The translations under genes were made by a program, and so were the position numbers. Source: Thermogladius calderae 1633 (lineage in GTDB: Archaea > Thermoproteota > Thermoprotei_A > Sulfolobales > Desulfurococcaceae). From it: 64,000 bases of DNA. Location of the stretch: positions 930,001 through 994,000 of the forward strand of contig NC_017954.1 of the NCBI RefSeq assembly GCF_000264495.1, given 5' to 3'. Position 1 is the first letter of the stretch. Each line of letters begins with the position of its first letter. Positions 1-64,000 of the stretch are shown in pieces. The notes beneath the pieces were generated by a model, which saw only the letters and a list, made by a program, of their open reading frames with translations, had not been told where the DNA came from and did no database searches.

Positions 1-1
1 C

Positions 2-241
2 AACCTCCTCTTGTCGAGGTCCCTCTCGCAGCTGATACCCCTGTCCCTCGTGGCGATGGCCGCGGGCCCGGGCGGCCCGCTGGCCCCCCTGGCCTACCTG
101 GCGTCACTCGCCGGCGTGTGGGCGTTGTACGGGCTCGCCTCGACTCTCATGGGAAGGGCTAGAGTCGACACGGCGTTGAAGTCCCTAGTCAAGCTCTACC
201 TTGTCCTCATAGCGGGTGCTTTCGTGGGGCTGGTGGTGTAG
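2..241 (+). CDS. NuoH/HycD-like membrane subunit of group 4 [NiFe] hydrogenase (C-terminal part)
   Basis: This is the 3' end of a gene cut by the window edge; the frame is open from base 2, so no start is seen. The ~79 visible residues hold two or three hydrophobic stretches separated by a short charged loop (GRARVDTALK), as in the last helices of NuoH/HycD/EchB-type proteins that anchor energy-converting hydrogenases. The stop is followed at once by the start of the NuoC/NuoD-type large subunit, so it belongs to the same operon. The family is inferred mainly from position and hydropathy; another membrane subunit is possible. Confidence 0.55.
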   Translation, partial: NLLLSRSLSQLIPLSLVAMAAGPGGPLAPLAYLASLAGVWALYGLASTLMGRARVDTALKSLVKLYLVLIAGAFVGLVV

Positions 242-1864
242 ATGCCCGGGGTAGAGGAATACGTGAGGCTGGCCCAGGAGCGGGGAGGTAGGTGGGTCGT
301 CCACGGTGACACAGTACACCTGGTTGTCGACCCCTCCGACCTGAGGCCCATAGCCGACAAGATCTTCAACGAGTACGGCGCGTGCTTCAGGACTTGCGTG
401 GGGACGGACGAGAGGCCTTTGAACAACCACTTCTCCATAACCCACCTGTTCACAGACGACAGGAGCGGCCTCTACATAGCGTTGAAGTCCTACCTAGACC
501 CAGAGAACCCCGTGGCGCCGAGCATCGCGGACGTGGTCCCGGCGGCCGACTGGTGCGAGCTCGAGGCCTGGGACATGCTGGGTATAAGGTTCGAGGGGAG
601 GAGGCTGGAGAGGCTCGTCCTCCCCTACTGGTGGCCCGAGGGCGTCCACCCCCTGAGGAAGGAGTTCGACTACAAGAGCAGGCCCGACGTCTCGCTCGCG
701 AGGAGCGAGAGGGTCACGCTGAGGAAGGAGGTGGGCACCGTCCCGCTCGGCCCCTACCACCCGGCCCTGCACGAGCCGGAGTACTTCGAGCTCTACGTCA
801 AGGGGGAGAGGGTCGTAGACGTGAGGTACAGGGGGTTCCACGTACACAGGGGTATTGAGAAGCTCGCGGAGTCGAGGATGAACTACCAGCAGGTCAACTT
901 CCTCGCGGAGAGGATATGCGGGATATGCGGCTTCGAGCACAGCACGTGCTACGCCCTCGCAGTGGAGAAGGCCGCGGGGGTGGACGTCCCGGAGAGGGCG
1001 CAGTTCATAAGGTCGATAGTACTGGAGGTCGAGAGGCTCCACAGCCACCTGCTACTGCTAGGCGTCGCCTTCCACTTACTGGGCTACGACGCGGGCTTCA
1101 TGCACATGTGGCGCGTCAGGGAGAGGACCATGGTGCTGGCCGAGATGCTGACCGGCAGTAGGAAGACCTACGGGATCAACCTCGTGGGGGGCGTGAGGAG
1201 GGACATCAACGAGGAGAAGAAGAGCAAGGTGCTGTCCGAGCTAGGGGAGCTCGTCAAGGACTTCAAGAGGGTCGTCGAGATCGCCGTCTCGGCCCCCAAC
1301 GTAAAGAGGAGGCTGACGGGCACCGGCCTACTCCCCAAGGAGGACGCGCGGAGGCTGGGGGTCGAGGGGCCCGTGGCTAGGGGCTCGGGGATAGACAAGG
1401 ACGCGCGGAGGGACCTGCCCTACGCCGCCTACAAGTACGCCTCGTTCAGGGTACCCGTCTACACCGAGGGCGACAACATGGCGAGGGTCCTCGTGAGAGT
1501 GGAGGAGGTCTTCGAGTCCGTCTCGATCATAGAGCAACTGCTCGACAAGCTGCCCAAGGGGCCGATCATGGCCGAGAAGGTCGAGATACCCCCGGGCAGA
1601 GTGGGCGTACAGGTCGTGGAGGCGCCCAGGGGCGGCGACGTACACTACGTCCTCACGGGCGACGGGAGGCCCTACCGCTGGAGGGTCAGGGCCCCGACCT
1701 ACGCGAACATACCGGCGCTAAAGGTCATGCTTAGGGACCAGCGCCTCGCGGACGCCCCGATCACCATCGCGAGTATAGACCCGTGCTTCTCCTGCACCGA
1801 CCGCGTAGTCGTCGTAAGGGACGACGGGGTGGTTGAGAGGCTGGAGGTGGGGGCGTCGTGGTGA
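242..1864 (+). CDS. Group 4 [NiFe] hydrogenase large subunit, NuoC-NuoD (HycE-type) fusion
   Basis: A 540-aa protein. Residues 1-165 resemble the 30-kDa NuoC/HycE N-terminal domain (ends PEGVHPLRKEF). Residues 170-540 are the NuoD-like catalytic subunit. Both Ni-binding cysteine pairs are present: RICGICGFEHS (Cys226/Cys229) and DPCFSC near the C terminus (about Cys515/Cys518). Complex I NuoD lacks these, so this is a true hydrogenase subunit. C-D fusion and length (HycE is ~570 aa) fit formate-hydrogenlyase or Mbh-like enzymes that oxidise ferredoxin or formate, reduce protons to H2 and pump ions. The C terminus ends soon after DPCxxC with no long tail, so maturation cleavage may not occur. 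The ATG follows the upstream stop directly; the next gene overlaps by 4 bases. Confidence 0.93.
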   Translation: MPGVEEYVRLAQERGGRWVVHGDTVHLVVDPSDLRPIADKIFNEYGACFRTCVGTDERPLNNHFSITHLFTDDRSGLYIALKSYLDPENPVAPSIADVVPAADWCELEAWDMLGIRFEGRRLERLVLPYWWPEGVHPLRKEFDYKSRPDVSLARSERVTLRKEVGTVPLGPYHPALHEPEYFELYVKGERVVDVRYRGFHVHRGIEKLAESRMNYQQVNFLAERICGICGFEHSTCYALAVEKAAGVDVPERAQFIRSIVLEVERLHSHLLLLGVAFHLLGYDAGFMHMWRVRERTMVLAEMLTGSRKTYGINLVGGVRRDINEEKKSKVLSELGELVKDFKRVVEIAVSAPNVKRRLTGTGLLPKEDARRLGVEGPVARGSGIDKDARRDLPYAAYKYASFRVPVYTEGDNMARVLVRVEEVFESVSIIEQLLDKLPKGPIMAEKVEIPPGRVGVQVVEAPRGGDVHYVLTGDGRPYRWRVRAPTYANIPALKVMLRDQRLADAPITIASIDPCFSCTDRVVVVRDDGVVERLEVGASW

Positions 1865-2370
1865 GAGTACTCAAGCCAGTGGAGCTGATAGTCGTCGCGT
1901 CGGAGAAGGGGAGGGTCACAGTAAAGTACCCCTACCAGGAGCCTCTCGTCACGAGTGACTTCAGGGGGGCTATCAGGATAGACGCGTCCAAGTGCATAGG
2001 CTGCGGGGCCTGCGTCAAGGCCTGCCCGCCCAACGCGCTGGAGCTGTTGGAGTCCCCGGAGAGGCTCGTGATAAGGTACTTCGTCGGCAGGTGTATATTC
2101 TGCTGGAGGTGCGTCGACGTCTGCCCTGTCAAGGCCGTCGTCGGCACGCGTGAGTTCGAGCTCGCCACCGACAGGGTGGAGGACCTCTTCAACTACACGG
2201 TTCACAGGAGGGCTGAGTGCCGGGAGTGCGGTAGCGGGTTCGCCACGAGGAGGATGGTCGAGTACGTGACCGAGAAGTCCGCTGTGTCGGAGTACTACGC
2301 CAACGAGTGCCCGGAGTGCCGGAAGGCGAAAATACTGAATGCGGTCGCGAGGAGGAGGGGCGGTGTCTGA
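1861..2370 (+). CDS. Polyferredoxin subunit of group 4 hydrogenase (NuoI/HycF-like)
   Basis: About 169 aa. Two 4Fe-4S motifs are visible, CIGCGACVKACP and CIFCWRCVDVCP, followed by a C-terminal four-cysteine zinc-ribbon-like knuckle (CRECGSG ... CPECRK). HycF and some archaeal Ech/Mbh ferredoxin subunits have this layout. It should carry electrons between the donor and the small subunit. I prefer the GTG at 1861, which gives the 4-base GTGA overlap with the large subunit; a GTG one codon upstream is equally open. The gene sits between the large and small hydrogenase subunits. Confidence 0.9.
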   Translation: MRVLKPVELIVVASEKGRVTVKYPYQEPLVTSDFRGAIRIDASKCIGCGACVKACPPNALELLESPERLVIRYFVGRCIFCWRCVDVCPVKAVVGTREFELATDRVEDLFNYTVHRRAECRECGSGFATRRMVEYVTEKSAVSEYYANECPECRKAKILNAVARRRGGV

Positions 2371-2833
2371 GAGCGTCAAGAGGAGCATATGGGTCTACCA
2401 CTTGAACACAGGGGGTTGCAACGCCTGCGATATCGAGGTCCTCGACGCTCTCACCCCTTGGTTCGACGCGGAGAGGTTTGGCGTCAAGCTTGTCCCCTCG
2501 CCGAGGCAGGCCGACGTGCTACTCTTAACCGGCCCAGTGACTATCGAAGCCTTACCCAAGGTCGTCAACGCTATAGAGGCCATGCCTAGGCCCAGGTACA
2601 TCGTAGCACTCGGCTCGTGCGGCGTCGGTGGCGGTATCTGGCACGACACCTACTCGACTATAGGTGGGGTGAGAGAGCTCCTCAAGATCCTCGAGGCCCG
2701 CGGGGTAAAGGTGGACGGTGTCTACTACGTCCCCGGCTGCCCCGTGAGGCCGGAGAGCATACTCTACGCCATCGCCCTCTTCAAGGGCCTGGTCGAGAAG
2801 AAGGTCAAGAGCGAGGTGGCCTACAGCGACTGA
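2363..2833 (+). CDS. Group 4 [NiFe] hydrogenase small subunit (NuoB/HycG-like)
   Basis: About 156 aa from the GTG at 2363, which overlaps the ferredoxin gene by 8 bases and is preceded by a purine-rich GGAGGAGGGG ribosome-binding site; an ATG at 2339 is also open. The NuoB-type 4Fe-4S ligands are present: GGCNACDIE (two Cys), ALGSCGVGGG and YVPGCPVRPE. This subunit holds the proximal cluster that passes electrons to the Ni-Fe site. At ~155 residues it is the short group 4 form without the extra ferredoxin domain of classical small subunits. Confidence 0.92.
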   Translation: MSESVKRSIWVYHLNTGGCNACDIEVLDALTPWFDAERFGVKLVPSPRQADVLLLTGPVTIEALPKVVNAIEAMPRPRYIVALGSCGVGGGIWHDTYSTIGGVRELLKILEARGVKVDGVYYVPGCPVRPESILYAIALFKGLVEKKVKSEVAYSD

Positions 2834-2837
2834 GGAA

Positions 2838-3107
2838 GTGAAGGTCTACAGGTGTACCCCGAGGGAGTACAAGCCCCCGTTCCCGAGGCACTTCATAGCG
2901 GACATTCACCAGTGCGTCGAGGAGGCCTCGATAAGCCTAGAAAGGGCGAGGGGGGTACTCCCCGAGGACCTGTTCAGGGAGTTGGTGAGCAAGAAGAGAG
3001 TGCTGGTGACAGACCACGAAAACGCTAGGAAGATTTTAGGAAAGGAGCTCTTGGGTGAGACTTACCTACTACTCTCTCTCGAGGCTGGGGGCCCGGGGTT
3101 AAAGTAA
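2838..3107 (+). CDS. Small hypothetical protein at the end of the hydrogenase operon
   Basis: 89 aa, GTG start 4 bases after the small-subunit stop with GAGGAA just upstream, so co-transcription and translational coupling are likely. The N terminus (YRCTPREYKPPFPRHF) is basic, proline-rich and has single Cys and His residues; the rest is predicted helical with ARGVLPEDLFRELV. No cofactor motif and no membrane segment. I do not recognise the family. It could be an assembly factor or accessory subunit, judged only by position. Confidence 0.6.
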   Translation: MKVYRCTPREYKPPFPRHFIADIHQCVEEASISLERARGVLPEDLFRELVSKKRVLVTDHENARKILGKELLGETYLLLSLEAGGPGLK

Positions 3108-3112
3108 TATAG
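3104..3112 (+). promoter_or_regulatory. TATA box of rbsD
   Basis: GTAATATAG lies centred ~29 bases before the GTG of rbsD, in the 29-base gap after the hydrogenase operon. The spacing fits an archaeal TATA box driving a nearly leaderless rbsD transcript. Confidence 0.45.
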
Positions 3113-3136
3113 CTTAAGGGCAGATTAGGAAGTGGG

Positions 3137-3565
3137 GTGAGGGCCTTGTTGAAGACCCCGATCATACACCCCGAGCTCCTCTACGAGCTATCCAAGCTCG
3201 GGCACACAGATGTGTTTGTCATAGCAGACGCAGGACTCCCCATACCACCTGGCAAGAAGAGGATAGACCTGGCATTCGCCCCGGGGAAGCCAGGCTTCCT
3301 AGAGGTCTTGGGGGTGGTGCTGAGCAACGTGGTGGTCGAGAGAGCCGTTCTAGCCAACGAGATAAAAGACCGGAACCCCGAGATGCACAAGAAGATACTC
3401 GAGCTGATTGAGGCCAACAAGGCGTCGTGGAAGAACTTCGAGCTGAAGTACGTGCCTCACGAGGAGTTCAAGGCCGTGTACGTGGCTTCGTCCAGGTTCG
3501 TGGTGAGGACGGGCGAGTACACGCCGTACTCTAACATAGCTCTAGTCGCTGGCGTCCCCTTCTAG
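3137..3565 (+). CDS. rbsD: D-ribose pyranase RbsD
   Basis: 142 aa, close to bacterial RbsD (~139 aa). It interconverts beta-pyranose and beta-furanose forms of ribose in the cytoplasm so that ribokinase can use them. Family features are visible: an N-terminal helix with LSKLGHTD (catalytic His of the GHTD motif), IADAGLPIP, and a C-terminal YVASSRFVVRTGEYTPYSNI with the conserved Tyr/Asn region. The GTG is used because homologs begin at this point. It is followed by ~105 bases holding the rbsK promoter. Confidence 0.93.
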   Translation: MRALLKTPIIHPELLYELSKLGHTDVFVIADAGLPIPPGKKRIDLAFAPGKPGFLEVLGVVLSNVVVERAVLANEIKDRNPEMHKKILELIEANKASWKNFELKYVPHEEFKAVYVASSRFVVRTGEYTPYSNIALVAGVPF

Positions 3566-3590
3566 GAGTGGGGTCTCAGCCCACCTAAAG

Positions 3591-3604
3591 TACTACACGT
3601 AGTA
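3591..3604 (+). promoter_or_regulatory. Possible operator upstream of rbsK
   Basis: TACTACACGTAGTA is a near-perfect palindrome (only the central two bases break symmetry). It is centred ~50 bases before the rbsK core promoter and shares the ACACGT core with the palindrome before rbsB. A regulator site is inferred. Confidence 0.4.
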
Positions 3605-3640
3605 GAAAAAGCTAAACGTATATATCGCACGAGTATAAAG

Positions 3641-3653
3641 AGTTATTTAAAGT
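3641..3653 (+). promoter_or_regulatory. Core promoter of rbsKAC
   Basis: AGTTATTTAAAGT begins 30 bases before the ATG of rbsK. The identical 13-mer begins 29 bases before the ATG of rbsB. TTATTTAAAG fits an archaeal BRE/TATA element and would place transcription start at or next to the ATG. Other AT-rich boxes (GTATATAT at ~3618, GTATAAAG at 3633) lie just upstream. Confidence 0.5.
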
Positions 3654-3670
3654 CCGTTAACGTGAGGTTA

Positions 3671-4615
3671 ATGATAACAGTCCTCGGAAGTATACACGTG
3701 GACTTCGTAATTAGAGTTAAGAGGTTCCCGCACCCCGGCGAGACGATCCTGGGACACGGCTTCACGATACTCCCCGGGGGTAAAGGCGCTAACCAGGCCG
3801 TGGGCTGCGGGAGGCTGGGAGTAAAGACCTTCATGGTGGGTAAGATCGGTAGGAGCTTCCGGGACATGCTCGTTGACAACTTCAAGTCGAACAACGTCGA
3901 CACCTCCTACATAACGTTCACGGACGAGTACGAGACCGGTGTAGCCGTCATCTACGTCAACGACGAGACAGGCGAGAACATGATAGCCGTCGACCCTGGG
4001 GCGGACTACGCGTTGTCGAGAGGGGACGTAGATAGAGCTGAGCCAGCCCTCTCCTCCTCCAGGGTGTTCCTCACCCAGTTGGAAATACCCATCGAGCTAG
4101 TCGAGTACTCGCTCGCGAAGGCGGCCGAGTACGTCGACTACGTAGTGCTAAACCCCGCGCCCGCGAGCAGTTTGCGTGGAGAGGTCTTGAGGCACGTAGA
4201 CGTCATCACGCCAAACAGGTCGGAGGCCTCGCTCCTCACGGGTGTGAAGGTCACCGACGTCAAGAGCGCGGTGGAGGCGGGTCGGAGGCTAATTGAAATG
4301 GGTGTAGAACACGTGGTCGTTACAATGGGGTCTGAGGGAGCGGTCCTAGTCGCGAGAGACCACGCACTGTTGTTCCCGGCCTTCCGGGTGAGCGTGGTAG
4401 ACACGACTGGAGCGGGGGACGCGTTCAACGCCGGCCTGGCGTACGGGCTGGCCGCAGGCCTCCCCCTCCCGGAGTCCGTGAAAATAGGCGTCGCGGCAGC
4501 GGCTATAAAGGTGACGAAGCCGGGCGCCCAGACGGGGCTCCCGTGGAGGGCCGACCTAGACGTCTTCGCCCAGAGGAGGGAGTTCCAGGAGTACGAGCCG
4601 GTCGTGGTGGCCTAG
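3671..4615 (+). CDS. rbsK: Ribokinase (PfkB family)
   Basis: 314 aa from ATG 3671 (a GTG at 3662 is also in frame). It phosphorylates D-ribose to ribose 5-phosphate with ATP. PfkB signatures are clear: GGKGANQAVGCGRLG near residue 37 (substrate and anion binding) and DTTGAGDAFNAGL near residue 248, including the catalytic Asp. The ATG is favoured because ribokinases start with a short strand like ITVLGSIHVDF and because the core promoter lies 30 bases upstream. The stop abuts the ATG of rbsA, so rbsK, rbsA and rbsC form one transcript. Confidence 0.93.
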   Translation: MITVLGSIHVDFVIRVKRFPHPGETILGHGFTILPGGKGANQAVGCGRLGVKTFMVGKIGRSFRDMLVDNFKSNNVDTSYITFTDEYETGVAVIYVNDETGENMIAVDPGADYALSRGDVDRAEPALSSSRVFLTQLEIPIELVEYSLAKAAEYVDYVVLNPAPASSLRGEVLRHVDVITPNRSEASLLTGVKVTDVKSAVEAGRRLIEMGVEHVVVTMGSEGAVLVARDHALLFPAFRVSVVDTTGAGDAFNAGLAYGLAAGLPLPESVKIGVAAAAIKVTKPGAQTGLPWRADLDVFAQRREFQEYEPVVVA

Positions 4616-6139
4616 ATGAGCACACCCCCCGCGGTCAAAGCCGTCAACTTGACCAAGACATTCCCGGGCGTCGTGGCCCTAAACAACATCGACTTCGACG
4701 TCATGTACGGCGAAGTCCACGCCGTAGTGGGGCAGAACGGGGCCGGGAAGTCCACGCTTGTCAAGGTACTTAACGGTATACACCCCCCTGACAGAGGCGA
4801 GATCTACGTCGACGGGAGGCAGGTGAGGATCAGGAGCCCGGCCGACGCCAAGAAGCACGGTATCACCCTCGTACACCAGGAGCTCATGGTGTATCCGAAC
4901 CTCACAGTAGCGGAAAACATATTCGTGTCGAGGATGTCGCGTGGCCGCACGTCTAGCTTTGTTATAAGTAGGAGGGAGCTGGACGACTACGCCGTCAAGT
5001 ACCTTAAAATGGTCGGCTTGGACGTCGACCCCTCGACGAAGCTGAGAGACCTCGGGGTAGGGGAGCAACAGCTGGTGCAGATAGCCAGATCGCTCGCGGA
5101 GGACGCTAAGGTTATCTGCCTCGACGAGCCCACGAGCGCCCTTACACCCGGCGAGGTGGAGAGGCTGTTCAGCGTGATAAGAGAGCTGAAGTCTAGGGGG
5201 AGGGCAGTCGTGTACATAACGCACTACATCGACGAGGTCTTCAAGATCGCCGACAGGGTCACCGTGTTGCGCGACGGGGTGAAGATAGCCACTAAGAGAG
5301 TCGCGGAGACCAACGCGTCCGAAGTGGTCTCCCTAATGCTGGGCAGGAGCCTTTCAGAGTTCTACGCTTATAAACCGGTCTCCGAGACTACAGGGCACCC
5401 CCTGTTAGTAGTCAAGAACCTCAGCACCCAGCCGACTAGGCCGTCTGAGGTGCCTCTCAAGAACATCAGCTTCGAGTTAATGAGGGGCGAAGTACTCGGG
5501 GTCCTAGGCCTCTTAGGCTCTGGTAAGACCGAGCTCGCCAAGTCGCTGATCGGTATGCAGAGAGTGGTCTCTGGAGAGATATGGGTTGAGGGGAGGAGAG
5601 TGGAGGTGAAGAGCCCCCTCGACGCCGCGAGGCTGGGGATCTTCTACCTCCCCGAGAACAGGAGGCTGGAGGGCATCGTCCCTCTCATGAGCGTGAAAGA
5701 CAACATCCTACTGCCGTCAATAGACCTCGTCGACAAGTTCGTCAGGAAGAACTCGCTGGAGGAGACTATAGCAAGCGACTGGGTTAGAAGGCTCAACATC
5801 AAGACGCCCTCCTTGTACACGAAGGTGTCCAACTTGAGCGGGGGGAACCAGCAGAAGGTGGTCATAGCCAAGGCCCTGGCACGCAGGTCCAGGATACTCA
5901 TATTCGACGAGCCCACGATGGGCATAGACATCGGCGCCAAGGTAGAGATCAGGAGGATCATCGCCAGACTGTCCGAGGAGGGGCACTCGATCATCCTCGC
6001 GACCTCAGACGTCGACGAGGCTCTTACTCTCTCCGACAAGATACTCGTTCTGTACAAGGGGGAGGTCAAGGGTTATTTACGTAGAGGAGAAGTAAGTAGA
6101 GACAAGGTCGTGAAGTTGATGTCCGGCTACGGGGGTTGA
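4616..6139 (+). CDS. rbsA: Ribose ABC transporter ATP-binding protein RbsA
   Basis: 507 aa with two fused nucleotide-binding domains, the CUT2 sugar-importer architecture. Domain 1: Walker A GQNGAGKST, signature-like LGVGEQQLVQIARSL, Walker B ICLDEPTSAL. Domain 2 (from ~residue 260): degenerate Walker A GLLGSGKTE, signature LSGGNQQKVVIAKAL, Walker B ILIFDEPTMGIDIGAK. Unequal sites are normal for RbsA. It energises the RbsC permease on the cytoplasmic face. It lies directly between rbsK and rbsC with 0-3 base gaps. Confidence 0.95.
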   Translation: MSTPPAVKAVNLTKTFPGVVALNNIDFDVMYGEVHAVVGQNGAGKSTLVKVLNGIHPPDRGEIYVDGRQVRIRSPADAKKHGITLVHQELMVYPNLTVAENIFVSRMSRGRTSSFVISRRELDDYAVKYLKMVGLDVDPSTKLRDLGVGEQQLVQIARSLAEDAKVICLDEPTSALTPGEVERLFSVIRELKSRGRAVVYITHYIDEVFKIADRVTVLRDGVKIATKRVAETNASEVVSLMLGRSLSEFYAYKPVSETTGHPLLVVKNLSTQPTRPSEVPLKNISFELMRGEVLGVLGLLGSGKTELAKSLIGMQRVVSGEIWVEGRRVEVKSPLDAARLGIFYLPENRRLEGIVPLMSVKDNILLPSIDLVDKFVRKNSLEETIASDWVRRLNIKTPSLYTKVSNLSGGNQQKVVIAKALARRSRILIFDEPTMGIDIGAKVEIRRIIARLSEEGHSIILATSDVDEALTLSDKILVLYKGEVKGYLRRGEVSRDKVVKLMSGYGG

Positions 6140-6142
6140 GCC

Positions 6143-7108
6143 GTGGGCTTAAAGGGGACCAGCCTGTCTGCTCTCGTGAGGAAGTTTCTGTCTCTCGAGG
6201 AGTCTAAGCCTCTCGTAGCGCTGCTAGTCCTGTACCTCGCCTCAGCGGTGATCTCGCCCTACTTCCTAACGGTCTACAACCAGAAGATCCTCCTACTACA
6301 GGCCTCGCCCCTGGTCATGCTAGCTCTAGGCGAGTCCATGATCATTATGATGGGGAGTATCGACCTATCGCCCGGTTCGACAATGGCGCTCGCAGGCCTA
6401 ATAGCCGCGCTCGCGAGCAACGTCTACGGGTTCCCCCTAGTACTCAGCGCGCTGATCGGGGTCGGGGTGGGTGCTTTGATCGGCCTCGTCAACGGCCTGG
6501 CTGTGACCAAGGCGAAGATCCCCTCCTTCGTCGCGACGCTCGCCTCCATGGTCGCCGCGAGAGGCCTAGTCCTCCTCGTGACGGGCGGGACGTCCATATA
6601 CGGGCTGGTGGGCTACGAGTGGCTCACCGACGAGACAGCTGGCCTTGCCAACATGGTCTGGCTGTTCATCGCCTTCACCGCCTTAACGTACTTCATACTG
6701 AAGAAGACCACGCTGGGCTTGAAGGTCTACGCTATAGGCGGCAACGAGGAGGCTGTAAGGTACTCCGGGTTGAACGCGGACAACGTCAAGATCGCCGTGT
6801 TCACGATAGCGGGGTCTTTCTACGCCATCGCCGGCCTGATGATGGACGCCAGGCTCCAGGCCGCTTACCCGTGGACAGGCTACGGTAGCGAGCTCGACGC
6901 CATAGCAGCCTCGGTGCTAGGCGGGATACAACTCACAGGCGGTGTCGGGTCGCCCGTGGGCTCGTTCATAGGAGCGTACATTCTGACCTTGATATCGAAC
7001 ATACTCATCCTCCTCGGAGTGAACCCGTACCTCCAGTGGGTGGTCAAAGGCTTCATACTAGGTGTAGCGGCCCTCACGCTGACCCGCGGGCTCCGCTACG
7101 TCAAGTAG
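6143..7108 (+). CDS. rbsC: Ribose ABC transporter permease RbsC
   Basis: 321 aa, about 8-10 hydrophobic segments, length typical for RbsC. Family marks include LALGESMIIMMGSIDLSPGS (CUT2 permease motif), GLVNGLAVTKAKIPSFVATLA and the late loop SVLGGIQLTGGVGSPVGSFIG. It forms the membrane channel with RbsA and takes ribose from RbsB. It starts with GTG 3 bases after the rbsA stop. The next gene, rbsB, has its own promoter, which probably lets the binding protein be made in excess. Confidence 0.94.
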   Translation: MGLKGTSLSALVRKFLSLEESKPLVALLVLYLASAVISPYFLTVYNQKILLLQASPLVMLALGESMIIMMGSIDLSPGSTMALAGLIAALASNVYGFPLVLSALIGVGVGALIGLVNGLAVTKAKIPSFVATLASMVAARGLVLLVTGGTSIYGLVGYEWLTDETAGLANMVWLFIAFTALTYFILKKTTLGLKVYAIGGNEEAVRYSGLNADNVKIAVFTIAGSFYAIAGLMMDARLQAAYPWTGYGSELDAIAASVLGGIQLTGGVGSPVGSFIGAYILTLISNILILLGVNPYLQWVVKGFILGVAALTLTRGLRYVK

Positions 7109-7120
7109 GGCTACCTCGGT

Positions 7121-7160
7121 AAACACGTATTCTATTTTCTGTAAGTACGAACACGTGTTC
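7121..7160 (+). promoter_or_regulatory. Pair of operator-like elements upstream of rbsB
   Basis: GAACACGTGTTC at 7149-7160 is a perfect 12-base palindrome. A 10/12 match, AAACACGTATTC, lies 28 bases upstream at 7121-7132. Both sit before the rbsB core promoter. The paired arrangement suggests cooperative binding of a dimeric regulator responding to ribose; that role is inferred. Confidence 0.5.
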
Positions 7161-7191
7161 AAGTTAGACTTATATACTACCAGGCTAAACT

Positions 7192-7204
7192 AGTTATTTA
7201 AAGT
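7192..7204 (+). promoter_or_regulatory. Core promoter of rbsB
   Basis: Same 13-mer AGTTATTTAAAGT as before rbsK, beginning 29 bases before the rbsB ATG at 7221. A second AT-rich box, CTTATATAC, lies ~20 bases upstream and is an alternative TATA element. Confidence 0.5.
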
Positions 7205-7220
7205 GCGACAGTTGAGTCCT

Positions 7221-8258
7221 ATGGGTAAGGCCCTGTCTAAAACCATAACCTACGTCATTATAGCTATTGTCGTCATCGCCGTTGCCGGCGGGCTCGCGTA
7301 CTGGTACTACAGTAGCCAGAAGCCCTCTGGGATCAAGGTAGGCCTCTTCATAAGCAACCTAGGCAACCCGTACTTCGCGCTTCTACGCGACGGTGCCCAG
7401 GCGGCTGTCAACGAGCTCAAGAACAAGGGAGTCAGCATAGAGATGGTGGTCTACGACGCTAAAGACGACCCTTCGCTCCAGTCCAACCAGATAGAGACGG
7501 CTGTGGGCCAGAAGTTCAGCGCCCTCGTCGTCAACCCAACGGACATACAGGCCATCCAGCCGTCGCTGAGCAAGGCTAAGAGTGCTGGCATACCTGTCGT
7601 GACGACTGACCGTGACGTGGCCGACAAGACCCTGAGGTTCGTCTTCATCGGTACCGACAACGTTAAGGGCGCTGAGCAGGCGGCCAACGCGCTGATCCAG
7701 GCCCTCACAGAGAGCGGTAAGCCGACCCCGTGGAAGGTCGTGATACTCAACGGTATCCCGGGCACCACCGCCGCCATTGACAGGAACAAGGGCTTCCACA
7801 ACGTCCTAGACCCGCTTGTATCGCAGGGTAAGGTCGTGATCGTCGCGGAGGAGGTCGCCAACTTCAGGAGGGACGAGGCCCTGAGCAAGATGGAGTCGAT
7901 ACTAGCCGCCAAGAAAGTGGACGCGGTGATAGCGGCTAACGACGAGATGGCGCTCGGCGCTATACAGGCCATCAAAGGGGCCGGGCTCACGCCGGGCAAG
8001 GACATCATAGTAGTGGGCTACGACGCCATCCCAGACGCCGTCGCCGCCGTGAAGGCGGGAGAGATGTACGCCACGATAGCCCAGTCGCCCTTCCTACAGG
8101 GCTACTGGGGTATCCTGGCCGCGTACTACAGGGTCACCCAGAACTGGAACCCGCCCGCAGACTGGATCCCCACACCGACCGTCGTGGTGACGAAGGCCAA
8201 CGCCGACACATTCCAGCAGGAGGTCTCCACGCCTAAGCCGCTGCCTGGAGCCCCGTAG
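7221..8258 (+). CDS. rbsB: Ribose-binding protein RbsB, membrane-anchored
   Basis: 345 aa. A hydrophobic N-terminal segment (residues ~7-27, YVIIAIVVIAVAGGLAYWYY) is a signal or membrane anchor that places the protein outside the cytoplasmic membrane. The rest is a periplasmic-binding type I fold: GLFISNLGNPYFALLRDGAQ, VVNPTDIQAIQPSLSKAKSAGIPVVTTDRDV and VIAANDEMALGAIQAI, all typical of RbsB. The ATG at 7221 is chosen over a GTG at 7203 because it gives a normal signal sequence and fits the core-promoter spacing. It delivers ribose to RbsC. Confidence 0.93.
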   Translation: MGKALSKTITYVIIAIVVIAVAGGLAYWYYSSQKPSGIKVGLFISNLGNPYFALLRDGAQAAVNELKNKGVSIEMVVYDAKDDPSLQSNQIETAVGQKFSALVVNPTDIQAIQPSLSKAKSAGIPVVTTDRDVADKTLRFVFIGTDNVKGAEQAANALIQALTESGKPTPWKVVILNGIPGTTAAIDRNKGFHNVLDPLVSQGKVVIVAEEVANFRRDEALSKMESILAAKKVDAVIAANDEMALGAIQAIKGAGLTPGKDIIVVGYDAIPDAVAAVKAGEMYATIAQSPFLQGYWGILAAYYRVTQNWNPPADWIPTPTVVVTKANADTFQQEVSTPKPLPGAP

Positions 8259-8269
8259 AACCCTTACCA

Positions 8270-8303
8270 TTTTTCCCCTTCTCACCTCAAACCCCCTTTT
8301 TAA
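8270..8303 (+). terminator. T-rich stretches after rbsB, possible terminator and bioY TATA
   Basis: A T5 run ten bases after the rbsB stop could end transcription in archaeal fashion. The following CTTTTTAACCC (8296-8306) is ~40 bases before the bioY start and may be its TATA box. Confidence 0.3.
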
Positions 8304-8340
8304 CCCAGGCCCCCCATTAGGTGTACCAGGGTGCGGGGCC

Positions 8341-8976
8341 TTGTCGCGGCAGGAGTACGTTGAGGTCTCGGCCCGGGCTGGTGTCTCGAGGGTTTTAGCA
8401 CGGGCTGGGTACGAAGTCCTAGAGGTCGCCCTCGGCGTCCTAGCGCTCGCGGCCTCGAGCAAGGCCCGTTTCGCGACCCCCCTGTCCCCCGTGCCGTTCA
8501 CGCTGCAGACGCTCGTACTCCTCTACATCATCCTCGTGTTAAGGGAGAGGGCTTGGAGGCCCGTCTTGTCGTATATCGCCCTCGGCCTAGCGGGCCTGCC
8601 GGTGTTTGCTTACGGGGGTGGGCCGGCATACGTGTTCTCCCCCACCTTCGGCTACCTAGTAGGCTTCCTACTGGCCAGCTTCGTGGGAGGGAGGCTGGCG
8701 TCCGGGAGGGTCCTGACCCCCAGGAAGCTCGTCTTGTCCTCCCTCGTCTCGACACTGGTGATCTACGCGGCCGGCTACGCCTACTTGACGGCGTGGCTCG
8801 CGGCTGTGGCTAGAACCAGTCTGGCCGCAGCCCTGGTGGCGGGGCTCGTGTCCGGTGTGCTCATATTCATACCATGGGACCTGCTCAAGGCGCTCGCGGC
8901 GGCCGTCCTGGTCGTCGCCACCAACAAAGTGAGGGCGAGGCTGCTCAAAGAGCTGAAAGAGTACGCGTCGCCCTAG
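8341..8976 (+). CDS. bioY: Biotin transporter substrate-binding subunit BioY
   Basis: 211 aa membrane protein, an S component of an energy-coupling factor transporter or a stand-alone biotin carrier. BioY hallmarks: SKARFATPLSPVPFTLQTLV (residues ~40-60), RPVLSYIALGLAGLPVFAYGGG and FSPTFGYLVGFLLASFVGGRL, then three more hydrophobic segments. The TTG start is the only one that keeps the N-terminal region. No EcfA or EcfT genes are nearby, so it works alone or uses a shared module. Single-gene transcript; the convergent neighbour is on the other strand. Confidence 0.92.
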   Translation: MSRQEYVEVSARAGVSRVLARAGYEVLEVALGVLALAASSKARFATPLSPVPFTLQTLVLLYIILVLRERAWRPVLSYIALGLAGLPVFAYGGGPAYVFSPTFGYLVGFLLASFVGGRLASGRVLTPRKLVLSSLVSTLVIYAAGYAYLTAWLAAVARTSLAAALVAGLVSGVLIFIPWDLLKALAAAVLVVATNKVRARLLKELKEYASP

Positions 8977-9039
8977 AGAGCCCTCTGCGCCAACCCCTAA
9001 CTCCGACAGGCCGCCGGTGGGCGTCTTCCCCCGAGGTCC

Positions 9040-9726
9040 CTACTGCCTCCCCAGGTAGCCCTCCACTTCCCTCCTCAGGCTGCTCTTCAGCTCCCTTATC
9101 CTCTCGGCCTGCTCGAGGGCCCTGTTTATCCAGTCCCTGCTCGCCTCAATACCCTTCCTCGTGAAGTAGGCCACGGCCTCGCTCCTGCTCTTGAATACAC
9201 CGGCGTCGACGAGCCTGTCTATGAGCTCCAGGTCGCTACTGTGGATCCTGGCCGAGACGACCACGGTCTCGGCCACCGCCCTCGTGACCTCCCTGAAGAC
9301 CTCGCGGAGGTTCTTGAAGGCGTCCTCGGCCGTCCTCGCCGTGTGCCTAAGCGCCTCCTCCACCATCTTCGAGAACGCGCTGCTGAGCTCCGCGGCCTTC
9401 GCAGCCGCCCTCCCCTTGTGCTCCGACACCACCTTGTCGATGTGCTTCCTAAGCTCGTCTAGCTCGGCCTCGATCCTCGACTTGAACTCCTCGACCTCCC
9501 TCTCCAACCCCTGCCTCTGGGCCTGGCCGAGGCTGGCCTCTAGGAACTTGCTGATCTCGGCGATCTCCCTCGCGATCCTCTCGAGCCCCTCTGCCAGGGC
9601 CTTGACCGCCTCGCCCTCCCTACCCTCCCTGTAGAGCTCCTCGAACCGCTTCTCCGTCTCGGAGACAAGCCCCCTAACTCTAGCCAAGAACTCCTTCATC
9701 TTCTCCGAGAAACTCTCCCCGCTCAT
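9040..9726 (-). CDS. Coiled-coil protein with C-terminal ribbon-helix-helix domain
   Basis: 228 aa. Residues 1-~150 are highly charged helix with heptad-like spacing (EKMKEFLARVRGL, EREVEEFKSRIEAELDEL), a long coiled coil. Residues ~152-205 look like a ribbon-helix-helix DNA-binding fold: the strand TVVVSARIHSSDLELIDRLV followed by two helices around FKSRSEAVAYFTRKGIEA. Such proteins recur in hyperthermophilic crenarchaea as probable chromatin or regulatory proteins. ATG start; AT-rich TACAAGATTACAG lies ~25 bases upstream. The target is unknown. Confidence 0.75.
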   Translation of the reverse strand: MSGESFSEKMKEFLARVRGLVSETEKRFEELYREGREGEAVKALAEGLERIAREIAEISKFLEASLGQAQRQGLEREVEEFKSRIEAELDELRKHIDKVVSEHKGRAAAKAAELSSAFSKMVEEALRHTARTAEDAFKNLREVFREVTRAVAETVVVSARIHSSDLELIDRLVDAGVFKSRSEAVAYFTRKGIEASRDWINRALEQAERIRELKSSLRREVEGYLGRQ

Positions 9727-10026
9727 GTTTACCCCATTACAGTATTACAAGATTACAGCCTTTTAAGCGTTACAGGGGCCCACCCCGAGGGCGGAGCAGC
9801 CGGTTGAGGAGGGTTGAGACCCCGCGCAGGATAAACAGGGTGACCTCCACACGGGTCAAGGCCTGGCCGAGGCCGCGGACCTCACCCTCGTCGTAGAGCT
9901 AGGCGAAAAAGTGGGGGCGAGGTCAGCGGAGAACTGTGCGTAAACGTTCGTGTACAACGTCGCCCAACTACCCCTGGCTACAGGAGCGCTGTACAGCCAC
10001 TGCGTCTCTCTGAGGCCGGAACTAGG
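9727..10026. other. Non-coding or decayed spacer
   Basis: 300 bases with no intact gene. Short plus-strand open pieces separated by stops precede the CHAT-like relic and may be its eroded front part. Confidence 0.4.
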
Positions 10027-10243
10027 GTGCTGAGCGGCATAGGCGTCGTGCTTAACCCCCTAGGGCTGCTGAGAGCGGGGCCAGCTAGCGCGGTCCACCC
10101 CGTGCCCTGGAGGCCTCTCACGGGAGGACAGAGAAGCCGCGGAGAGCATCGTCAAACACACTGCTGAAGAGGGCGGCGAGGCGCTCTACAACGCTCCAAG
10201 ATACTGGGCAGCAGTCCTCGTACTGGACGAGGACGAGAATTAA
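10027..10243 (+). pseudogene. Relic of a CHAT-domain (caspase-like) protein C terminus
   Basis: Two pieces in different frames together read like the end of a CHAT peptidase. The first, from 10027, contains VLSGIGVVLNPLGLLRAG and then SAVHPVPW. The second, 10124-10243, reads EDREAAESIVKHTAEEGG and then ALYNAPRYWAAVLVLDED. CHAT proteins end with an LxxxGAxSVVxSLWPV block, a helix, then a HPYYWAAFVL strand. The frame change near 10120 and the stops upstream mean it is dead. The assignment rests on remembered family patterns, so it is tentative. Confidence 0.35.
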
Positions 10244-10353
10244 GCCTTAGACGCGGCGCGACCGATTAGAGGAACGGCTGCTAGAAAAGCCCCGGCTTCG
10301 GCCTGGGGGTTCGTAGTGCCGGCGTGTCCTTGAGAGAGTTGGGGGGAGGCCCT

Positions 10354-10745
10354 CTAGACAACGACTACTCTAACGCCGGCTTTGACCGCCGCGGTGGCTT
10401 GCGAGCTCTCGCTGGTGACGGGCTCAGTGTTCTTCTCGAGGGCTAGCGCTATGAAGAGCGCGTCGTACACAGTTGTCTTGTGCTTTGAGGCGAGCTCGAA
10501 AGCACCAGCTAGGTAGTCCCTCTCGTCTACAGCTGGTATAGCGTCTTCCAGTAGAGCCCTAATATAGTGAGCGCTACGTTGTAGTCGATTTCGCCCCTGG
10601 TAACCCTCTTCCATAGGGCGTTCGCGACTTCTTTAACGGCGAGGTCGAGGGTTACGACGCCATCCATTAATAACTCCCTGACCTTCTCCCACCCGGCTTC
10701 ACGTGTAAAGTACTTCACCAGAGCGGACGAGTCAACGACTCTCAC
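10354..10745 (-). pseudogene. VapC-like PIN toxin, frameshifted
   Basis: Read from 10745, frame 1 gives MRVVDSSALVKYFTRE (first PIN aspartate), an EVANALWKRV helix with the conserved Glu, then runs out after ILGLYWKTLYQL. A second frame resumes with RALLEDAIPAVDERDYLAGA and TVYDALFIALAL (third acidic residue). The switch lies around 10555-10575. The fourth acidic position reads TSESS rather than TSD/TAD. The toxin is therefore probably inactive. Its antitoxin gene overlaps the start by 14 bases and looks intact, the expected order for a decaying pair. Confidence 0.75.
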
Positions 10746-10959
10746 GGTCCTCCCTCACGGACAGTGCCGAAAAGCCCTCCTCGGCCGGCTTGACTTTGCT
10801 TAACAGCTCGTCCCAGACCTTCACGTACTTCCTGGTCTTGACCCTTGCTGCGAGCTCTTCGAGAAACCTCTTTACCTCCTCGCTAATGTCAACACCGCTC
10901 TCCTCAAGCAGCTTCTTAACCTCTTCTCTAACTCTCACACAAACGACTACCGTCTTCAA
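10732..10959 (-). CDS. VapB-like antitoxin
   Basis: 75 aa from a TTG at 10959. The product starts with a short strand KTVVVCVRVREEVKKLLEE and continues as helices, the layout of ribbon-helix-helix VapB/CopG antitoxins, with an acidic C-terminal tail that would wrap the toxin. The frame stays open to 11133, but an AT box (TTTATAAT near 10993) sits ~35 bases before the TTG, so the shorter form is preferred. It overlaps the broken vapC. Confidence 0.6.
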   Translation of the reverse strand: MKTVVVCVRVREEVKKLLEESGVDISEEVKRFLEELAARVKTRKYVKVWDELLSKVKPAEEGFSALSVREDRESR

Positions 10960-11405
10960 CGGACAACCCGCTTTATACCAGCCAACTACTAGATTATAAA
11001 CGCACATGCCTACAGTAGTGTAGACATAGCAAACCTCACTGAGCGACGCTGCTACACGAGCGCCGAGCCCCGAGTACCTCGCGGCGTCAACCCCCCTTAT
11101 TGTAGTAGAAAGAAGCCCCGTGGCCTGGGGCACTGTCTAAGCCTGTGTTGCGCGGGGGGAGACCGCTCGGCAGTTAAACCCCGTACTCATAACGGCTGGT
11201 AGTGCTTCTACACGACTCGGCCGCCTGTTGTACCGGTGGCTGACAAGGTGCTTCCACAGTAGTACCAGGAGTGAGGCGACCGCCCGGGTAGAGGGTGTGA
11301 GGGGCGCCGGGCCGAGAAGAAAAGGTGGTCTCAGACCTCCACGTGGCCCTCGTTCGCTCGGTAACACGGGCGGCGGCTCGACAGGCCCGGGCTCTCGGCG
11401 GGCTG

Positions 11406-11915
11406 TCAGAGTTCTAGGGCTCGCTGGTACTCCTTGCTGTGCTTCCCCAGCTCCTCGAGCGCCTCGGGGTTCTTCTCCACGAGCTCGTTGACTATGCTGA
11501 GGTACCTCGCCACCCTGACGGCGTTGGGCGATATCTTCTTCAGCTCTCTTCCGTCTACTACCACGTAGTGCTCTCTGTCGACTTTCTCTCCGAGTATGTA
11601 CTCCGCCTCGTTCACCGACGCCTGGAGGGCGAAGCAGTGGGGGCTCCCGTCGATTGTCACGACAACGAGCTTCCTCGGCTTCGTGGACCTTATCATGCTA
11701 GCGAGCTTGCCGTAGTAGGCTGCGCTCTCCCGCTCCGGGCAGGCCAGTAGGACCGCGCGGTTCTTGGAGAGCTTCTCGAACAGCTCCGGGTTTACAACGG
11801 GCAGGCAAGCGGAGGCTACTAGTATCTCGCCGCCCTCTAGGTGCGGTGCCTTGACCCACGTGCTCCATACCCAGGAGACTCCGCGCCTCTGCTCCTCAGA
11901 GCTCAAGGCCCTCAC
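11406..11915 (-). CDS. Conserved archaeal protein downstream of thiC
   Basis: 169 aa, GTG start inside the end of thiC (20-base overlap), so the two are co-expressed. Features: [17 protein letters not shown], a strand [19 protein letters not shown], then [20 protein letters not shown] and [21 protein letters not shown]. It looks like an alpha/beta fold with scattered cysteines (about three), without a CxxC pair. I recall similar small proteins in hyperthermophilic archaea annotated without function. A role in thiamine metabolism is suggested only by overlap with thiC. Confidence 0.6.
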
Positions 11916-13239
11916 CGTACCTCTCGAGTAGCTCCTCTACCGAGGGCTCCCTCCTGCCCCGCGTGTACTTGTCTAGGAGTAGGAATACGCAGTACTGGCC
12001 GCACATTGTACAGGACTTCAACGCGGCACCGCCGAACTGACCCCTGATCTCCGCTGCCCTCTCCGGGTCGTACGCGTTCTTCAGCTGGTACTCCCAGTCG
12101 AGCTTAGCCCTCGCGACGCTCATCTTGACGTCCGGTAGAGCCGCCCTCCTTCCGAGCTTGACTAGGTCCCCGGCGTGAGCGGCTATTTTGGAGGCTATCA
12201 GGCCCTCCTTGACCTGTTCCTCGTTTGGGAGGCCGAGGTGCTCGGCTGGTGTCAGGTAGCATATCAGGTCTGCGCCCGCCGCTGCCGCTAGGGCTGCCCC
12301 TATCGCCGCCGCTATGTGGTCGTACCCGGCCGCCGTGTCCGTTACGAGGGGGCCTAGCACGTAGTAGGGTACACCGCCCGAGAGGGACTTCGCGAGCTTG
12401 ACGTCCGCCACCACCTTGTCTAGCGTCACGTGGCCTGGGCCCTCGATCATCACCTGGACCCCCTTCTCCACGCTCTCTCGCGCGAGCTTGGCGTTCAAGA
12501 GCAGCTCGCCCACTTGGAGCTCGTCGAGGGCGTCGGCCGTCGCGCCCGGCCTGAGGGCGTCGCCCAGGCTTATCACGGCGTCGTACTCCCTGAACAGCTC
12601 CAGTACCTGCCCCCAGTTCTCGAGGTACGGGTTCTCCCTGCCGGTCTCCAGCATCCACGCGGAGACCATTGAGCCGCCTCTACTCACTATGGGCATGACC
12701 CTCCTGCTCTTCACCGCCCTGGAGGCGAGGTCCCTCGTTACGGCCGCGTGTATGGTCATGAAGTCCACCCCGTCCCGCAAGTGCCTCTCCACCACCTCGA
12801 GGAACCAGTCAGGGGGTATGCTCGCCACGCTACCGTACCTCCTCACGCCCTCTATCCATGCCTGGTAGGTGGGGACTGTGCCGAAGGGCGCTCCCCCCGA
12901 CTTCTCTATGAGCCTCCTCCTCACGTAGTCGAGGTCGCCGCCCGTGCTCAAGTCCATCAGCGTGTCCGCCCCGTACCTCAAGGCGAGCTCCACCTTCCTC
13001 TCCTCCAGCTCGTAGTCCACGTAGACGCCGCTCGTCCCCACGTTCACGTTGACCTTGGTCGTAAGCCCTTCACCGACCCCGACCAGCCTAGCCCCCTTCT
13101 TCCTGTTGTTCCTCGGTATAACTACTCGGCCAGCCGCGACCCTACGCCTCAGCAGGTAGTAGTCGACACCCTCCCGGGAGGCCACCTCCCTAATGAAGTC
13201 TACCTCGCCCCCCGACCTAGCCTCCAAGATCAGGGTCAT
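11896..13239 (-). CDS. thiC: Phosphomethylpyrimidine synthase ThiC
   Basis: 447 aa radical-SAM enzyme that rearranges 5-aminoimidazole ribotide into hydroxymethylpyrimidine phosphate for thiamine. Family marks: [70 protein letters not shown]. The C-terminal cluster motif is CTMCGQYC, a C-x2-C-x3-C arrangement rather than the C-x2-C-x4-C I know from bacterial and plant ThiC. Length ~450 matches archaeal forms lacking the N-terminal extension. The ATG lies 23 bases after the promoter element shared with thi4, so the mRNA is probably leaderless. Confidence 0.95.
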
Positions 13240-13262
13240 AAACCCACCGCATTACAGGTATA

Positions 13263-13273
13263 TTATAATCAGG
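13263..13273 (-). promoter_or_regulatory. thiC promoter, thiamine-gene element
   Basis: On the minus strand CCTGATTATAA, then exactly 23 bases to the thiC ATG; GGTGGGTT lies just before the start. The same 11-mer with the same 23-base spacing precedes thi4. GATTATAA serves as the TATA box. Confidence 0.6.
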
Positions 13274-13372
13274 ATATAAACAGATCAATAACCGGGTTAT
13301 AACACCTTGCTGGGCTTACTTCTCCCCTCACAAGGTTGAGACACCATCCAGCCTGCCTGCTACTACATTTCT

Positions 13373-13540
13373 ATGATGGAAATGTCCCCCACCACGGAGA
13401 CGTGGTTCAAGACGCCTCAGAAAGTGAATTACAACTATGACCCTGGGCATCTCTATTGGTTGGGTCGTCTATGCTCTGATGCTTGCCCATTTTGCTGTGG
13501 TGACTACGCGAAGTGTTTTCCCTTTGTACAAGGAGATTGA
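13373..13540 (+). CDS. Small Cys-rich ORF
   Basis: 55 codons from ATG-ATG at 13373, in a 386-base gap between thiC and the cas genes. The product has five cysteines in its last 22 residues (LCSDACPFCCGDYAKC, C-x3-C-x2-CC-x5-C), suggesting a zinc or iron-sulfur site, preceded by an aromatic stretch (YNYDPGHLYWLG). No obvious ribosome-binding site. It is either a real metal-binding microprotein or chance; the dense cysteines make chance less likely. Confidence 0.35.
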   Translation: MMEMSPTTETWFKTPQKVNYNYDPGHLYWLGRLCSDACPFCCGDYAKCFPFVQGD

Positions 13541-13625
13541 TAAAAGGTAAGGTAGTGAAGGTAAGGTAGTGGTGGTTATAGCACGACTGTCTTAGCAGGA
13601 GCCTTAATAAAAAAGCGTGAAGGAC

Positions 13626-14546
13626 CTAAGGTTTGGTCCCCGTGCACTGCTTTAGCTCGTCTGCTAGCTCTACTTTCCAGTACTCGACATACAGCCTCCC
13701 TACCTCGTCGCTGCTCGTCCTCCTCTCATAATCCGCTACTAGGTTGTCAGCAACTATTAGGGCGCCTGTAATAGACGTGACAAGCCTGTGAAGGACTGCC
13801 TTGTCAACGTTGGGATATCCAGAGAGACTGTCGAGCGACGTGTAGGACTTCGCGTAAGTGCCTACGTACGCAGCAACGTTCTCGAACTCTGTGCCTTTAA
13901 CCGCCTTCATGACCTCGAGCACCTTTGAGCACTGCCCGCAATAATTCGAGTTCCTGCACACGCCTTCAAGCTTGTTCAGGAAGGTCTTGACACGTGGATT
14001 GGTAAAGCCTTTGATGGCCCTGGCCATCACCTCTGCGTTTTTCTCCGCGTCCTCACTAAGGAGCACCTTTGCGGGGTGCCTGCCGGGCTGTGCTGCGTGG
14101 TGTCTGCTCACGACCTTTGCTAGAAGGTCGTAATAGGCCTTCAAGTGCTCGTTAGATTCGCGAAGCGCCAGCCACTCTAATACTACTCCAACTACGTGCT
14201 CGTGTAGGGGGAACGTGAGCTCCTTCTTACTCTGTCTCCGATAGTTTTTCTTGAATTCTTCGAGGTAGTACCCAGAGGCCTTACCAAGGTCGTGCAAAAC
14301 ACCGGCGCAGTAGGCCAGTTTAAGGGGGTCGAGAGCTTCGGGTAGCTTGTTGCCTAGAGCACTCTTTAAGACCTCTAGTCTGTCTCTAAACAAGCATACC
14401 ATGGTCTCCGCAACGTCATGGAGGTGATTCACGAGCGGGACAATGATTTGTTGCCCGCAGTCGGCGTAAGCGAGAGGCCAATTATTCTCAACAAGGTTGG
14501 GGCAGTCTACTGCCACAATAACAACCCCTCCCCATTCTTGTAGCAA
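13626..14546 (-). CDS. Cas3'' HD nuclease (type I-A)
   Basis: 306 aa or slightly shorter; the N terminus overlaps cas3' by 40 bases and a GTG about ten codons in is an alternative start. HD-phosphohydrolase ligands are present: an early His in NHLHDVAE, GVLHDLGKA (the HD pair), FPLHEHVVGVV, and SRHHAAQPGRHPA. It cleaves target DNA single strands with metal ions after recruitment by the Cas3' helicase. A separate HD protein is characteristic of subtype I-A. Cysteines CRNSNYCGQC in the middle may bind zinc. Confidence 0.88.
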   Translation of the reverse strand: MLQEWGGVVIVAVDCPNLVENNWPLAYADCGQQIIVPLVNHLHDVAETMVCLFRDRLEVLKSALGNKLPEALDPLKLAYCAGVLHDLGKASGYYLEEFKKNYRRQSKKELTFPLHEHVVGVVLEWLALRESNEHLKAYYDLLAKVVSRHHAAQPGRHPAKVLLSEDAEKNAEVMARAIKGFTNPRVKTFLNKLEGVCRNSNYCGQCSKVLEVMKAVKGTEFENVAAYVGTYAKSYTSLDSLSGYPNVDKAVLHRLVTSITGALIVADNLVADYERRTSSDEVGRLYVEYWKVELADELKQCTGTKP

Positions 14547-16387
14547 CCTTCTTTTGCCTTCAAGTAGACGCCTTCAAAGCTCTCGCCACGCTTGGCAGTT
14601 GGGTACAACCCTTTGATCGCCTGGATGAGGTTAGCTTTCATCAGGTTGCGAGTACTGTCTTTAGATGTGCGTTCTTCGAAAACCTCGATGTTGTTAACGC
14701 GCTTCACGATTAAAACCTTGAGGTACCTGGACTCACTCCCCTCTTCCTTCTTAATTTCTGTTTCGAGACACTTGTACCCGCTCTTCTCCTCGTACTCTAT
14801 GAGCTTTGATAACTCTACAGCCACAACCTCTAGATTTTTGTAGTTCACTGGTTTTCCGACACGCACGTTGCTGACAACCACAGATACAAGCACGCCGCTC
14901 CTTGCTAATTGTTTCACGTACCCTTTTTCTAGTATGGTGGCGAGATCGTCCGGTTGTGCATCGCTCTTCAAGTAGCTTTCAAGAATTGTAGACTTAGACA
15001 TAGCCGCGTATTCTAGGATCCTGCCCGCGCCAACTTCCTCTAGTAGCTCCGCGAAGCTCCTGTAACCATCTCTGTTGCTGAGGAGTCTCCACTCTACTTC
15101 CTCTCCGCTTTTTAGAACTTCGCTTATTTTTTCAATTGAGCCACGCACGCGTTTCTCATCGTACATGTTCGCGAACTCCTTGGCGACTTCATCGGCTGTT
15201 TTGTTGCTTGGCATGATTATATGGACTTCTGCCCCCCTCTCCTTGCACGCGCCGAAAAGCGGAGATGTCTCTCTACAAAGCCTTCCAGCTCTCTGTGCCA
15301 GGTTTTCCATTGGCGCCGGGTCTGTGAACAGCACTCTGCCTCCGAACTCTACCCCGGCCTCGACGACCTGCGTTGAGACTACCGCCCCACGGCAGTTTTC
15401 TAAGATGTTTTTAATTCTCCGCAGTGCATCATCCCTGTCCTTGTTGCTGAGCAAACCGTGGATGAGCACAACGTCGCCGCCGCATGCTTTTCTCTCTACC
15501 AGGGCTTTGTAGGTTTCTACAGCAGACTTCACGGTGTTCTTGATTACGAGCACAGGCTCTTTACTACAGTATATCTCTACTTTACCGACTAAGTCGCTCG
15601 GGTCTACGAAGTACGTTCTCCAGGCTATTCGGTGGCTTCCCTCGAAGCCGCTGTCACATATACGTATAAGCTCGCCGTTCTTTACCAGCTTCTCCAGATT
15701 GTCCAGTTGTGTGTTTCCGCAACCAACGTATATAATTGGGACCCTGCGGTCTTTTCCTTCCGCTATCTTCACTAGCTGCTCTATAATACTGCTATGCATT
15801 GTGGCCGTTTCTACCACGAGCGGTAGATTTAAGTCTAAGAGGTACCTCAGCGCTGCGAGTAGGGCAGTGTAGGAGTCCTCTTCGCGTCCGAAGGCGTCAC
15901 CGCCGAGGTAAATGTGCGCCTCGTCGAGAACCACTGTGGAGGTGTTTATCGAGAGCTCGAGAGGATAGTAGTGGCCATGCGTTACAAATTCCTTTCCGAG
16001 GACTTTGAACATTTCTGCAACAGGGACCCTGTAGAGGTTGTAGACGAAGCTGTCGAGCGTCGTGACCACTAGCTTTTTGAGGAAGTAGGGGGACTTACCT
16101 TGAGGGTCAACGTCGTCCATAGACTGGTAGCCGGAGCCGTTGTAGTACCTCTTGAACTTCTCGAGGTAGATCTCCTTCACGAGCGCCCTGTAGGGGACTA
16201 CGTGAATGAGCCCCGCCGCTATCTTCCCGTGGTAAGCCTCCTCGAAGAGCCACAGAGAGGTTAGGGTCTTGCCGTAGCCCGTAGGGGCAATAAGCACTAC
16301 TGTCTTCGTCTCAACGAACTTCTCTACTAGCTCCTTCAAGGCTTGTCGAGAGCTGAAAAAACTACTGAGTTGTTCGGGGTATTCCAT
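14507..16387 (-). CDS. Cas3' helicase (type I-A)
   Basis: 626 aa superfamily 2 helicase without the HD domain. Walker A VLIAPTGYGKT (residues ~31-41), Walker B VVLDEAHIYLGG, motif III VVETATMHS, and C-terminal motifs STQVVEAGVEFGGRV and QRAGRLCRE. It unwinds the target DNA once Cascade has bound. It sits between cas8a and cas3'' in the interference operon. ATG start. Confidence 0.92.
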   Translation of the reverse strand: MEYPEQLSSFFSSRQALKELVEKFVETKTVVLIAPTGYGKTLTSLWLFEEAYHGKIAAGLIHVVPYRALVKEIYLEKFKRYYNGSGYQSMDDVDPQGKSPYFLKKLVVTTLDSFVYNLYRVPVAEMFKVLGKEFVTHGHYYPLELSINTSTVVLDEAHIYLGGDAFGREEDSYTALLAALRYLLDLNLPLVVETATMHSSIIEQLVKIAEGKDRRVPIIYVGCGNTQLDNLEKLVKNGELIRICDSGFEGSHRIAWRTYFVDPSDLVGKVEIYCSKEPVLVIKNTVKSAVETYKALVERKACGGDVVLIHGLLSNKDRDDALRRIKNILENCRGAVVSTQVVEAGVEFGGRVLFTDPAPMENLAQRAGRLCRETSPLFGACKERGAEVHIIMPSNKTADEVAKEFANMYDEKRVRGSIEKISEVLKSGEEVEWRLLSNRDGYRSFAELLEEVGAGRILEYAAMSKSTILESYLKSDAQPDDLATILEKGYVKQLARSGVLVSVVVSNVRVGKPVNYKNLEVVAVELSKLIEYEEKSGYKCLETEIKKEEGSESRYLKVLIVKRVNNIEVFEERTSKDSTRNLMKANLIQAIKGLYPTAKRGESFEGVYLKAKEGCYKNGEGLLLWQ

Positions 16388-16403
16388 ACAGAGACCTCGC
16401 TAG

Positions 16404-17597
16404 CTAAGCCAGCTTAGAGAGCAATTTTAGCAGCGAAGCGTAGTCATTGACGGCACTGCAAGCCACTTTATCGTCCTTAGCGCATTCAAGGTAGAGTTTG
16501 TCATAGACCCTTGCGAGCCTGCTGCCGCACGAGGCCAGCGCGTCGATGAAAGACGTCTCTACGTAGGCAAACAAGTCTTCGATGCAGCTAGCTATAATAC
16601 TGTCGAGGTTTTCGATTTTACCCGCCAAGTTCTTGAGGTGGCCGATTGCTTTATCGAGGTACTTCACCAAGGCCAGTGCGCCCTTAGAGTCGAGCATGCT
16701 CAGTACGTGTGTGAGCGTTAGAGGTCTCTCCCACACGACCTGGGGTCTCTGCTGTCCGGCTCCGGTTATGTTGATCAGCCTGAACGCCTCTGGTTTATCG
16801 TAGAGAATGCTGGCTGAACTGATCAAGTTGTAGGTTTTGTAAGCGTCGTAGGCGAGCATTGTAAAAGCCAGTAGAACCGCCAGCTCTAGGCTGAGGCTTT
16901 CCACTTGAGACGCATGTCTCAAGTAGCTCTCGATAGACGGCGTACCGCCCACTTTTTGTCTAACAACAGCACCCACATGCATAAGTGAGTACATGAGAGG
17001 TGCTGCCGATAACGAAGCGGCGGACGCGTCCGGGACTAGGAATAAGTCGTAGATCTTCCTCTCACCACCTACAATCTTAGTGACCTTTCCAGTAATCGAT
17101 ATCACGCTGCCCGCTAAGGCGAGGTAGAGTGACCCGACGTTTATCTTTTCTTTACTTGCCAACACTCCTTCTTTATATGCTGAAAACACGTACGTCCTTA
17201 GCAGCATTGGCACGCTAGTGGTTATTGCGGCATTGTTCACTAAGCCCCCGTTCTGGTAGAAGTCTACAAGCGCGCTGCAAAAGTCTTTTCCGGTAATGTC
17301 GATTCCAGCGTTCGCAATGATTTGTTTATCGGACGTATTACCAGCTTTATAGAGACTGGGCCTACTTCTCTTCACATCACATACATTAGTATTCAGGAAC
17401 GCTGCTACCTCCCTGCATAGCGTGTCAAAATCGGTTACACTGAGCCGCGCTACTCCGGTTTCAAAGCCATTTAGGATCTCACTTTTTGTGTGGGATGGGA
17501 GCTTGTCGTATACCGCTCCTATGGCCGCAGCCTGGAAGTACCTTCCAATGCTCCTCTCGCCGAGAATTTGGACATCGATTATGCTTGTAGTGCTCAT
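16404..17597 (-). CDS. Probable Cas8a large subunit of I-A Cascade
   Basis: 397 aa, mostly alpha/beta with no strong motif. The call depends on its place between cas5 and cas3' in an otherwise complete I-A operon, on its size (Csa4/Csx9-type Cas8a2 proteins are ~350-400 aa) and on the absence of any other candidate. Large subunits recognise the PAM and diverge fast. Notable stretches: GERSIGRYFQAAAIGAVYD near the start and a late Cys-rich helical part (IASCIEDLF, ALASCGSRLA, ECAKDDKVAC). Confidence 0.65.
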   Translation of the reverse strand: MSTTSIIDVQILGERSIGRYFQAAAIGAVYDKLPSHTKSEILNGFETGVARLSVTDFDTLCREVAAFLNTNVCDVKRSRPSLYKAGNTSDKQIIANAGIDITGKDFCSALVDFYQNGGLVNNAAITTSVPMLLRTYVFSAYKEGVLASKEKINVGSLYLALAGSVISITGKVTKIVGGERKIYDLFLVPDASAASLSAAPLMYSLMHVGAVVRQKVGGTPSIESYLRHASQVESLSLELAVLLAFTMLAYDAYKTYNLISSASILYDKPEAFRLINITGAGQQRPQVVWERPLTLTHVLSMLDSKGALALVKYLDKAIGHLKNLAGKIENLDSIIASCIEDLFAYVETSFIDALASCGSRLARVYDKLYLECAKDDKVACSAVNDYASLLKLLSKLA

Positions 17598-17651
17598 GGC
17601 TAACCCCCACGAGCATCTCGGCTAAGGGAGCACATACCGTCTCGTGGGGTT

Positions 17652-18581
17652 CTACAGCTCTGCGCTAATACCTTTTTGGGAGTGAGAACTACTGTCATAG
17701 CTCATCACCACCACAAGTCCTTCGACTTCTGGTGCCTGTACTGCCCTGCAGGGCTCTACTAGCTTAAAGAGCGGCAGAACGTGTTCGGGTAGGGGGACTA
17801 CAACGTTATGCGATGCGAGCTGCGATGGCACGTAGTAGCGCTTCGACCTATAGTTTAGGTCTGGCATGGGTAGCACTTGCGTAGCTACCGGGTCAAGAGA
17901 CTCTACGCACGTGCTGTCAACGTATAGCCAGGTTCGAAACTTGTCCCCGGGTCCAAGCAACTTTACGTTTTTGACGTACATGGACCTCGAATAATCGACT
18001 GCTAGAAAACCCTCTTTACTCCCCAGCCTCACGACGCCGAATGGAGCTTTCTCGGCAACAGCGTCTAGCTTCTCAAGCTGTATCCCCAATTCCCTAGCTA
18101 GCTTATCACCATCTACAACCCACGCCAATCCAACTGTCACGCCTGGCGCATACGTGGCCCCGACTCCCTGTACCGGCATCGCCCTCGGGATAGCGCTTTC
18201 AAAAGGCTCCGTCTTTATTCTCCCGCGTTCCGTGTCGCCCTTGTAAGGGCTGGCTATGATTCTTCCAGGCTCCTGTGCCGTTGCGAGGCCCGTGCTGTGG
18301 GGGTGCGCGCGGACCCCCGCCGCGGCCGCTATCGTCGCCTCTAGGAACACCTTCATGGTCGACGATATCAACCTCCCATCCCCCCACTTGACCTCGCTCT
18401 CAGCGTTGGGATTCAGCCCCAAGACCCTAGCAAGTGGGTACGCGAAAGCCCCCACAACAGTAGTGGGCGGAGGGAGGACATAGGCTGGCTGTGCGGCCGA
18501 GGCCCCCCTGTGCCTGACTACAAAGCCCCAGGAGAGGAGGGCCTCGGTGTAAAAAACCCTAATCGCGCTCAAGGAGACCAT
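17652..18581 (-). CDS. Cas5 (subtype I-A)
   Basis: 309 aa. The N-terminal RAMP-like region ends with the typical archaeal Cas5 block SWGFVVRHRGASAAQPAYV and PPPTTVVGAFAYPLA. Cas5 caps the 5' handle of the crRNA in Cascade. ATG start, 6 bases after the cas7 stop. Longer than the bacterial Cas5 but normal for I-A. Confidence 0.9.
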   Translation of the reverse strand: MVSLSAIRVFYTEALLSWGFVVRHRGASAAQPAYVLPPPTTVVGAFAYPLARVLGLNPNAESEVKWGDGRLISSTMKVFLEATIAAAAGVRAHPHSTGLATAQEPGRIIASPYKGDTERGRIKTEPFESAIPRAMPVQGVGATYAPGVTVGLAWVVDGDKLARELGIQLEKLDAVAEKAPFGVVRLGSKEGFLAVDYSRSMYVKNVKLLGPGDKFRTWLYVDSTCVESLDPVATQVLPMPDLNYRSKRYYVPSQLASHNVVVPLPEHVLPLFKLVEPCRAVQAPEVEGLVVVMSYDSSSHSQKGISAEL

Positions 18582-18587
18582 CTGCTG

Positions 18588-19664
18588 CTACACCATGAAC
18601 AGTAGTTCGAGCAACTTAGCTAGCTTCTCCCTAGCCTTCTCTAAGGCTTCCGTATGCGTTGAGGCTTTCTCGAACGTCACGTCTTTCAGTTGACCCGCTA
18701 CTGTTGGTTCCTCTAAACCCTCTCCATTATAGGCGAATATGTTGATGGTCTCTTTACTACCCTTTTCGTTGAGGATCTTTGTAAGCGACACAGCTCTCTC
18801 GTACGTCTTCTTGATATAGTCCCGCGTGATACCGGGGCTCGTGACGAACTCTACCGGCCCCTTGCTCAAGGAGGCGACTAAGCTCTTGACTTCCCACACT
18901 GGTGTGTACCTAGACCGCTTGGCCCCGAAGACCATGCCGTCGACCATAGCTATGAGGGCGTCCACTGCCGCCTTTGCCCTTTCGGGTGCCTGCTTCTTCA
19001 GGTCTTGGTCTAGCTCGCCGTAATACAGCCTAGAAATATCGCTTGCAACGAGCTCGGCTGAGAACGTGTAGACGGCTGTACCGCTCTCGATGTAGAAGAG
19101 CTTCTGAGCCCCCGCAAGCTCGGGTGGCGAGTACCTCGTGTGGAGTTGCGGCACAACTGCAACACCGCCGCCTTCAATGGCGTCAAGTGTTGGGAGCATG
19201 TAGCTGAACCTGATCGCCGAGTTCCTCTTCACGGTCTTCGGCGTGTAGAGGAAGCCGGCGACGTCTGCGACCACGCTTGCCTTCACAAACGCCTTTTCTA
19301 TTGCAGCAGCATTGGCACTCTTGAGCCATTGATCAACACTTGCTGAGCCTGTGACTCGCGTGAGTTCGCCACCATAGAACGTTGTTACCACGGTGTCATC
19401 CGAGAACTTCAAGAAGTAGCCTAGCTCATCCATTCTGGTCACGGGTAGACCCCTTTCCTTGGCTATTTGTGCTAGGAGTAGCTGGTAGCTGTGCGCCAGT
19501 GACTCTCCGCTGACGGCTGGGACGTATACGACTGTATAGCCGTTTTCGGTCTTCAAGACTACGGGGGCTTTGCGGTGCCTGGTATAGTTGCCAACGGCCT
19601 CCGCCATGTTCAGCGCTTCAGCGTTAACGGCGACCCTAACCGAGAGGGAGAGCGACAAGATCAC
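18588..19664 (-). CDS. Cas7 (Csa2/DevR family)
   Basis: 358 aa RAMP protein forming the Cascade backbone along the crRNA. Typical Csa2 features: SLSVRVAVNAEALNMAEAVG and NYTRHRKAPV at the start, PAVSGESLAHSYQLLL (the SGxSxRH-like block), and LYYGELDQD. It follows csa5 by 9 bases. GTG start. Confidence 0.9.
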   Translation of the reverse strand: MILSLSLSVRVAVNAEALNMAEAVGNYTRHRKAPVVLKTENGYTVVYVPAVSGESLAHSYQLLLAQIAKERGLPVTRMDELGYFLKFSDDTVVTTFYGGELTRVTGSASVDQWLKSANAAAIEKAFVKASVVADVAGFLYTPKTVKRNSAIRFSYMLPTLDAIEGGGVAVVPQLHTRYSPPELAGAQKLFYIESGTAVYTFSAELVASDISRLYYGELDQDLKKQAPERAKAAVDALIAMVDGMVFGAKRSRYTPVWEVKSLVASLSKGPVEFVTSPGITRDYIKKTYERAVSLTKILNEKGSKETINIFAYNGEGLEEPTVAGQLKDVTFEKASTHTEALEKAREKLAKLLELLFMV

Positions 19665-19673
19665 GGTCCCACC

Positions 19674-20099
19674 CTACTGCTGTGCCTGTGGAGCTGGCTG
19701 TTGTGCTTGCTGGGTTGGCTGTTGCGCTTGCTGAGCGGGCTGGCTACACTTAAGCTTATCCCTGACCACCGGTATCTCGGCGTATGCCTTTAGCGCGATT
19801 TCCCTTGACAGCTTTATCATCTCCACCCTAGTCGACTTGCCGAGCTTGGCGAGCATCACTGACACGGCTTTATCAATACTCTCTGCGTCAATGCTTGGGC
19901 AGTACACGCCCAGGTTCTTCTCCTTATCGTAAATGACGCACTTGGTCTCTCCCAGACAGTTGGTGTAGTAGGCCCTGATGGCATCCCTCACGGACTCCAT
20001 GAGGGTTACTTCGTCAACGGCGTTGCCGATTCGGTCTATGTAGCTGTAGTCGCCTATCGCTCCAAGGAAGGCGAGTATCTCGATTATCTCCGGGTACAT
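19674..20099 (-). CDS. Csa5, small subunit of I-A Cascade
   Basis: 141 aa. Residues 1-~118 match the helical Csa5 (Cas11a-like) layout, beginning EIIEILAFLGAIGDYSYIDRI. The tail from ~119 is a low-complexity Gln/Ala/Pro run built of repeated AQQP units, unusual for this family and probably disordered. First gene of the interference operon; its ATG is ~6 bases after the expected transcription start from the TATA box at ~20131. Confidence 0.85.
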   Translation of the reverse strand: MYPEIIEILAFLGAIGDYSYIDRIGNAVDEVTLMESVRDAIRAYYTNCLGETKCVIYDKEKNLGVYCPSIDAESIDKAVSVMLAKLGKSTRVEMIKLSREIALKAYAEIPVVRDKLKCSQPAQQAQQPTQQAQQPAPQAQQ

Positions 20100-20124
20100 T
20101 ATTCCACCCAGGGCACCCTTGGCC

Positions 20125-20137
20125 CTACTATATACTC
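20125..20137 (-). promoter_or_regulatory. Promoter of the I-A interference operon
   Basis: Minus strand GAGTATATAGTAG, centred ~32 bases before the csa5 ATG. A second AT box, AAGTTTATAAGG, lies at 20149-20160. The 133-base gap to csa3 is where Csa3 or another regulator would bind. Confidence 0.5.
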
Positions 20138-20232
20138 TGTAGCGGTCTCCTTATAAACTTTTCTCAAGTGATGGGATTATACAATAGCTTGGAACAAGAT
20201 CGGTAATGACTGAAGTTCCAAAACCCGAAACA

Positions 20233-20934
20233 CTACTCCCTGCACGTTATAGTTGCGTGCGGCTTGCTCGAGTAAACCCCCGTAGCGACCTCCTGGACAA
20301 GCCCGGACTCCATTAGCTCGGTAAGCCTCCTATGGGTGGTGGACTTGGGCAGACCTGCTTCCCTGGCGATCTCTGAGAGCTTGGCTCTCCCGGCCTCTAG
20401 GGCGCTCACTATTCTAGCGCTCTTCTCGTCGAGCCTGAGTTTCTCGGCCAGTACGCGCGGGTCAACCCGCATTTCGCAGTCAAAGCCCTCTCCCTCGACC
20501 ACCACTCTCACCTTTCCGGCGAGCTCCCCGGGTAACATTAGTGCTGCCACGAGGAGAGCTGTGACGAGCATTCGCGGGCCTCCCGTCAAGTAGAGCTCTA
20601 ACTCCTGAGCTTCGGAAGCGGCTTTGAGCAACGTCGAGTAAACAGACCTCAGCATCTTCTCATCGGGTACTACGGGCTCTAAGGTGCACTCCACTCTCAT
20701 CGATGTGCAGATTAATGAGAGCGTAGCAAAGGCCTTCTGTACCCTTTCAAAGCCTCTAGCAGTCTTGAGCGCTAGCAACAAGACTTTATCGAACTTGCCA
20801 GAGGCCATCTCCCTAAATACGAAATCTATGTCGAATCCGAAGCTGGCGACTAGATAACGCATCGCCCACCCCACATCAATTATCTGAAACACCCAGTTAT
20901 AGCCTGATCGAGTAGCCGCAACACAAACTCTCAC
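20233..20934 (-). CDS. CRISPR transcriptional regulator Csa3 (CARF + winged helix), copy a
   Basis: 233 aa. Residues 1-~150 are a CARF domain with the ligand-pocket motif ELYLTGGPRMLVTALL. Residues ~165-225 are a winged helix: KSARIVSALEAGRAKLSEIA and REAGLPKSTTHRRLTEL. Csa3 proteins regulate cas operons or adaptation and may sense cyclic oligoadenylate. It lies directly upstream of the interference operon in the same orientation. GTG start. A second, divergent copy lies beside the adaptation genes. Confidence 0.87.
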   Translation of the reverse strand: MRVCVAATRSGYNWVFQIIDVGWAMRYLVASFGFDIDFVFREMASGKFDKVLLLALKTARGFERVQKAFATLSLICTSMRVECTLEPVVPDEKMLRSVYSTLLKAASEAQELELYLTGGPRMLVTALLVAALMLPGELAGKVRVVVEGEGFDCEMRVDPRVLAEKLRLDEKSARIVSALEAGRAKLSEIAREAGLPKSTTHRRLTELMESGLVQEVATGVYSSKPHATITCRE

Positions 20935-21454
20935 GAGACAGTATGCTCGCGGGCAAGCATTAAAGACCAGGGCTCTTCTGGAGCTATTTGAGGCGCTCCC
21001 CGGACTTCGGCGAGGACTTCTCGTTGAGGGGCTTCACAGGACTTAGCGTGAGCCCGGCGGCACGCTGGTGTTCCGCCTAACGCGAAAGGGGCGCATTAAG
21101 CTCTGCGGGAGAGTTCGCAGGGGGGCTATGGTCTCCTCGAGGGCAAGACGCTTAGGTCAGTTAAGGTGAAGCCAAGCGCTGGTGAAGGGCCCGGCTGAAA
21201 TCCTGAGGGCCGGAGTAGCAGACCTCAGAGACTAGTCCTGAAGACAAAGGTCGTGCTAAACGCTTTCCGGGACAGCCTGCATACATGGAGATGGGAAGGG
21301 GCTTAAAGCAGGGGACGCGCACGGTCAGTCACTATTGTAAACACAACTATTTCGCGCTCTACCAACGAGCCCATTTGGTGGTTGCCCCAGCTAGGTCTTC
21401 CCAGACAGCTGAGTGTTACGCGGAGAGTGATAGGCTTTATGCGGGAGTCTCGTC
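20935..21454. other. Gene-free spacer
   Basis: 520 bases after the broken nuclease gene and before csa3. Only short reading frames interrupted by stops; nothing recognised. Codon-like composition suggests eroded coding DNA. Confidence 0.4.
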
Positions 21455-22447
21455 TCATCTCCTTGATAGCTTCGCTAGGAGGTCCTTCCACTTCTCTAGG
21501 CTACTGTGGAGGTTTACTATGTCCTCGTAGCCTAACACGGTGAGCCTGTCTTTTATCTTAGCAAAGGAGGCCCTGAGGCGCGGCTCGACGAGGTTCATGA
21601 CTCTTGAGGCTTTGGCCTCGTCGCTTACGACCAGGTACAGTTGCTCGCAGTTCCACATATCCTTTGCGTGCGCCAACCTGGCCAGCGCCACGTCTACGTT
21701 TCCCTTGACGTCTACTTCGAAAGCCTTTAGTGGGGCGTGCCCGGGGGCGTCTCTCTAGGTAACATCCAATATATAAAGACCATCCGGCGTTTTCTCTTCT
21801 ACCTTAACTACGAAGCCCAGCCACTCTCCTATGTCGCGAACCATTTCCACCAGCCTGCGATGATTCGGAGTCTCGGAGATGTAGCCTCTTTCTCGCGGGG
21901 ACTCCACGTCAAACCTAGCAGTGGCGACAAGAACCCCCGCCGCCTTGTCTCTTATGCCATTGATAATAGTATCGATGATCCCGGGCCTTATGAGCGTGAA
22001 GCCGTGTATTTGCCACTCACTTAGAGGTCTCCTCCCCTGTGGCACGATATCGCCACACTCTCCCAGCTTTACAGGCCTTTTATACGCAGTTAGCCCTCTG
22101 AACTGTATGACCCAGGCCCACTCTCCAATTCTCGAGAAGGGTGCTTCGCCAACTTCAAAGGCACGCGCACAGTACTTTTCTTCGAACTCGCTGGCATCGA
22201 CGCGGGCAACCTTTTCAACTGTGAACTCCCCGAGGAATTCCCACTCGTTCCTAGGACTTCTTGGCGATGGTTTCGCCAGCACTAGACACACGCTGCCCTC
22301 AGTAAGATTCTTAATCCCTGGAGGTTGCCTGCCAGGAGGAAAGTGAAAAACTTCGCAACTGGTCTCAAGACACCTGTCAAACCACTCTCGGGTTGTTAAC
22401 ACGATACAGCCGTACTTTCCCACCCCAGCCAACCAAACCCCCGCCAT
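21455..22447 (-). pseudogene. EVE/PUA-like domain fused to PD-(D/E)XK nuclease, interrupted by one TAG
   Basis: ATG at 22447. The first 230 residues open with an EVE-like domain (WLAGVGKYGCIVLTTREWFD, TEGSVCLVLAKPSPRSP) and continue into a nuclease fold: RRLVEMVRDIGEWLGFVVKV, DGLYILDVT. TAG at 21755-21757 then stops the frame. The same frame continues RDAPGHAPLKAFEVDVKG and LARLAHAKDMWNCEQLYLVV to 21455, which completes the PD-(D/E)XK core (D in LDV, E-x-D-x-K in EVDVK). I recall full-length relatives with Trp at the stop (DVTWRD), so TGG to TAG is the likely lesion. EVE domains read modified bases, so the whole protein resembles a modification-dependent restriction enzyme. Confidence 0.7.
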
Positions 22448-22812
22448 CTAGTTGTGTGAATTGAAAAGCGAGCTTATAGTCTTTTGCCAGCTGGCGACGC
22501 CGACCCCAAGACACTATTAACCCTGGTGTGTATGACAAGGTACAAATACGGTGTTCTCAGCTTCACCTTTTGATTACCTGAGCTCGGAGTACTGCCCATA
22601 CTACTGGTGGCTACTCACGCGTAGCGGTGGCTCGCTTGCCCATATAGTAATAATGTTTCATGACCTGAGTGCTTGGAGAGCGACGTCCTCGAATGATTAT
22701 CATAGCTATGCCCATATTCGAGAAATGGCGTAACGGCATGGTCTAGCCCAAGCATTCACACATTGTTCGCCGTAGGGGACGTATGATAAACGTGTTATAG
22801 GAGTCTTATTAA
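22448..22812. other. Intergenic region between nuclease relic and thi4
   Basis: About 365 bases, richer in A+T than its surroundings, no convincing gene. The minus-strand ACTATAAGCTCG near 22468-22479 is a plausible TATA box for the broken EVE-nuclease gene. Confidence 0.4.
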
Positions 22813-22823
22813 CCTGATTATAA
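22813..22823 (+). promoter_or_regulatory. thi4 promoter, thiamine-gene element
   Basis: CCTGATTATAA, identical to the element before thiC, with exactly 23 bases to the TTG at 22847. This spacing supports that TTG as the start. Confidence 0.6.
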
Positions 22824-22846
22824 CGTAGTGTTTGTGGGTGGGTTCC

Positions 22847-23626
22847 TTGGAGCTCGAGTCTATTATAACCAGGCTTGTAGTGGAGGAGTCGGCGCGGGAG
22901 CTGGTCGAGCTCTCGGAGAGCGACGTGCTGGTCGTGGGTGCGGGGCCCTCGGGTCTGACGGCCGCTAAGTACCTGGCCGACAAGCACCTCAAAGTGGTGG
23001 TCCTGGAGAAGAGGCTCAGCTACGGGGGCGGGATCGGGGGCGGTGGCAGCCTGTTCCACAAGGTCGTGGTCGACGAGAGGGCTCTCCCCGTCCTCGGGGA
23101 CTTCAAGGTGAGGTACAAGGCGGCGGGTGTCGCAGGCTACTACGTCGTGGACTCCGCGGAGCTCATGAGCAAGCTGGCGGCGGGCGCCCTTGACTCCGGC
23201 GCGAAGATCATCCTAGGCGCCGAGGTCGAGGACCTCGTGGTCAGGGACAACCCGCTCAGGGTGGTCGGGGTCATGTTCAAGTGGAGCGCTATAACAGCCG
23301 CCGGCCTGCACGTAGACCCCTTGTTCGCCCTCTCTAGGGCTGTTGTGGACGCGACCGGGCACGAGGCGGTGCTGGTCAGCATACTGTCGAGGAAGAACAG
23401 GGTCGCCGGCGTCGCCGTTCCCGGCGAGAGGTCCGGCTTCGCCGAGAGAGCCGAGAGGGACGTCGTGGAGTACACGGGTAGGATGGTCCCGGGGCTCTAC
23501 GTGGCGGGGATGTCGGTGGCGGCAGTCCACGGACTCCACAGAATGGGCCCAATCTTCACGGGCATGCTCCTCTCGGGTCGGAAGGTGGCGGAGGCGATCG
23601 CCAGAGACCTGGGTGTCCCGCAGTGA
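22847..23626 (+). CDS. thi4: Thi4-type thiazole synthase (archaeal, His form)
   Basis: 259 aa. Makes the thiazole half of thiamine from NAD and glycine. N-terminal dinucleotide-binding motif [20 protein letters not shown], then [17 protein letters not shown]. The position of the sacrificial Cys of yeast Thi4 reads AGLHVDP, with His, as in methanogen Thi4 enzymes that use free sulfide catalytically. The C terminus [20 protein letters not shown] is typical. The TTG at 22847 is chosen from promoter spacing; upstream in-frame GTG and TTG codons would lie between TATA box and start. It overlaps thiD-thiN by 4 bases. Confidence 0.92.
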
Positions 23627-24978
23627 CGAGCTGGAGAATACCCGTGGCTATGACCATCGCCGGCAGCGACTCCGGCGGCGGGGCCGGCGTTGAAGCGGAC
23701 CTGAAGACCTTCAGCGCGCTGGGGGTCTACGGCACAGTCGTCATCACGAGCGTGACAGCCCAGAACACCCGGGAGGTCAGGGGGGTGTACGACCTGCCCC
23801 CCGACTTCGTGTACCTGCAGATCAAGACCGTTGTAGAGGACATCAGGGTGGACGCCGCTAAGACGGGTATGCTGAGCAACCCCGGGATAGTGGGGGCCGT
23901 CGCCGATGCCGTGGGGGAGTTCGGGATCAGGCTCGTCGTGGACCCGGTCATGGTGGCCAAGAGCGGCGCGAGACTACTGAGGGACGACGCGCTAGAGGCC
24001 CTCACGAGGAGGCTGCTCCCCCAGGCTCTCTTGGTCACACCGAACGCGAGCGAGGCCGGCGTCCTCGCGGGCTTCCCCGTCGAGTCCGTCGAAGACGCCA
24101 AGAGAGCGGCTAGGGCCATACACGATAAGTACGGCGTCCCCGCGGTCGTGGTCAAGGGGGGCCACTTGAAGGCGGACAGGGTTGTCGACGTACTGTTCTA
24201 CGAGGGCGACTACTACCTGTACGAGGCCGAAAGGATCGAGTCGGGCTGCCTCCACGGAGCCGGCTGCTCATTCTCGGCCGCGGTAACGGCCTTCCTGGCG
24301 AGGGGGTTGAAACTGCCGGAGGCCGTCAAGATGGCTAGGGGGTTCATGGACTACGCTATAAAGTACGGGGTCAGGGTCGGGGGCGGCCACTGCCCGGTGA
24401 ACCCGATGGCCTACCTAGAGGTGCCGGCCTACAAGTACGCCGCCATAGAGAACGTCAGGAGGGCTGTGGAGGCCCTCCTAGAGAACCAGGCCCTCGTAAT
24501 GCCCTACGCTCCGGAGGTGGGCATCAACGTGGTGGAGGCGCCGCACCCGCTCTACGCTACGAGCCCGGGCGATGTGGTTGGTGTAGAGGGGAGGATCGTC
24601 AGGGCGGGGGGCAGGCTTGTCAAAGTAGGCGATGTCAGGACTGGCGCTTCGAGCCACCTCGCAAGGCTCGTACTGGCGCTGGTCAAGAGGGGGCTCAAGG
24701 TGAGGGGGGCCGTCAACGTAAGGTACGGCGAGGACCTGGTGGAGAGGGCTAGGAGAGCCGGTCTAAGAGTTGTGTTCGTGGACAGGAGGCTGGAGCCCCC
24801 AGAGCTGAAGTCCCGCGAAGGGGGTAGCATGGAGTGGATCGCGGGGCTCGCCGGCGGGGAGGAGCCCGACTTGATTTACGACGTAGGGGACGTCGGCAAG
24901 GAGCCCATGGTCAGGGTCCTCGGAGAAGACGCCGTGGACGCGGTGACGAAACTGCTCTCGATCCTCAAGACAGGCTGA
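23623..24978 (+). CDS. thiDN: ThiD-ThiN fusion: HMP-phosphate kinase and thiamine-phosphate synthase
   Basis: 451 aa, two domains. ThiD (residues 1-~262): [62 protein letters not shown] and the catalytic [10 protein letters not shown]. It phosphorylates hydroxymethylpyrimidine (phosphate). ThiN (~270-451): [30 protein letters not shown] and [16 protein letters not shown]. It joins pyrimidine and thiazole units, replacing bacterial ThiE in archaea. GTGA overlap with thi4 makes a two-gene operon; thiC lies 10 kb away under the same promoter element. Confidence 0.95.
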
Positions 24979-25439
24979 AGCCGAGGCTTATCCACCCGGT
25001 GGAACCTAGAGTCCCGGCGACCCCGCGGAAAAGGAGTACACTGCTTACTTCAGTCTACCACCGGGGTTCGCAGGGGCGGCGTAGAGCTGGAAAGCCCAGC
25101 AGCTCTTATCTAGGTTGGCTACAGGCGGCTCTTCGCGACTCTTCCGGCAGGGTCGCGCACCTGAGGTCCGCGCTCTTACTACTCCTAGTGCAGAGAGCTC
25201 TTGGTTTCAGCAAGTGCGTGCTCTCGCAGGCCGCTTTATTCGAGCCGAGTCTGAGGTGGGTGTACAGGTAGAATCGCCGTGGTCTCGGGCCGCTAGACGG
25301 ACCCGCAAACAACGGCCCTCGTAATACGCACGGATCACCTTTGTCTATGGAGACCCTCCGGTGTCTCGCCACCGCCGGCCAAGGAGGATCTAAGCTATTA
25401 GCCCGGCACGGCTACTAGGAGTCTTGGGGGCGTGGGTCC
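24979..25439. other. Gene-free spacer
   Basis: About 460 bases after the thiamine operon. Short overlapping frames exist on both strands, but none has a start signal or recognisable content. Confidence 0.4.
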
Positions 25440-26762
25440 TTGGCCCGGAGCAGCGCCGTCAACGCTATGAGGCACTGCGCGGGCGCGCTCGCCGAGTTGA
25501 GGAGGTGCGCCAAGCTCCTCCCGGGTTCGAGGGTCTCGCTCACCGAGGGCTGCGAGGAGCTGCTGGACAAGTTCCAGGAGTGCGTTGCCCTCTCCTTCGT
25601 CCCCCTTGAGGAGGTGGAGAGGGCCCGCCGCTACGTCCAGGAGCTGAACAGCCTGCTCTCCGAGGTCACAGCGAACCTCGGCGGGAGGGGCTGGGCCCTG
25701 CCCAGGGAGACCAGCGACTTCTCGAGAGACCCTCTCGAGCACCTGAAGAAGAAGATCACACTCTACACCTACGACCTCCTCAGGAGGAAGACGACCATCA
25801 CAGAGTACGCGTCGAAGGCGAGGTCCGCGCTGGGCTCTAGTATGAGGTCTAACCTCAGGATAGTCTTCGAGGTCTACGTCCTCGCATCGGTGGTCAAGCA
25901 CCTCGCCGGGCACGGGGCGAGAATAGTGTACCCGGAGCACAAGTTCATTTACTTCGACAGGCAGGGGAAGCAGGCCTCTGGCTCCATACCCCCCAACCTG
26001 GCCGTGGAGCTGGACGAGGGGGTCCTCAGCTTCTTCCTGGAGGCCCCTAGGCCCCTGGGCTGGAGGGGCCTCAAGGACCTGAGCAGGGTGTGGAGGTTCT
26101 ACGTTACCCTGAGGCCCGACATCATGGTCTACTCAGGCCTGGTCCTGGACATAGTCGACCTCTCTAGTAACGGGCCTCCCGTTAAGCGGCCGGACGTGAT
26201 AGTCGAGTGCAAGGAGCTGGAGGACTGGTACGCGAGGACCAGGGAGCTCAAGGGGCCCGTGAACCCGTCTCTCAGCTTCAGCGAGTGGTTCAGGAGGTGG
26301 TTGTCCGGCCTCTGGAGCGGGCTGGCCGACGTCCTCGGAGTGGACCCCAGCGTGGTGAGAGAGGTCGCGGAGGGGGAGAGGAGGGGCGTGAGGGTCACGG
26401 AGGCCCAGCTCGTCAAGTTCTACAAGGCCTTCTACGACCCCAGGAGGTTCTACCTCGTCTCCTCACCCAGGCTACCCGGCTACGTCCGCTCCGACCTTGA
26501 GTCCTCGGGGATAGTGGTCTACGACGGCGTGAGGATCGGGGAGCCCGGCGCACTAAGGGAGCTCGCCGAGGAGCTCGCGAAGTTCGCGGAGCCCGTGGAG
26601 GAGCCCTCGAGGCACTTGAGGAGGGTGAGGGAGGCCCTCCGAGGGCTGGGTCTCGAGCTCAGCGAGGACGAGCTGTCGAGGCTGCTAGCCGAGTTCGCCC
26701 TCAGCAGGTTGGGCGAGTTCAAGGACTTCACCCTGTCTAGAAGGGCCGAGACAGCCGCGTAG
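25440..26762 (+). CDS. Putative PD-(D/E)XK nuclease-like protein
   Basis: 440 aa, TTG start. The N-terminal ~150 residues are helical with paired cysteines (MRHCAGALAELRRCAKLL, LTEGCEELLDKFQECVAL). Middle: RSNLRIVFEVYVLASVVKHL, VYPEHKFIYFD, LRPDIMVYSG, then PVKRPDVIVECKELEDWY, whose D-x-E-x-K pattern matches a PD-(D/E)XK active site. A helical C-terminal part follows. The architecture recalls restriction or McrBC-type nucleases, but I do not recognise the exact family. It stands alone between long spacers, the first of a run of nuclease-like genes. Confidence 0.6.
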   Translation: MARSSAVNAMRHCAGALAELRRCAKLLPGSRVSLTEGCEELLDKFQECVALSFVPLEEVERARRYVQELNSLLSEVTANLGGRGWALPRETSDFSRDPLEHLKKKITLYTYDLLRRKTTITEYASKARSALGSSMRSNLRIVFEVYVLASVVKHLAGHGARIVYPEHKFIYFDRQGKQASGSIPPNLAVELDEGVLSFFLEAPRPLGWRGLKDLSRVWRFYVTLRPDIMVYSGLVLDIVDLSSNGPPVKRPDVIVECKELEDWYARTRELKGPVNPSLSFSEWFRRWLSGLWSGLADVLGVDPSVVREVAEGERRGVRVTEAQLVKFYKAFYDPRRFYLVSSPRLPGYVRSDLESSGIVVYDGVRIGEPGALRELAEELAKFAEPVEEPSRHLRRVREALRGLGLELSEDELSRLLAEFALSRLGEFKDFTLSRRAETAA

Positions 26763-27172
26763 ACAGCCGCGCCCATGGGCGCAGGCGGGGAGCCGGTCGA
26801 GATCCCCGAGACAGCCCTCACTACTCGGGACGCGGCCTCTAGGCCTCATCCCGGCCAGTAACCTACTATGTCACACACCCCTTAAAGCATGACAGGAGAG
26901 AGGGGGTCAGTAGTGCGCGACCACTTCACCCCTCAGCCCTGCAGCCCTCTTCACCCCCGGCTCAGAGGCCCCCCAACAAGCCTTCATCCCCTCTCCGAGT
27001 CGTGGAGTCGTCGTCACAGCCCTTATAACAGTTTCCCCGTTTCACCGGTATAAAGGCCTAGCCGCACCCCCACGGTGGGCCGGTACATGCGGCGGGGCCC
27101 TACCCCACTGCTCCTCCGGCGACCCTGCCCGTTTATTACCTCGCTAAGCCCTCATAGATCCGTGTGCTGCCT
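26763..27172. other. Intergenic region with a TATA-like box
   Basis: About 410 bases. CGGTATAAAGGCC near 27050 is a good TATA box, but it is ~120 bases before the next annotated start, so either the leader is ~95 bases long or a short ORF at 27087 is the first cistron. Confidence 0.35.
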
Positions 27173-27997
27173 ATGGCGTCGGGCATATCCGCGAAGAGGC
27201 GGTGGATGGCCAGCGAGAGGATCGCGCTGAGCGTTCTCGGCGAAATGGGTTTCAGGGTGCTGGAGACGGGGAGGAGGGTGGTGGTGAACGGGGTCGAGGT
27301 GGGTGAGGTCGACGCGATCGCCGAGGACTCCGAGGGGAACGTCTACGCTGTCGAGGTGAAGGCCGGGAGGCTCGACGTGAGCGGTGTCAGGCAGGCCTAC
27401 GTAAACGCCCTGCTCGTGAACGCCAAGCCGATGGTGGTGTGCAAGGGCTTCTCGGACGACGCGGCCAGGGAGCTCGCGGAGAGGCTGGGTGTCAGGGTGG
27501 TCCAGTTGTCGGACGTCTTCCTGGTGGAGAGCGAGGAGCTCTACTCCCTTATGAGGGAGGTCGTGGAAGAAGTTTTGACGGACTACCTAGAGGTATTCTA
27601 CGGCTACAGCCCCCAGCTCAAGCAGGAGCACCTCGAAGTGCTGCAGGCCATAGCCTCGTCGGCCGACATCGGCGACGCGGCCGGTAAGCTGGGCATCGAC
27701 GCGCAGGCCCTCGCCAGGAAAATCGAGGAGCTGAGGAGGGCGGGCGTACTGCCGAGGTGGGCGGTCAAGTACTCATCGGTGAGGAGGGTGGCGCAGGTCC
27801 TCGTGTGGAGGCGCAGCCTCGCCAGCGCGCTGGAGGAGAGCAGTAGGCTGGTGGAGACTGCGAGAGTTCTGAGAGAGGAGCTCAGGGAGCTCAAGGCAGC
27901 GGTCAGCGGCCTCGCCGCACAGCTGAAGAGGCTTTCGGAGACAGCCGCGGCGGTGGAGGAGAAGTCGAGGGCCTCCCAGGCCCAGGGGCAGCAGTAG
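27173..27997 (+). CDS. RecB-like endonuclease with HTH and coiled-coil tail
   Basis: 274 aa from ATG 27173. Residues ~5-75 form a PD-(D/E)XK core: SERIALSVLGEMGFRVLETG, VGEVDAIAEDSEGNVYAVEV, KAG (D, then E-x-K). A strand-helix piece follows (KPMVVCKGFSDDAARELAER). Residues ~150-195 look like a small helix-turn-helix (ADIGDAAGKLGIDAQALARK), and the end is coiled coil. Similar proteins in crenarchaea are annotated as Holliday-junction-resolvase-like or RecB-family nucleases. The role could be repair or defence. Confidence 0.7.
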   Translation: MASGISAKRRWMASERIALSVLGEMGFRVLETGRRVVVNGVEVGEVDAIAEDSEGNVYAVEVKAGRLDVSGVRQAYVNALLVNAKPMVVCKGFSDDAARELAERLGVRVVQLSDVFLVESEELYSLMREVVEEVLTDYLEVFYGYSPQLKQEHLEVLQAIASSADIGDAAGKLGIDAQALARKIEELRRAGVLPRWAVKYSSVRRVAQVLVWRRSLASALEESSRLVETARVLREELRELKAAVSGLAAQLKRLSETAAAVEEKSRASQAQGQQ

Positions 27998-28110
27998 GGG
28001 CCCCGGCACTCCAGGACGCGGCGGGGCCCGGGTGGTGTCTAGCCCACCCTACCAGGCGGGCTCTGGGGGTGTGCGTTAAAAGAGGTCTCAGAGGTTCGTG
28101 TGGGCGGGTG

Positions 28111-28710
28111 CTACGCGGGCGGCCTCCCACTACTCCATACGCTCTCGAAGTAGCTCGTGACCTCCTGTGCCAGCTTGGTCGAGTCGACTAGCAGGGTCGT
28201 CTCGTGGTTCCTCGTCAGCGCGCTCTCGGTCCAGTTGTGGCTACCTATGAAGACGTACTTCCCGTCGATGATGACTATCTTGGCGTGTGTGGTGACGCTC
28301 TTCGACTCGTCCAGCTTTACGGGCACGCCGTTTTGGACGAGGTAGTTGATGGTGTCGGGGTAGCTAATTAGCGTCTGGTCGTCTACGACCACCCTCACGT
28401 CTATGCCCTTCTTGTAGAGGTCTACGAGCTTCCTCAACAGCTTGTTCACCGGGTCGTCGGGGTATCTCGGGTCGTACTTGACGACGTACATCACGACGTA
28501 GACGCTCTTGTTCGCCCTGTCCAGGTAGTAGGTGAGGTTACCGTAGTACGCTCTGTCGGGCAGGAAGAAGACTCCCCCCTCGGGCGCCGCGGGTTGCTGT
28601 CCCCCGGGGCCCGCCACGTGTAGAGCCACGTAGTAGCCCACCACCAGGCCGGCGATGAAGACGGCCACGAGGGCGCCCAGGCCCACGCCCCTCAACACAG
28701 ACACCCCCAT
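28111..28710 (-). CDS. Membrane-anchored phospholipase D-like nuclease
   Basis: 199 aa. An N-terminal hydrophobic helix (residues ~7-30, GVGLGALVAVFIAGLVVGYY) points to export or anchoring. A single HKD motif follows: HAKIVIIDGKYVFIGSHNWT (His, Lys, Asp, then GSxN), as in Nuc-type endonucleases that act as homodimers. It probably cuts DNA or phosphodiesters at the cell surface. ATG start. Gene order is convergent with the RecB-like gene. Confidence 0.82.
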   Translation of the reverse strand: MGVSVLRGVGLGALVAVFIAGLVVGYYVALHVAGPGGQQPAAPEGGVFFLPDRAYYGNLTYYLDRANKSVYVVMYVVKYDPRYPDDPVNKLLRKLVDLYKKGIDVRVVVDDQTLISYPDTINYLVQNGVPVKLDESKSVTTHAKIVIIDGKYVFIGSHNWTESALTRNHETTLLVDSTKLAQEVTSYFESVWSSGRPPA

Positions 28711-28854
28711 CTTGATCAGGGGGGCGGACGGCTTTTAGGCTTTGTATTCGTTGGCCCCTTGATCGCACGGTCGTCGAGGTAGAGGGGGCCTCAGTGGACG
28801 GGGCCTCGACCTACTTATTAGACTGTGTAAAAATAGTTGCACGAGGTCTGCGGG

Positions 28855-29355
28855 ATGCAGTGCCCTCCAAGGGACAGGCTGCTAGAGGCGTTGGTAGAGG
28901 GGCTTGTCAGCGCTTTCAAGAGCGTCTTCGGCGATAGGCTTGTCTCCCTCGTCCTCTACGGCTCCTACGCAAGGGGGGACTACAGGTCTGACAGCGACAT
29001 TGACCTGATAGTAGTGCTGGAGGAAGTGGGCGACAGGCTGGAATTACACAGGGAGCTGGACCTAGTCGAGGAGGCCCTCCGGCCAGTCTTCGACTGCTTG
29101 AGGGAGGCGGGGCTCAGGCCGGTCCTGTCCCCCGTCGTCTTGGACAGGCAGTCGGCCTCTATTACTAGGCCTCTCTACCTCGACGCCGTGTTCGACGCGA
29201 GGGTCCTCTACGACAGGGGCGGCTTCATGACCAGTGTCCTAGAGAGGGTGAGGAGGCGGCTGGAGGAGTACGGTGCGGAGAGGAGGAGAGTAGGCAGCAA
29301 GTGGGTGACCGTCTTGAAGAGGGAGTACAAGTTCGGGGAGGTGATCGAGCTTTAA
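28855..29355 (+). CDS. MNT-type nucleotidyltransferase (antitoxin of an MNT/HEPN pair)
   Basis: About 166 aa from ATG 28855; a TTG at 28837 is also open. Nucleotidyltransferase motif LYGSYARGDYRSDSDIDLIV (GSxARG, then SDxDL metal-binding pair). MNT proteins of this kind inactivate their HEPN partners by nucleotidylation. The HEPN gene begins 10 bases downstream. At ~166 aa it is longer than minimal MNTs (~100-140 aa). Confidence 0.82.
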   Translation: MQCPPRDRLLEALVEGLVSAFKSVFGDRLVSLVLYGSYARGDYRSDSDIDLIVVLEEVGDRLELHRELDLVEEALRPVFDCLREAGLRPVLSPVVLDRQSASITRPLYLDAVFDARVLYDRGGFMTSVLERVRRRLEEYGAERRRVGSKWVTVLKREYKFGEVIEL

Positions 29356-29365
29356 CAACGTCGAG

Positions 29366-29785
29366 ATGGCGAAGTCCTACTTCGAGGAGGCGGAGAAGAG
29401 GGTAAGGGTTGCCGAGATGATGTTGGGCGAGGGCTCCTACGCGTACGCCATAAGGCAGTGCCAGGAGGCTGTAGAGCTCTCCCTCAAGGCGTCGCTGAGG
29501 CTGGTGGGCGTAGAGCCCCCTAAATGGCACGACGTCGGCCCTGTCCTAGTAGAGCTCTCCGACAGGTTCCCCGACTGGTTCAGAGACAAGATACCCGAAC
29601 TGGCCGCCATCTCGAGGTGGTTGAGGAGGGAGACGGAGCCCTCCATGTACGGCGACGAGGAGACGGGACTACCCCCTTCCAGGCTCTACACGAGGCCGTA
29701 CGCGGAGAAGGCCGTAGAGGCGGCGAAACTCGTGGTCTCCTACGCCAAGCGCCTACTATCCGAGTACACGCGGGGGCCGGGCTGA
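29366..29785 (+). CDS. HEPN-domain protein (toxin of the MNT/HEPN pair)
   Basis: 139 aa, all-helical. Typical HEPN opening: KSYFEEAEKRVRVAEMMLGE, then YAYAIRQCQEAVELSLKASL. The HEPN RNase motif R-x4-6-H is not clear, so this may be a form without strong RNase activity, or the site may diverge. Directly downstream of the MNT gene, which is the common archaeal order. The region after it contains only relics. Confidence 0.78.
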   Translation: MAKSYFEEAEKRVRVAEMMLGEGSYAYAIRQCQEAVELSLKASLRLVGVEPPKWHDVGPVLVELSDRFPDWFRDKIPELAAISRWLRRETEPSMYGDEETGLPPSRLYTRPYAEKAVEAAKLVVSYAKRLLSEYTRGPG

Positions 29786-29828
29786 CCGCCACGCAGCAGC
29801 GCCCGTTGTCCTCGGGCCGGCCCTCCTG

Positions 29829-30050
29829 CTACGTGGCCACTCTCGCCACCCTCCTCGTGGCCACCACATCAGTACAGCAGACGTCTCTCAACACTACGTC
29901 GCCTATGTTGACGGGCGCCCTCAAGACGACGTCCTTTAGCTTCTCCATCACCAGCCAGATACAGCCTTTGGGTACCGGGCGCCTCGTCTTGACGGAGACC
30001 GCTGGCGCATCGCCCGTGGGAGCAATGCCCCAAACCCCGCGGACCTCAAC
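29829..30050 (-). pseudogene. Relic of a DUF1667 protein
   Basis: 73 codons without a start. The reading SVKTRRPVPKGCIWLVMEKL, DVVLRAPVNIGDVVLRDV, TDVVATRR matches the C-terminal half of DUF1667 proteins (LPVRTSRPVPK, VMxELxxVxVxAPVxIGDVV, DVVAT), usually encoded beside FAD-dependent glycerol-3-phosphate dehydrogenase-like oxidoreductases. A TAG at 30051-30053 closes it upstream, and the Cys-rich N-terminal half is missing or frameshifted. The partner genes are absent here. Confidence 0.5.
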
Positions 30051-30149
30051 CTAGACGGGAGCCGTGTGCCGTTGGGCTCGACAGCCGCCCATGAGCCCAC
30101 ACGGGTACCCAAATCCCTGTAGGCGAGGTGGAAGTCCCTACACCTGACC

Positions 30150-30466
30150 ATGAACGGATGTAAAATAATTGAAATGGAGGTGGAGGGGCAAACGGTTTAC
30201 AAGAAGTACGCGGCTAGGGAAGGGAGCAGGGAGAGGGACTTTATAAACAAGCTGATGGCAGGTCCGAGAAGGATACTACCAAACTCTATCCACGTCTTCG
30301 AGGATCTAGATAAAGGAAATCTTGTTAGCAGAAAATGGTTAAAAAGAGGAGAAGGAGAAACGCTGGAACGCCTTGGAGGAGCATACACAGGAGAGTGTCA
30401 GAAGCAGCCCTAGCAGCTTTCGTCAACCCCGAGAACACGCCCCGCGATAGCCCCTACACTAATTAG
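30150..30466 (+). pseudogene. Relic of a TnpB (OrfB) transposase
   Basis: Frame 1 from 30150 reads YAAREGSRERDFINKLM and LPNSIHVFEDLDKGNLVSRK. After a frameshift in the A-rich stretch near 30332, another frame continues KMVKKRRRRNAGTPWRSIHR, RVSEAALAAFVNPENTP and stops at 30464. Together they match the RuvC-like core of crenarchaeal TnpB (EDL block, PWRxIHxxV, VxPxNTS before the zinc ribbon). The zinc finger and N-terminal half are lost. A+T content is higher than in the flanks. No terminal repeats or TnpA were found. Confidence 0.55.
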
Positions 30467-30593
30467 CTGGCGACAAACAACCATAAAGGGTTATCTATCA
30501 GCATGAAAAAGGATTCGACCCTAGAGGCTAGGCTCTCGGTTATACCCAGGTTTTTTTAGTCCATTCTCGAGAGCTTGAATATAGGGATGGCCC

Positions 30594-31991
30594 TTGGCCA
30601 CCGCAAGTAGCGGCACGGTCAGCCCCGAGGAGGACGAGAGGCTGAAGGAGAGACTCGCGGAGGCGGCGGTCTCGGCGCTTGACGCGGGCTTGGAGCTCGC
30701 GAAGTGGCTGTACGTATTTGAGGCTCTGCACTTATGGGGCGCGTCCAAGACGGTGGGTATCCGCTTCTTGGACGGTGGGTACGTGGAAGTGGACTTCTGT
30801 AGTGAAGAGGGTTGCCTTAATATCCTGTCCGTTGAAGGCACTAGTCTCGTGATCGACGCCAAGTCTCTGTGCCAGCTCATGGGCCTGGACGACGGGGTGT
30901 GCAAGGAGTGGGCCTGGTACCCTAGACCCGAGTATTCGCACAGGTTATTGGTGGGAGAGTTCTTCGACGTTGTCCACAAGATGGCGAGGAGGGGCCTCCT
31001 AGACAAGCTGGTGGAGTTGCTCGACGCGGCTCTCGAGAGGGCTGAGCGGGGCGAGTACCAGTACGACGGCGCCCTCAAAGAAGCGAGAATAATCGTCCCC
31101 ACAGAGGGCGACCCGCTGAAGACCCACAGGGGAGTCGCCGTAATAGTCGGAACCGAGGACGGGGGCAGGGAGACCGCGGTCGAGAGGCTGAGGTGGGTGC
31201 GCGACCTGGTCAAGACGCTCAGGGACTTCTCGAGACGGCTCTCGGAGTCGGGCTTGGTGGACAGGGTTGCGGACGGGGTGCTGGAGGGCGCGCTACGCCG
31301 GGTTGGGGAGGTCGTGGAGTCCATGGCGCAGGATCGGGGGGCGCTGGAGAAGCTCGTCAGGGACGCGGTGGGGAGACAGGTCGACTTTCACCTCTACCAT
31401 TTCAAATACGAAACTGAGCACGGGTCTATTAAAATCGAAGAACTGGCGAGGTCTGCGGTATCCCCCTTTTATGACTACGAGTACGCCGTGTCCCTGCCAG
31501 ACGGGGAAGTAAAGAGGGGGTGGAACTTAGATTGGACTCCTAGAAGCTGGGTGAAGCTGGGTGAGGTCGAGTTCCCCGATGTTGATTCGCTTGCCGACCT
31601 CGTTGTGGAGGCTGTGCGACCAAGTCACGAGGCGCCCACCTCTTCCTCGAACCAGCCACCCGCGGCGCGCTACGAAATGGTCCTTGAACTGGGCGAGTGC
31701 ATAGGGGGTCACGATCCTAGGGATGTCAAGCCTTACGCTCTCCTCAGAATCGGGGGTATTTCGCTCGCCGCCCTCGTGCCCGCCAAAGGCAGGGATGAGA
31801 CGGAGGTGTACCTGGTGGTGTCGGGTCTGACCGCCCTCGGCCTAGCCGAGAAGGTGAGGCCGGGCACTACAAGAGAGGTTCTGCGGAAGCCCGAGGAGGC
31901 AGTTAAGGAGAGGTTGCGGGACGCTGTAGTGACGGAGCTATTCTACAGTTTGCTGAGGGAGCAGTACGGGTGGCAGGGCCCGGGCGCCTAG
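30594..31991 (+). CDS. Unrecognised 465-aa protein
   Basis: TTG start; codon use matches the host. Residues ~10-45 are helical (ERLKERLAEAAVSALDAGLE). Then a beta-rich part with six cysteines in ~60 residues (VDFCSEEGCLN, AKSLCQLMGLDDGVCKE), a charged helical centre (RWVRDLVKTLRDFSRRLSES), and from ~375 a second alpha/beta part containing LLRIGGISLAALVPAKGRDE. No catalytic motif and no membrane segment. It follows the TnpB relic in a patch of nuclease and toxin-antitoxin genes, so an accessory or defence role is possible but unproved. Confidence 0.65.
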   Translation: MATASSGTVSPEEDERLKERLAEAAVSALDAGLELAKWLYVFEALHLWGASKTVGIRFLDGGYVEVDFCSEEGCLNILSVEGTSLVIDAKSLCQLMGLDDGVCKEWAWYPRPEYSHRLLVGEFFDVVHKMARRGLLDKLVELLDAALERAERGEYQYDGALKEARIIVPTEGDPLKTHRGVAVIVGTEDGGRETAVERLRWVRDLVKTLRDFSRRLSESGLVDRVADGVLEGALRRVGEVVESMAQDRGALEKLVRDAVGRQVDFHLYHFKYETEHGSIKIEELARSAVSPFYDYEYAVSLPDGEVKRGWNLDWTPRSWVKLGEVEFPDVDSLADLVVEAVRPSHEAPTSSSNQPPAARYEMVLELGECIGGHDPRDVKPYALLRIGGISLAALVPAKGRDETEVYLVVSGLTALGLAEKVRPGTTREVLRKPEEAVKERLRDAVVTELFYSLLREQYGWQGPGA

Positions 31992-32485
31992 CGTGGCGGC
32001 CACGGCTACGCCCCCAAGCCTAGACGGGGCCGCTCTTCCGCTCACCTACCCGCCCGACTCGCGTCGCCTCCCCCATAAGCTGGGCCGCTCCACCGTTGTT
32101 TACTCGAGTGGGGTTCGAGACAGCCCTGTACCTCGTGCCGGGAGCGGCCTTAAACCCCCCGTTGGATAATAAGGGCACTGAGGGTGATGACGGCATCCTA
32201 GCCCGACCGCGATGAGGAGGGTCGCGGAGCTGACGCGGCCCCGTCCACCCAACCTACTCGGTGAGCGGCCAGCGTGAGCTGAGCCGCCGTGCCCCAAAAG
32301 CCTGGCGCCGCGACCAAGTAGACCGCGGGGCACCCAGCTCGGCGAGTTATACGGCCCGGCGCGAGGGTTCGACCGGCCCTGTCTACGAGGGGGTGCGGGC
32401 GCGGCTCCCGCGGCCCGTTAACGGGGTCCCCAGAGAATCGGTTGGCCGGGGCCGCAGCCTGGGCTGCCGGTGCGCTCGTGTGCGC
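31992..32485. other. Gene-free spacer
   Basis: 494 GC-rich bases between convergent genes. No RNA gene, repeat or convincing ORF seen. One GGTTCGA at ~32361 resembles a tRNA T-loop, but no stem pairs around it. Confidence 0.4.
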
Positions 32486-33484
32486 TCAGATCCCCCTCAT
32501 CAACGCGATCGCCGCCCTCTGTAGTGTGGCGGGGATGTACCTCATGTACTTGAGCGCGCTGTAGCTGTCCCCCCACAGCCTCAGGTACCTGGAGGACGCC
32601 TCGTCTAGAAGCCTCACGTCTTCCTCGCCGAGGGTGAGCTCCGCGGCGCCCGCGTACTCCTCGACCCTCTCGGGGGTCCTCGAGCCGGGTATGGGGATGG
32701 CCCCCTTGGCCACCAGCCAGGCCAGGGCCACCTGGGCCATGGTCGCGCCCCGCCTAGACGCCACCTCCTCTAGTGCGGCCCTGAGCCTGACGTCGCCCAG
32801 CGCCTCCCTGAACACCCTGTCCCTCCTCTGAGCTGGCGCGGAGGCCTCCCTCGCGCCCGCGAGGGCCCCCTTGGCAAGGGGGCTCCAGGCTACCAGTGCC
32901 AGACCCCTCTCCCTCATGAAGCCCAGCAAGTCGACCTCCGGCGTCCTGTAGGCGAGGCTGTACTGCACCTGGTTGCTGACGGGCTCCACCCTCTTCGCGC
33001 ACTCCAGGGCCTCCTCCAGGAGCTCTCGGGGGAAGTTCGAGAGCCCGTAGTAGCCGGCGAGCCCGCGTGCGACCGCCTCCTCGAGCCCCCTCACAGCCCA
33101 GCAGACGGGCCAGGGGTGGGGCGGCGGCCAGTGCAGCTGTATAACGTCGACCCTGAAGCCGAGCCTCCTGTTAACGCCCTCCACGCCCTTAAGCACTGAG
33201 TGCCGCGTAACCCTGTAGCCGGCCACCTTGCTGGCGACAACGAAGTTGTCCCTTCCGAGGGCCCTGACAGCCTCTCCCAGCACCTCTTCCGAAAGGCCGC
33301 CCCCGTAGGTCTCGGCCGTGTCCAGGAGGTTGACCCCGTGCTCCAGGGCCTTCTCCAGGGTCTTCGACACCCTCTCCCTCAGGCCCCCGTCGCGCGAGCC
33401 CCAGAGCCTGGACCCAGCCTGCCAGAAGCCGAGGCCCACGACGCTGACCCTGGGCCCCGCCCTCCCGAGGGTCGTGTACCTCAT
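32486..33484 (-). CDS. Aldo/keto reductase
   Basis: 332 aa (beta/alpha)8 barrel enzyme reducing aldehydes or ketones with NAD(P)H. Catalytic tetrad visible: Asp and Tyr in NLLDTAETYGGG, Lys in VVASKVAGYR, His in VIQLHWPPP. C-terminal cofactor region AIPIPGSRTPERVEEYAGA is typical. ATG start. Single-gene transcript; substrate cannot be told. Confidence 0.92.
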   Translation of the reverse strand: MRYTTLGRAGPRVSVVGLGFWQAGSRLWGSRDGGLRERVSKTLEKALEHGVNLLDTAETYGGGLSEEVLGEAVRALGRDNFVVASKVAGYRVTRHSVLKGVEGVNRRLGFRVDVIQLHWPPPHPWPVCWAVRGLEEAVARGLAGYYGLSNFPRELLEEALECAKRVEPVSNQVQYSLAYRTPEVDLLGFMRERGLALVAWSPLAKGALAGAREASAPAQRRDRVFREALGDVRLRAALEEVASRRGATMAQVALAWLVAKGAIPIPGSRTPERVEEYAGAAELTLGEEDVRLLDEASSRYLRLWGDSYSALKYMRYIPATLQRAAIALMRGI

Positions 33485-33725
33485 CGCGCACCCACGCCTC
33501 CGGCAAGGGCGCGACAGGTGTATACTATTGCTTGAAGAGGGCTTTTAGGCGCGGGTTCGGCTCGGCCGCGATCAGGGTCGAGGAGGCCGCGGTCTCCACA
33601 CGCATGTCCTCCCGAGCCTCCCGACAGGCCCTGGTCCAACCTCCCGCGTAGTCCACGCCGCCCCTCGAGTAGTGGTGCGGGTGCATGGGGAGCGGGGCTC
33701 CGGCGCCCGCCCCACCTTGCTGGGT

Positions 33726-33974
33726 TCACTTGACCCTCCTGGCCACGACGAGCCTCGACTTCTTGTCTAGCGCCTTCACCTCCTCCACGGCGTAGTTGAA
33801 CTTCGACAAGAAGAGCGCGATTAAGCCCTCGGGTATTTCGTCTGCGTTGAAGTACACCCTTAAAACGTCCACGCCCTCGCTCTCCGACATACGCAACTCG
33901 TTGACGAGCACGAGGGTGGAGTTGGAAGTGCAGGTGGTGGGGACGTTCCTGACGTCTATGACCCGCTCCTTCAC
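33726..33974 (-). CDS. Small conserved-type protein, TusA-like layout
   Basis: 82 aa, GTG start with GGAGGTGATC ribosome-binding site 6-15 bases upstream. Pattern: strand RVIDVRNVPTTCTSNSTL, helix, strand LRVYFNADEIPEGL, helix, strand AVEEVKALDKKSRLVVARR. The beta-alpha-beta-alpha-beta order with one Cys after the first strand is like TusA/SirA sulfur carriers, but the CP motif is absent, so this is only a structural guess. It overlaps the preceding small ORF by 3 bases. Confidence 0.55.
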   Translation of the reverse strand: MKERVIDVRNVPTTCTSNSTLVLVNELRMSESEGVDVLRVYFNADEIPEGLIALFLSKFNYAVEEVKALDKKSRLVVARRVK

Positions 33975-34177
33975 TCCTGATCACCTCCTGCCCTCGTCAA
34001 CCTGCGGTACCCCTCAAGCCCCTCACCTTCACCTAACACAGGCCTCTCCCCTGCCGCGCTGGCCGCGTACTCCGCGACCCCCGCGCCCACGAGGGGCCCA
34101 CGGCCGTTAGGGTCCTCGAAGACCCCGAGCACCCATGAGGCACAGGGGTGGGGTGTCCCAGCGCCCACGCCCGGCAC
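33971..34177 (-). CDS. Small hypothetical protein
   Basis: 68 aa, GTG start ~30 bases after a TATA box (TTATAATAGG, minus strand, ~34202-34211). It ends in a stop that overlaps the next start, an arrangement of coupled genes. Gly/Ala/Glu-rich, with DPNGRGPLVGAGVAEYAA as the most structured part. No family recognised. It may be only the leader of the following gene. Confidence 0.4.
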   Translation of the reverse strand: MPGVGAGTPHPCASWVLGVFEDPNGRGPLVGAGVAEYAASAAGERPVLGEGEGLEGYRRLTRAGGDQE

Positions 34178-34240
34178 CTACGAGTCGGTACTGTAAAACT
34201 GCCTATTATAACCGGTAGCGTTCGCTCGACGCTGCGCCGC

Positions 34241-36684
<2,444 letters not shown>

Positions 36685-36748
36685 CCGACTGTACCGTGTC
36701 TAGACTTCTCCCCCGGGCCTGATAAGCCTTCTGGGCCCGGCCCGAGCC

Positions 36749-37708
36749 CTACTGGGTCCCGCCCGCGGCGGCCCTGGACGCACCCCTATCCGCTCCCAGC
36801 TCCGCCGGCTCGAGGAAGACGTGCCCGAGCCCCGCCGCCCTCCCCGTCCCCGTCCCCAGCGCCACCGCTGTCGCGAGCACCCCCTCAATGGCCTCCCTCA
36901 GCCCCAGCCTCTTGCTGTACTCCTCGTAGTAGTAGTCGTTCACCGCGTACTTCGCGTAGCCTATCAGCCCCGGCTCGGGCCGCTTCTCGTATACGAACCA
37001 GGTCAGCTTGACCGTCTTGAGAACGGTGTAGGTCTCGTTGAAGACCCTGTGCAGGACCCTGAGGAGCTTGAGGAACCTGCCCCGCTTGAACCCCCACCTC
37101 TGGTAGACGTAGATGTAGGCGGGGGTGGAGAAGACGTTGAGGGGCGACGGCAGGAAGGACTTGTGCCTCCCCCTCCTGAACGGGTCCCTGAGCTGCGTGG
37201 GGCTGGAGAACACCACTTTGAGCCCTCCCCTGGAGGCGGCCTCGTCCAGCAGCCTCGAGGCCAGGGAGTGTGGGTCTATGTACTCGACCTGCCTCACCGA
37301 GACCCTGACCTTCTGCTTCATGAACTCCAAATACCCTTCCAGGCTCGTCAGCCCCGATAGCACTCTGCCGGGGTCCACCAGGCTGGTCGAGAGGCCCAGG
37401 TAGAAGGTGTACAAGCCCTCGAGGAAGACGGGCCTCGGGACCCCGTCGTCGCACCTCGCCAGTTGACCCCCCTTACACGAGAGCCTGGTGTAGACGGCCT
37501 CGACCCTGCCGCCGGACTCCCTGTAGAGGGGGGAGACGTGGACCAGCTTGGGGGGAGAGCCCGAGGAGGGCTGGAAGTGCGGCGCGAGCTCCGGCACCGC
37601 CGTGATGACAAGGGTCTTCGACAGCTTGCCCGTGTAAACGAAGCCCCTGAACCCGTCGAGGTAGGCGGCCACCTTGAAGAGCGCCAGCTTCGACTCTACA
37701 GCCGACAT
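36749..37708 (-). CDS. cas6: Cas6 pre-crRNA endoribonuclease
   Basis: 319 aa double-ferredoxin-fold RAMP protein. The C-terminal glycine-rich loop VALGTGTGRAAGLGHVFLE is the Cas6 signature. Other matching parts: FRGFVYTGKLSKTLVITAVP at the start and KSFLPSPLNVFSTPAYIYVY centrally. It cuts the repeat RNA 8 bases before the spacer, leaving the ATTGAAAG tag. It stands at the trailing end of array 1, apart from the other cas genes, on the same strand as array-1 transcription. ATG start. The last ~25 residues are an extra Ala/Gly-rich tail. Confidence 0.85.
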   Translation of the reverse strand: MSAVESKLALFKVAAYLDGFRGFVYTGKLSKTLVITAVPELAPHFQPSSGSPPKLVHVSPLYRESGGRVEAVYTRLSCKGGQLARCDDGVPRPVFLEGLYTFYLGLSTSLVDPGRVLSGLTSLEGYLEFMKQKVRVSVRQVEYIDPHSLASRLLDEAASRGGLKVVFSSPTQLRDPFRRGRHKSFLPSPLNVFSTPAYIYVYQRWGFKRGRFLKLLRVLHRVFNETYTVLKTVKLTWFVYEKRPEPGLIGYAKYAVNDYYYEEYSKRLGLREAIEGVLATAVALGTGTGRAAGLGHVFLEPAELGADRGASRAAAGGTQ

Positions 37709-37782
37709 GGAGACCAGCGGCTAAACTCTATTGCAACAGGGAATTTTTAGCGTAGTCCACGCAACGCCCGGCCTCCACGGTG

Positions 37783-40700
37783 CTTTCAATTCTTCTCGAT
37801 TGCTTCACAGTAGCACTAGCGACGGCGTTCACCGCGTATGAGTTGAAAGCTTTCAATTCTTCTCCATTGCTTCACGTTAGGATCGAGATTGTACACGTTT
37901 ATGTGCGACGGATCCTTTCAATTCTTCTCGATTGCTTCAGGAAAGAGATCACAGCAATCATCGCCTCACTAATACTCGTAATAATCTTTCAATTCTTCCT
38001 GATTGCTTCTCGTGTGGGCGTACTGTGACTACCACAAGAAGTACGACATATGTACTTTCAATTCTTCTTGATTGCTTCCTTCTGCAGGCACGCATCCAGT
38101 GTAGCGTACTCGCTCAAGCTTTCAATTCTTCTTGATTGCTTCACCGAGGAGCAGAAGAAGGTGCTGGACGCCCTCAACGAGCTGATCCCTTTCAATTCTT
38201 CTTGATTGCTTCTTGTTCACGAGTTGGTTGTAGTACTCCGTCAGGAGATATCTGATTACTTTCAATTCTTCTTGATTGCTTCGGCTGTGACGCGGAGGAG
38301 GGACATCCTAGATGCGTACCTTTCAATTCTTCTTGATTGCTTCTTTCCTGGAGGCGCGTGGAGGACCTTCTAAAAGACATTTACCTTTCAATTCTTCTTG
38401 ATTGCTTCATGAGTTGATCAACAAATACAATAAGGGCGAGTTGATCCCTCTTTCAATTCTTCTTGATTGCTTCTAGTAGTCCCTCGCAGTTCTCAACGTG
38501 TACGTAAACATGCCCTTTCAATTCTTCTTGATTGCTTCTGGCAGAGAGGTAGGGCGTGAACCTCGAGACGAGAATACTCGTCTTTCAATTCTTCTTGATT
38601 GCTTCAGAAAATGTATGTCCGCACATACCCAAGGAATACATAGAAACTTTCAATTCTTCTTGATTGCTTCTCACTGGCGTCAAGAAGAGGTACGTGGCTC
38701 ACGTGGTCTGGGCTTTCAATTCTTCTTGATTGCTTCACCTCCTGGCAGAGGCTGACGCCCTGCTCAAGAAGCAGGAGATCTTTCAATTCTTCTTGATTGC
38801 TTCCTCACCTAGGGGTCGTCCTCGTAGTCGTCGTCCTCGTAGTCCTCTTTCAATTCTTCTTGATTGCTTCATTGAAGACTATCTTGTCCTCGTCCACACC
38901 CTTGATGCACTCCGATCTTTCAATTCTTCTTGATTGCTTCACGGGTGTCGAAGAAGGGCGAATGGGGCGCGGGAAAAAAACTTTCAATTCTTCTTGATTG
39001 CTTCAATATCGGCGAGAACGCGTTTCGTATCGCGTCGAAGATACCGCCGACTTTCAATTCTTCTTGATTGCTTCTTGAGATGCGTTAGGTTAATTAGCCC
39101 GCATTAACTGTATATAATCTTTCAATTCTTCTTGATTGCTTCTAATTCCACCTGTTGTACCCGCTCCAGTCCTCCTCCACCCTGAAGTACTTCCGCGCTT
39201 TCAATTCTTCTTGATTGCTTCACTAGAAGTGTATCGTGATGTTCTGTGGTGGTACCACGATCCTTTCAATTCTTCTTGATTGCTTCACCCTATCACCGTG
39301 AGAAGTTATGTGTTAGAGGGAAAAACTTTCAATTCTTCTTGATTGCTTCTTCTTTCAGTTTTTCATAGGTGGGAGTCCTAACATAGATTGCTTTCAATTC
39401 TTCTTGATTGCTTCGATAGAGAAGCCGAGCTGGCTCGACCCGATTCTGCGAGACTACTTTCAATTCTTCTTGATTGCTTCGCCTGGGTGCTGACGCGCCA
39501 AGGCATCGAGATAAACGTCCTTTCAATTCTTCTTGATTGCTTCATGCTGTGTGGAAGGCGGCGCACAAGAGGCTCGGCCCGATACCTTTCAATTCTTCTT
39601 GATTGCTTCTCGACTCCTCGAGCTCTGCTAATATCTCCTCGTCGAGAACCGCTTTCAATTCTTCTTGATTGCTTCATGGTGAGGCTGTAATCAATGGACG
39701 CAGAATTGTATTCCCATACCTTTCAATTCTTCTTGATTGCTTCCTGTACTCGTGAAGCTGGTTCACGACAGTTTTAATTTTCGCGCTTTCAATTCTTCTT
39801 GATTGCTTCAGCCAAAAAGCTGGAGCTATACATGGGCTTTATGCTAAGCGGTAAACTTTCAATTCTTCTTGATTGCTTCCCGGGATAGACGTGGACAAAT
39901 ACGCCGACTCGATACTGGAGCTGACACTTTCAATTCTTCTTGATTGCTTCTTAATGTACGCCACTTTTCGGGCGGTACACGTATCTTTGTTTCTTTCAAT
40001 TCTTCTTGATTGCTTCGGCGACGGAAATAGTTAAATCGGAGTGCGAGGTGTTAAAGACTTGCCTTTCAATTCTTCTTGATTGCTTCAGCTCACCATGCGG
40101 ATAACTAACTCCGACTCGGCGGCTAGGCTTTCAATTCTTCTTGATTGCTTCTGGTGCCTCGAAGCGTACGAGGCGGGGCTGAAATATGCTGGCGGCGCTT
40201 TCAATTCTTCTTGATTGCTTCAGAACCTGGCCACGCGAGAGGAGGCGGCAGAGATACTGCGTCACCACTTTCAATTCTTCTTGATTGCTTCAAGTATTTT
40301 AACATCACTGATCCAAGCCTCATTCCATCTAACCTTTCAATTCTTCTTGATTGCTTCTCGCGCGCGTGGGCGCCACCACAGCTGTGTACGCCAAGACTTT
40401 CAATTCTTCTTGATTGCTTCGTTGCGGATGTCGAGTTCGAAAGCGGCAGGCACGCGGTCCTTTCAATTCTTCTTGATTGCTTCGTCAACGAGGTAGGAGT
40501 CTTGGAGCTTTGGATATTCAAAATTGCTTTCAATTCTTCTTGATTGCTTCTTCCAAGCCGTAGAGCGTGATAAGACCAATGAACACTATAACTTTCAATT
40601 CTTCTTGATTGCTTCCCCCGAAGAAACACTTTTTTCATCGCGGGTAATATTCCCTGCTTTCAATTCTTCTTGATTGCTTCCCCGTCTTCTTCGACGCCGT

Positions 40701-41010
40701 GTACACCACGTAAAGCTTATCTTTCAATTCTTCTTGATTGCTTCCCCACGACCTTCAAGGCAACACACCCCCACAAGCTTATTAGCCCTTTCAATTCTTC
40801 TTGATTGCTTCATCGGGCCGAGGCGCTTGTGCGCCGCCTTCCACACAGCATTAGCTTTCAATTCTTCTTGATTGCTTCACGTCGAGCAGGCTGTAAACCC
40901 GGGCTATTTAGCCGTGAACTTCTTTCAATTCTTCTTGATTGCTTCTGAGGAGGTACCAGCCGCCAGACTGGTGGAACATACCTGCCCTTTCAATTCTTCT
41001 TGATTGCTTC
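37783..41010 (-). CRISPR. CRISPR array 1, 49 repeats and 48 spacers
   Basis: 24-base repeat; on the transcribed (minus) strand it begins GAAGCAATCAAG and ends AATTGAAAG. Repeat starts run from 37783 to 40987 with spacers of about 37-48 bases. Leader and newest spacers are at the right end (41011 on). The first four repeats at the left end carry substitutions in the middle (TTCTCG, TTCTCC, TTCTCG, TTCCTG in place of TTCTTG), the mark of the old, distal end. The 8-base crRNA tag would be ATTGAAAG. Spacer origins cannot be read without a search. Confidence 0.98.
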
Positions 41011-41325
41011 TGAGCTTCGCTCCTTAATTGTTTGTTTAAACTAGATCGGCTATTTAAGCCTTTACGCCCCCTGGTTTTTGTCTGCCCCAGGGGCCTCTTC
41101 GGGGCCTGATCGCCCCAGCCCCCTCTCGTCCGGAGGCTGTGCGTCCCATGTCCCTCCTGGGACGATCGCCGCCTGCGCCTGCTCCCCGTCGCGCCTGCTG
41201 GCTGGTGTAATGTCCCCTCTTTACACGTGTGATCGGTCCTCGGCGTGTTCCCGTTTTCCGCCCCCGCGGCGCGGGCTCCCCGGCGGCTGCCCGTCCCATG
41301 TAGCACGTGGGATTTCCCCCCTGGC
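41011..41325 (-). promoter_or_regulatory. Leader of CRISPR array 1
   Basis: About 315 bases that match, in reverse complement, the leader of array 2. Conserved blocks: TGAGCTTCGCTCCTTAATTG next to the repeat, GTTTAAACTAGATCGGC, GGCTATTTAAGCC (TATA box, ~45 bases from the first repeat), GGTGTAATGTC and CTTTACACGTGTGATC. It also contains the promoter-distal inverted repeat GTCCCA...TGGGAC. It acts as array promoter and as spacer-integration signal. Confidence 0.85.
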
Positions 41326-41372
41326 GTTTGACCGCCTGTTTTAAATCCCTGCCCTCCCAGAGCCTCCCCCGG

Positions 41373-42224
41373 GTGCCGGGGTTGTTCGCTAGGAGGCTCG
41401 TCCTGAGGAGCGTCCGCAGGCTCTACGCGTGGTCCAGGGCGGACCCCGTGGAGGAGGAGCTGAGGGGGTGGAGCTGGGACAGGCCGCCGGTGAAGCCCAG
41501 GGCCTACCTGGGCCTCGGGGTGAGCGAGGTGGCGGGCAAGTACTGCCCGACGAGGAGGGACGTCTGGCTGAGGAGGAAGATGGGGCTGGCGCCCGAGACC
41601 ACAGAGCCCCTGGCCAAGGGGAGGCTGGTTCACGAGGCTGTCACGGCCGCTGTCCGCTGCGCCTCCAGGGGCCTGTCGAGGGGCTGGGAGACGTGGGACA
41701 TACTCACCTACTGCCTGGGCAGGTTCAGGCCGCAGGGCAACGGGGACACGGCCACGGCCCTCAAAGCCTACAAGTCGACGCTAGTCACGCTCCTCGGCGA
41801 GGTCGAGTACGAGAGGCTCGTGAGCGGCGGCAGCGGCCTGCCCGTCGTCAGCGAGATGAAGGTCGACGGGACGCCCCTGGGCCTCTCCCCCCAGCTCTCC
41901 ATAGACGTCTACGCCGAGAACATAGTCGTCGACTTCAAGACGGGCGCGCCAAGGGACTTCCACAAGCTCTCCATAGCCGGCTACGCCCTCGCCCTAGAGG
42001 CCGAGTACGAGGTGCCGGTCGACTACGGGATCCTGGTCTACGTCAACCCCTCCGACAGCGGCCTTAGAGTCCTGTACAGGCCCGTCTACGTGAGCAACGA
42101 GCTGAGGCGTTGGTTCTTGGAGGAGAGGGACGAGATAGTGGACATGCTCGTATCTAACAGGGAGCCCCCCAAGGACAAGAACTGCCCGCAGACGTGCCCG
42201 TTCTACAGGGTGTGCCACCAGTGA
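41373..42224 (+). CDS. csa1: Csa1 (Cas4-related adaptation nuclease of I-A)
   Basis: 283 aa from GTG 41373, which is ~31 bases after GTTTTAAAT (TATA box at 41337-41345). Cas4-like exonuclease: GVSEVAGKYCPTRRDVWLRR (first cluster Cys), AKGRLVHEAV, SEMKVDGTPLGLSPQLSIDV, IVVDFKTGAPRDFHKLSIAG (D and K of the RecB core) and the C-terminal NCPQTCPFYRVC (three cluster Cys). Csa1 helps process and orient new spacers. First gene of the adaptation operon; overlaps cas1 by 4 bases. Confidence 0.9.
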   Translation: MPGLFARRLVLRSVRRLYAWSRADPVEEELRGWSWDRPPVKPRAYLGLGVSEVAGKYCPTRRDVWLRRKMGLAPETTEPLAKGRLVHEAVTAAVRCASRGLSRGWETWDILTYCLGRFRPQGNGDTATALKAYKSTLVTLLGEVEYERLVSGGSGLPVVSEMKVDGTPLGLSPQLSIDVYAENIVVDFKTGAPRDFHKLSIAGYALALEAEYEVPVDYGILVYVNPSDSGLRVLYRPVYVSNELRRWFLEERDEIVDMLVSNREPPKDKNCPQTCPFYRVCHQ

Positions 42225-43211
42225 GGGACCTAGTGGTCTCAGAGCCGGGGACGGTCCTCAGGTTCAGGAAGGGCGTCTTCGTCGTGGAGAAGAAGGGCTC
42301 GAAGACGGAGATACCCCCGCTCGAGGTCGAGAGAGTCTTCGTGGCCAGCAGCCGCGTCGGGCTGTCGAGCAAAGTCCTGCTGAAGGCCGTGGAGTACGGT
42401 ATAGACGTGGTGCTACTCGACAGCAGGGGGGTGCCGGTCGCCAGGGTACACCCCCTCTTCAACAACAAGCTCACCGAGACCAGGAAGGCCCAGTACAGGG
42501 CGCTACTAGACGGGAGGTGGGCCCTGGTAGCGAGGGAGGTCGTGTACTCCAAGGTCATGAACCAGGCCGGACTCCTGAAGAGGTACTACTCGTACACCAG
42601 GGACCAGGCGCTGAGGGAGGGCTACGAGAAGCTCTCCACGCTCGCCAGCGAGGCCAGGCTGAAGGAGGGCGTGGCCCTGTCCGAGCTCAAGGAGTGGCTA
42701 AGGGGCGTGGAGGCGGAGGCGGCGAGGGTCTACTGGGGCCTCTACGCCACTCTACTGCCCAGGGAGCTAGGCTTCCAGGGGAGGGACCAGGAGGGGGGCG
42801 ACCCCGTGAACGCGTCGCTCAACTACGCCTACGGAATACTGTACTCGGAGAGCTACAGCGCTCTGGTGATCGCGGGGCTCGACCCGTACGCGGGCTTCCT
42901 ACACGAGGACAGGCCGGGCTCGACGAGCCTCGTCTTCGACTTCGTCGAGCAGTTCAGGTTCATCGCCGACGCCGCCCTCCTAGACCTCCTGAGGCACGGG
43001 TGGAGGCCCTCCCTCAGCGGGGGGCTGCTGGACTACGAGTCGAGGAGGAGGGTGGTGGCGGGGGTCCTCGAGAGGCTGGAGAAGGCGAAGACGAGGAGGT
43101 TCGGCGAGGCGCCGGTCTCGCTGAGGGGGGCTATGAGGAGGAGCGCCCTCTCCCTAGCGTCGTACCTGAGGGGGGAGGGGGGTCTTCCAGGGCTTCGTCT
43201 ACGAGTGGTGA
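42221..43211 (+). CDS. cas1: Cas1 integrase, with an apparent frameshift near its end
   Basis: GTG 42221 (GTGA overlap with csa1). Integrase core: GDPVNASLNYAYGILYSE (Glu), AGFLHEDRPGSTSLVFDFVE (His, Asp). After ALSLASYLRGE the frame as written runs on ~98 unrelated codons to 43504 through cas2. If the second of two G6 runs (43177-43182) had one G fewer, the product would end GVFQGFVYEW with a stop at 43209-43211, just before the cas2 ATG, giving a normal 329-aa Cas1. Either an assembly error in a homopolymer, a recent mutation or slippage. As written, the protein has a long foreign tail. Confidence 0.9.
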
Positions 43212-43214
43212 GCC

Positions 43215-43499
43215 ATGATAGTCCTGGTCGCGTACGACATAGAGGACGACGAGACCAGGGCGAAGCTCAGCGACTACCTGAAGTCCAAGGGGCTGACGAG
43301 GATCCAGAGGAGCGTCTTCGTTGGGAGGCTGCTGCCGTCCACGGCGAAGGACGTGGAGAGGGCGCTACCCAGGTTCGTGAAGGGGGAGAGGGACGTGATA
43401 CACTACATCCCGCTCCTCGAGTACAGCCTCAGGTACCTCAAGTACTTCGGCCACCCCCTCGCGGTCCTGTCCGTGGGCAGGGAGCCCCTGGTGGTGTGA
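43215..43499 (+). CDS. cas2: Cas2 adaptation protein
   Basis: 94 aa ferredoxin-like fold. Starts MIVLVAYDIEDDETRAKLSD, with the conserved Asp after the first strand, then RIQRSVFVGRL. Together with Cas1 it forms the integration complex. ATG lies 3 bases after the restored cas1 stop; cas4 begins 1 base after its stop. Confidence 0.93.
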   Translation: MIVLVAYDIEDDETRAKLSDYLKSKGLTRIQRSVFVGRLLPSTAKDVERALPRFVKGERDVIHYIPLLEYSLRYLKYFGHPLAVLSVGREPLVV

Positions 43500-43500
43500 T

Positions 43501-44010
43501 TTGAGGTTCGCGGGCAACCCGCTCTCCCCCTCCATGGTCAAGGAGATGGTGTACTGCCCCGTGATCGCCTGGCTGAAGGCGAGACACCTGGTGCAGGAGC
43601 CCGCGACGGACAGCATGCTGGCCGGGAAACAGGCCTCGGGGGGCGGGGGGCTGTACGCGAGGGCCGGCGGCTACAGCGCGCTGGTCGACGAGGTCAGGGA
43701 GGAGGGGGGCGGGGTGGTAGTGGTGGAGAGGAAGGCCTTCAAGGCGAGGGACGCGCAGAGGTACATGGCCCAGCTCGTCGCGGGGGCCTACATACTGTCG
43801 CTTAAGGGCGTGAGGGTCAGGAGGCTGGTCCTCGAGATGGGGGGTGTCAGGAGGGAGCTGGAGTTCACGGGGGAGCTCGTGGAGGAGGCCAGGAGGTACC
43901 TGGGGGAGCTGGAGAGGCTGGCGTCTAGCGACAGGCCTCCGCAGCCGACTAGGCCCGGTAGGCGGTGCTCCTCCTGCTGGTACAGGAGGTTCTGCCCCTA
44001 CACGGAGTAG
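43501..44010 (+). CDS. cas4: Cas4 exonuclease
   Basis: 169 aa, TTG start. Cas4 4Fe-4S cysteines: VKEMVYCPVIAWLK near the start and RRCSSCWYRRFC at the end. RecB core residues: ALVDEV, VVVVERKAF (E-x-K), QLVAGAYIL (Gln-Tyr-like motif). It trims pre-spacers and selects the PAM side. Last gene of the adaptation operon, overlapping by 13 bases the end of the convergent second csa3. Confidence 0.9.
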   Translation: MRFAGNPLSPSMVKEMVYCPVIAWLKARHLVQEPATDSMLAGKQASGGGGLYARAGGYSALVDEVREEGGGVVVVERKAFKARDAQRYMAQLVAGAYILSLKGVRVRRLVLEMGGVRRELEFTGELVEEARRYLGELERLASSDRPPQPTRPGRRCSSCWYRRFCPYTE

Positions 44011-44639
44011 AGTGCTGCCGCGTAGGGTGTGGGCTCCAGCGCCTCGCTCCTACCCCTCTTCTCCAGCAGGCCCTTACCCCTCAGCCTGGACGCTATGTTC
44101 CTCACCGTCTTCTCGCTCCAGCCCGTCTCCCTCGCGGCCTCCGCGACCGTTACGCCGGGCCTGGAGACTGCTAGCCTGAGCAGCGCCTCCTCGGGCTTGC
44201 TGAGCCTCAGCTTCACCGCCTCTATGAAGCCCCAGGGGACCTCAACGGGCTGGTCCAGGCCCGTCTCGGGCTCGTAGTGTATCGTGTACCTCCACCCCAG
44301 CCTCTCGAGGACTAGCGAGGCGAGGTGGCCGAGTATCCTGGGCCCCGTGCCCACCTCTAGCACCGCCTCCTCCGGCTCTCCCAGGTCCCTGAGCTGCCTG
44401 AGGAGGGCTGGGAAGGCCTCGTAGAACCTGCTACACGAGACCTCGACTAGCAGGGGCTCGGGCAGCCCCTGCCTCAGGCACTGGGCTCTCAGGGACTCGA
44501 ACGCCCTCCTAGACCCGGGCGCCAGCGGGCTGCAGGTGACCGCCACCAGCCTGTCCCCGGGCGAGGCCCTGTAGTGCACCAGCATCCTGAGGACGGAGTC
44601 CTCGTGAAAGCCGAGAGGGGCTATGAAGACCCTCAACAA
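43998..44639 (-). CDS. CRISPR regulator Csa3 (CARF + winged helix), copy b
   Basis: About 213 aa from TTG 44639 (the next codon is also TTG). CARF part: FIAPLGFHEDSVLRMLVHY, EVGTGPRILGHLASLVLERL. Winged helix: EEALLRLAVSRPGVTVAEAA and ETGWSEKTVRNIASRL. A TATA box (GCTTTTATCC, minus strand, 44669-44678) is ~35 bases before the start and borders the array-2 leader. Facing the adaptation operon, it is the likely regulator of spacer uptake, as known for Sulfolobus Csa3a. Confidence 0.85.
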   Translation of the reverse strand: MLRVFIAPLGFHEDSVLRMLVHYRASPGDRLVAVTCSPLAPGSRRAFESLRAQCLRQGLPEPLLVEVSCSRFYEAFPALLRQLRDLGEPEEAVLEVGTGPRILGHLASLVLERLGWRYTIHYEPETGLDQPVEVPWGFIEAVKLRLSKPEEALLRLAVSRPGVTVAEAARETGWSEKTVRNIASRLRGKGLLEKRGRSEALEPTPYAAALYSV

Positions 44640-44684
44640 GGCACCCAGATCAACTAAAAGGGGGCCGGGGATAAAAGCTCTCCC

Positions 44685-44999
44685 GCGCAGGCAAAATCCC
44701 ACGCAAGCCGTGGGATGAACAGCCGCCGAGGAGCCACAGCCGCGGGAGCCGGGCACGTCCAGGGCGGCGAGGGGTGATCACACGTGTAAAGAAGAGACAT
44801 TACACCGGGCATAAAACGAGACAGGAGGCGGGAACCAGAAGAGGCCGTCCCATGAGAGCCATGGGAGACACAGCCCTTCAACAAGAGGAGGCAGGGGCGA
44901 TCAGGCCCCGCAGAAGCCGCCGAGGCTGGCAAAAACCTTGGAGCGTAAAGGCTTAAATAGCCGATCTAGTTTAAACAACCAATTAAGGAGCGAAGCTCA
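44685..44999 (+). promoter_or_regulatory. Leader of CRISPR array 2
   Basis: About 315 bases, an inverted copy of the array-1 leader. Same order of blocks: GATCACACGTGTAAAG, GACATTACACC, GGCTTAAATAGCC (TATA-like), CTAGTTTAAAC, CAATTAAGGAGCGAAGCTCA up to the first repeat. Divergence between the two copies is concentrated in the middle third. Confidence 0.85.
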
Positions 45000-46610
45000 G
45001 AAGCAATCAAGAAGAATTGAAAGCGGACACCACAGCTGTGGCACCACAGGCTACGGCACAGGCTCCGGAAGCAATCAAGAAGAATTGAAAGACGATCGAG
45101 GAGGTCACGATACGAGACCCGGTAACTAAGCAGCGAAGCAATCAAGAAGAATTGAAAGGAACTCGATCATTGCGACCTGGCCTCAGTGCTTGCGCTTCTT
45201 CGAAGCAATCAAGAAGAATTGAAAGGCATAGCCGAGCTCGCCGAGACCAGGCTGAAGGGGGGTGCGGGCAGAAGCAATCAAGAAGAATTGAAAGCGAGCA
45301 TCTGCTTGAAAGCCGTGAACAATCCGAGCTCGGGGTATGGAAGCAATCAAGAAGAATTGAAAGAGCACTTGACTCGCTCTAGAGAAGTCGTAGCCATACT
45401 CATGAAGCAATCAAGAAGAATTGAAAGTACAAGGTGATGGAAGAGGCCGCGTACACCACTCCGAGCCGAAGCAATCAAGAAGAATTGAAAGTTAGTACTG
45501 GTTTACCATCGGTTGTTGTAAAGTACTCTACTTTGAAGCAATCAAGAAGAATTGAAAGCATTTTTACCCTTCGCCCCTACGGTAAAGAATAGCCGTGGAG
45601 AAGCAATCAAGAAGAATTGAAAGTTACTAACTGCTTGAACAGCTTTCCGCGTTCATTGAGTAGTAGGAAGCAATCAAGAAGAATTGAAAGCCTTAGAGCT
45701 CTTGAAGGGGATGACAATCCTGTCGTCCTGAAGCAATCAAGAAGAATTGAAAGGTTTAGCGTCGTGTCGAAGATTTCGTATTCGTCGAAGATTCGAAGCA
45801 ATCAAGAAGAATTGAAAGACTTGAGAGTAGCCTCGTGAGTTTAGCATAAACATACTCAGAAGCAATCAAGAAGAATTGAAAGCGGGGACGGAGAGCAGCT
45901 CGTCTTCGACGAAGTGTACGAGCGAAGCAATCAAGAAGAATTGAAAGACTCCATGATACAAAAACGCCCTTTCAAATTTCCCTCCTTTAGGAAGCAATCA
46001 AGAAGAATTGAAAGGGCGACTACTACGACTACGAGTGGAAAATCTTCAACGAATATGAAGCAATCAAGAAGAATTGAAAGTCAGCTAACCCATCACTCAC
46101 TATTGGAAACACAACATACACCATCCCAGTGAAGCAATCAAGAAGAATTGAAAGACTACCGCATATTGACCAGCCTGACCCAACCAGAGGTTAAACAGGA
46201 AGCAATCAAGAAGAATTGAAAGTTTTACCCCAGTCAAACAGGACATCTATAATGTGATACTTGAAGCAATCAAGAAGAATTGAAAGTTTATGGTGTGGAC
46301 CGCGTACACGTACCCGCGTTTCACAGTGAAGCAATCAAGAAGAATTGAAAGGTACTTTTTCCCAGTCTTCAAGACCCACGGATCCTTAAGAAGCAATCAA
46401 GAAGAATTGAAAGTTTTTTAAATATAAGTTGCATACCCTTCTCCTAGGTGATGAGGGAAGCAATCAAGAAGAATTGAAAGAGACAGATAATCATTCCACC
46501 CCAGAACATCACGGTGCACTTGAAGCAATCAAGAAGAATTGAAAGTTCCACGGGAGTCGCCTTTTATTCTTATTTATAAATATTTAGAAGCAATCAAGAA
46601 GAATTGAAAG
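45000..46610 (+). CRISPR. CRISPR array 2, 25 repeats and 24 spacers
   Basis: Same 24-base repeat as array 1, here on the plus strand: GAAGCAATCAAG...AATTGAAAG. Repeat starts run from 45000 to 46587. Spacers are about 40-46 bases. No degenerate repeat is seen at the distal end, unlike array 1. Several distal spacers are A+T-rich (for example 46546-46586), as expected for crenarchaeal virus DNA. Transcription is rightward from the leader at its left. Confidence 0.98.
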
Positions 46611-47165
46611 TGAATGGAAACCCGAGAGATGGGGTTAGGCGATTTACAGCGGCCAGCACCCAAAAGTAGTTATTTTTATCCAATATTCAATTTTTATAAT
46701 CTTAAAAACACAGCAAATAAACACGGCTATTTGTTGTTAATGCTGGGACGTCCAAACCTGATGAGACCCACCGTACTGTGGCAGCACGGTGTTGGCCTTA
46801 CTCATTATCAAACCCTATTGTTGGAGGACCGAGATCACGCCTTGGCTTACTTTTTGTTATATAGGGAAGTCACAAATTATAAGTAAAGATGCAGAACCAA
46901 CGCTCAGCGTCAACACCAATCCTATTCTCAGCTCTCTTTCCCCCAACCTCAGTTAAGCGATCATGAAGGATTAAGAGGCCCGTTCTACTTTGCGAAGGGT
47001 GTTTTGAACCGCTGTTTACCTTGTGTTGTGCCGCTGAGGCGTGCACGGGGGTGGGTGAGGGGGTGTTCAGCGGTGCGGGGCCCGGCCTCATCCCCCGCCG
47101 CTGTGGGTGTTGGCCGGGTGTCGCGGCCCGCCTCATCTGTGGTGTCCTTGATGCCTCTGAGGGCT
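46611..47165. other. A+T-rich spacer after array 2
   Basis: 555 bases. 46611-46890 is clearly richer in A+T than the region around it and carries only an unconvincing 90-codon frame. 46980-47165 is G+C-rich and holds nothing recognised. Confidence 0.4.
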
Positions 47166-48176
47166 TTAAGCCTGCCTCTCGTCAACTAGGGCGCCCTCGT
47201 GGGCTGCGGGTGCTGGGATGCTGGGGGTCACGGCCCTGGCCACACCCGCTACGGCCTTCTCGTCGAGCTCCACCGGCCTGTACTCGCCCGCGGCGTTCTT
47301 GAGGACGCCGAGCTCTATCCCGGTGAGGGCCGAGTAGTACTCCAGCCACTTGTCCGGCTGCCTCCCGTACTCCTCGACGGCCTCCCTGTAGGCCCGGGCG
47401 GCGGCCGCGGCCAGCCTCTCGCCCAGGCTGTTGGAGACGCCGAGCGTGCAGCAGAACTCGACGCCGAGGTCGTCGGGGCCGAGCACGGGCTTGAAGCCCC
47501 TCCCCGCGAGCTCGAGGTAGACGGGGTGCCAGGCCACCACGAAGCCCCGCCTCGGCGGACTGGAGGATACCTGGGAGGGGTCGTCGAAGTAGGCCGTCCC
47601 CTCGGCCTCGAGGAGCCCCCGCGAGACGGCGACGCCCCTCGCGTAGTCCATGGTGCTTATCATGCTGGAGTAGACGGGGCCGGGCCTACCCGACGCCATC
47701 ACCCTGAACCCGCCCCTGACCCCCGCCGGCACGACCCTGAAGGTCCTGTAGGCCGGGTAGAGGTAGAGCTGGCCCGGGAGGGGGGAGAGGGCCATGTCCA
47801 CAGCCCCCTCCGCCAGGGCCCTGGTAGCCCTGAGGCCGTCCCTGAACACCACGACCTCCACCCTCACACCCCTCGACTCCAGCCTCTTGACGAAGCCGCC
47901 GAGGAAGAGGTACTCGCTCGAGTAGACGATGCCCAGCCTCAGCACCCTCCCCCCGGGCTCCCGCGCCCTCTCCGAGAACCCCGGGTACACGTAGACCACC
48001 TTGCTCCTCCCGACCACCTCCCTCGCGATCAGGCCCTGCCTCTCCAGCTCAGCGAGTATCTCGCTCACCCTGCTCTTGCTGGCCCCGAGAGCCCTGTGTA
48101 TAAAGGACTGCGGTACCCTCGACCCCTGGTACCCGCTGAGGAGCTCCCAGACCCTCTCCCTCAGGCTACCCGGCAT
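47166..48176 (-). CDS. Winged-helix regulator with periplasmic-binding-like effector domain
   Basis: 336 aa. Residues 1-~70 are a winged helix: FIHRALGASKSRVSEILAEL, ERQGLIAREVVGRSKVVYVY. Residues ~80-310 read like a type II binding-protein fold without signal peptide: LRLGIVYSSEYLFLGGFVKR, GAVDMALSPLPGQLYLYPA, RAYREAVEEYGRQPDKWLEY. So DNA binding is probably switched by a small ligand. ATG. It is transcribed divergently from the symporter pair with a 59-base shared promoter region and likely controls it. Confidence 0.75.
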   Translation of the reverse strand: MPGSLRERVWELLSGYQGSRVPQSFIHRALGASKSRVSEILAELERQGLIAREVVGRSKVVYVYPGFSERAREPGGRVLRLGIVYSSEYLFLGGFVKRLESRGVRVEVVVFRDGLRATRALAEGAVDMALSPLPGQLYLYPAYRTFRVVPAGVRGGFRVMASGRPGPVYSSMISTMDYARGVAVSRGLLEAEGTAYFDDPSQVSSSPPRRGFVVAWHPVYLELAGRGFKPVLGPDDLGVEFCCTLGVSNSLGERLAAAAARAYREAVEEYGRQPDKWLEYYSALTGIELGVLKNAAGEYRPVELDEKAVAGVARAVTPSIPAPAAHEGALVDERQA

Positions 48177-48235
48177 CCTCCACCACTAGGCCTTTAAAAC
48201 CGGGGCCGGTAATATGCCTTAACAGGGGGTCGAAC
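48177..48235. promoter_or_regulatory. Divergent promoter region, regulator/symporter
   Basis: 59 bases. CCTTTAAAACC (48189-48199) is a near-palindromic TATA-like box and GGTAATATGCC (48207-48217) a second one. Transcripts leave in both directions. Confidence 0.45.
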
Positions 48236-48433
48236 ATGTGTTCGGGGAAAAAGCTAAACAGGCTGCTGGCGGCCCTAGAGCTCGCCCTGCTCGCCTCCTT
48301 CTTCGCAGTCCCCTACACGCTGCTGGCTGGCTCCAGGGGCCTAGAGCTCCTAGCCTACTGGACGCTGGCGACCGTCGCGGCGGGACTACTGGCCCTCCTA
48401 CACCTCGAGCTCGAGGCGGGTGAAGAGGGGTGA
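48236..48433 (+). CDS. Small membrane protein partner of the symporter
   Basis: 65 aa with two hydrophobic helices (LALLASFFAVPYTLLAG and LLAYWTLATVAAGLLALLHL). Many solute:sodium symporters are encoded behind such a small two-helix protein. 4-base overlap with the symporter. Confidence 0.75.
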   Translation: MCSGKKLNRLLAALELALLASFFAVPYTLLAGSRGLELLAYWTLATVAAGLLALLHLELEAGEEG

Positions 48434-49872
48434 ACGCCGCCTTCTTCCTGGCCCTGCTCCTCTACGCGGCTGCGGGATCCGCCCTGGCCCTGTTCTCGAG
48501 GAGGTACTTCAGGAGGGACATAAGGGACTACTACGTCACGAGCGGGAGGCTGGGGGGCGTCGTCTCGGCGCTGACCTACGCCGCGACCACCTACAGCGCG
48601 TTCATGATGCTCGGCCTCGTAGGGCTCGCCTACGCGACGGGCGCGGGGGCGCTGGGCTTCGAGCTGGCCTACCTAGCCAGCACAGTGCTCCTGCTGTCGA
48701 CGGCCGGCTACAGGATACACAGGCTGTCGAGGGAGAGGGGCTGGATCTCCCCCAACCAGATGCTGGCGGACATGTACGGCAGCAGGGCCCTCGGCCTAGC
48801 CGCCTCCCTCGTCTACCTCTACGCGATGCTGCCCTACCTCGCCGCCCAGGTCCTCGGCCTCAGGATAGTCTTCGGGTACGGGGGGCTCGGGGAGGCCGAG
48901 TCCCTGGCCGCCTCGGCGCTGCTCGTCTACGCGTGGATAGCCGTGGCGGGGATGTGGAGCGTCGCGTTGACCAACCTGCTGCAGGGCTCGCTCATGCTGT
49001 TCGGGGGCCTGGCCTACCTCGGCTGGCTGCTGCTCTTCTTCACCCCCTCGAGGGGCCTGACGCCCGGGAGGCTCCTGGACGACCTGGGCTCCGCCGGCTA
49101 CCTGGGGCTCACCGGCTTCTGGACGCCCAGCGTCTTCCTCGCATACACGATACCCTGGGTCTTCTTCGCCGTGTCAAACCCGCAGGTCGTCGCGAAGCTC
49201 TACCTGCCCAGGAGCGGTAAGGCGTACAGGGAGACGGTGGCCTACTTCTTCGCGTACGGGCTGCTCTACACCCTGGTGGTCGTGGTCGCCGGCCTCGCAG
49301 CCAGGGGGCTGGCCATAGAGGGCGTGCTGCCGGAGGACATACCGAGGGACAACGTGACCCCGACGCTACTGGGCTACATGGACCCCGCCCTGGGCTCCGT
49401 GATAGCCGTCTCCATCATAGCTGCCACGGTCGACACTGCCAACAGCATCGTGCTCGCCGTCTCCAGCAGCGTGGCTACCACGCTGGGGGCGAGGAGCGTG
49501 AACGCGGCGAGGGCGCTGGACGCTGCCCTGGTGGCGGCCGCCACGGCCATAGCCGCACTCAAGCCGGGCTTCATCGTCGACCTCTCCGTGCTCACCAGCG
49601 TGATACTCCTGCCCGTGGGCCTCGTGACCCTCGTCGGCGCCTACACCGCCGGCGAGCGCAGCGCGGCGCTGAGGTACGGCTCCCTCGCCTCACTCCTGGC
49701 CGGGGCGGGGCTCGCCACCTACTACGCCGTCGCGCTGGGCCCTAGGAGGGCCTTCACGTACACGGTGGCCGGGCTACCCGTCTCGGGCCTGGTCGCGGCC
49801 GTCTCGGGGGCGGCGCTACTGGCCTCCTACGCCGCCCACAGGCTCTCCCGGGGGTCACCCCGCGGGTCCTGA
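48430..49872 (+). CDS. Sodium:solute symporter (SSS family)
   Basis: 480 aa, about 13 hydrophobic segments. SSS-type features: RRDIRDYYVTSGRLGGVVSA and LTYAATTYSAFMMLG (sodium/substrate core helix), GWISPNQMLADMYGSRALG, AVSNPQVVAKLYLPRSGKAY. It imports an organic solute driven by sodium. Substrate unknown; the divergent ligand-binding regulator may sense it. GTG start in GTGA overlap with the small partner. Confidence 0.9.
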   Translation: MNAAFFLALLLYAAAGSALALFSRRYFRRDIRDYYVTSGRLGGVVSALTYAATTYSAFMMLGLVGLAYATGAGALGFELAYLASTVLLLSTAGYRIHRLSRERGWISPNQMLADMYGSRALGLAASLVYLYAMLPYLAAQVLGLRIVFGYGGLGEAESLAASALLVYAWIAVAGMWSVALTNLLQGSLMLFGGLAYLGWLLLFFTPSRGLTPGRLLDDLGSAGYLGLTGFWTPSVFLAYTIPWVFFAVSNPQVVAKLYLPRSGKAYRETVAYFFAYGLLYTLVVVVAGLAARGLAIEGVLPEDIPRDNVTPTLLGYMDPALGSVIAVSIIAATVDTANSIVLAVSSSVATTLGARSVNAARALDAALVAAATAIAALKPGFIVDLSVLTSVILLPVGLVTLVGAYTAGERSAALRYGSLASLLAGAGLATYYAVALGPRRAFTYTVAGLPVSGLVAAVSGAALLASYAAHRLSRGSPRGS

Positions 49873-49926
49873 GTAGGCGGCTTTTTCACCCCTCCGCCAA
49901 GCACCTAAGCCCGGCGGGCCTATAAG

Positions 49927-49934
49927 ACTTATAT
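49927..49934 (+). promoter_or_regulatory. TATA box of the soluble hydrogenase operon
   Basis: ACTTATATCTCC region, centred ~42 bases before the TTG of the beta subunit gene, in the 99-base gap after the symporter. Confidence 0.45.
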
Positions 49935-49971
49935 CTCCGGGGCCCGATCCACGGAGACCAGGTACGGGTTC

Positions 49972-51054
49972 TTGGAGGCCCCGCTCTACAGGGGAGGGCT
50001 AGAGGACGTAGCGAGGCTGTACGCGCTACTGAGGGACGAGAGGGGGCTTGTCGTCTACGGGTACAGGCTGGACGGCGGGTCGATAGGCTTCGGCGTTGTC
50101 CGGGGAGCGTCCGAGCTCCCCCTGAGAGTGGAGGCGGAGGCGGAGCCGGGGCGCTACAGGCTGAGGAGCGGCGTGGGCTTCACCACCTCCCACCAGTCGC
50201 CCAAGAACTACCTCCACCCGCCGAGACAGGTGGTGGCCAGGGTCCGCGAGGACCTCTCAGTCGAAGAGCCGGAGGCGGGGGAGGGGGGCGTCGCCCTCTT
50301 TGCCGTCAAGCCCTGCGACCTTTCTGCCGTAGAGGTCCTCGACGAGCTGTTCAGGGCGGGGGCTAACCCGCTGTACGCCGCTAGGAGGGGGAGGGTGAAG
50401 TTCGTGGTCGTAGAGGAGTGCCTGAGGCCGGGCAACACCTGCTTCTGCTCGACGACGGGCTCCGGCCCCACAGCGCGGGAGGGGTTCGACGTAGCCTACG
50501 CGAAGCTGGGCGGGGAGGCCGTACTCTTCAAGCCCGGCTCGCCCGCGGGGCAGAAGGTGCTGGAGGAGATGGGCCTGGAGGAGGCCTCCGAGGGCGACGT
50601 CGCCGAGTACCGGGGGCTCGCCGAGGAGGCTTCGAGGAGGGCCTGCCTCGGAGTAGCGGTGGAGGAGGCGCAGAGGGCGCTGAGGAGGCTACTGGGCGAC
50701 AGGGGGTTCTGGGAGAGGGTGTCGGAGCGCTGCCTCGCCTGCTCCAGCTGCAACATGGTGTGCCCGACGTGCTTCTGCACCGAGCTGGTAGACGAGTACG
50801 ACGGCAGGGTGGACACGAGGGTGGCCCAGTGGGTGGGCTGCCTCTCCTACACCTACGGGATGGTGGCCGGCGGCCACTTCAGGAGGGAGCTGTACACGAG
50901 GTACAGGCACTTCGTCCTCCACAAGTTCCTCTTCTACCCGATGCAGACGGGGAGGCTGGGCTGCGTGGGCTGCGGTAGGTGCGTCACCTGGTGCCCGGCG
51001 GGCGTGGACCTCCGGGAGTCCCTGATCAGAGCGGTCGGGGAGGGCGGGGGTTGA
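49972..51054 (+). CDS. hydB: Group 3b hydrogenase beta subunit (HydB/ShyB-like)
   Basis: 360 aa iron-sulfur protein. Features: FAVKPCDLSAVEVLDELF, EECLRPGNTCFCSTTGSGP, two 4Fe-4S motifs CLACSSCNMVCPTCFC and CVGCGRCVTWCP near the end. Matches the beta subunit of Pyrococcus sulfhydrogenases, which links the flavin subunit to the NiFe dimer. TTG start. It opens the beta-gamma-delta-alpha operon and overlaps the gamma gene by 4 bases. Confidence 0.9.
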   Translation: MEAPLYRGGLEDVARLYALLRDERGLVVYGYRLDGGSIGFGVVRGASELPLRVEAEAEPGRYRLRSGVGFTTSHQSPKNYLHPPRQVVARVREDLSVEEPEAGEGGVALFAVKPCDLSAVEVLDELFRAGANPLYAARRGRVKFVVVEECLRPGNTCFCSTTGSGPTAREGFDVAYAKLGGEAVLFKPGSPAGQKVLEEMGLEEASEGDVAEYRGLAEEASRRACLGVAVEEAQRALRRLLGDRGFWERVSERCLACSSCNMVCPTCFCTELVDEYDGRVDTRVAQWVGCLSYTYGMVAGGHFRRELYTRYRHFVLHKFLFYPMQTGRLGCVGCGRCVTWCPAGVDLRESLIRAVGEGGG

Positions 51055-51878
51055 GGAGCCCGTTCGCGGAGCTGAGGAAGGGACTGGTAATAGGCGAGGT
51101 CTACGAGGCGCCCGGCGTGAAGACGCTGGCCGTGAGGCTGGTGGACGAGGTGCCGCCGCCCAGGCCGGGCCAGTTCAACATGGTCTACGTCCACGGCCTG
51201 GGCGAGGTGCCCCTCTCGGTCTCGGGCATACGCGAGGGGGGCAGGGTAGTGGAGCACACCGTTAGGGCGGCTGGCGCCGTCACGAGGGCCCTCGTCTACA
51301 GGGAGTGGAGGGGGTGCTTGGTAGGCCTGCGCGGGCCCTACGGGAGGGGCTGGCCGCTCGAGGAGGCCGAGGGGCACGACCTGCTCGTCGTCGCCGGTGG
51401 GATGGGGTTCGCGCCGCTGAGGCCCGTCTTGAAGTGGGTCGCGGAGAGGAGGGAGAGGTACGGGAGGGTCAACGTGCTCGTGGGCGCCAGGACGCCCCGA
51501 GACCTCCTGTTCAAGTACGAGCTCGAGTCCTACAGGGGGCTGCCGGGCACCAGGCTGCTCCTCTCCGTCGACAGGCCGGAGGGGGCTTGGGAGGGCCACG
51601 TCGGGCTCGTCACGGACCTGATAAGGCTCGCCGACGTAGACCCAGGGGGCTCCTACGCCTTCGTCTGCGGCCCCGAGCCAATGATGGTCAACACGGTGAA
51701 GGCCCTCAAGGAGAGGGGGTTCAGAGAGGACAGGGTCTTCCTCTCCCTTGAGAGGAGGATGAGGTGCGGCACGGGGTTCTGCGGAACCTGCCAGCTCGGC
51801 CACTACTTCACGTGTAGGGACGGCCCGGTGTTCAGGCTCACGGAGGTCTCGGACTACCTGGCGGTCGAGGGGGTCTAG
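51051..51878 (+). CDS. hydG: Group 3b hydrogenase gamma subunit, NAD(P)/FAD oxidoreductase (HydG/ShyC-like)
   Basis: 275 aa from TTG 51051 (TTGA overlap). Ferredoxin reductase-like: PRPGQFNMVYVHGLGEVPLS (FAD), VVAGGMGFAPLRPVL (NAD(P)), CGPEPMMVNTVKAL, and a C-terminal 2Fe-2S site with CGTGFCGTC. It exchanges electrons with NAD(P)H in the cytoplasm. Confidence 0.91.
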   Translation: MRSPFAELRKGLVIGEVYEAPGVKTLAVRLVDEVPPPRPGQFNMVYVHGLGEVPLSVSGIREGGRVVEHTVRAAGAVTRALVYREWRGCLVGLRGPYGRGWPLEEAEGHDLLVVAGGMGFAPLRPVLKWVAERRERYGRVNVLVGARTPRDLLFKYELESYRGLPGTRLLLSVDRPEGAWEGHVGLVTDLIRLADVDPGGSYAFVCGPEPMMVNTVKALKERGFREDRVFLSLERRMRCGTGFCGTCQLGHYFTCRDGPVFRLTEVSDYLAVEGV

Positions 51879-52649
51879 TTGAGAGTAGGGGTCGTGAAGC
51901 TGGCCTCGTGCTCCGGCTGCGTACTAGAGGTCGTGAGGGCCCTCACGGAGGCGGTGGGGCACCTCCGCGGCGTAGAGGTGGCGGCCTGCAGCCTAGTCCT
52001 GGGGGAGAGCAGATTAGAGGGCTTCTTCGACCTCGTGCTGGTCGAGGGCTCGGCCTCTACGGAGAGGCACGTCAAGCTGCTCAAGAGCCTCAGGGAGAGG
52101 GCCGGGCTACTCGTGGCGTTGGGCTCCTGCGCCATCGAGGGGGGCGTCCAGGCATTGTCCAACGGCCGCGTAGAGGAGGCCAAGGCCGCCGTATACCCGG
52201 AGCCCGGGCTCGTCGAGTCCGTGGGAGGGTTCACACCTGTGACGGAGGTCGTCAGCGTGGACCTCGCGGTCCCGGGCTGCCCCGTCAACTACGAGGCCGT
52301 GAAGTCCCTGCTCCTCAAGCTCTCGCGGGGGGGCCTGCCCGTCGAGATACACGAGAGCGTCTGCGCGGAGTGTAAGAGGAGGGGGCTCGACTGCCTTGTC
52401 GTCTCCGGGAGGGCCCCTTGCCTGGGCCCCCTGACCCGCAGCGGCTGCGGGGCCCTCTGCCCGTCCAATAACAGGGGGTGCTACGGCTGCTACGGGCTCA
52501 AGACGGGCGACCTCGGCAGGGCGAACGTCGGGTACTACCTTGAGAGGCTCGCGGGGGCGGGGTGGCCGAGGGGCCGGCTGGCGCTCTACCTGAAGGCCTT
52601 CTCCAAGAGGACCCTGGGGGCGGCCGGGCTGGGTGAGGGGCTTGAGTGA
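51879..52649 (+). CDS. hydD: Group 3b [NiFe] hydrogenase small (delta) subunit
   Basis: 256 aa, TTG start directly after the gamma stop. Cluster ligands: KLASCSGCVLEVV, LGSCAIEGGVQ, VPGCPVNYEAV (proximal cluster), then SVCAECKRRGLDCL and CYGCYGL for further clusters. It transfers electrons to the alpha subunit. No Tat signal, so the enzyme is cytoplasmic. Confidence 0.92.
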   Translation: MRVGVVKLASCSGCVLEVVRALTEAVGHLRGVEVAACSLVLGESRLEGFFDLVLVEGSASTERHVKLLKSLRERAGLLVALGSCAIEGGVQALSNGRVEEAKAAVYPEPGLVESVGGFTPVTEVVSVDLAVPGCPVNYEAVKSLLLKLSRGGLPVEIHESVCAECKRRGLDCLVVSGRAPCLGPLTRSGCGALCPSNNRGCYGCYGLKTGDLGRANVGYYLERLAGAGWPRGRLALYLKAFSKRTLGAAGLGEGLE

Positions 52650-53931
52650 GTGGGGGCTGGGCAGGGTAGAGGGCGAGGGGAGCGTAGAGGTCTACGTGAG
52701 CGGTGGCGCTGTGGCGGTCAGGGTGAACATAGAGGAGGCCCCGAGGTTCTTCGAGTACCTCTTGAGGGGGAGGGGGGCCGACCAGGTAGTCGACCTCGTA
52801 ACCAGGGTATGCGGCCTTTGCGGGGTCTCCCACGCCCTGGCCGCTGCCATGGCGCTCGAGGGCTGCCTAGGCCTAGAGGTGGACGAGCGCGCCGCGGAGC
52901 TCAGGGTGGCGATGCACCTGGCCGAGAGGGTGAAGAGCCACCTACTCCACGTCTTCCTCCTCAACCTACCCGACTACATGGGCGTGGGGAGCGCCATAGA
53001 CTTGTGGGAGAGGAGGCCGGGGCTTTTGAAGAGGGTCTCGAGCGCCCTCGCCAGCTCGGCCAGGGCCATGGAGGCCCTGTGCGGGAGGACGCACAACGTT
53101 GTCAACCTGAGGCTCGGCGGCGTCTACAAGGCACCGAGCAGGGAGGAGGCCGAGGCCGTCAAGCGCTACGTCGAGGGGGCGAGGAGGGTGCTCGAGGAGC
53201 TGTTGGACGAGGTGCTGCCCTCGCTCGAGGTCCCGTGCGAGGGCCTGGTCAAGCCCCTGCTCCTGGTCCACGACCCAGGCAGGTACCCGCACGACGGCGC
53301 AGCCGTGCTCTTGGAGGACCTGGGGGGCTCGCTTGAGAGGATAGAAGTGGCCGGCTACGAGGCCGCCCTAGAGCCGAGGCAGGAGAGGGGGAAGAACGCG
53401 GTCGTGTACAGGGTGAGGGGCCGCGCAGTCGTCACAGGCCCCCTCGCGAGGTTCAACCACGCCTGGGACAGGCTGTCCGGCGAGACAAGGGACCTCATGA
53501 AGCGGCACGGGTGGAGGCCCCCGCTCAGGGACGTGAGGCAGGGCATAGTCGCGAGACTGGCGGAGGTGCACGACGCCCTCGTCGCCATTAGGTCCGTCCT
53601 CGAGTCCCGCAACTGGGACTCCTACGCAGGCGGGGGCCGGGCCATGCCGAGGAGGGCGGGAGGTAGGCTCCACTGCGCCTACCTCGTAGAGGCCCCGAGG
53701 GGGGTCCTCTACCACAGGTACACTCTGGGCGAGGATCTGAGGGTCGAGTCGGCGAAGATCGTGACCCCGACGCAGCTCAACGTACCGTCCATGGAGGAGC
53801 TGTCCGCCCAAGCCCTGGCGGCCAGGCCCCCAGCGGGTGTGGGCGACGTCAAGAGGACGGTGGAGGTGGTGGTGCGGTCTCTCGACCCCTGCCTCTCGTG
53901 CTCGGTCCACAGAGTGGTCCTCGAGGCGTAG
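52642..53931 (+). CDS. hydA: Group 3b [NiFe] hydrogenase large (alpha) subunit
   Basis: About 429 aa; TTG 52642 overlapping the delta gene by 8 bases (a GTG at 52633 is also open). Ni-Fe ligands: RVCGLCGVSHALAAA and DPCLSCSVHRVVLEA. The chain ends 9 residues after the last Cys, with DPCxxC followed by SVHR rather than the H/R-cleavage tail of larger enzymes. It makes or consumes H2 with NADPH/NADH through the beta-gamma subunits and may reduce sulfur. Its last 30 bases reappear as a relic near 63350. Confidence 0.92.
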   Translation: MSEWGLGRVEGEGSVEVYVSGGAVAVRVNIEEAPRFFEYLLRGRGADQVVDLVTRVCGLCGVSHALAAAMALEGCLGLEVDERAAELRVAMHLAERVKSHLLHVFLLNLPDYMGVGSAIDLWERRPGLLKRVSSALASSARAMEALCGRTHNVVNLRLGGVYKAPSREEAEAVKRYVEGARRVLEELLDEVLPSLEVPCEGLVKPLLLVHDPGRYPHDGAAVLLEDLGGSLERIEVAGYEAALEPRQERGKNAVVYRVRGRAVVTGPLARFNHAWDRLSGETRDLMKRHGWRPPLRDVRQGIVARLAEVHDALVAIRSVLESRNWDSYAGGGRAMPRRAGGRLHCAYLVEAPRGVLYHRYTLGEDLRVESAKIVTPTQLNVPSMEELSAQALAARPPAGVGDVKRTVEVVVRSLDPCLSCSVHRVVLEA

Positions 53932-53978
53932 CGGGGGCCCAAACGAGAAGGGCCGCTCTCTGATACGTCGGTGGAGGA

Positions 53979-53988
53979 AAAGTATATA
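53979..53988 (+). promoter_or_regulatory. TATA box of the S9 peptidase gene
   Basis: AAAGTATATATC. The ATG at 54027 is ~43 bases downstream, whereas the ATG at 53994 would fall before the expected transcription start, which decides the start choice. Confidence 0.5.
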
Positions 53989-54026
53989 TCTGAATGGGGG
54001 GATCAGGCCTTCTCCGGTGGGCGGAT

Positions 54027-55769
54027 ATGGGCCTGGGGGACGTCGCTAGGGTCGTCGAGTCGATAGTCTACACGCCGACCTACACGCTCCTGGGCGTGGA
54101 CTACAGGGGCAGGGTAGTCTACCAGACTATGGAGGGGGGTTTCAACTCGATATGGGCCTACGACCCGGCTACGGGGGAGAGGAGGAGGCTGGTGTCGGCC
54201 ACTGTCCACTGGCCGGGCGAGGTCAGCCTGGACAAGCGTAGAGTGCCGTTCACTCGCGACGTGGGGAGGGGGAGGGAGGCCCAGGTGATAGGGTTCGTGG
54301 ACTTGGAGAAGGACGAGGAGGTGGTCGTGGAGAACATGGAGCCGGTGAGAGTCCTGGGCTTCAGGGACACGGGCAGCGAGATCGCGTTCGCCGGCGCCTC
54401 GGCGGACAGGATATCGCTGTATGTCTACAGGAGGGGTAGAGTAGAGGAGGTGCTGCGGCTGGACAGCTACGCTCACGTCTCCGACTTCGACGGCAGGCTG
54501 GTAGTCGGCTCGGGCAACCTGAGGAAGGACCCGAGGTCGAGCGAGGTATTCGTATACGACGCGAGGACCGGGGAGATGAGGGTTGCCACCCCGAGGGAGG
54601 GGAGCGTCAACGAGTCCCCGGTCATAACGAGCGGGGGGAGGGTGCTGTTCGAGACCAACGCCTACACGGGGGACGCGAAGGAGCTGGCCTTCTACGACCC
54701 CGCCACCGGGGAGTTCCAGAGGCTCGGGTACCCGGGCTCAGACTACGAGGCCTACGGGCCCGTCGAGCACCTCTTCTACAGGGAGTTCGGCGGGAGGCTC
54801 TTCGTGGTCGGGAAGAAGAACGGTAGGTCCAGGCTGTTCGTCGACGGCAGGGCCGTTGAGACGCCGCCCGGCACGGTCGTCAACGCCTACCCGCACGGCG
54901 AGAGGGTCTACTTCACCTACACCAGCCTGAGGAGGCCCACGGGTATATACGCCTACGAGGAGGGCTCGGTGAGAGAGGTTCTGGTCTCCAAACTCCCCCC
55001 AGAAGTCGAGGAGGCCTTCGGGGAGGTAGACTTCGTCGTAGCGAGGTCGCCAGACGGTGTCGAAGTCCCCACCTTCGTCTTCAAGTCTAGGAGGCCTAGG
55101 AGGGAGTTCGTGGTCTACGTCCACGGGGGCCCCTGGTGGGAGACGGCCGACGAGTGGAACACCCGCGTAGCCCCCCTCGTCGCCCTGGGCTTCAACGTGG
55201 TGGCCCCGAACTTCAGGGGCTCGACCGGGTACGGGGAGAGGTTCAGGCTTATGGACATAGGGGACCCGGGCGGCGGGGACCTACTCGACGTCGAGGCCGC
55301 TACTAGGTGGGGCCTGGAGGCCGGCCTGGGCGAGAGGGCCTTCATATGGGGCTACAGCTACGGCGGCTACATGACTCTCTGGGCGATGACCAGGAGGCCG
55401 GAGCTATACAAGTGCGGCGTAGCCGGCGCCCCCGTAGCCGACTGGGCGGAGATGTACGAGCTCAGCGACGCGGTGTTCAGGGAGTTCATCGACATCCTCT
55501 TCGACAAGAAGAGGGAGCTGTGGAGGGAGAGGTCGCCAAGCACCTACGCTGAGGACCTCAAGAGCCCGCTAGCCATAGTCCAGCCCCAGAACGACTCTAG
55601 GACGCCCCTACAGCCTGTCCTCCACTTCGTCGAGAAGCTCATGAAGGCGGGGAAGACGTTCGAGCTCCACGTCATACCCGACATAGGCCACGCCATAACG
55701 AGGCCCGACAAGCTAGCCCAGGTATTGGTGTACGCCGCGAACTTCCTCGACAAGTGCTCGCAGCTCTGA
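54027..55769 (+). CDS. Prolyl oligopeptidase-family (S9C) acyl-peptide hydrolase
   Basis: 580 aa. Beta-propeller domain over residues 1-~330, then alpha/beta hydrolase. Catalytic Ser in WGYSYGGYMTLWA, Asp in VQPQNDSRTPLQP, His in VIPDIGHAITRPD; oxyanion part YVHGGPWW. It removes acylated residues or short peptides in the cytoplasm. It precedes the peptide importer, so together they use external peptides. Confidence 0.92.
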   Translation: MGLGDVARVVESIVYTPTYTLLGVDYRGRVVYQTMEGGFNSIWAYDPATGERRRLVSATVHWPGEVSLDKRRVPFTRDVGRGREAQVIGFVDLEKDEEVVVENMEPVRVLGFRDTGSEIAFAGASADRISLYVYRRGRVEEVLRLDSYAHVSDFDGRLVVGSGNLRKDPRSSEVFVYDARTGEMRVATPREGSVNESPVITSGGRVLFETNAYTGDAKELAFYDPATGEFQRLGYPGSDYEAYGPVEHLFYREFGGRLFVVGKKNGRSRLFVDGRAVETPPGTVVNAYPHGERVYFTYTSLRRPTGIYAYEEGSVREVLVSKLPPEVEEAFGEVDFVVARSPDGVEVPTFVFKSRRPRREFVVYVHGGPWWETADEWNTRVAPLVALGFNVVAPNFRGSTGYGERFRLMDIGDPGGGDLLDVEAATRWGLEAGLGERAFIWGYSYGGYMTLWAMTRRPELYKCGVAGAPVADWAEMYELSDAVFREFIDILFDKKRELWRERSPSTYAEDLKSPLAIVQPQNDSRTPLQPVLHFVEKLMKAGKTFELHVIPDIGHAITRPDKLAQVLVYAANFLDKCSQL

Positions 55770-55823
55770 ACCACCCCAATGTCTACTAATTTCTTTTCCC
55801 ACTTATATTGGCAAAAGCACATG

Positions 55824-55831
55824 TTTATATA
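55824..55831 (+). promoter_or_regulatory. TATA box of the peptide transporter operon
   Basis: TTTATATA, ~40 bases before the GTG of the binding protein. A second box, CTATAAAAG, follows at 55854-55862. Confidence 0.5.
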
Positions 55832-55866
55832 CCGCCCCCGCGTTTAGAGAGGACTATAAAAGTGGG

Positions 55867-57810
55867 GTGGGAAACATAGAGGCGCGCGTCTTAGCCCCCT
55901 TAATCGTGTTTGCCCTCCTCGCACAACTGGCTGGGGCGCTGCCCCTAGTATCAAGGGCGGAGGCGCAGCGGCCGACGGTTTTCAACTACATAATCAGAGA
56001 CCCGAACATCGTACCCGGCGGCGTCTTTAGGGACCCTATGATGGGCGAGGCCAATACGCTGAACCCCTGGATGTACACGACGTCCTGGGAGTACATGATA
56101 CTGAGCGTGGTGTACGACACCCTGACAACGGTAGCCCCCGACGGCAACATCGTGGGGGTGCTAGCGAAGAGCTGGGAGGTGAAGGACAACGGGACCGTCT
56201 ACATATTCCACTTATACGAGAACGCCTCCTGGCACGACGGCTACCCGGTCACTGCCGAGGACGTCGCCTTCACCTACAAGTTCCTGAGAGACTACGGTAA
56301 CCTGACCAGGTTCAAGGACTACGCGCCCTACATAAAGGACGCCAAGGCCCTCGACAACTACACCGTGGAGATAGACCTGACGCAGCCCTACGCGCCCTTC
56401 CTCACCCTCGTGGCCTCCTCGATATTCATAGTGCCCGAGCACATATGGTCGAAGATACCTCCCACTCAGGTGCCGACTTACAAGAACGAGCCCCCCATAG
56501 GCAGCGGCCCGTTCATATTCAAGGAGCACGTCCCGCAGCAGTACTACATGCTGGTGGCCAACCCCAAGTACCACCTGGGCAGGCCCTACATAGACACCTA
56601 CGTGCTACCTATCATACCGAACCCCGATGCGATGCTGCTCGCCCTTAAGAGGGGCGACGTGGACGACGTAACGTGGAGCGTCCCATACGCGACGATACCA
56701 GACCTGTTGAAAGACCCTAACATCAGGATATGGAACGTAACCGAGCTGGGCTCCAGGTTCATGTACTTCAACTGCATGAGGTACCCGATGAGCGAGACGC
56801 TGTTCAGGCAGGCGGTCCACTACGCGATAAACCTGACCGAGGTCGTCGACGTGATATACCAGGGCTACGCTTTACCAGGGTCCCTGGGCAAGATACCTCC
56901 CATAGAACAGCCCTGGTACGACCCGAACCTACCCCCCAAGGAGGTGAAGTACCCGTTCAACCTAACTAAGGCGGCCGAGCTATTAGACCAGCTGGGCCTG
57001 AAAGTGGGCCCCGACGGCTGGAGGACGTACCCCAACGGCACGCCGATCACCCTGACGATTTACTCGCCGGCCTACGACCCCCTCAGGGTTAGGGTCGGGG
57101 AGCTGCTGGCCAGCAACCTGAGGAAGATCGGCCTGAACGTCAAGCACATGCCCCTCGAGTGGACGACCCTGGTCTCGAAGCTGCTCTCGGGAGACTTCGA
57201 CATGCTGATAATCGGAGGCCTGGGCTCGATAGACCCGGACCTCTTGAGGCAGATGTTCGCCTCTAACGGGACTTGGAACATGGGCCACTGCGTCATACCC
57301 GGCCTAGACCCGCTGCTCCAGCAGCAGGCCGTAACGCCAGACATCGAGGCCAGGAAAAAGATCGTGTGGAGGATCGAGGAGATACTAGCCGACTACGTGC
57401 CGATACTCAACTTCGTCCACCAGCAGTTCGTCTTCGCGTACAGGGTGGACAGGTGGGCCGGCTGGGTGCTGTACCCGCTGGCCCCGCCCGACAACTGGTT
57501 CAGCCTCATGAGCCTCTACAACATCCAAGCGCAGCAGTACAAGCCGTCGGCCCCCGTGGTGATAACCTACACTACAACCCCCACGGCGACGCCCACCCAG
57601 TACACCACGCAGTACACCACTACTACAACACTGCCCACTACTACAACCACTACAACCCCCACACCCACGACCACGACAGCTGCGCTGACCACCACGCCGA
57701 CCACAGCCCCGGCTAGCACGGGGGTCCCCGTCGCCATCGTAGTAGCGGGTGTCGTAGCGGTACTAGCAGCTGTCGCGGGAGCCGCCCTCTACACCTCTAG
57801 GAGGAAGTAG
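55867..57810 (+). CDS. ABC peptide-binding protein (family 5) with Thr-rich stalk and C-terminal anchor
   Basis: 647 aa. N-terminal signal (LAPLIVFALLAQLAGALPLV), then a DppA/OppA-type binding domain (MMGEANTLNPWMYTTSWEYM, YENASWHDGYPVTAEDVAFT, PPIGSGPFIFKEHV). Residues ~575-620 form a threonine/proline stalk, and residues ~622-641 a membrane helix (VAIVVAGVVAVLAAVAGAAL) followed by RRK. This layout, with a glycosylatable stalk, is usual for surface binding proteins in crenarchaea. GTG start. Confidence 0.93.
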   Translation: MGNIEARVLAPLIVFALLAQLAGALPLVSRAEAQRPTVFNYIIRDPNIVPGGVFRDPMMGEANTLNPWMYTTSWEYMILSVVYDTLTTVAPDGNIVGVLAKSWEVKDNGTVYIFHLYENASWHDGYPVTAEDVAFTYKFLRDYGNLTRFKDYAPYIKDAKALDNYTVEIDLTQPYAPFLTLVASSIFIVPEHIWSKIPPTQVPTYKNEPPIGSGPFIFKEHVPQQYYMLVANPKYHLGRPYIDTYVLPIIPNPDAMLLALKRGDVDDVTWSVPYATIPDLLKDPNIRIWNVTELGSRFMYFNCMRYPMSETLFRQAVHYAINLTEVVDVIYQGYALPGSLGKIPPIEQPWYDPNLPPKEVKYPFNLTKAAELLDQLGLKVGPDGWRTYPNGTPITLTIYSPAYDPLRVRVGELLASNLRKIGLNVKHMPLEWTTLVSKLLSGDFDMLIIGGLGSIDPDLLRQMFASNGTWNMGHCVIPGLDPLLQQQAVTPDIEARKKIVWRIEEILADYVPILNFVHQQFVFAYRVDRWAGWVLYPLAPPDNWFSLMSLYNIQAQQYKPSAPVVITYTTTPTATPTQYTTQYTTTTTLPTTTTTTTPTPTTTTAALTTTPTTAPASTGVPVAIVVAGVVAVLAAVAGAALYTSRRK

Positions 57811-57824
57811 GGGGAGGGCGGTAG

Positions 57825-58805
57825 ATGGGTAGACTAGCCTATTTTTTGGTCAGGAAGGCTATTGCGCGCTTCGTGACCTTCTTCGTGATCCTCACCCTGA
57901 CCTTCGTCATCCCCCGCCTCCTACCCGGCGGGGCCTTCGCTTACCTGGTCGCCAACCCGAGTGTACCACCAGACATGAGGAACGTCCTGATACACGAGTT
58001 CGGGCTCGACAAGCCCATATGGGAGCAGTATGCTATTTTCCTGAGGCAGTTCTTCACCACCGGGAACCTGGGCATATCCTTCAGTAGGCTCGAGCCCGTC
58101 AGCCAGGTGATAATGGAGGCCCTCCCCTGGACGGTGTCGCTGGTCACCGTCTCGCTACTGGTGTCGGCCGCGATAGGCATGCTCTCGGGCATGTACGCCG
58201 CGTACAAGAGGGGCGGCAGGTTCGACACGGCCTCGATGAGCGTCTTCATGTTCGTCAGGTCGATGCCGGGGTTCTGGCTCGGCATGGTCTTGTTAATAGT
58301 TTTCGGCTTCTACCTTGGCTGGGCGCCCCTCTACGGGGCCTACACCTACGGCGCTACTTACACGAGCCCCTGGGAGAGGGTCGCGGACATACTCTACCAC
58401 ATGTGGCTGCCGATGCTCACCCTCATAGTCCTGACGATACCGGGCTACCACATACTGATGAGGAACAGCGTGGTGAACATACTGGGCGAGGACTACATAG
58501 TCGTCGCGACCGCGAAGGGGCTCTCGGACAGGCAGCTACTCCTCAGGCACGCCTTCAGGCCGGCCAGCCTACCGGTCGTGACATCCCTGGCCATAGACGT
58601 CGGCTTCTCGATAAGCGGGGTGATGCTGATCGAGAACGTCTTCTCCATACCGGGCGTCGGCAGGCTGGCCTACCAGGCGGTCTACCAGCAGGACTACCCC
58701 CTACTGCTGGGTATAGTGGTGTACACCTCTGCCCTCACCCTGTTCCTGGTGACCGTGGTGGAGGTAATGTACAGCTTCATAGACCCCAGGGTGAGGCTGG
58801 AGTGA
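57825..58805 (+). CDS. Peptide ABC transporter permease (DppB-like)
   Basis: 326 aa, six hydrophobic segments. DppB features: FFVILTLTFVIPRLLPGG, the EAA loop DYIVVATAKGLSDRQLLLRH, ENVFSIPGVGRLAYQAVYQQ, and end SFIDPRVRLE. Partner of the next permease. ATG, 15 bases after the binding-protein stop; GTGA overlap with the next gene. Confidence 0.94.
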   Translation: MGRLAYFLVRKAIARFVTFFVILTLTFVIPRLLPGGAFAYLVANPSVPPDMRNVLIHEFGLDKPIWEQYAIFLRQFFTTGNLGISFSRLEPVSQVIMEALPWTVSLVTVSLLVSAAIGMLSGMYAAYKRGGRFDTASMSVFMFVRSMPGFWLGMVLLIVFGFYLGWAPLYGAYTYGATYTSPWERVADILYHMWLPMLTLIVLTIPGYHILMRNSVVNILGEDYIVVATAKGLSDRQLLLRHAFRPASLPVVTSLAIDVGFSISGVMLIENVFSIPGVGRLAYQAVYQQDYPLLLGIVVYTSALTLFLVTVVEVMYSFIDPRVRLE

Positions 58806-59671
58806 AGAGCGCCGGCTACTCGACTACCCAGCTACTAAAGGACCTCGTCTCCGCCGTGCTCAGGAACAAGAAGGGGCTGGCCGGGGTAGTCCTCCTGTCG
58901 ATCCCCCTCGCGATGGCGATAGCCCCGCAGTTGATAGCCCCCTACAACCCGAGGGACATAGTCGGCCCTCCCTTCCAGCCCCCCTCGCTACAGCACCTGC
59001 TCGGCACGAACGACGCTGGCTACGACATCTTCAGCGAGCTCGTCTACGGGTCGCGTATATCCCTGCTCGTCGGCTTCGCGGCGGCGATATCCGCGGTCGT
59101 GCTCGGGACTGTGGTGGGTCTGCTCGCTGGGTACTACGGTGGATTACTCGACGACGCGCTCTCCACGGTCACCGACGTAATGCTGCTGCTCCCCGTACTG
59201 CCGTTCATGATACTCATGGCGGCAATACTCGGGCAGGGCTACCAGAACATCGTCTTGACCATAGCGGTCTTCACCTGGCCGGGTATAGCCAGGCTGGTGA
59301 AGGCCCAGGTGGTCTCCCTCAAGAGCGCCCTGTACATCGAGGCCGCCAAGGCATACGGAGCCAGCAACGCGAGGATAATGAGGACGCACATACTCCCCCA
59401 GCTCTACCCCCTACTCGTAGCCTTCGTGATCCTGAGGATAGGGGGTGCGATAATAGCCGAGGCCTCGCTGAGCTTCCTCGGTCTGGGTGACCCGACACAG
59501 GAGTCCTGGGGTAGCATGATATACTGGGCCATGAACAGCGGCGCTATTTCGAGCGGGAAGTGGTGGTGGATCGTGGCCCCCGGCCTCATGATAACGCTCA
59601 CAGTCGAGGCCACGGCCCTTATAGGTGTCGCCATTGAGGAGTTCGTCAACCCCAGGCTGAGGAGGGCCTAA
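58802..59671 (+). CDS. Peptide ABC transporter permease (DppC-like)
   Basis: 289 aa from GTG 58802. DppC features: HLLGTNDAGYDIFSELVYGS, EAA loop EAAKAYGASNARIMRTHILP, ASLSFLGLGDPTQESWGSMI, end EEFVNPRLRRA. The usual DppD/DppF ATPases do not follow; the next genes are an oppositely oriented vapBC pair. A decayed copy of its last ~32 codons is at 63479-63577. Confidence 0.93.
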   Translation: MKSAGYSTTQLLKDLVSAVLRNKKGLAGVVLLSIPLAMAIAPQLIAPYNPRDIVGPPFQPPSLQHLLGTNDAGYDIFSELVYGSRISLLVGFAAAISAVVLGTVVGLLAGYYGGLLDDALSTVTDVMLLLPVLPFMILMAAILGQGYQNIVLTIAVFTWPGIARLVKAQVVSLKSALYIEAAKAYGASNARIMRTHILPQLYPLLVAFVILRIGGAIIAEASLSFLGLGDPTQESWGSMIYWAMNSGAISSGKWWWIVAPGLMITLTVEATALIGVAIEEFVNPRLRRA

Positions 59672-59689
59672 GGAGGGCGTGCCGAGCCT

Positions 59690-60094
59690 CTAGCCCACGA
59701 GCTCTCTGAGGCTCTTGACCTCCACGATCCCTTGAGCCCTGCTCCTCAGCCTCTTGTCCTCGGTCACGAGGGTCAAATCGTACCTCTCCGCGAGGACTAC
59801 ATAGGACGCGTCGTAGACCGTCACCCCTAGAGCCAGGGCCCTCTCGTATATCTCTCTCTCGAGGCCGGCTGGAGACAGGACTTCCATGTACTTCAGGACC
59901 TCGGCCAGTACTTCGACTAGTACAGCCGCCTTCTCAGCTCTTATAGCCCGGTGTAAATAGACCTCCTTCCACACTCCGTTGAGCGCCTCGTAGAAGGTCA
60001 GCCACTGGACGTAGTTCCGCCTGAGTAGGTCCAGTCTCCTCTCCTTCAGTGCGTAGAGTAGAGAGGAGGAGTCGAAGAGAAGACCGCTCCTCAA
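59690..60094 (-). CDS. VapC toxin, PIN-domain RNase
   Basis: 134 aa. PIN acidic residues: LLFDSSSLLYALK (Asp), YEALNGVWKE (Glu), VTVYDASYVVLAE (Asp), LVTEDKRL (Asp). All are kept, so it should be an active RNase. TTG start, overlapping the vapB stop by 4 bases. Confidence 0.9.
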   Translation of the reverse strand: MRSGLLFDSSSLLYALKERRLDLLRRNYVQWLTFYEALNGVWKEVYLHRAIRAEKAAVLVEVLAEVLKYMEVLSPAGLEREIYERALALGVTVYDASYVVLAERYDLTLVTEDKRLRSRAQGIVEVKSLRELVG

Positions 60095-60321
60095 CGCGCG
60101 TCCCTGTCCTCTCTTATGTGGCCGGCTATCCTCTCTATGTCCAGCGACTCTAGGACGTCCTTGATCTCCTCGAGCCGCCTCCCGAGCAGCTCGAGCTCCC
60201 TCTTCTCCACCTCCTCTTCGAGCACCCTCCTGAGGAACTCGGAGATGTTTATACCCAGCCTCCTCGCCCTCTCCACAACCTCCCTTCTCACCTTCGTGGA
60301 GACCGTGACGTAACCACCCAA
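60091..60321 (-). CDS. VapB antitoxin, ribbon-helix-helix
   Basis: 76 aa. Strand YVTVSTKVRREVVERARRLG and ISEFLRRVLEEEVEKRE make an RHH fold; the acidic tail would bind VapC. TTG start at 60321, with GTG codons a few residues in as alternatives. Confidence 0.85.
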   Translation of the reverse strand: MGGYVTVSTKVRREVVERARRLGINISEFLRRVLEEEVEKRELELLGRRLEEIKDVLESLDIERIAGHIREDRDAR

Positions 60322-60812
60322 TATGTCACCCTTCTATGACTACTATCTAGGGTTCCCTATAAAGTCTTCACAGCGTGCCTCGGGACGGCCCATACCGAGC
60401 TACTCGCCGACCCCCGGCTCCATCCGGTTAGCCTTCGACGTATCTCGAGAGCTCTAGCAGTGCCTTCGATATTCCAGCCCCGGGCCAGCTTGGGAGCTTG
60501 CTACTACTTATGCGTATGGCACGAACTACGAGTTCCCGCATAGCTGTCTCGTAGCTCTCATCAGTGCCCGTGCTCGGCTTCACAAATAGCTTTGCTTAGG
60601 TTGTTTCGGCGTGTCGAATGTGTAGAGTGGACACCCCCTGTTGCCGAAGTTAGGTGGCGCCCTTTTCCAAGACTTGTAACGATGAGCTCACCTGTCCACC
60701 ATACATCCAGAGGCCTTGATGAAAACACTACGTGCCTGAAGCCCACACGAGGCCCACTTACGCTGGGGAAAAAATTATCTCCTCTACAGTCAAAAAATAA
60801 ACGTGTTGTGGT
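60322..60812. other. Intergenic region with a possible small ORF
   Basis: About 490 bases. On the minus strand 60583-60428 a 51-codon frame (GTG start, TAA stop) has coding-like content (MRELVVRAIRISSSKLPSWP). The last 60 bases (AAAAAATTAT and nearby) carry the promoter of the transporter. Confidence 0.35.
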
Positions 60813-62417
60813 ATGTCCTCCGAGGCCATCGGTCCTAGAGAGACCTGGGGTACGAGGATCGGATTGATCCTCTCGATGGCAGGCAACGCCATAGGCCTCG
60901 GCAACTTCCTGAGGTTCCCTGGCAGAGTGGCCCTGTACGGTGGCGGGGCATACCTAATACCGTACTTCGTAGCGCTAACACTACTAGGCCTCCCAATAAT
61001 GTGGCTCGAGTGGTCTATTGGGAGGTACGGTGGACAGTACAGGGCGCACTGGCTAGCGCCGATGATGTACGTAGTGAGTAAGAGGAGGCTGGGGGACAAA
61101 AAGGCTAAGATCGTGGCGGGGATAGCCGGCGGGCTAGCGCTCTCCATAGCCATACTGCTGAACGCCTACTACACGAACCTCCTGGGCTGGGTCAGCTTCT
61201 GGGCTGGAATGTGCATGACCGGGAAAATAGTCGAGGTGACCGAGGTAAAGGACTCGATAGGCTGGCTCCTGCAGGTCATCGGAAACCCCGTTTACAACCT
61301 ACTCCCATGGGTATTCACCCTGGTTATGACAGGGATCATAGTCGCGCCTGGTGTCAGCAAGGGTCTCGAGCGCGCGAACTTGATCATGATGCCGCTACTC
61401 TTCCTCTTCTCAGTAGTGCTACTGGTCACGGGGCTGACTTGGAGGACTCCGGTGAAGCCAGAGTGGGACTCCATCAAGGGCTTCCTCTGGCTCTGGACTC
61501 CGAGATTCGAGAAGCTGGGCGACCCGGCTGCGTGGCTCGAGGGCGCTGGGCAGATATTCTTCACGCTGAGCCTCGGAATAGCCGGCATAATACCAACCTA
61601 CGCGAGCTACATTAAACGCGAAGACGACATAGCCTTGGGCGCATTGACGACCACGGCTCTAAACGAGTTCGCCGAGGTGATATGCGGTGGCACAATAGCG
61701 TTCACCCTCGGCTACGCGTTTGGAGGAGTACTCCCGATCGGAATGGTCTACGTCGACAAGAAGTCGCCGTTCTTCCTGTCAATGGCCGTGTACCCGGCGT
61801 TCTTCGGTAAACTCGGCGCTGTAGGTGCTGTACTGGGCTTTATGTGGTACGTGCTGCTGTGGTTCGCGGGCGTGACATCGGCTATAGCGATAGCAAACGT
61901 AATTGTCGAGATGCTACAGGGCTTCGGCTGGAAGAGGGCGCAGGCAACGGCCGTCTCGGTACTCCTGTTCTTGGTATTCGGTGTTTTCATAGCGCTAGAG
62001 GGCTACATGACAAAAGACTACAGCTGGGGGCCTTCAACGGTTTACCTGGACTTCACAGACTTCATGGTGGGCTCTGTAATGCTAGTCGTGACAGCGCTCT
62101 TCGAGACAATAATCGCGGGAATGTTCTTATGGCCTGAAGGCTACGAGGAGGTCAACAGAGGCGGGCTAATCAGGGTGCCAAAGGCCCTCTGGAAGTACGT
62201 GCTGTCGATCATAGCCCCGATATACCTGGTCGCAATGCTCGTGTGGCTTCCAATGAGCACTAGAATAGAGACCATCATTTACCAGACCGGTGAGCCGCTG
62301 ACGTGGCTGGGCCCGGCACTAGCCGGCCTCTCGGCAGCGTTCACCGTAGCCTTGTTCATTGTGGGCTTCGTACTGGGGGTGAAGTCGACGAAGCAGTTCG
62401 AAAAAGTTGCGGGGTGA
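60813..62417 (+). CDS. Neurotransmitter:sodium symporter (SNF/NSS family)
   Basis: 534 aa, about 12 hydrophobic segments as in LeuT/MhsT. First helix motif SMAGNAIGLGNFLRFPGRVA (sodium and substrate site), then PIMWLEWSIGRYGG, and helix 6-8 parts EGAGQIFFTLSLGIAGIIPT. It imports an amino acid with sodium. Base composition is a little richer in A+T than the hydrogenase region. ATG start. Confidence 0.92.
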   Translation: MSSEAIGPRETWGTRIGLILSMAGNAIGLGNFLRFPGRVALYGGGAYLIPYFVALTLLGLPIMWLEWSIGRYGGQYRAHWLAPMMYVVSKRRLGDKKAKIVAGIAGGLALSIAILLNAYYTNLLGWVSFWAGMCMTGKIVEVTEVKDSIGWLLQVIGNPVYNLLPWVFTLVMTGIIVAPGVSKGLERANLIMMPLLFLFSVVLLVTGLTWRTPVKPEWDSIKGFLWLWTPRFEKLGDPAAWLEGAGQIFFTLSLGIAGIIPTYASYIKREDDIALGALTTTALNEFAEVICGGTIAFTLGYAFGGVLPIGMVYVDKKSPFFLSMAVYPAFFGKLGAVGAVLGFMWYVLLWFAGVTSAIAIANVIVEMLQGFGWKRAQATAVSVLLFLVFGVFIALEGYMTKDYSWGPSTVYLDFTDFMVGSVMLVVTALFETIIAGMFLWPEGYEEVNRGGLIRVPKALWKYVLSIIAPIYLVAMLVWLPMSTRIETIIYQTGEPLTWLGPALAGLSAAFTVALFIVGFVLGVKSTKQFEKVAG

Positions 62418-62421
62418 CGGC

Positions 62422-62589
62422 GTGGTGGAGACCATAGGCGTGTACAAAGACGTGCCGCTGACCGTAGACCCGGTCCTGGCAGTGGTGTTCGCTGCCATAG
62501 GCTGGTTCGTGGTGCTGATACTGGTGTTCTACTCCCTACACCGCTGGTGGAAGCCAAAGAAGCCAGCCGAGGTTGCCAGTAAGGCTTGA
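62422..62589 (+). CDS. Small single-helix subunit of the NSS transporter
   Basis: 55 aa from GTG 62422. One membrane helix (PVLAVVFAAIGWFVVLILVF), then basic RWWKPKK. NSS transporters such as MetP of Corynebacterium have a comparable ~60-aa partner (MetS). It lies 4 bases after the transporter and overlaps the next gene by 4. Confidence 0.75.
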   Translation: MVETIGVYKDVPLTVDPVLAVVFAAIGWFVVLILVFYSLHRWWKPKKPAEVASKA

Positions 62590-63281
62590 AGCACGGCAAA
62601 CTAGCCGAGGACCTGACTCAACTCTCTTTTTTACTATCCCACCGTGGCCTAACTCGCGCTCATACCCTCTGCTCTAAGGCTGCCGGGGTACTCAAGCAGA
62701 CCCCCGAGCCTCGAGGCGAGAGCGGCGACTACTCCAGCGTCTTGTCCAGGCTCGCAGACTCTATAAGCGTGCTCAGGCAGTGCGCGTCCTCTGCTACGCC
62801 GGGCGAGAAAAAGGCGTGTAGTAGCGAGGCCAGGTCCGTCTACAGGTACTCTGTGCTCCTAAACCTCGTGTCTACCGGGAGGGTGAAGGAGCTTGTACGC
62901 GCGAGGAAGGCGGGAGTCGCAGCAATAGCGCTGGGGCTCCCAACGGCGGCCCTCTTCGGCTTTCCCCCAATGGGCTTAGTACTGGTGTTTCTAGGAGTCT
63001 TGTGGACCTACTTCTACTTTGTGAGACTCAAGCTCATTGGCTGGACCACTTTCACGGCATCGCTGCTCCTGCTCACGCCGTTCCTAGTCAACGCGGTCAT
63101 GTACTTCGCGTACGCTGTCACGAGCCCAGGGGAAGTCGGGAGCGTGGCGAGCGAGCTGGGGGTGTCGCAAGGCATATCGTTAACCGTGCTCACCGCCTTG
63201 CTAATTATATCCGTAGCCGCGCTGGCGCTCGAGCTGTACGCGCTCTACAAGCTAGTGAAGTACAGAGTAGTTTTTGAGTAG
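62586..63281 (+). CDS. Hypothetical membrane protein co-transcribed with NSS genes
   Basis: 231 aa, TTG start in TTGA overlap. Residues 1-~105 are soluble with several Cys (AHTLCSKA, LRQCASSA, KKACSS). Then four hydrophobic helices (VAAIALGLPTAALFGF, GLVLVFLGVLWTYFYFV, TASLLLLTPFLVNAVMYFAY, LTVLTALLIISVAALALELY). No family recognised; perhaps a third transporter component. Confidence 0.7.
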   Translation: MKHGKLAEDLTQLSFLLSHRGLTRAHTLCSKAAGVLKQTPEPRGESGDYSSVLSRLADSISVLRQCASSATPGEKKACSSEARSVYRYSVLLNLVSTGRVKELVRARKAGVAAIALGLPTAALFGFPPMGLVLVFLGVLWTYFYFVRLKLIGWTTFTASLLLLTPFLVNAVMYFAYAVTSPGEVGSVASELGVSQGISLTVLTALLIISVAALALELYALYKLVKYRVVFE

Positions 63282-63340
63282 TTTTCAACCCCATGACCGA
63301 GGTCGCCCCAACGCGCTTGATTGCAGGGTCTTCGCGGATA

Positions 63341-63430
63341 CTCTAGTACATCGAGCTCGGTCAACAGAGTGGTCCTCGACGCGTAGAGGGAATCCGGAGA
63401 GCGGCTCTCTAGTATAGTATATTCGTGGAT
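63341..63430 (+). pseudogene. Relic of the hydA 3' end and following intergenic DNA
   Basis: CTCGGTCAACAGAGTGGTCC at 63356 and onward matches 53901-53930 (hydA end) at 28 of 30 bases and still ends in an in-frame TAG (SVNRVVLDA against SVHRVVLEA). Weaker similarity continues (CGGCTCTCT, TATAGTATATT against CCGCTCTCTGATA, AAGTATATATC). The upstream cysteine codons are lost. Confidence 0.55.
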
Positions 63431-63478
63431 CACGTCTAGAGGTGGGCCAAGGTCTGAGGCGGGAGATGGCCGTGTACC

Positions 63479-63577
63479 GTGGCCTGCGGTCTCGAAATGA
63501 CACTGGTAATCGAGACCTCGGCACCTGTGGAGACCGCCATAGGACGGTTCATCGACCTCACGCTAAGGAGGACTTGA
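63479..63577 (+). pseudogene. Relic of the dppC-like permease 3' end
   Basis: 32 codons reading EMTLVIETSAPVETAIGRFI and DLTLRRT then stop, colinear with the true permease end (MITLTVEATALIGVAIEEFV, NPRLRRA). DNA similarity continues past the stop into GGCGTGTCTGGCTTCTAGCC, which matches the permease/vapC junction at ~59680-59700. Confidence 0.6.
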
Positions 63578-63595
63578 GATAGGCGTGTCTGGCTT

Positions 63596-63802
63596 CTAGC
63601 CTACGAGCACTCCCTCCTCCAGCTTCCTACCGAGAAACTCGAAGACATCTACACCCAGCATTCCAGCACGGCGTCTTCTGCGTCCTGGAGAAGCTCCCAC
63701 GGGACTGAAACGGCTCTGTGAGGTTTTCAAGGGTAAAGCCCACGCGCCCCGCTGCGATATCAAACCACTCGCTCTAAACCTCCTCGAAGTTATTATTCGC
63801 AC
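63596..63802 (-). pseudogene. Relic of a vapB/vapC pair
   Basis: The frame ends MLGVDVFEFLGRKLEEGVLV plus G, stop. GVDVFEFLGRKLEEG resembles the VapB helix of 60091-60321 (GINISEFLRRVLEEE), and the final LVG-stop coincides with the VapC end. A deletion has fused the two remnants. The rest of the frame looks meaningless. Confidence 0.4.
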
Positions 63803-64000
63803 CAGGTCTCACAGAAAACACCAAGTTAGACCCTCTTCTTCACACAGATTCGCCGCGCCAGCCGAGCCCATATTTCTGCAAAGCAAATTGATCAGTTCGC
63901 GAGCCACGAAAATGAGTCTGTATTCTACATCGTCCTGGCCTCTCACGCACAACACGCTCTCGGCCCATTATCGCTGAGACATGCCTAGATATCGCCGATT
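63803..64000. other. End of window, nothing recognised
   Basis: 198 bases without a clear frame or signal, after the duplication relics. Confidence 0.4.

Follow-up and report, generated by a model that had tools for sequence, protein, structure and literature searches.

Probable recent inactivation of a putative modification-dependent restriction gene by an in-frame TAG in Thermogladius calderae

A stretch of 64,000 nucleotides from the genome of Thermogladius calderae 1633 (the window; positions 930001-994000 of one closed contig of 1,356,318 bases that is 99.95% complete) carries a reading frame that is broken once, by a TAG, inside the core of a predicted nuclease domain. The question is whether such a frame is a dead gene, a sequence error or a site at which the stop is read through, all of which were proposed in an initial annotation that gave the coordinates of the open frame on both sides of the TAG exactly, without naming its strand, which is minus. 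The probable answer is that a gene encoding a type IV-like, modification-dependent restriction endonuclease was recently inactivated, with a sequence error as the main rival, whilst readthrough has found no support.

The interrupted gene and its relatives

The gene occupies positions 21455..22447 of the window on the minus strand, 331 codons including the final stop. From the ATG at 22447 there are 230 codons (21758..22447, minus strand) for the predicted reader domain, a linker and the start of the nuclease up to LDVT; the TAG follows as codon 231 (21757-21755), after which the frame stays open for the 99 codons that encode the rest of the nuclease (21458..21754, minus strand) and ends at the stop at 21455-21457. 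The interruption is a substitution-type stop and not an indel, with other frame damage absent. An independent second gene past the TAG was rejected as the first ATG, GTG or TTG is at 21691, beyond the conserved Glu244, and for the same reason a restart cannot supply the part of the nuclease that is lost. The genome has no second copy of the protein or of its nuclease domain, the lone copy being the one with the TAG.

About 520 bases downstream of the gene, on the same strand, csa3 and type I-A cas genes begin, and no CRISPR repeats were found beside the gene in 20900-21500 or 22400-23000. The G+C content of the gene is 53.6%, compared to 60.0% for the window, which agrees with acquired DNA. 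A tRNA-Asp called by ARAGORN at 22870 was dropped, as it lies inside thi4 and is absent from the covariance-model tRNAs. Elsewhere in the window the cas1 ORF (42194-43504, plus strand) continues out of frame through the region of cas2 (~43200-43480), and a different frame just upstream of cas2 resembles the end of Cas1, so that cas1 seems to carry a frame break close to its end or a sequencing fault.

Uninterrupted orthologues with the same build were found in two genomes when 229 genomes of the class were searched. L059 (a 318-codon frame in G101) and L061 (316 codons, G133) align over their full length with the read-through protein, at 50% and 49% identity respectively, and both have Trp opposite the TAG. 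As the sequence before the TAG and that after it match one and the same unbroken ORF in each of these archaea, the continuity of the frame is not chance, and the proposal of one gene interrupted by a stop, for which a search for intact homologues had been suggested, is borne out. A scan of genome contigs found the same two loci again, as L132 (Acidilobaceae MAG JAPYWV010000022.1) and L131 (Desulfurococcales MAG WYEQ01000002.1), plus three others; the genus has three further genomes, and none of them gave a match to L059.

A profile of the nuclease domain (A2) has matches in 61 of the 398 sampled genomes of the phylum. Conservation was assessed in 48 distinct rows, taken from stretches around the better profile matches and from earlier loci and not from all matches, with the window excluded and duplicate loci (L085, L086 and L175) and identical rows removed. 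The column of the TAG holds W in 42 of these, F in five and L in one, with no stop, and it is W in all nine non-window rows of the nuclease profile alignment, so the tryptophan that had been named for this position is indeed the usual residue. No stop is found at the same column in 12 stretches with short or interrupted matches, nor in the loci L004 and L005.

It had been reasoned that one interrupted gene would be in doubt if homologues ended at DVT, with the second half a separate protein; the relatives are instead one protein through this position. The second half does occur alone as an open frame in L074 (G175, 96 aa) and in L135/L118 (a Bathyarchaeota MAG, 103 aa). As both start in unrelated or degraded sequence and are without the conserved Asp, they look like remnants. 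The reader alone also occurs in open frames, in L063 (172 aa) and in L058 (182 aa) with its near twin L064. In L062 (1477-2301, G021) the same kind of PUA-like reader is followed by a PaREP1 domain (Pfam, 6e-24) in place of the nuclease. No virus-borne copies were found in viral contigs (with single-protein queries) or in phages, and no plasmid-borne copies with L107, rather than the window protein, as query.

A predicted PUA-like reader and restriction-type nuclease

Structure was modelled with AlphaFold2 from the read-through protein and five relatives (mean pLDDT 78). In this model residues 11-173 (21929..22417, minus strand) form a PUA-like domain that is nearest to ASCH domains (Z 12.4-13.1; best 5y6b, Z 13.1, rmsd 2.8 over 134 aligned residues), then to EVE-type structures (2gbs Z 11.0, 1zce Z 10.6, 2eve Z 10.3), human THYN1 with 5-methylcytosine DNA (5j3e, Z 10.1), YTH domains (Z 9-10) and the N-terminal domain of Staphylothermus marinus McrB (6n0s, Z 9.5). 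The predicted fold places the domain in the PUA-like superfamily (ASCH/EVE/YTH). The reader had been annotated as EVE, which stands as far as the PUA-like fold is concerned, but ASCH is the closer of the two folds (Z 13.1, compared to Z ~11 for EVE) and the domain has no Pfam EVE match (PF01878), of which the whole genome has none. With E values up to 1 allowed, the window protein still matches no family in Pfam, so the name EVE can at best describe the fold, and on the model PUA-like (ASCH/EVE/YTH) is preferable. PADLOC and PHROGs likewise gave no match to the protein and NCBIfam one sub-threshold model (E 0.028).

The ASCH proteins that match best (5guq, 5gus and 5y6b) share only 12% identity with the domain and are compared by fold alone; the window domain differs from them in being fused to a nuclease. 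The Zymomonas ASCH protein is, by the title cited as reference 14 of PMC7641849, a ribonuclease specific for single-stranded RNA, and with this as the best fold match the target of the reader could be RNA.

The C-terminal domain, residues 195-319 (21491..21865, minus strand), has a predicted restriction-endonuclease-like fold, with the alpha-beta-beta-beta-alpha-beta core present in the model as helix 196-209, strands 213-219, 226-232 and 241-246, helix 251-265 and strand 269-274. The best match to this part of the whole model is AF1548 (1y88, Z 9.7, 109 aligned), and when the domain is folded alone it is EcoT38I (7e8r, Z 9.8, 132 aligned), with FokI, MspJI and Cap4 lower. These matches are at Z 6-10 only and RNA polymerase subunit E, a known look-alike of the PD-(D/E)XK fold, is similar at Z 6-9. 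Foldseek found nothing at E < 0.001 for the isolated C domain, and in a sequence search of solved structures nothing was found below E 0.49 with the window protein or at E up to 1 with the nuclease profile. The assignment is therefore based on a second structure aligner, secondary structure and motifs, and on the model matches the annotation of a nuclease fold, joined to a PUA-like reader, is upheld.

Among the motifs is an acidic pair, Asp228 (21764..21766) and Glu244 (21716..21718), both invariant in all 48 relatives, and His196 (21860..21862), at the start of the first nuclease helix in the model, is invariant in the 45 rows with a letter at that position (all minus strand). The halves had been read as completing one active site, LDVT(stop)RD ... 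FEVDVK; this motif is present and its Asp and Glu are invariant, but its K is outside any conserved ExK. Position 246, where an ExK lysine would be expected, holds Q in 17 of the 48 relatives, H in 15, E in seven, V in five and S in three, with K outside these five commonest, and position 248, the K of FEVDVK, is K in only five of 47. A conserved lysine of (D/E)xK is thus absent from the family alignment. Lysine-less variants of PD-(D/E)XK are known, and its absence here lowers rather than excludes the probable membership of this fold. With this catalytic residue variable across the family, it is not certain that even the intact members cut.

The closest comparison amongst known systems is with type IV-like fusions of an EVE or other PUA-type reader to a nuclease, and EVE-PD(D/E)XK fusions are described in passages of PMC7641849 as putative type IV enzymes. 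The same reader-then-nuclease order is found in the window protein, as is a defence-type neighbourhood, with type I-A cas genes in the window and COG1743/DUF499 beside some relatives. It differs in that its reader is undetected by Pfam EVE and nearest in fold to ASCH, in having no conserved ExK lysine, and in being interrupted. Mrr-type enzymes, in which an Mrr_N winged helix precedes the nuclease, are linked to the family by a relative (L095) with an N-terminal Pfam Mrr_N on this nuclease, whereas in the window protein the reader is PUA-like and the Pfam Mrr catalytic domain gave no match.

A further comparison is with the COG1743-DUF499-SWI2/SNF2 system. COG1743 is beside relatives in five of 44 stretches and DUF499 in four of 44, as raw counts with no chance baseline, and in L059 the genes adjoin the orthologue in divergent orientation with Pfam DUF499 and DUF1156. 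In T. calderae the corresponding operon of COG1743 (DUF1156), DUF499, a small ORF and an SNF2 helicase/NOV_C gene is at 1133199-1143571 of the genome (L177 5200-15572); it is itself open and differs in lying ~180 kb from the broken gene. As the nuclease sits behind several readers, as COG1743/DUF499 genes lie near some relatives and cas genes near the gene in the window, and as similar fusions are treated as putative type IV enzymes in that part of PMC7641849, restriction is the likely job of the intact protein. Type IV activity, the cleavage of modified and not of unmodified nucleic acid, is putative.

Gene loss, sequence error or a working product

In its intact form the N-terminal PUA-like domain would bind modified DNA, or possibly RNA, and the C-terminal PD-(D/E)XK-like domain would cut. 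A nonsense change at codon 231, which is inside the model strand 226-232 that also carries Asp228, would end translation within the nuclease core. The product of 230 residues would retain the reader together with the first helix of the nuclease and the greater part of its Asp strand, whilst losing Glu244 and all beyond, and therefore should not cut. We infer the substrate, the cutting, the restriction of foreign DNA and the biological nature of the change alike.

The time since the gene was broken appears to be short. When the window is compared to L059 and L061, differences found only in the window make up 28 of the 88 single-lineage columns before the TAG and 16 of the 39 after it, with a Fisher p of 0.32. 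The window has no excess of changes of its own past the stop and no decay is detectable there, which leaves either an inactivation of recent date or an error in the sequence. If change is neutral, only at ~0.08 substitutions per site does the chance of a further stop among the 987 coding bases reach 95%, thus any release of the gene from constraint has probably lasted for less than about that distance, or never took place.

That the gene may never have been free of constraint is what a sequence or assembly error would mean, the living strain then having an uninterrupted gene. A base-calling error would look the same as an inactivating change, the N and C halves are equally well preserved, also fitting an unbroken gene in a living strain, and the frame is otherwise undamaged; the cas1 gene in the window that also looks frame-broken could mean that there are assembly errors. 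Set against this are the nature of the stop, a substitution rather than an indel, and a record that is one closed and almost complete contig, and such an error is the less likely explanation, if one to be taken seriously. A use for the short product, as a stand-alone PUA-like reader that perhaps serves the COG1743-DUF499-SNF2/NOV_C operon, is improbable. The genome keeps that operon open, reader-only relatives with open frames exist (L063, L058 and L064), and archaeal stand-alone EVE proteins are noted in a portion of PMC7641849 as partners of COG1743-DUF499-SWI2/SNF2 systems; however, the stop is inside the nuclease core and not at a domain border, so that ~35 residues of incomplete nuclease would be left, the operon is distant, and the undecayed C half implies that there has been little time for selection of such a role.

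The least credible of the explanations, and a very improbable one, is that suppression, recoding or pyrrolysine carries translation past the TAG, so that the whole protein is made. In its favour, the frame is open on both sides without decay, but none of 46 tRNAs has a CTA anticodon. These were found with the tRNA covariance model and their anticodons assigned by ARAGORN, a procedure that may overlook tRNAs that are split or permuted; the six that had introns or were called oddly were inspected by eye and none reads CTA. The best PylS matches, of 26.8 and 22.7 bits, are far below the cut-off of 178, which one of 14 genomes in a control set passed. The use of in-frame TAG elsewhere, a check that had been proposed, speaks against readthrough as well. 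TAG is the commonest stop in the window, where it ends 24 of 45 long non-overlapping ORFs (a set chosen mechanically that counts the interrupted gene and includes a few non-genes), and the median in-frame extension past it is 24 codons, no longer than the 29 past TGA. Nor does any relative have a stop at this column. These are not the features of a pyrrolysine or amber-recoding organism, and where TAG is the main stop of an archaeon, a single one in frame is no sign of recoding, however perfect its flanks. An ordinary recent gene loss is the most likely explanation, with the gene a pseudogene and a new branch of the type IV-like EVE/PUA-nuclease fusions, a kind of protein known in outline.

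Different readers and broken copies in the nuclease family

The same nuclease is found behind a number of different readers. It follows a Pfam EVE domain in L111 (E 2.3e-12) and L070 (2.8e-13) and an Mrr_N domain in L095 (G296, E 1.7e-8), all over cut-off, a weak EVE in L102 and a zinc ribbon in L105 (G457), with a similar ribbon seen by eye in L085 (G394). The presence in relatives of a reader recognised by Pfam as EVE or Mrr_N, joined to this nuclease, is in keeping with the type IV-like logic that the initial annotation had proposed. Other N-terminal domains precede the module in L065 (G087) and L113 (G415).

The T. calderae gene is also not the only broken copy. At least five of the 12 suspect stretches have frameshifts or stops, namely L114 (G344), L115 (G388), L116 (G342), L119 (G329) and L124 (G348), and L004 and L005 (G023) are further copies broken in one of these ways. 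The breaks in these other copies fall at different places, and some may be assembly faults as most of those genomes are in many contigs.

It can tentatively be suggested, at somewhat less than even confidence, that this is a largely unnamed nuclease family of the Thermoproteota, for which no Pfam or PADLOC model of the module was found in the members scanned. A restriction-fold domain that lacks the customary lysine (H ... D-V-x-W ... F-E-V-[QHE]) would be combined with readers that can be exchanged, among them ASCH-like, EVE, zinc-ribbon and Mrr-type winged-helix domains, and that set which modification is attacked, and the gene would be gained and broken repeatedly as the modifications of local viruses change. 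With its module present in 61 of the 398 genomes sampled from the phylum, and placed behind several kinds of modified-base reader, this reader-swapping family is the part worth following. The swapping of readers is directly testable, and intact members from thermophiles could be heat-stable modification-dependent enzymes.
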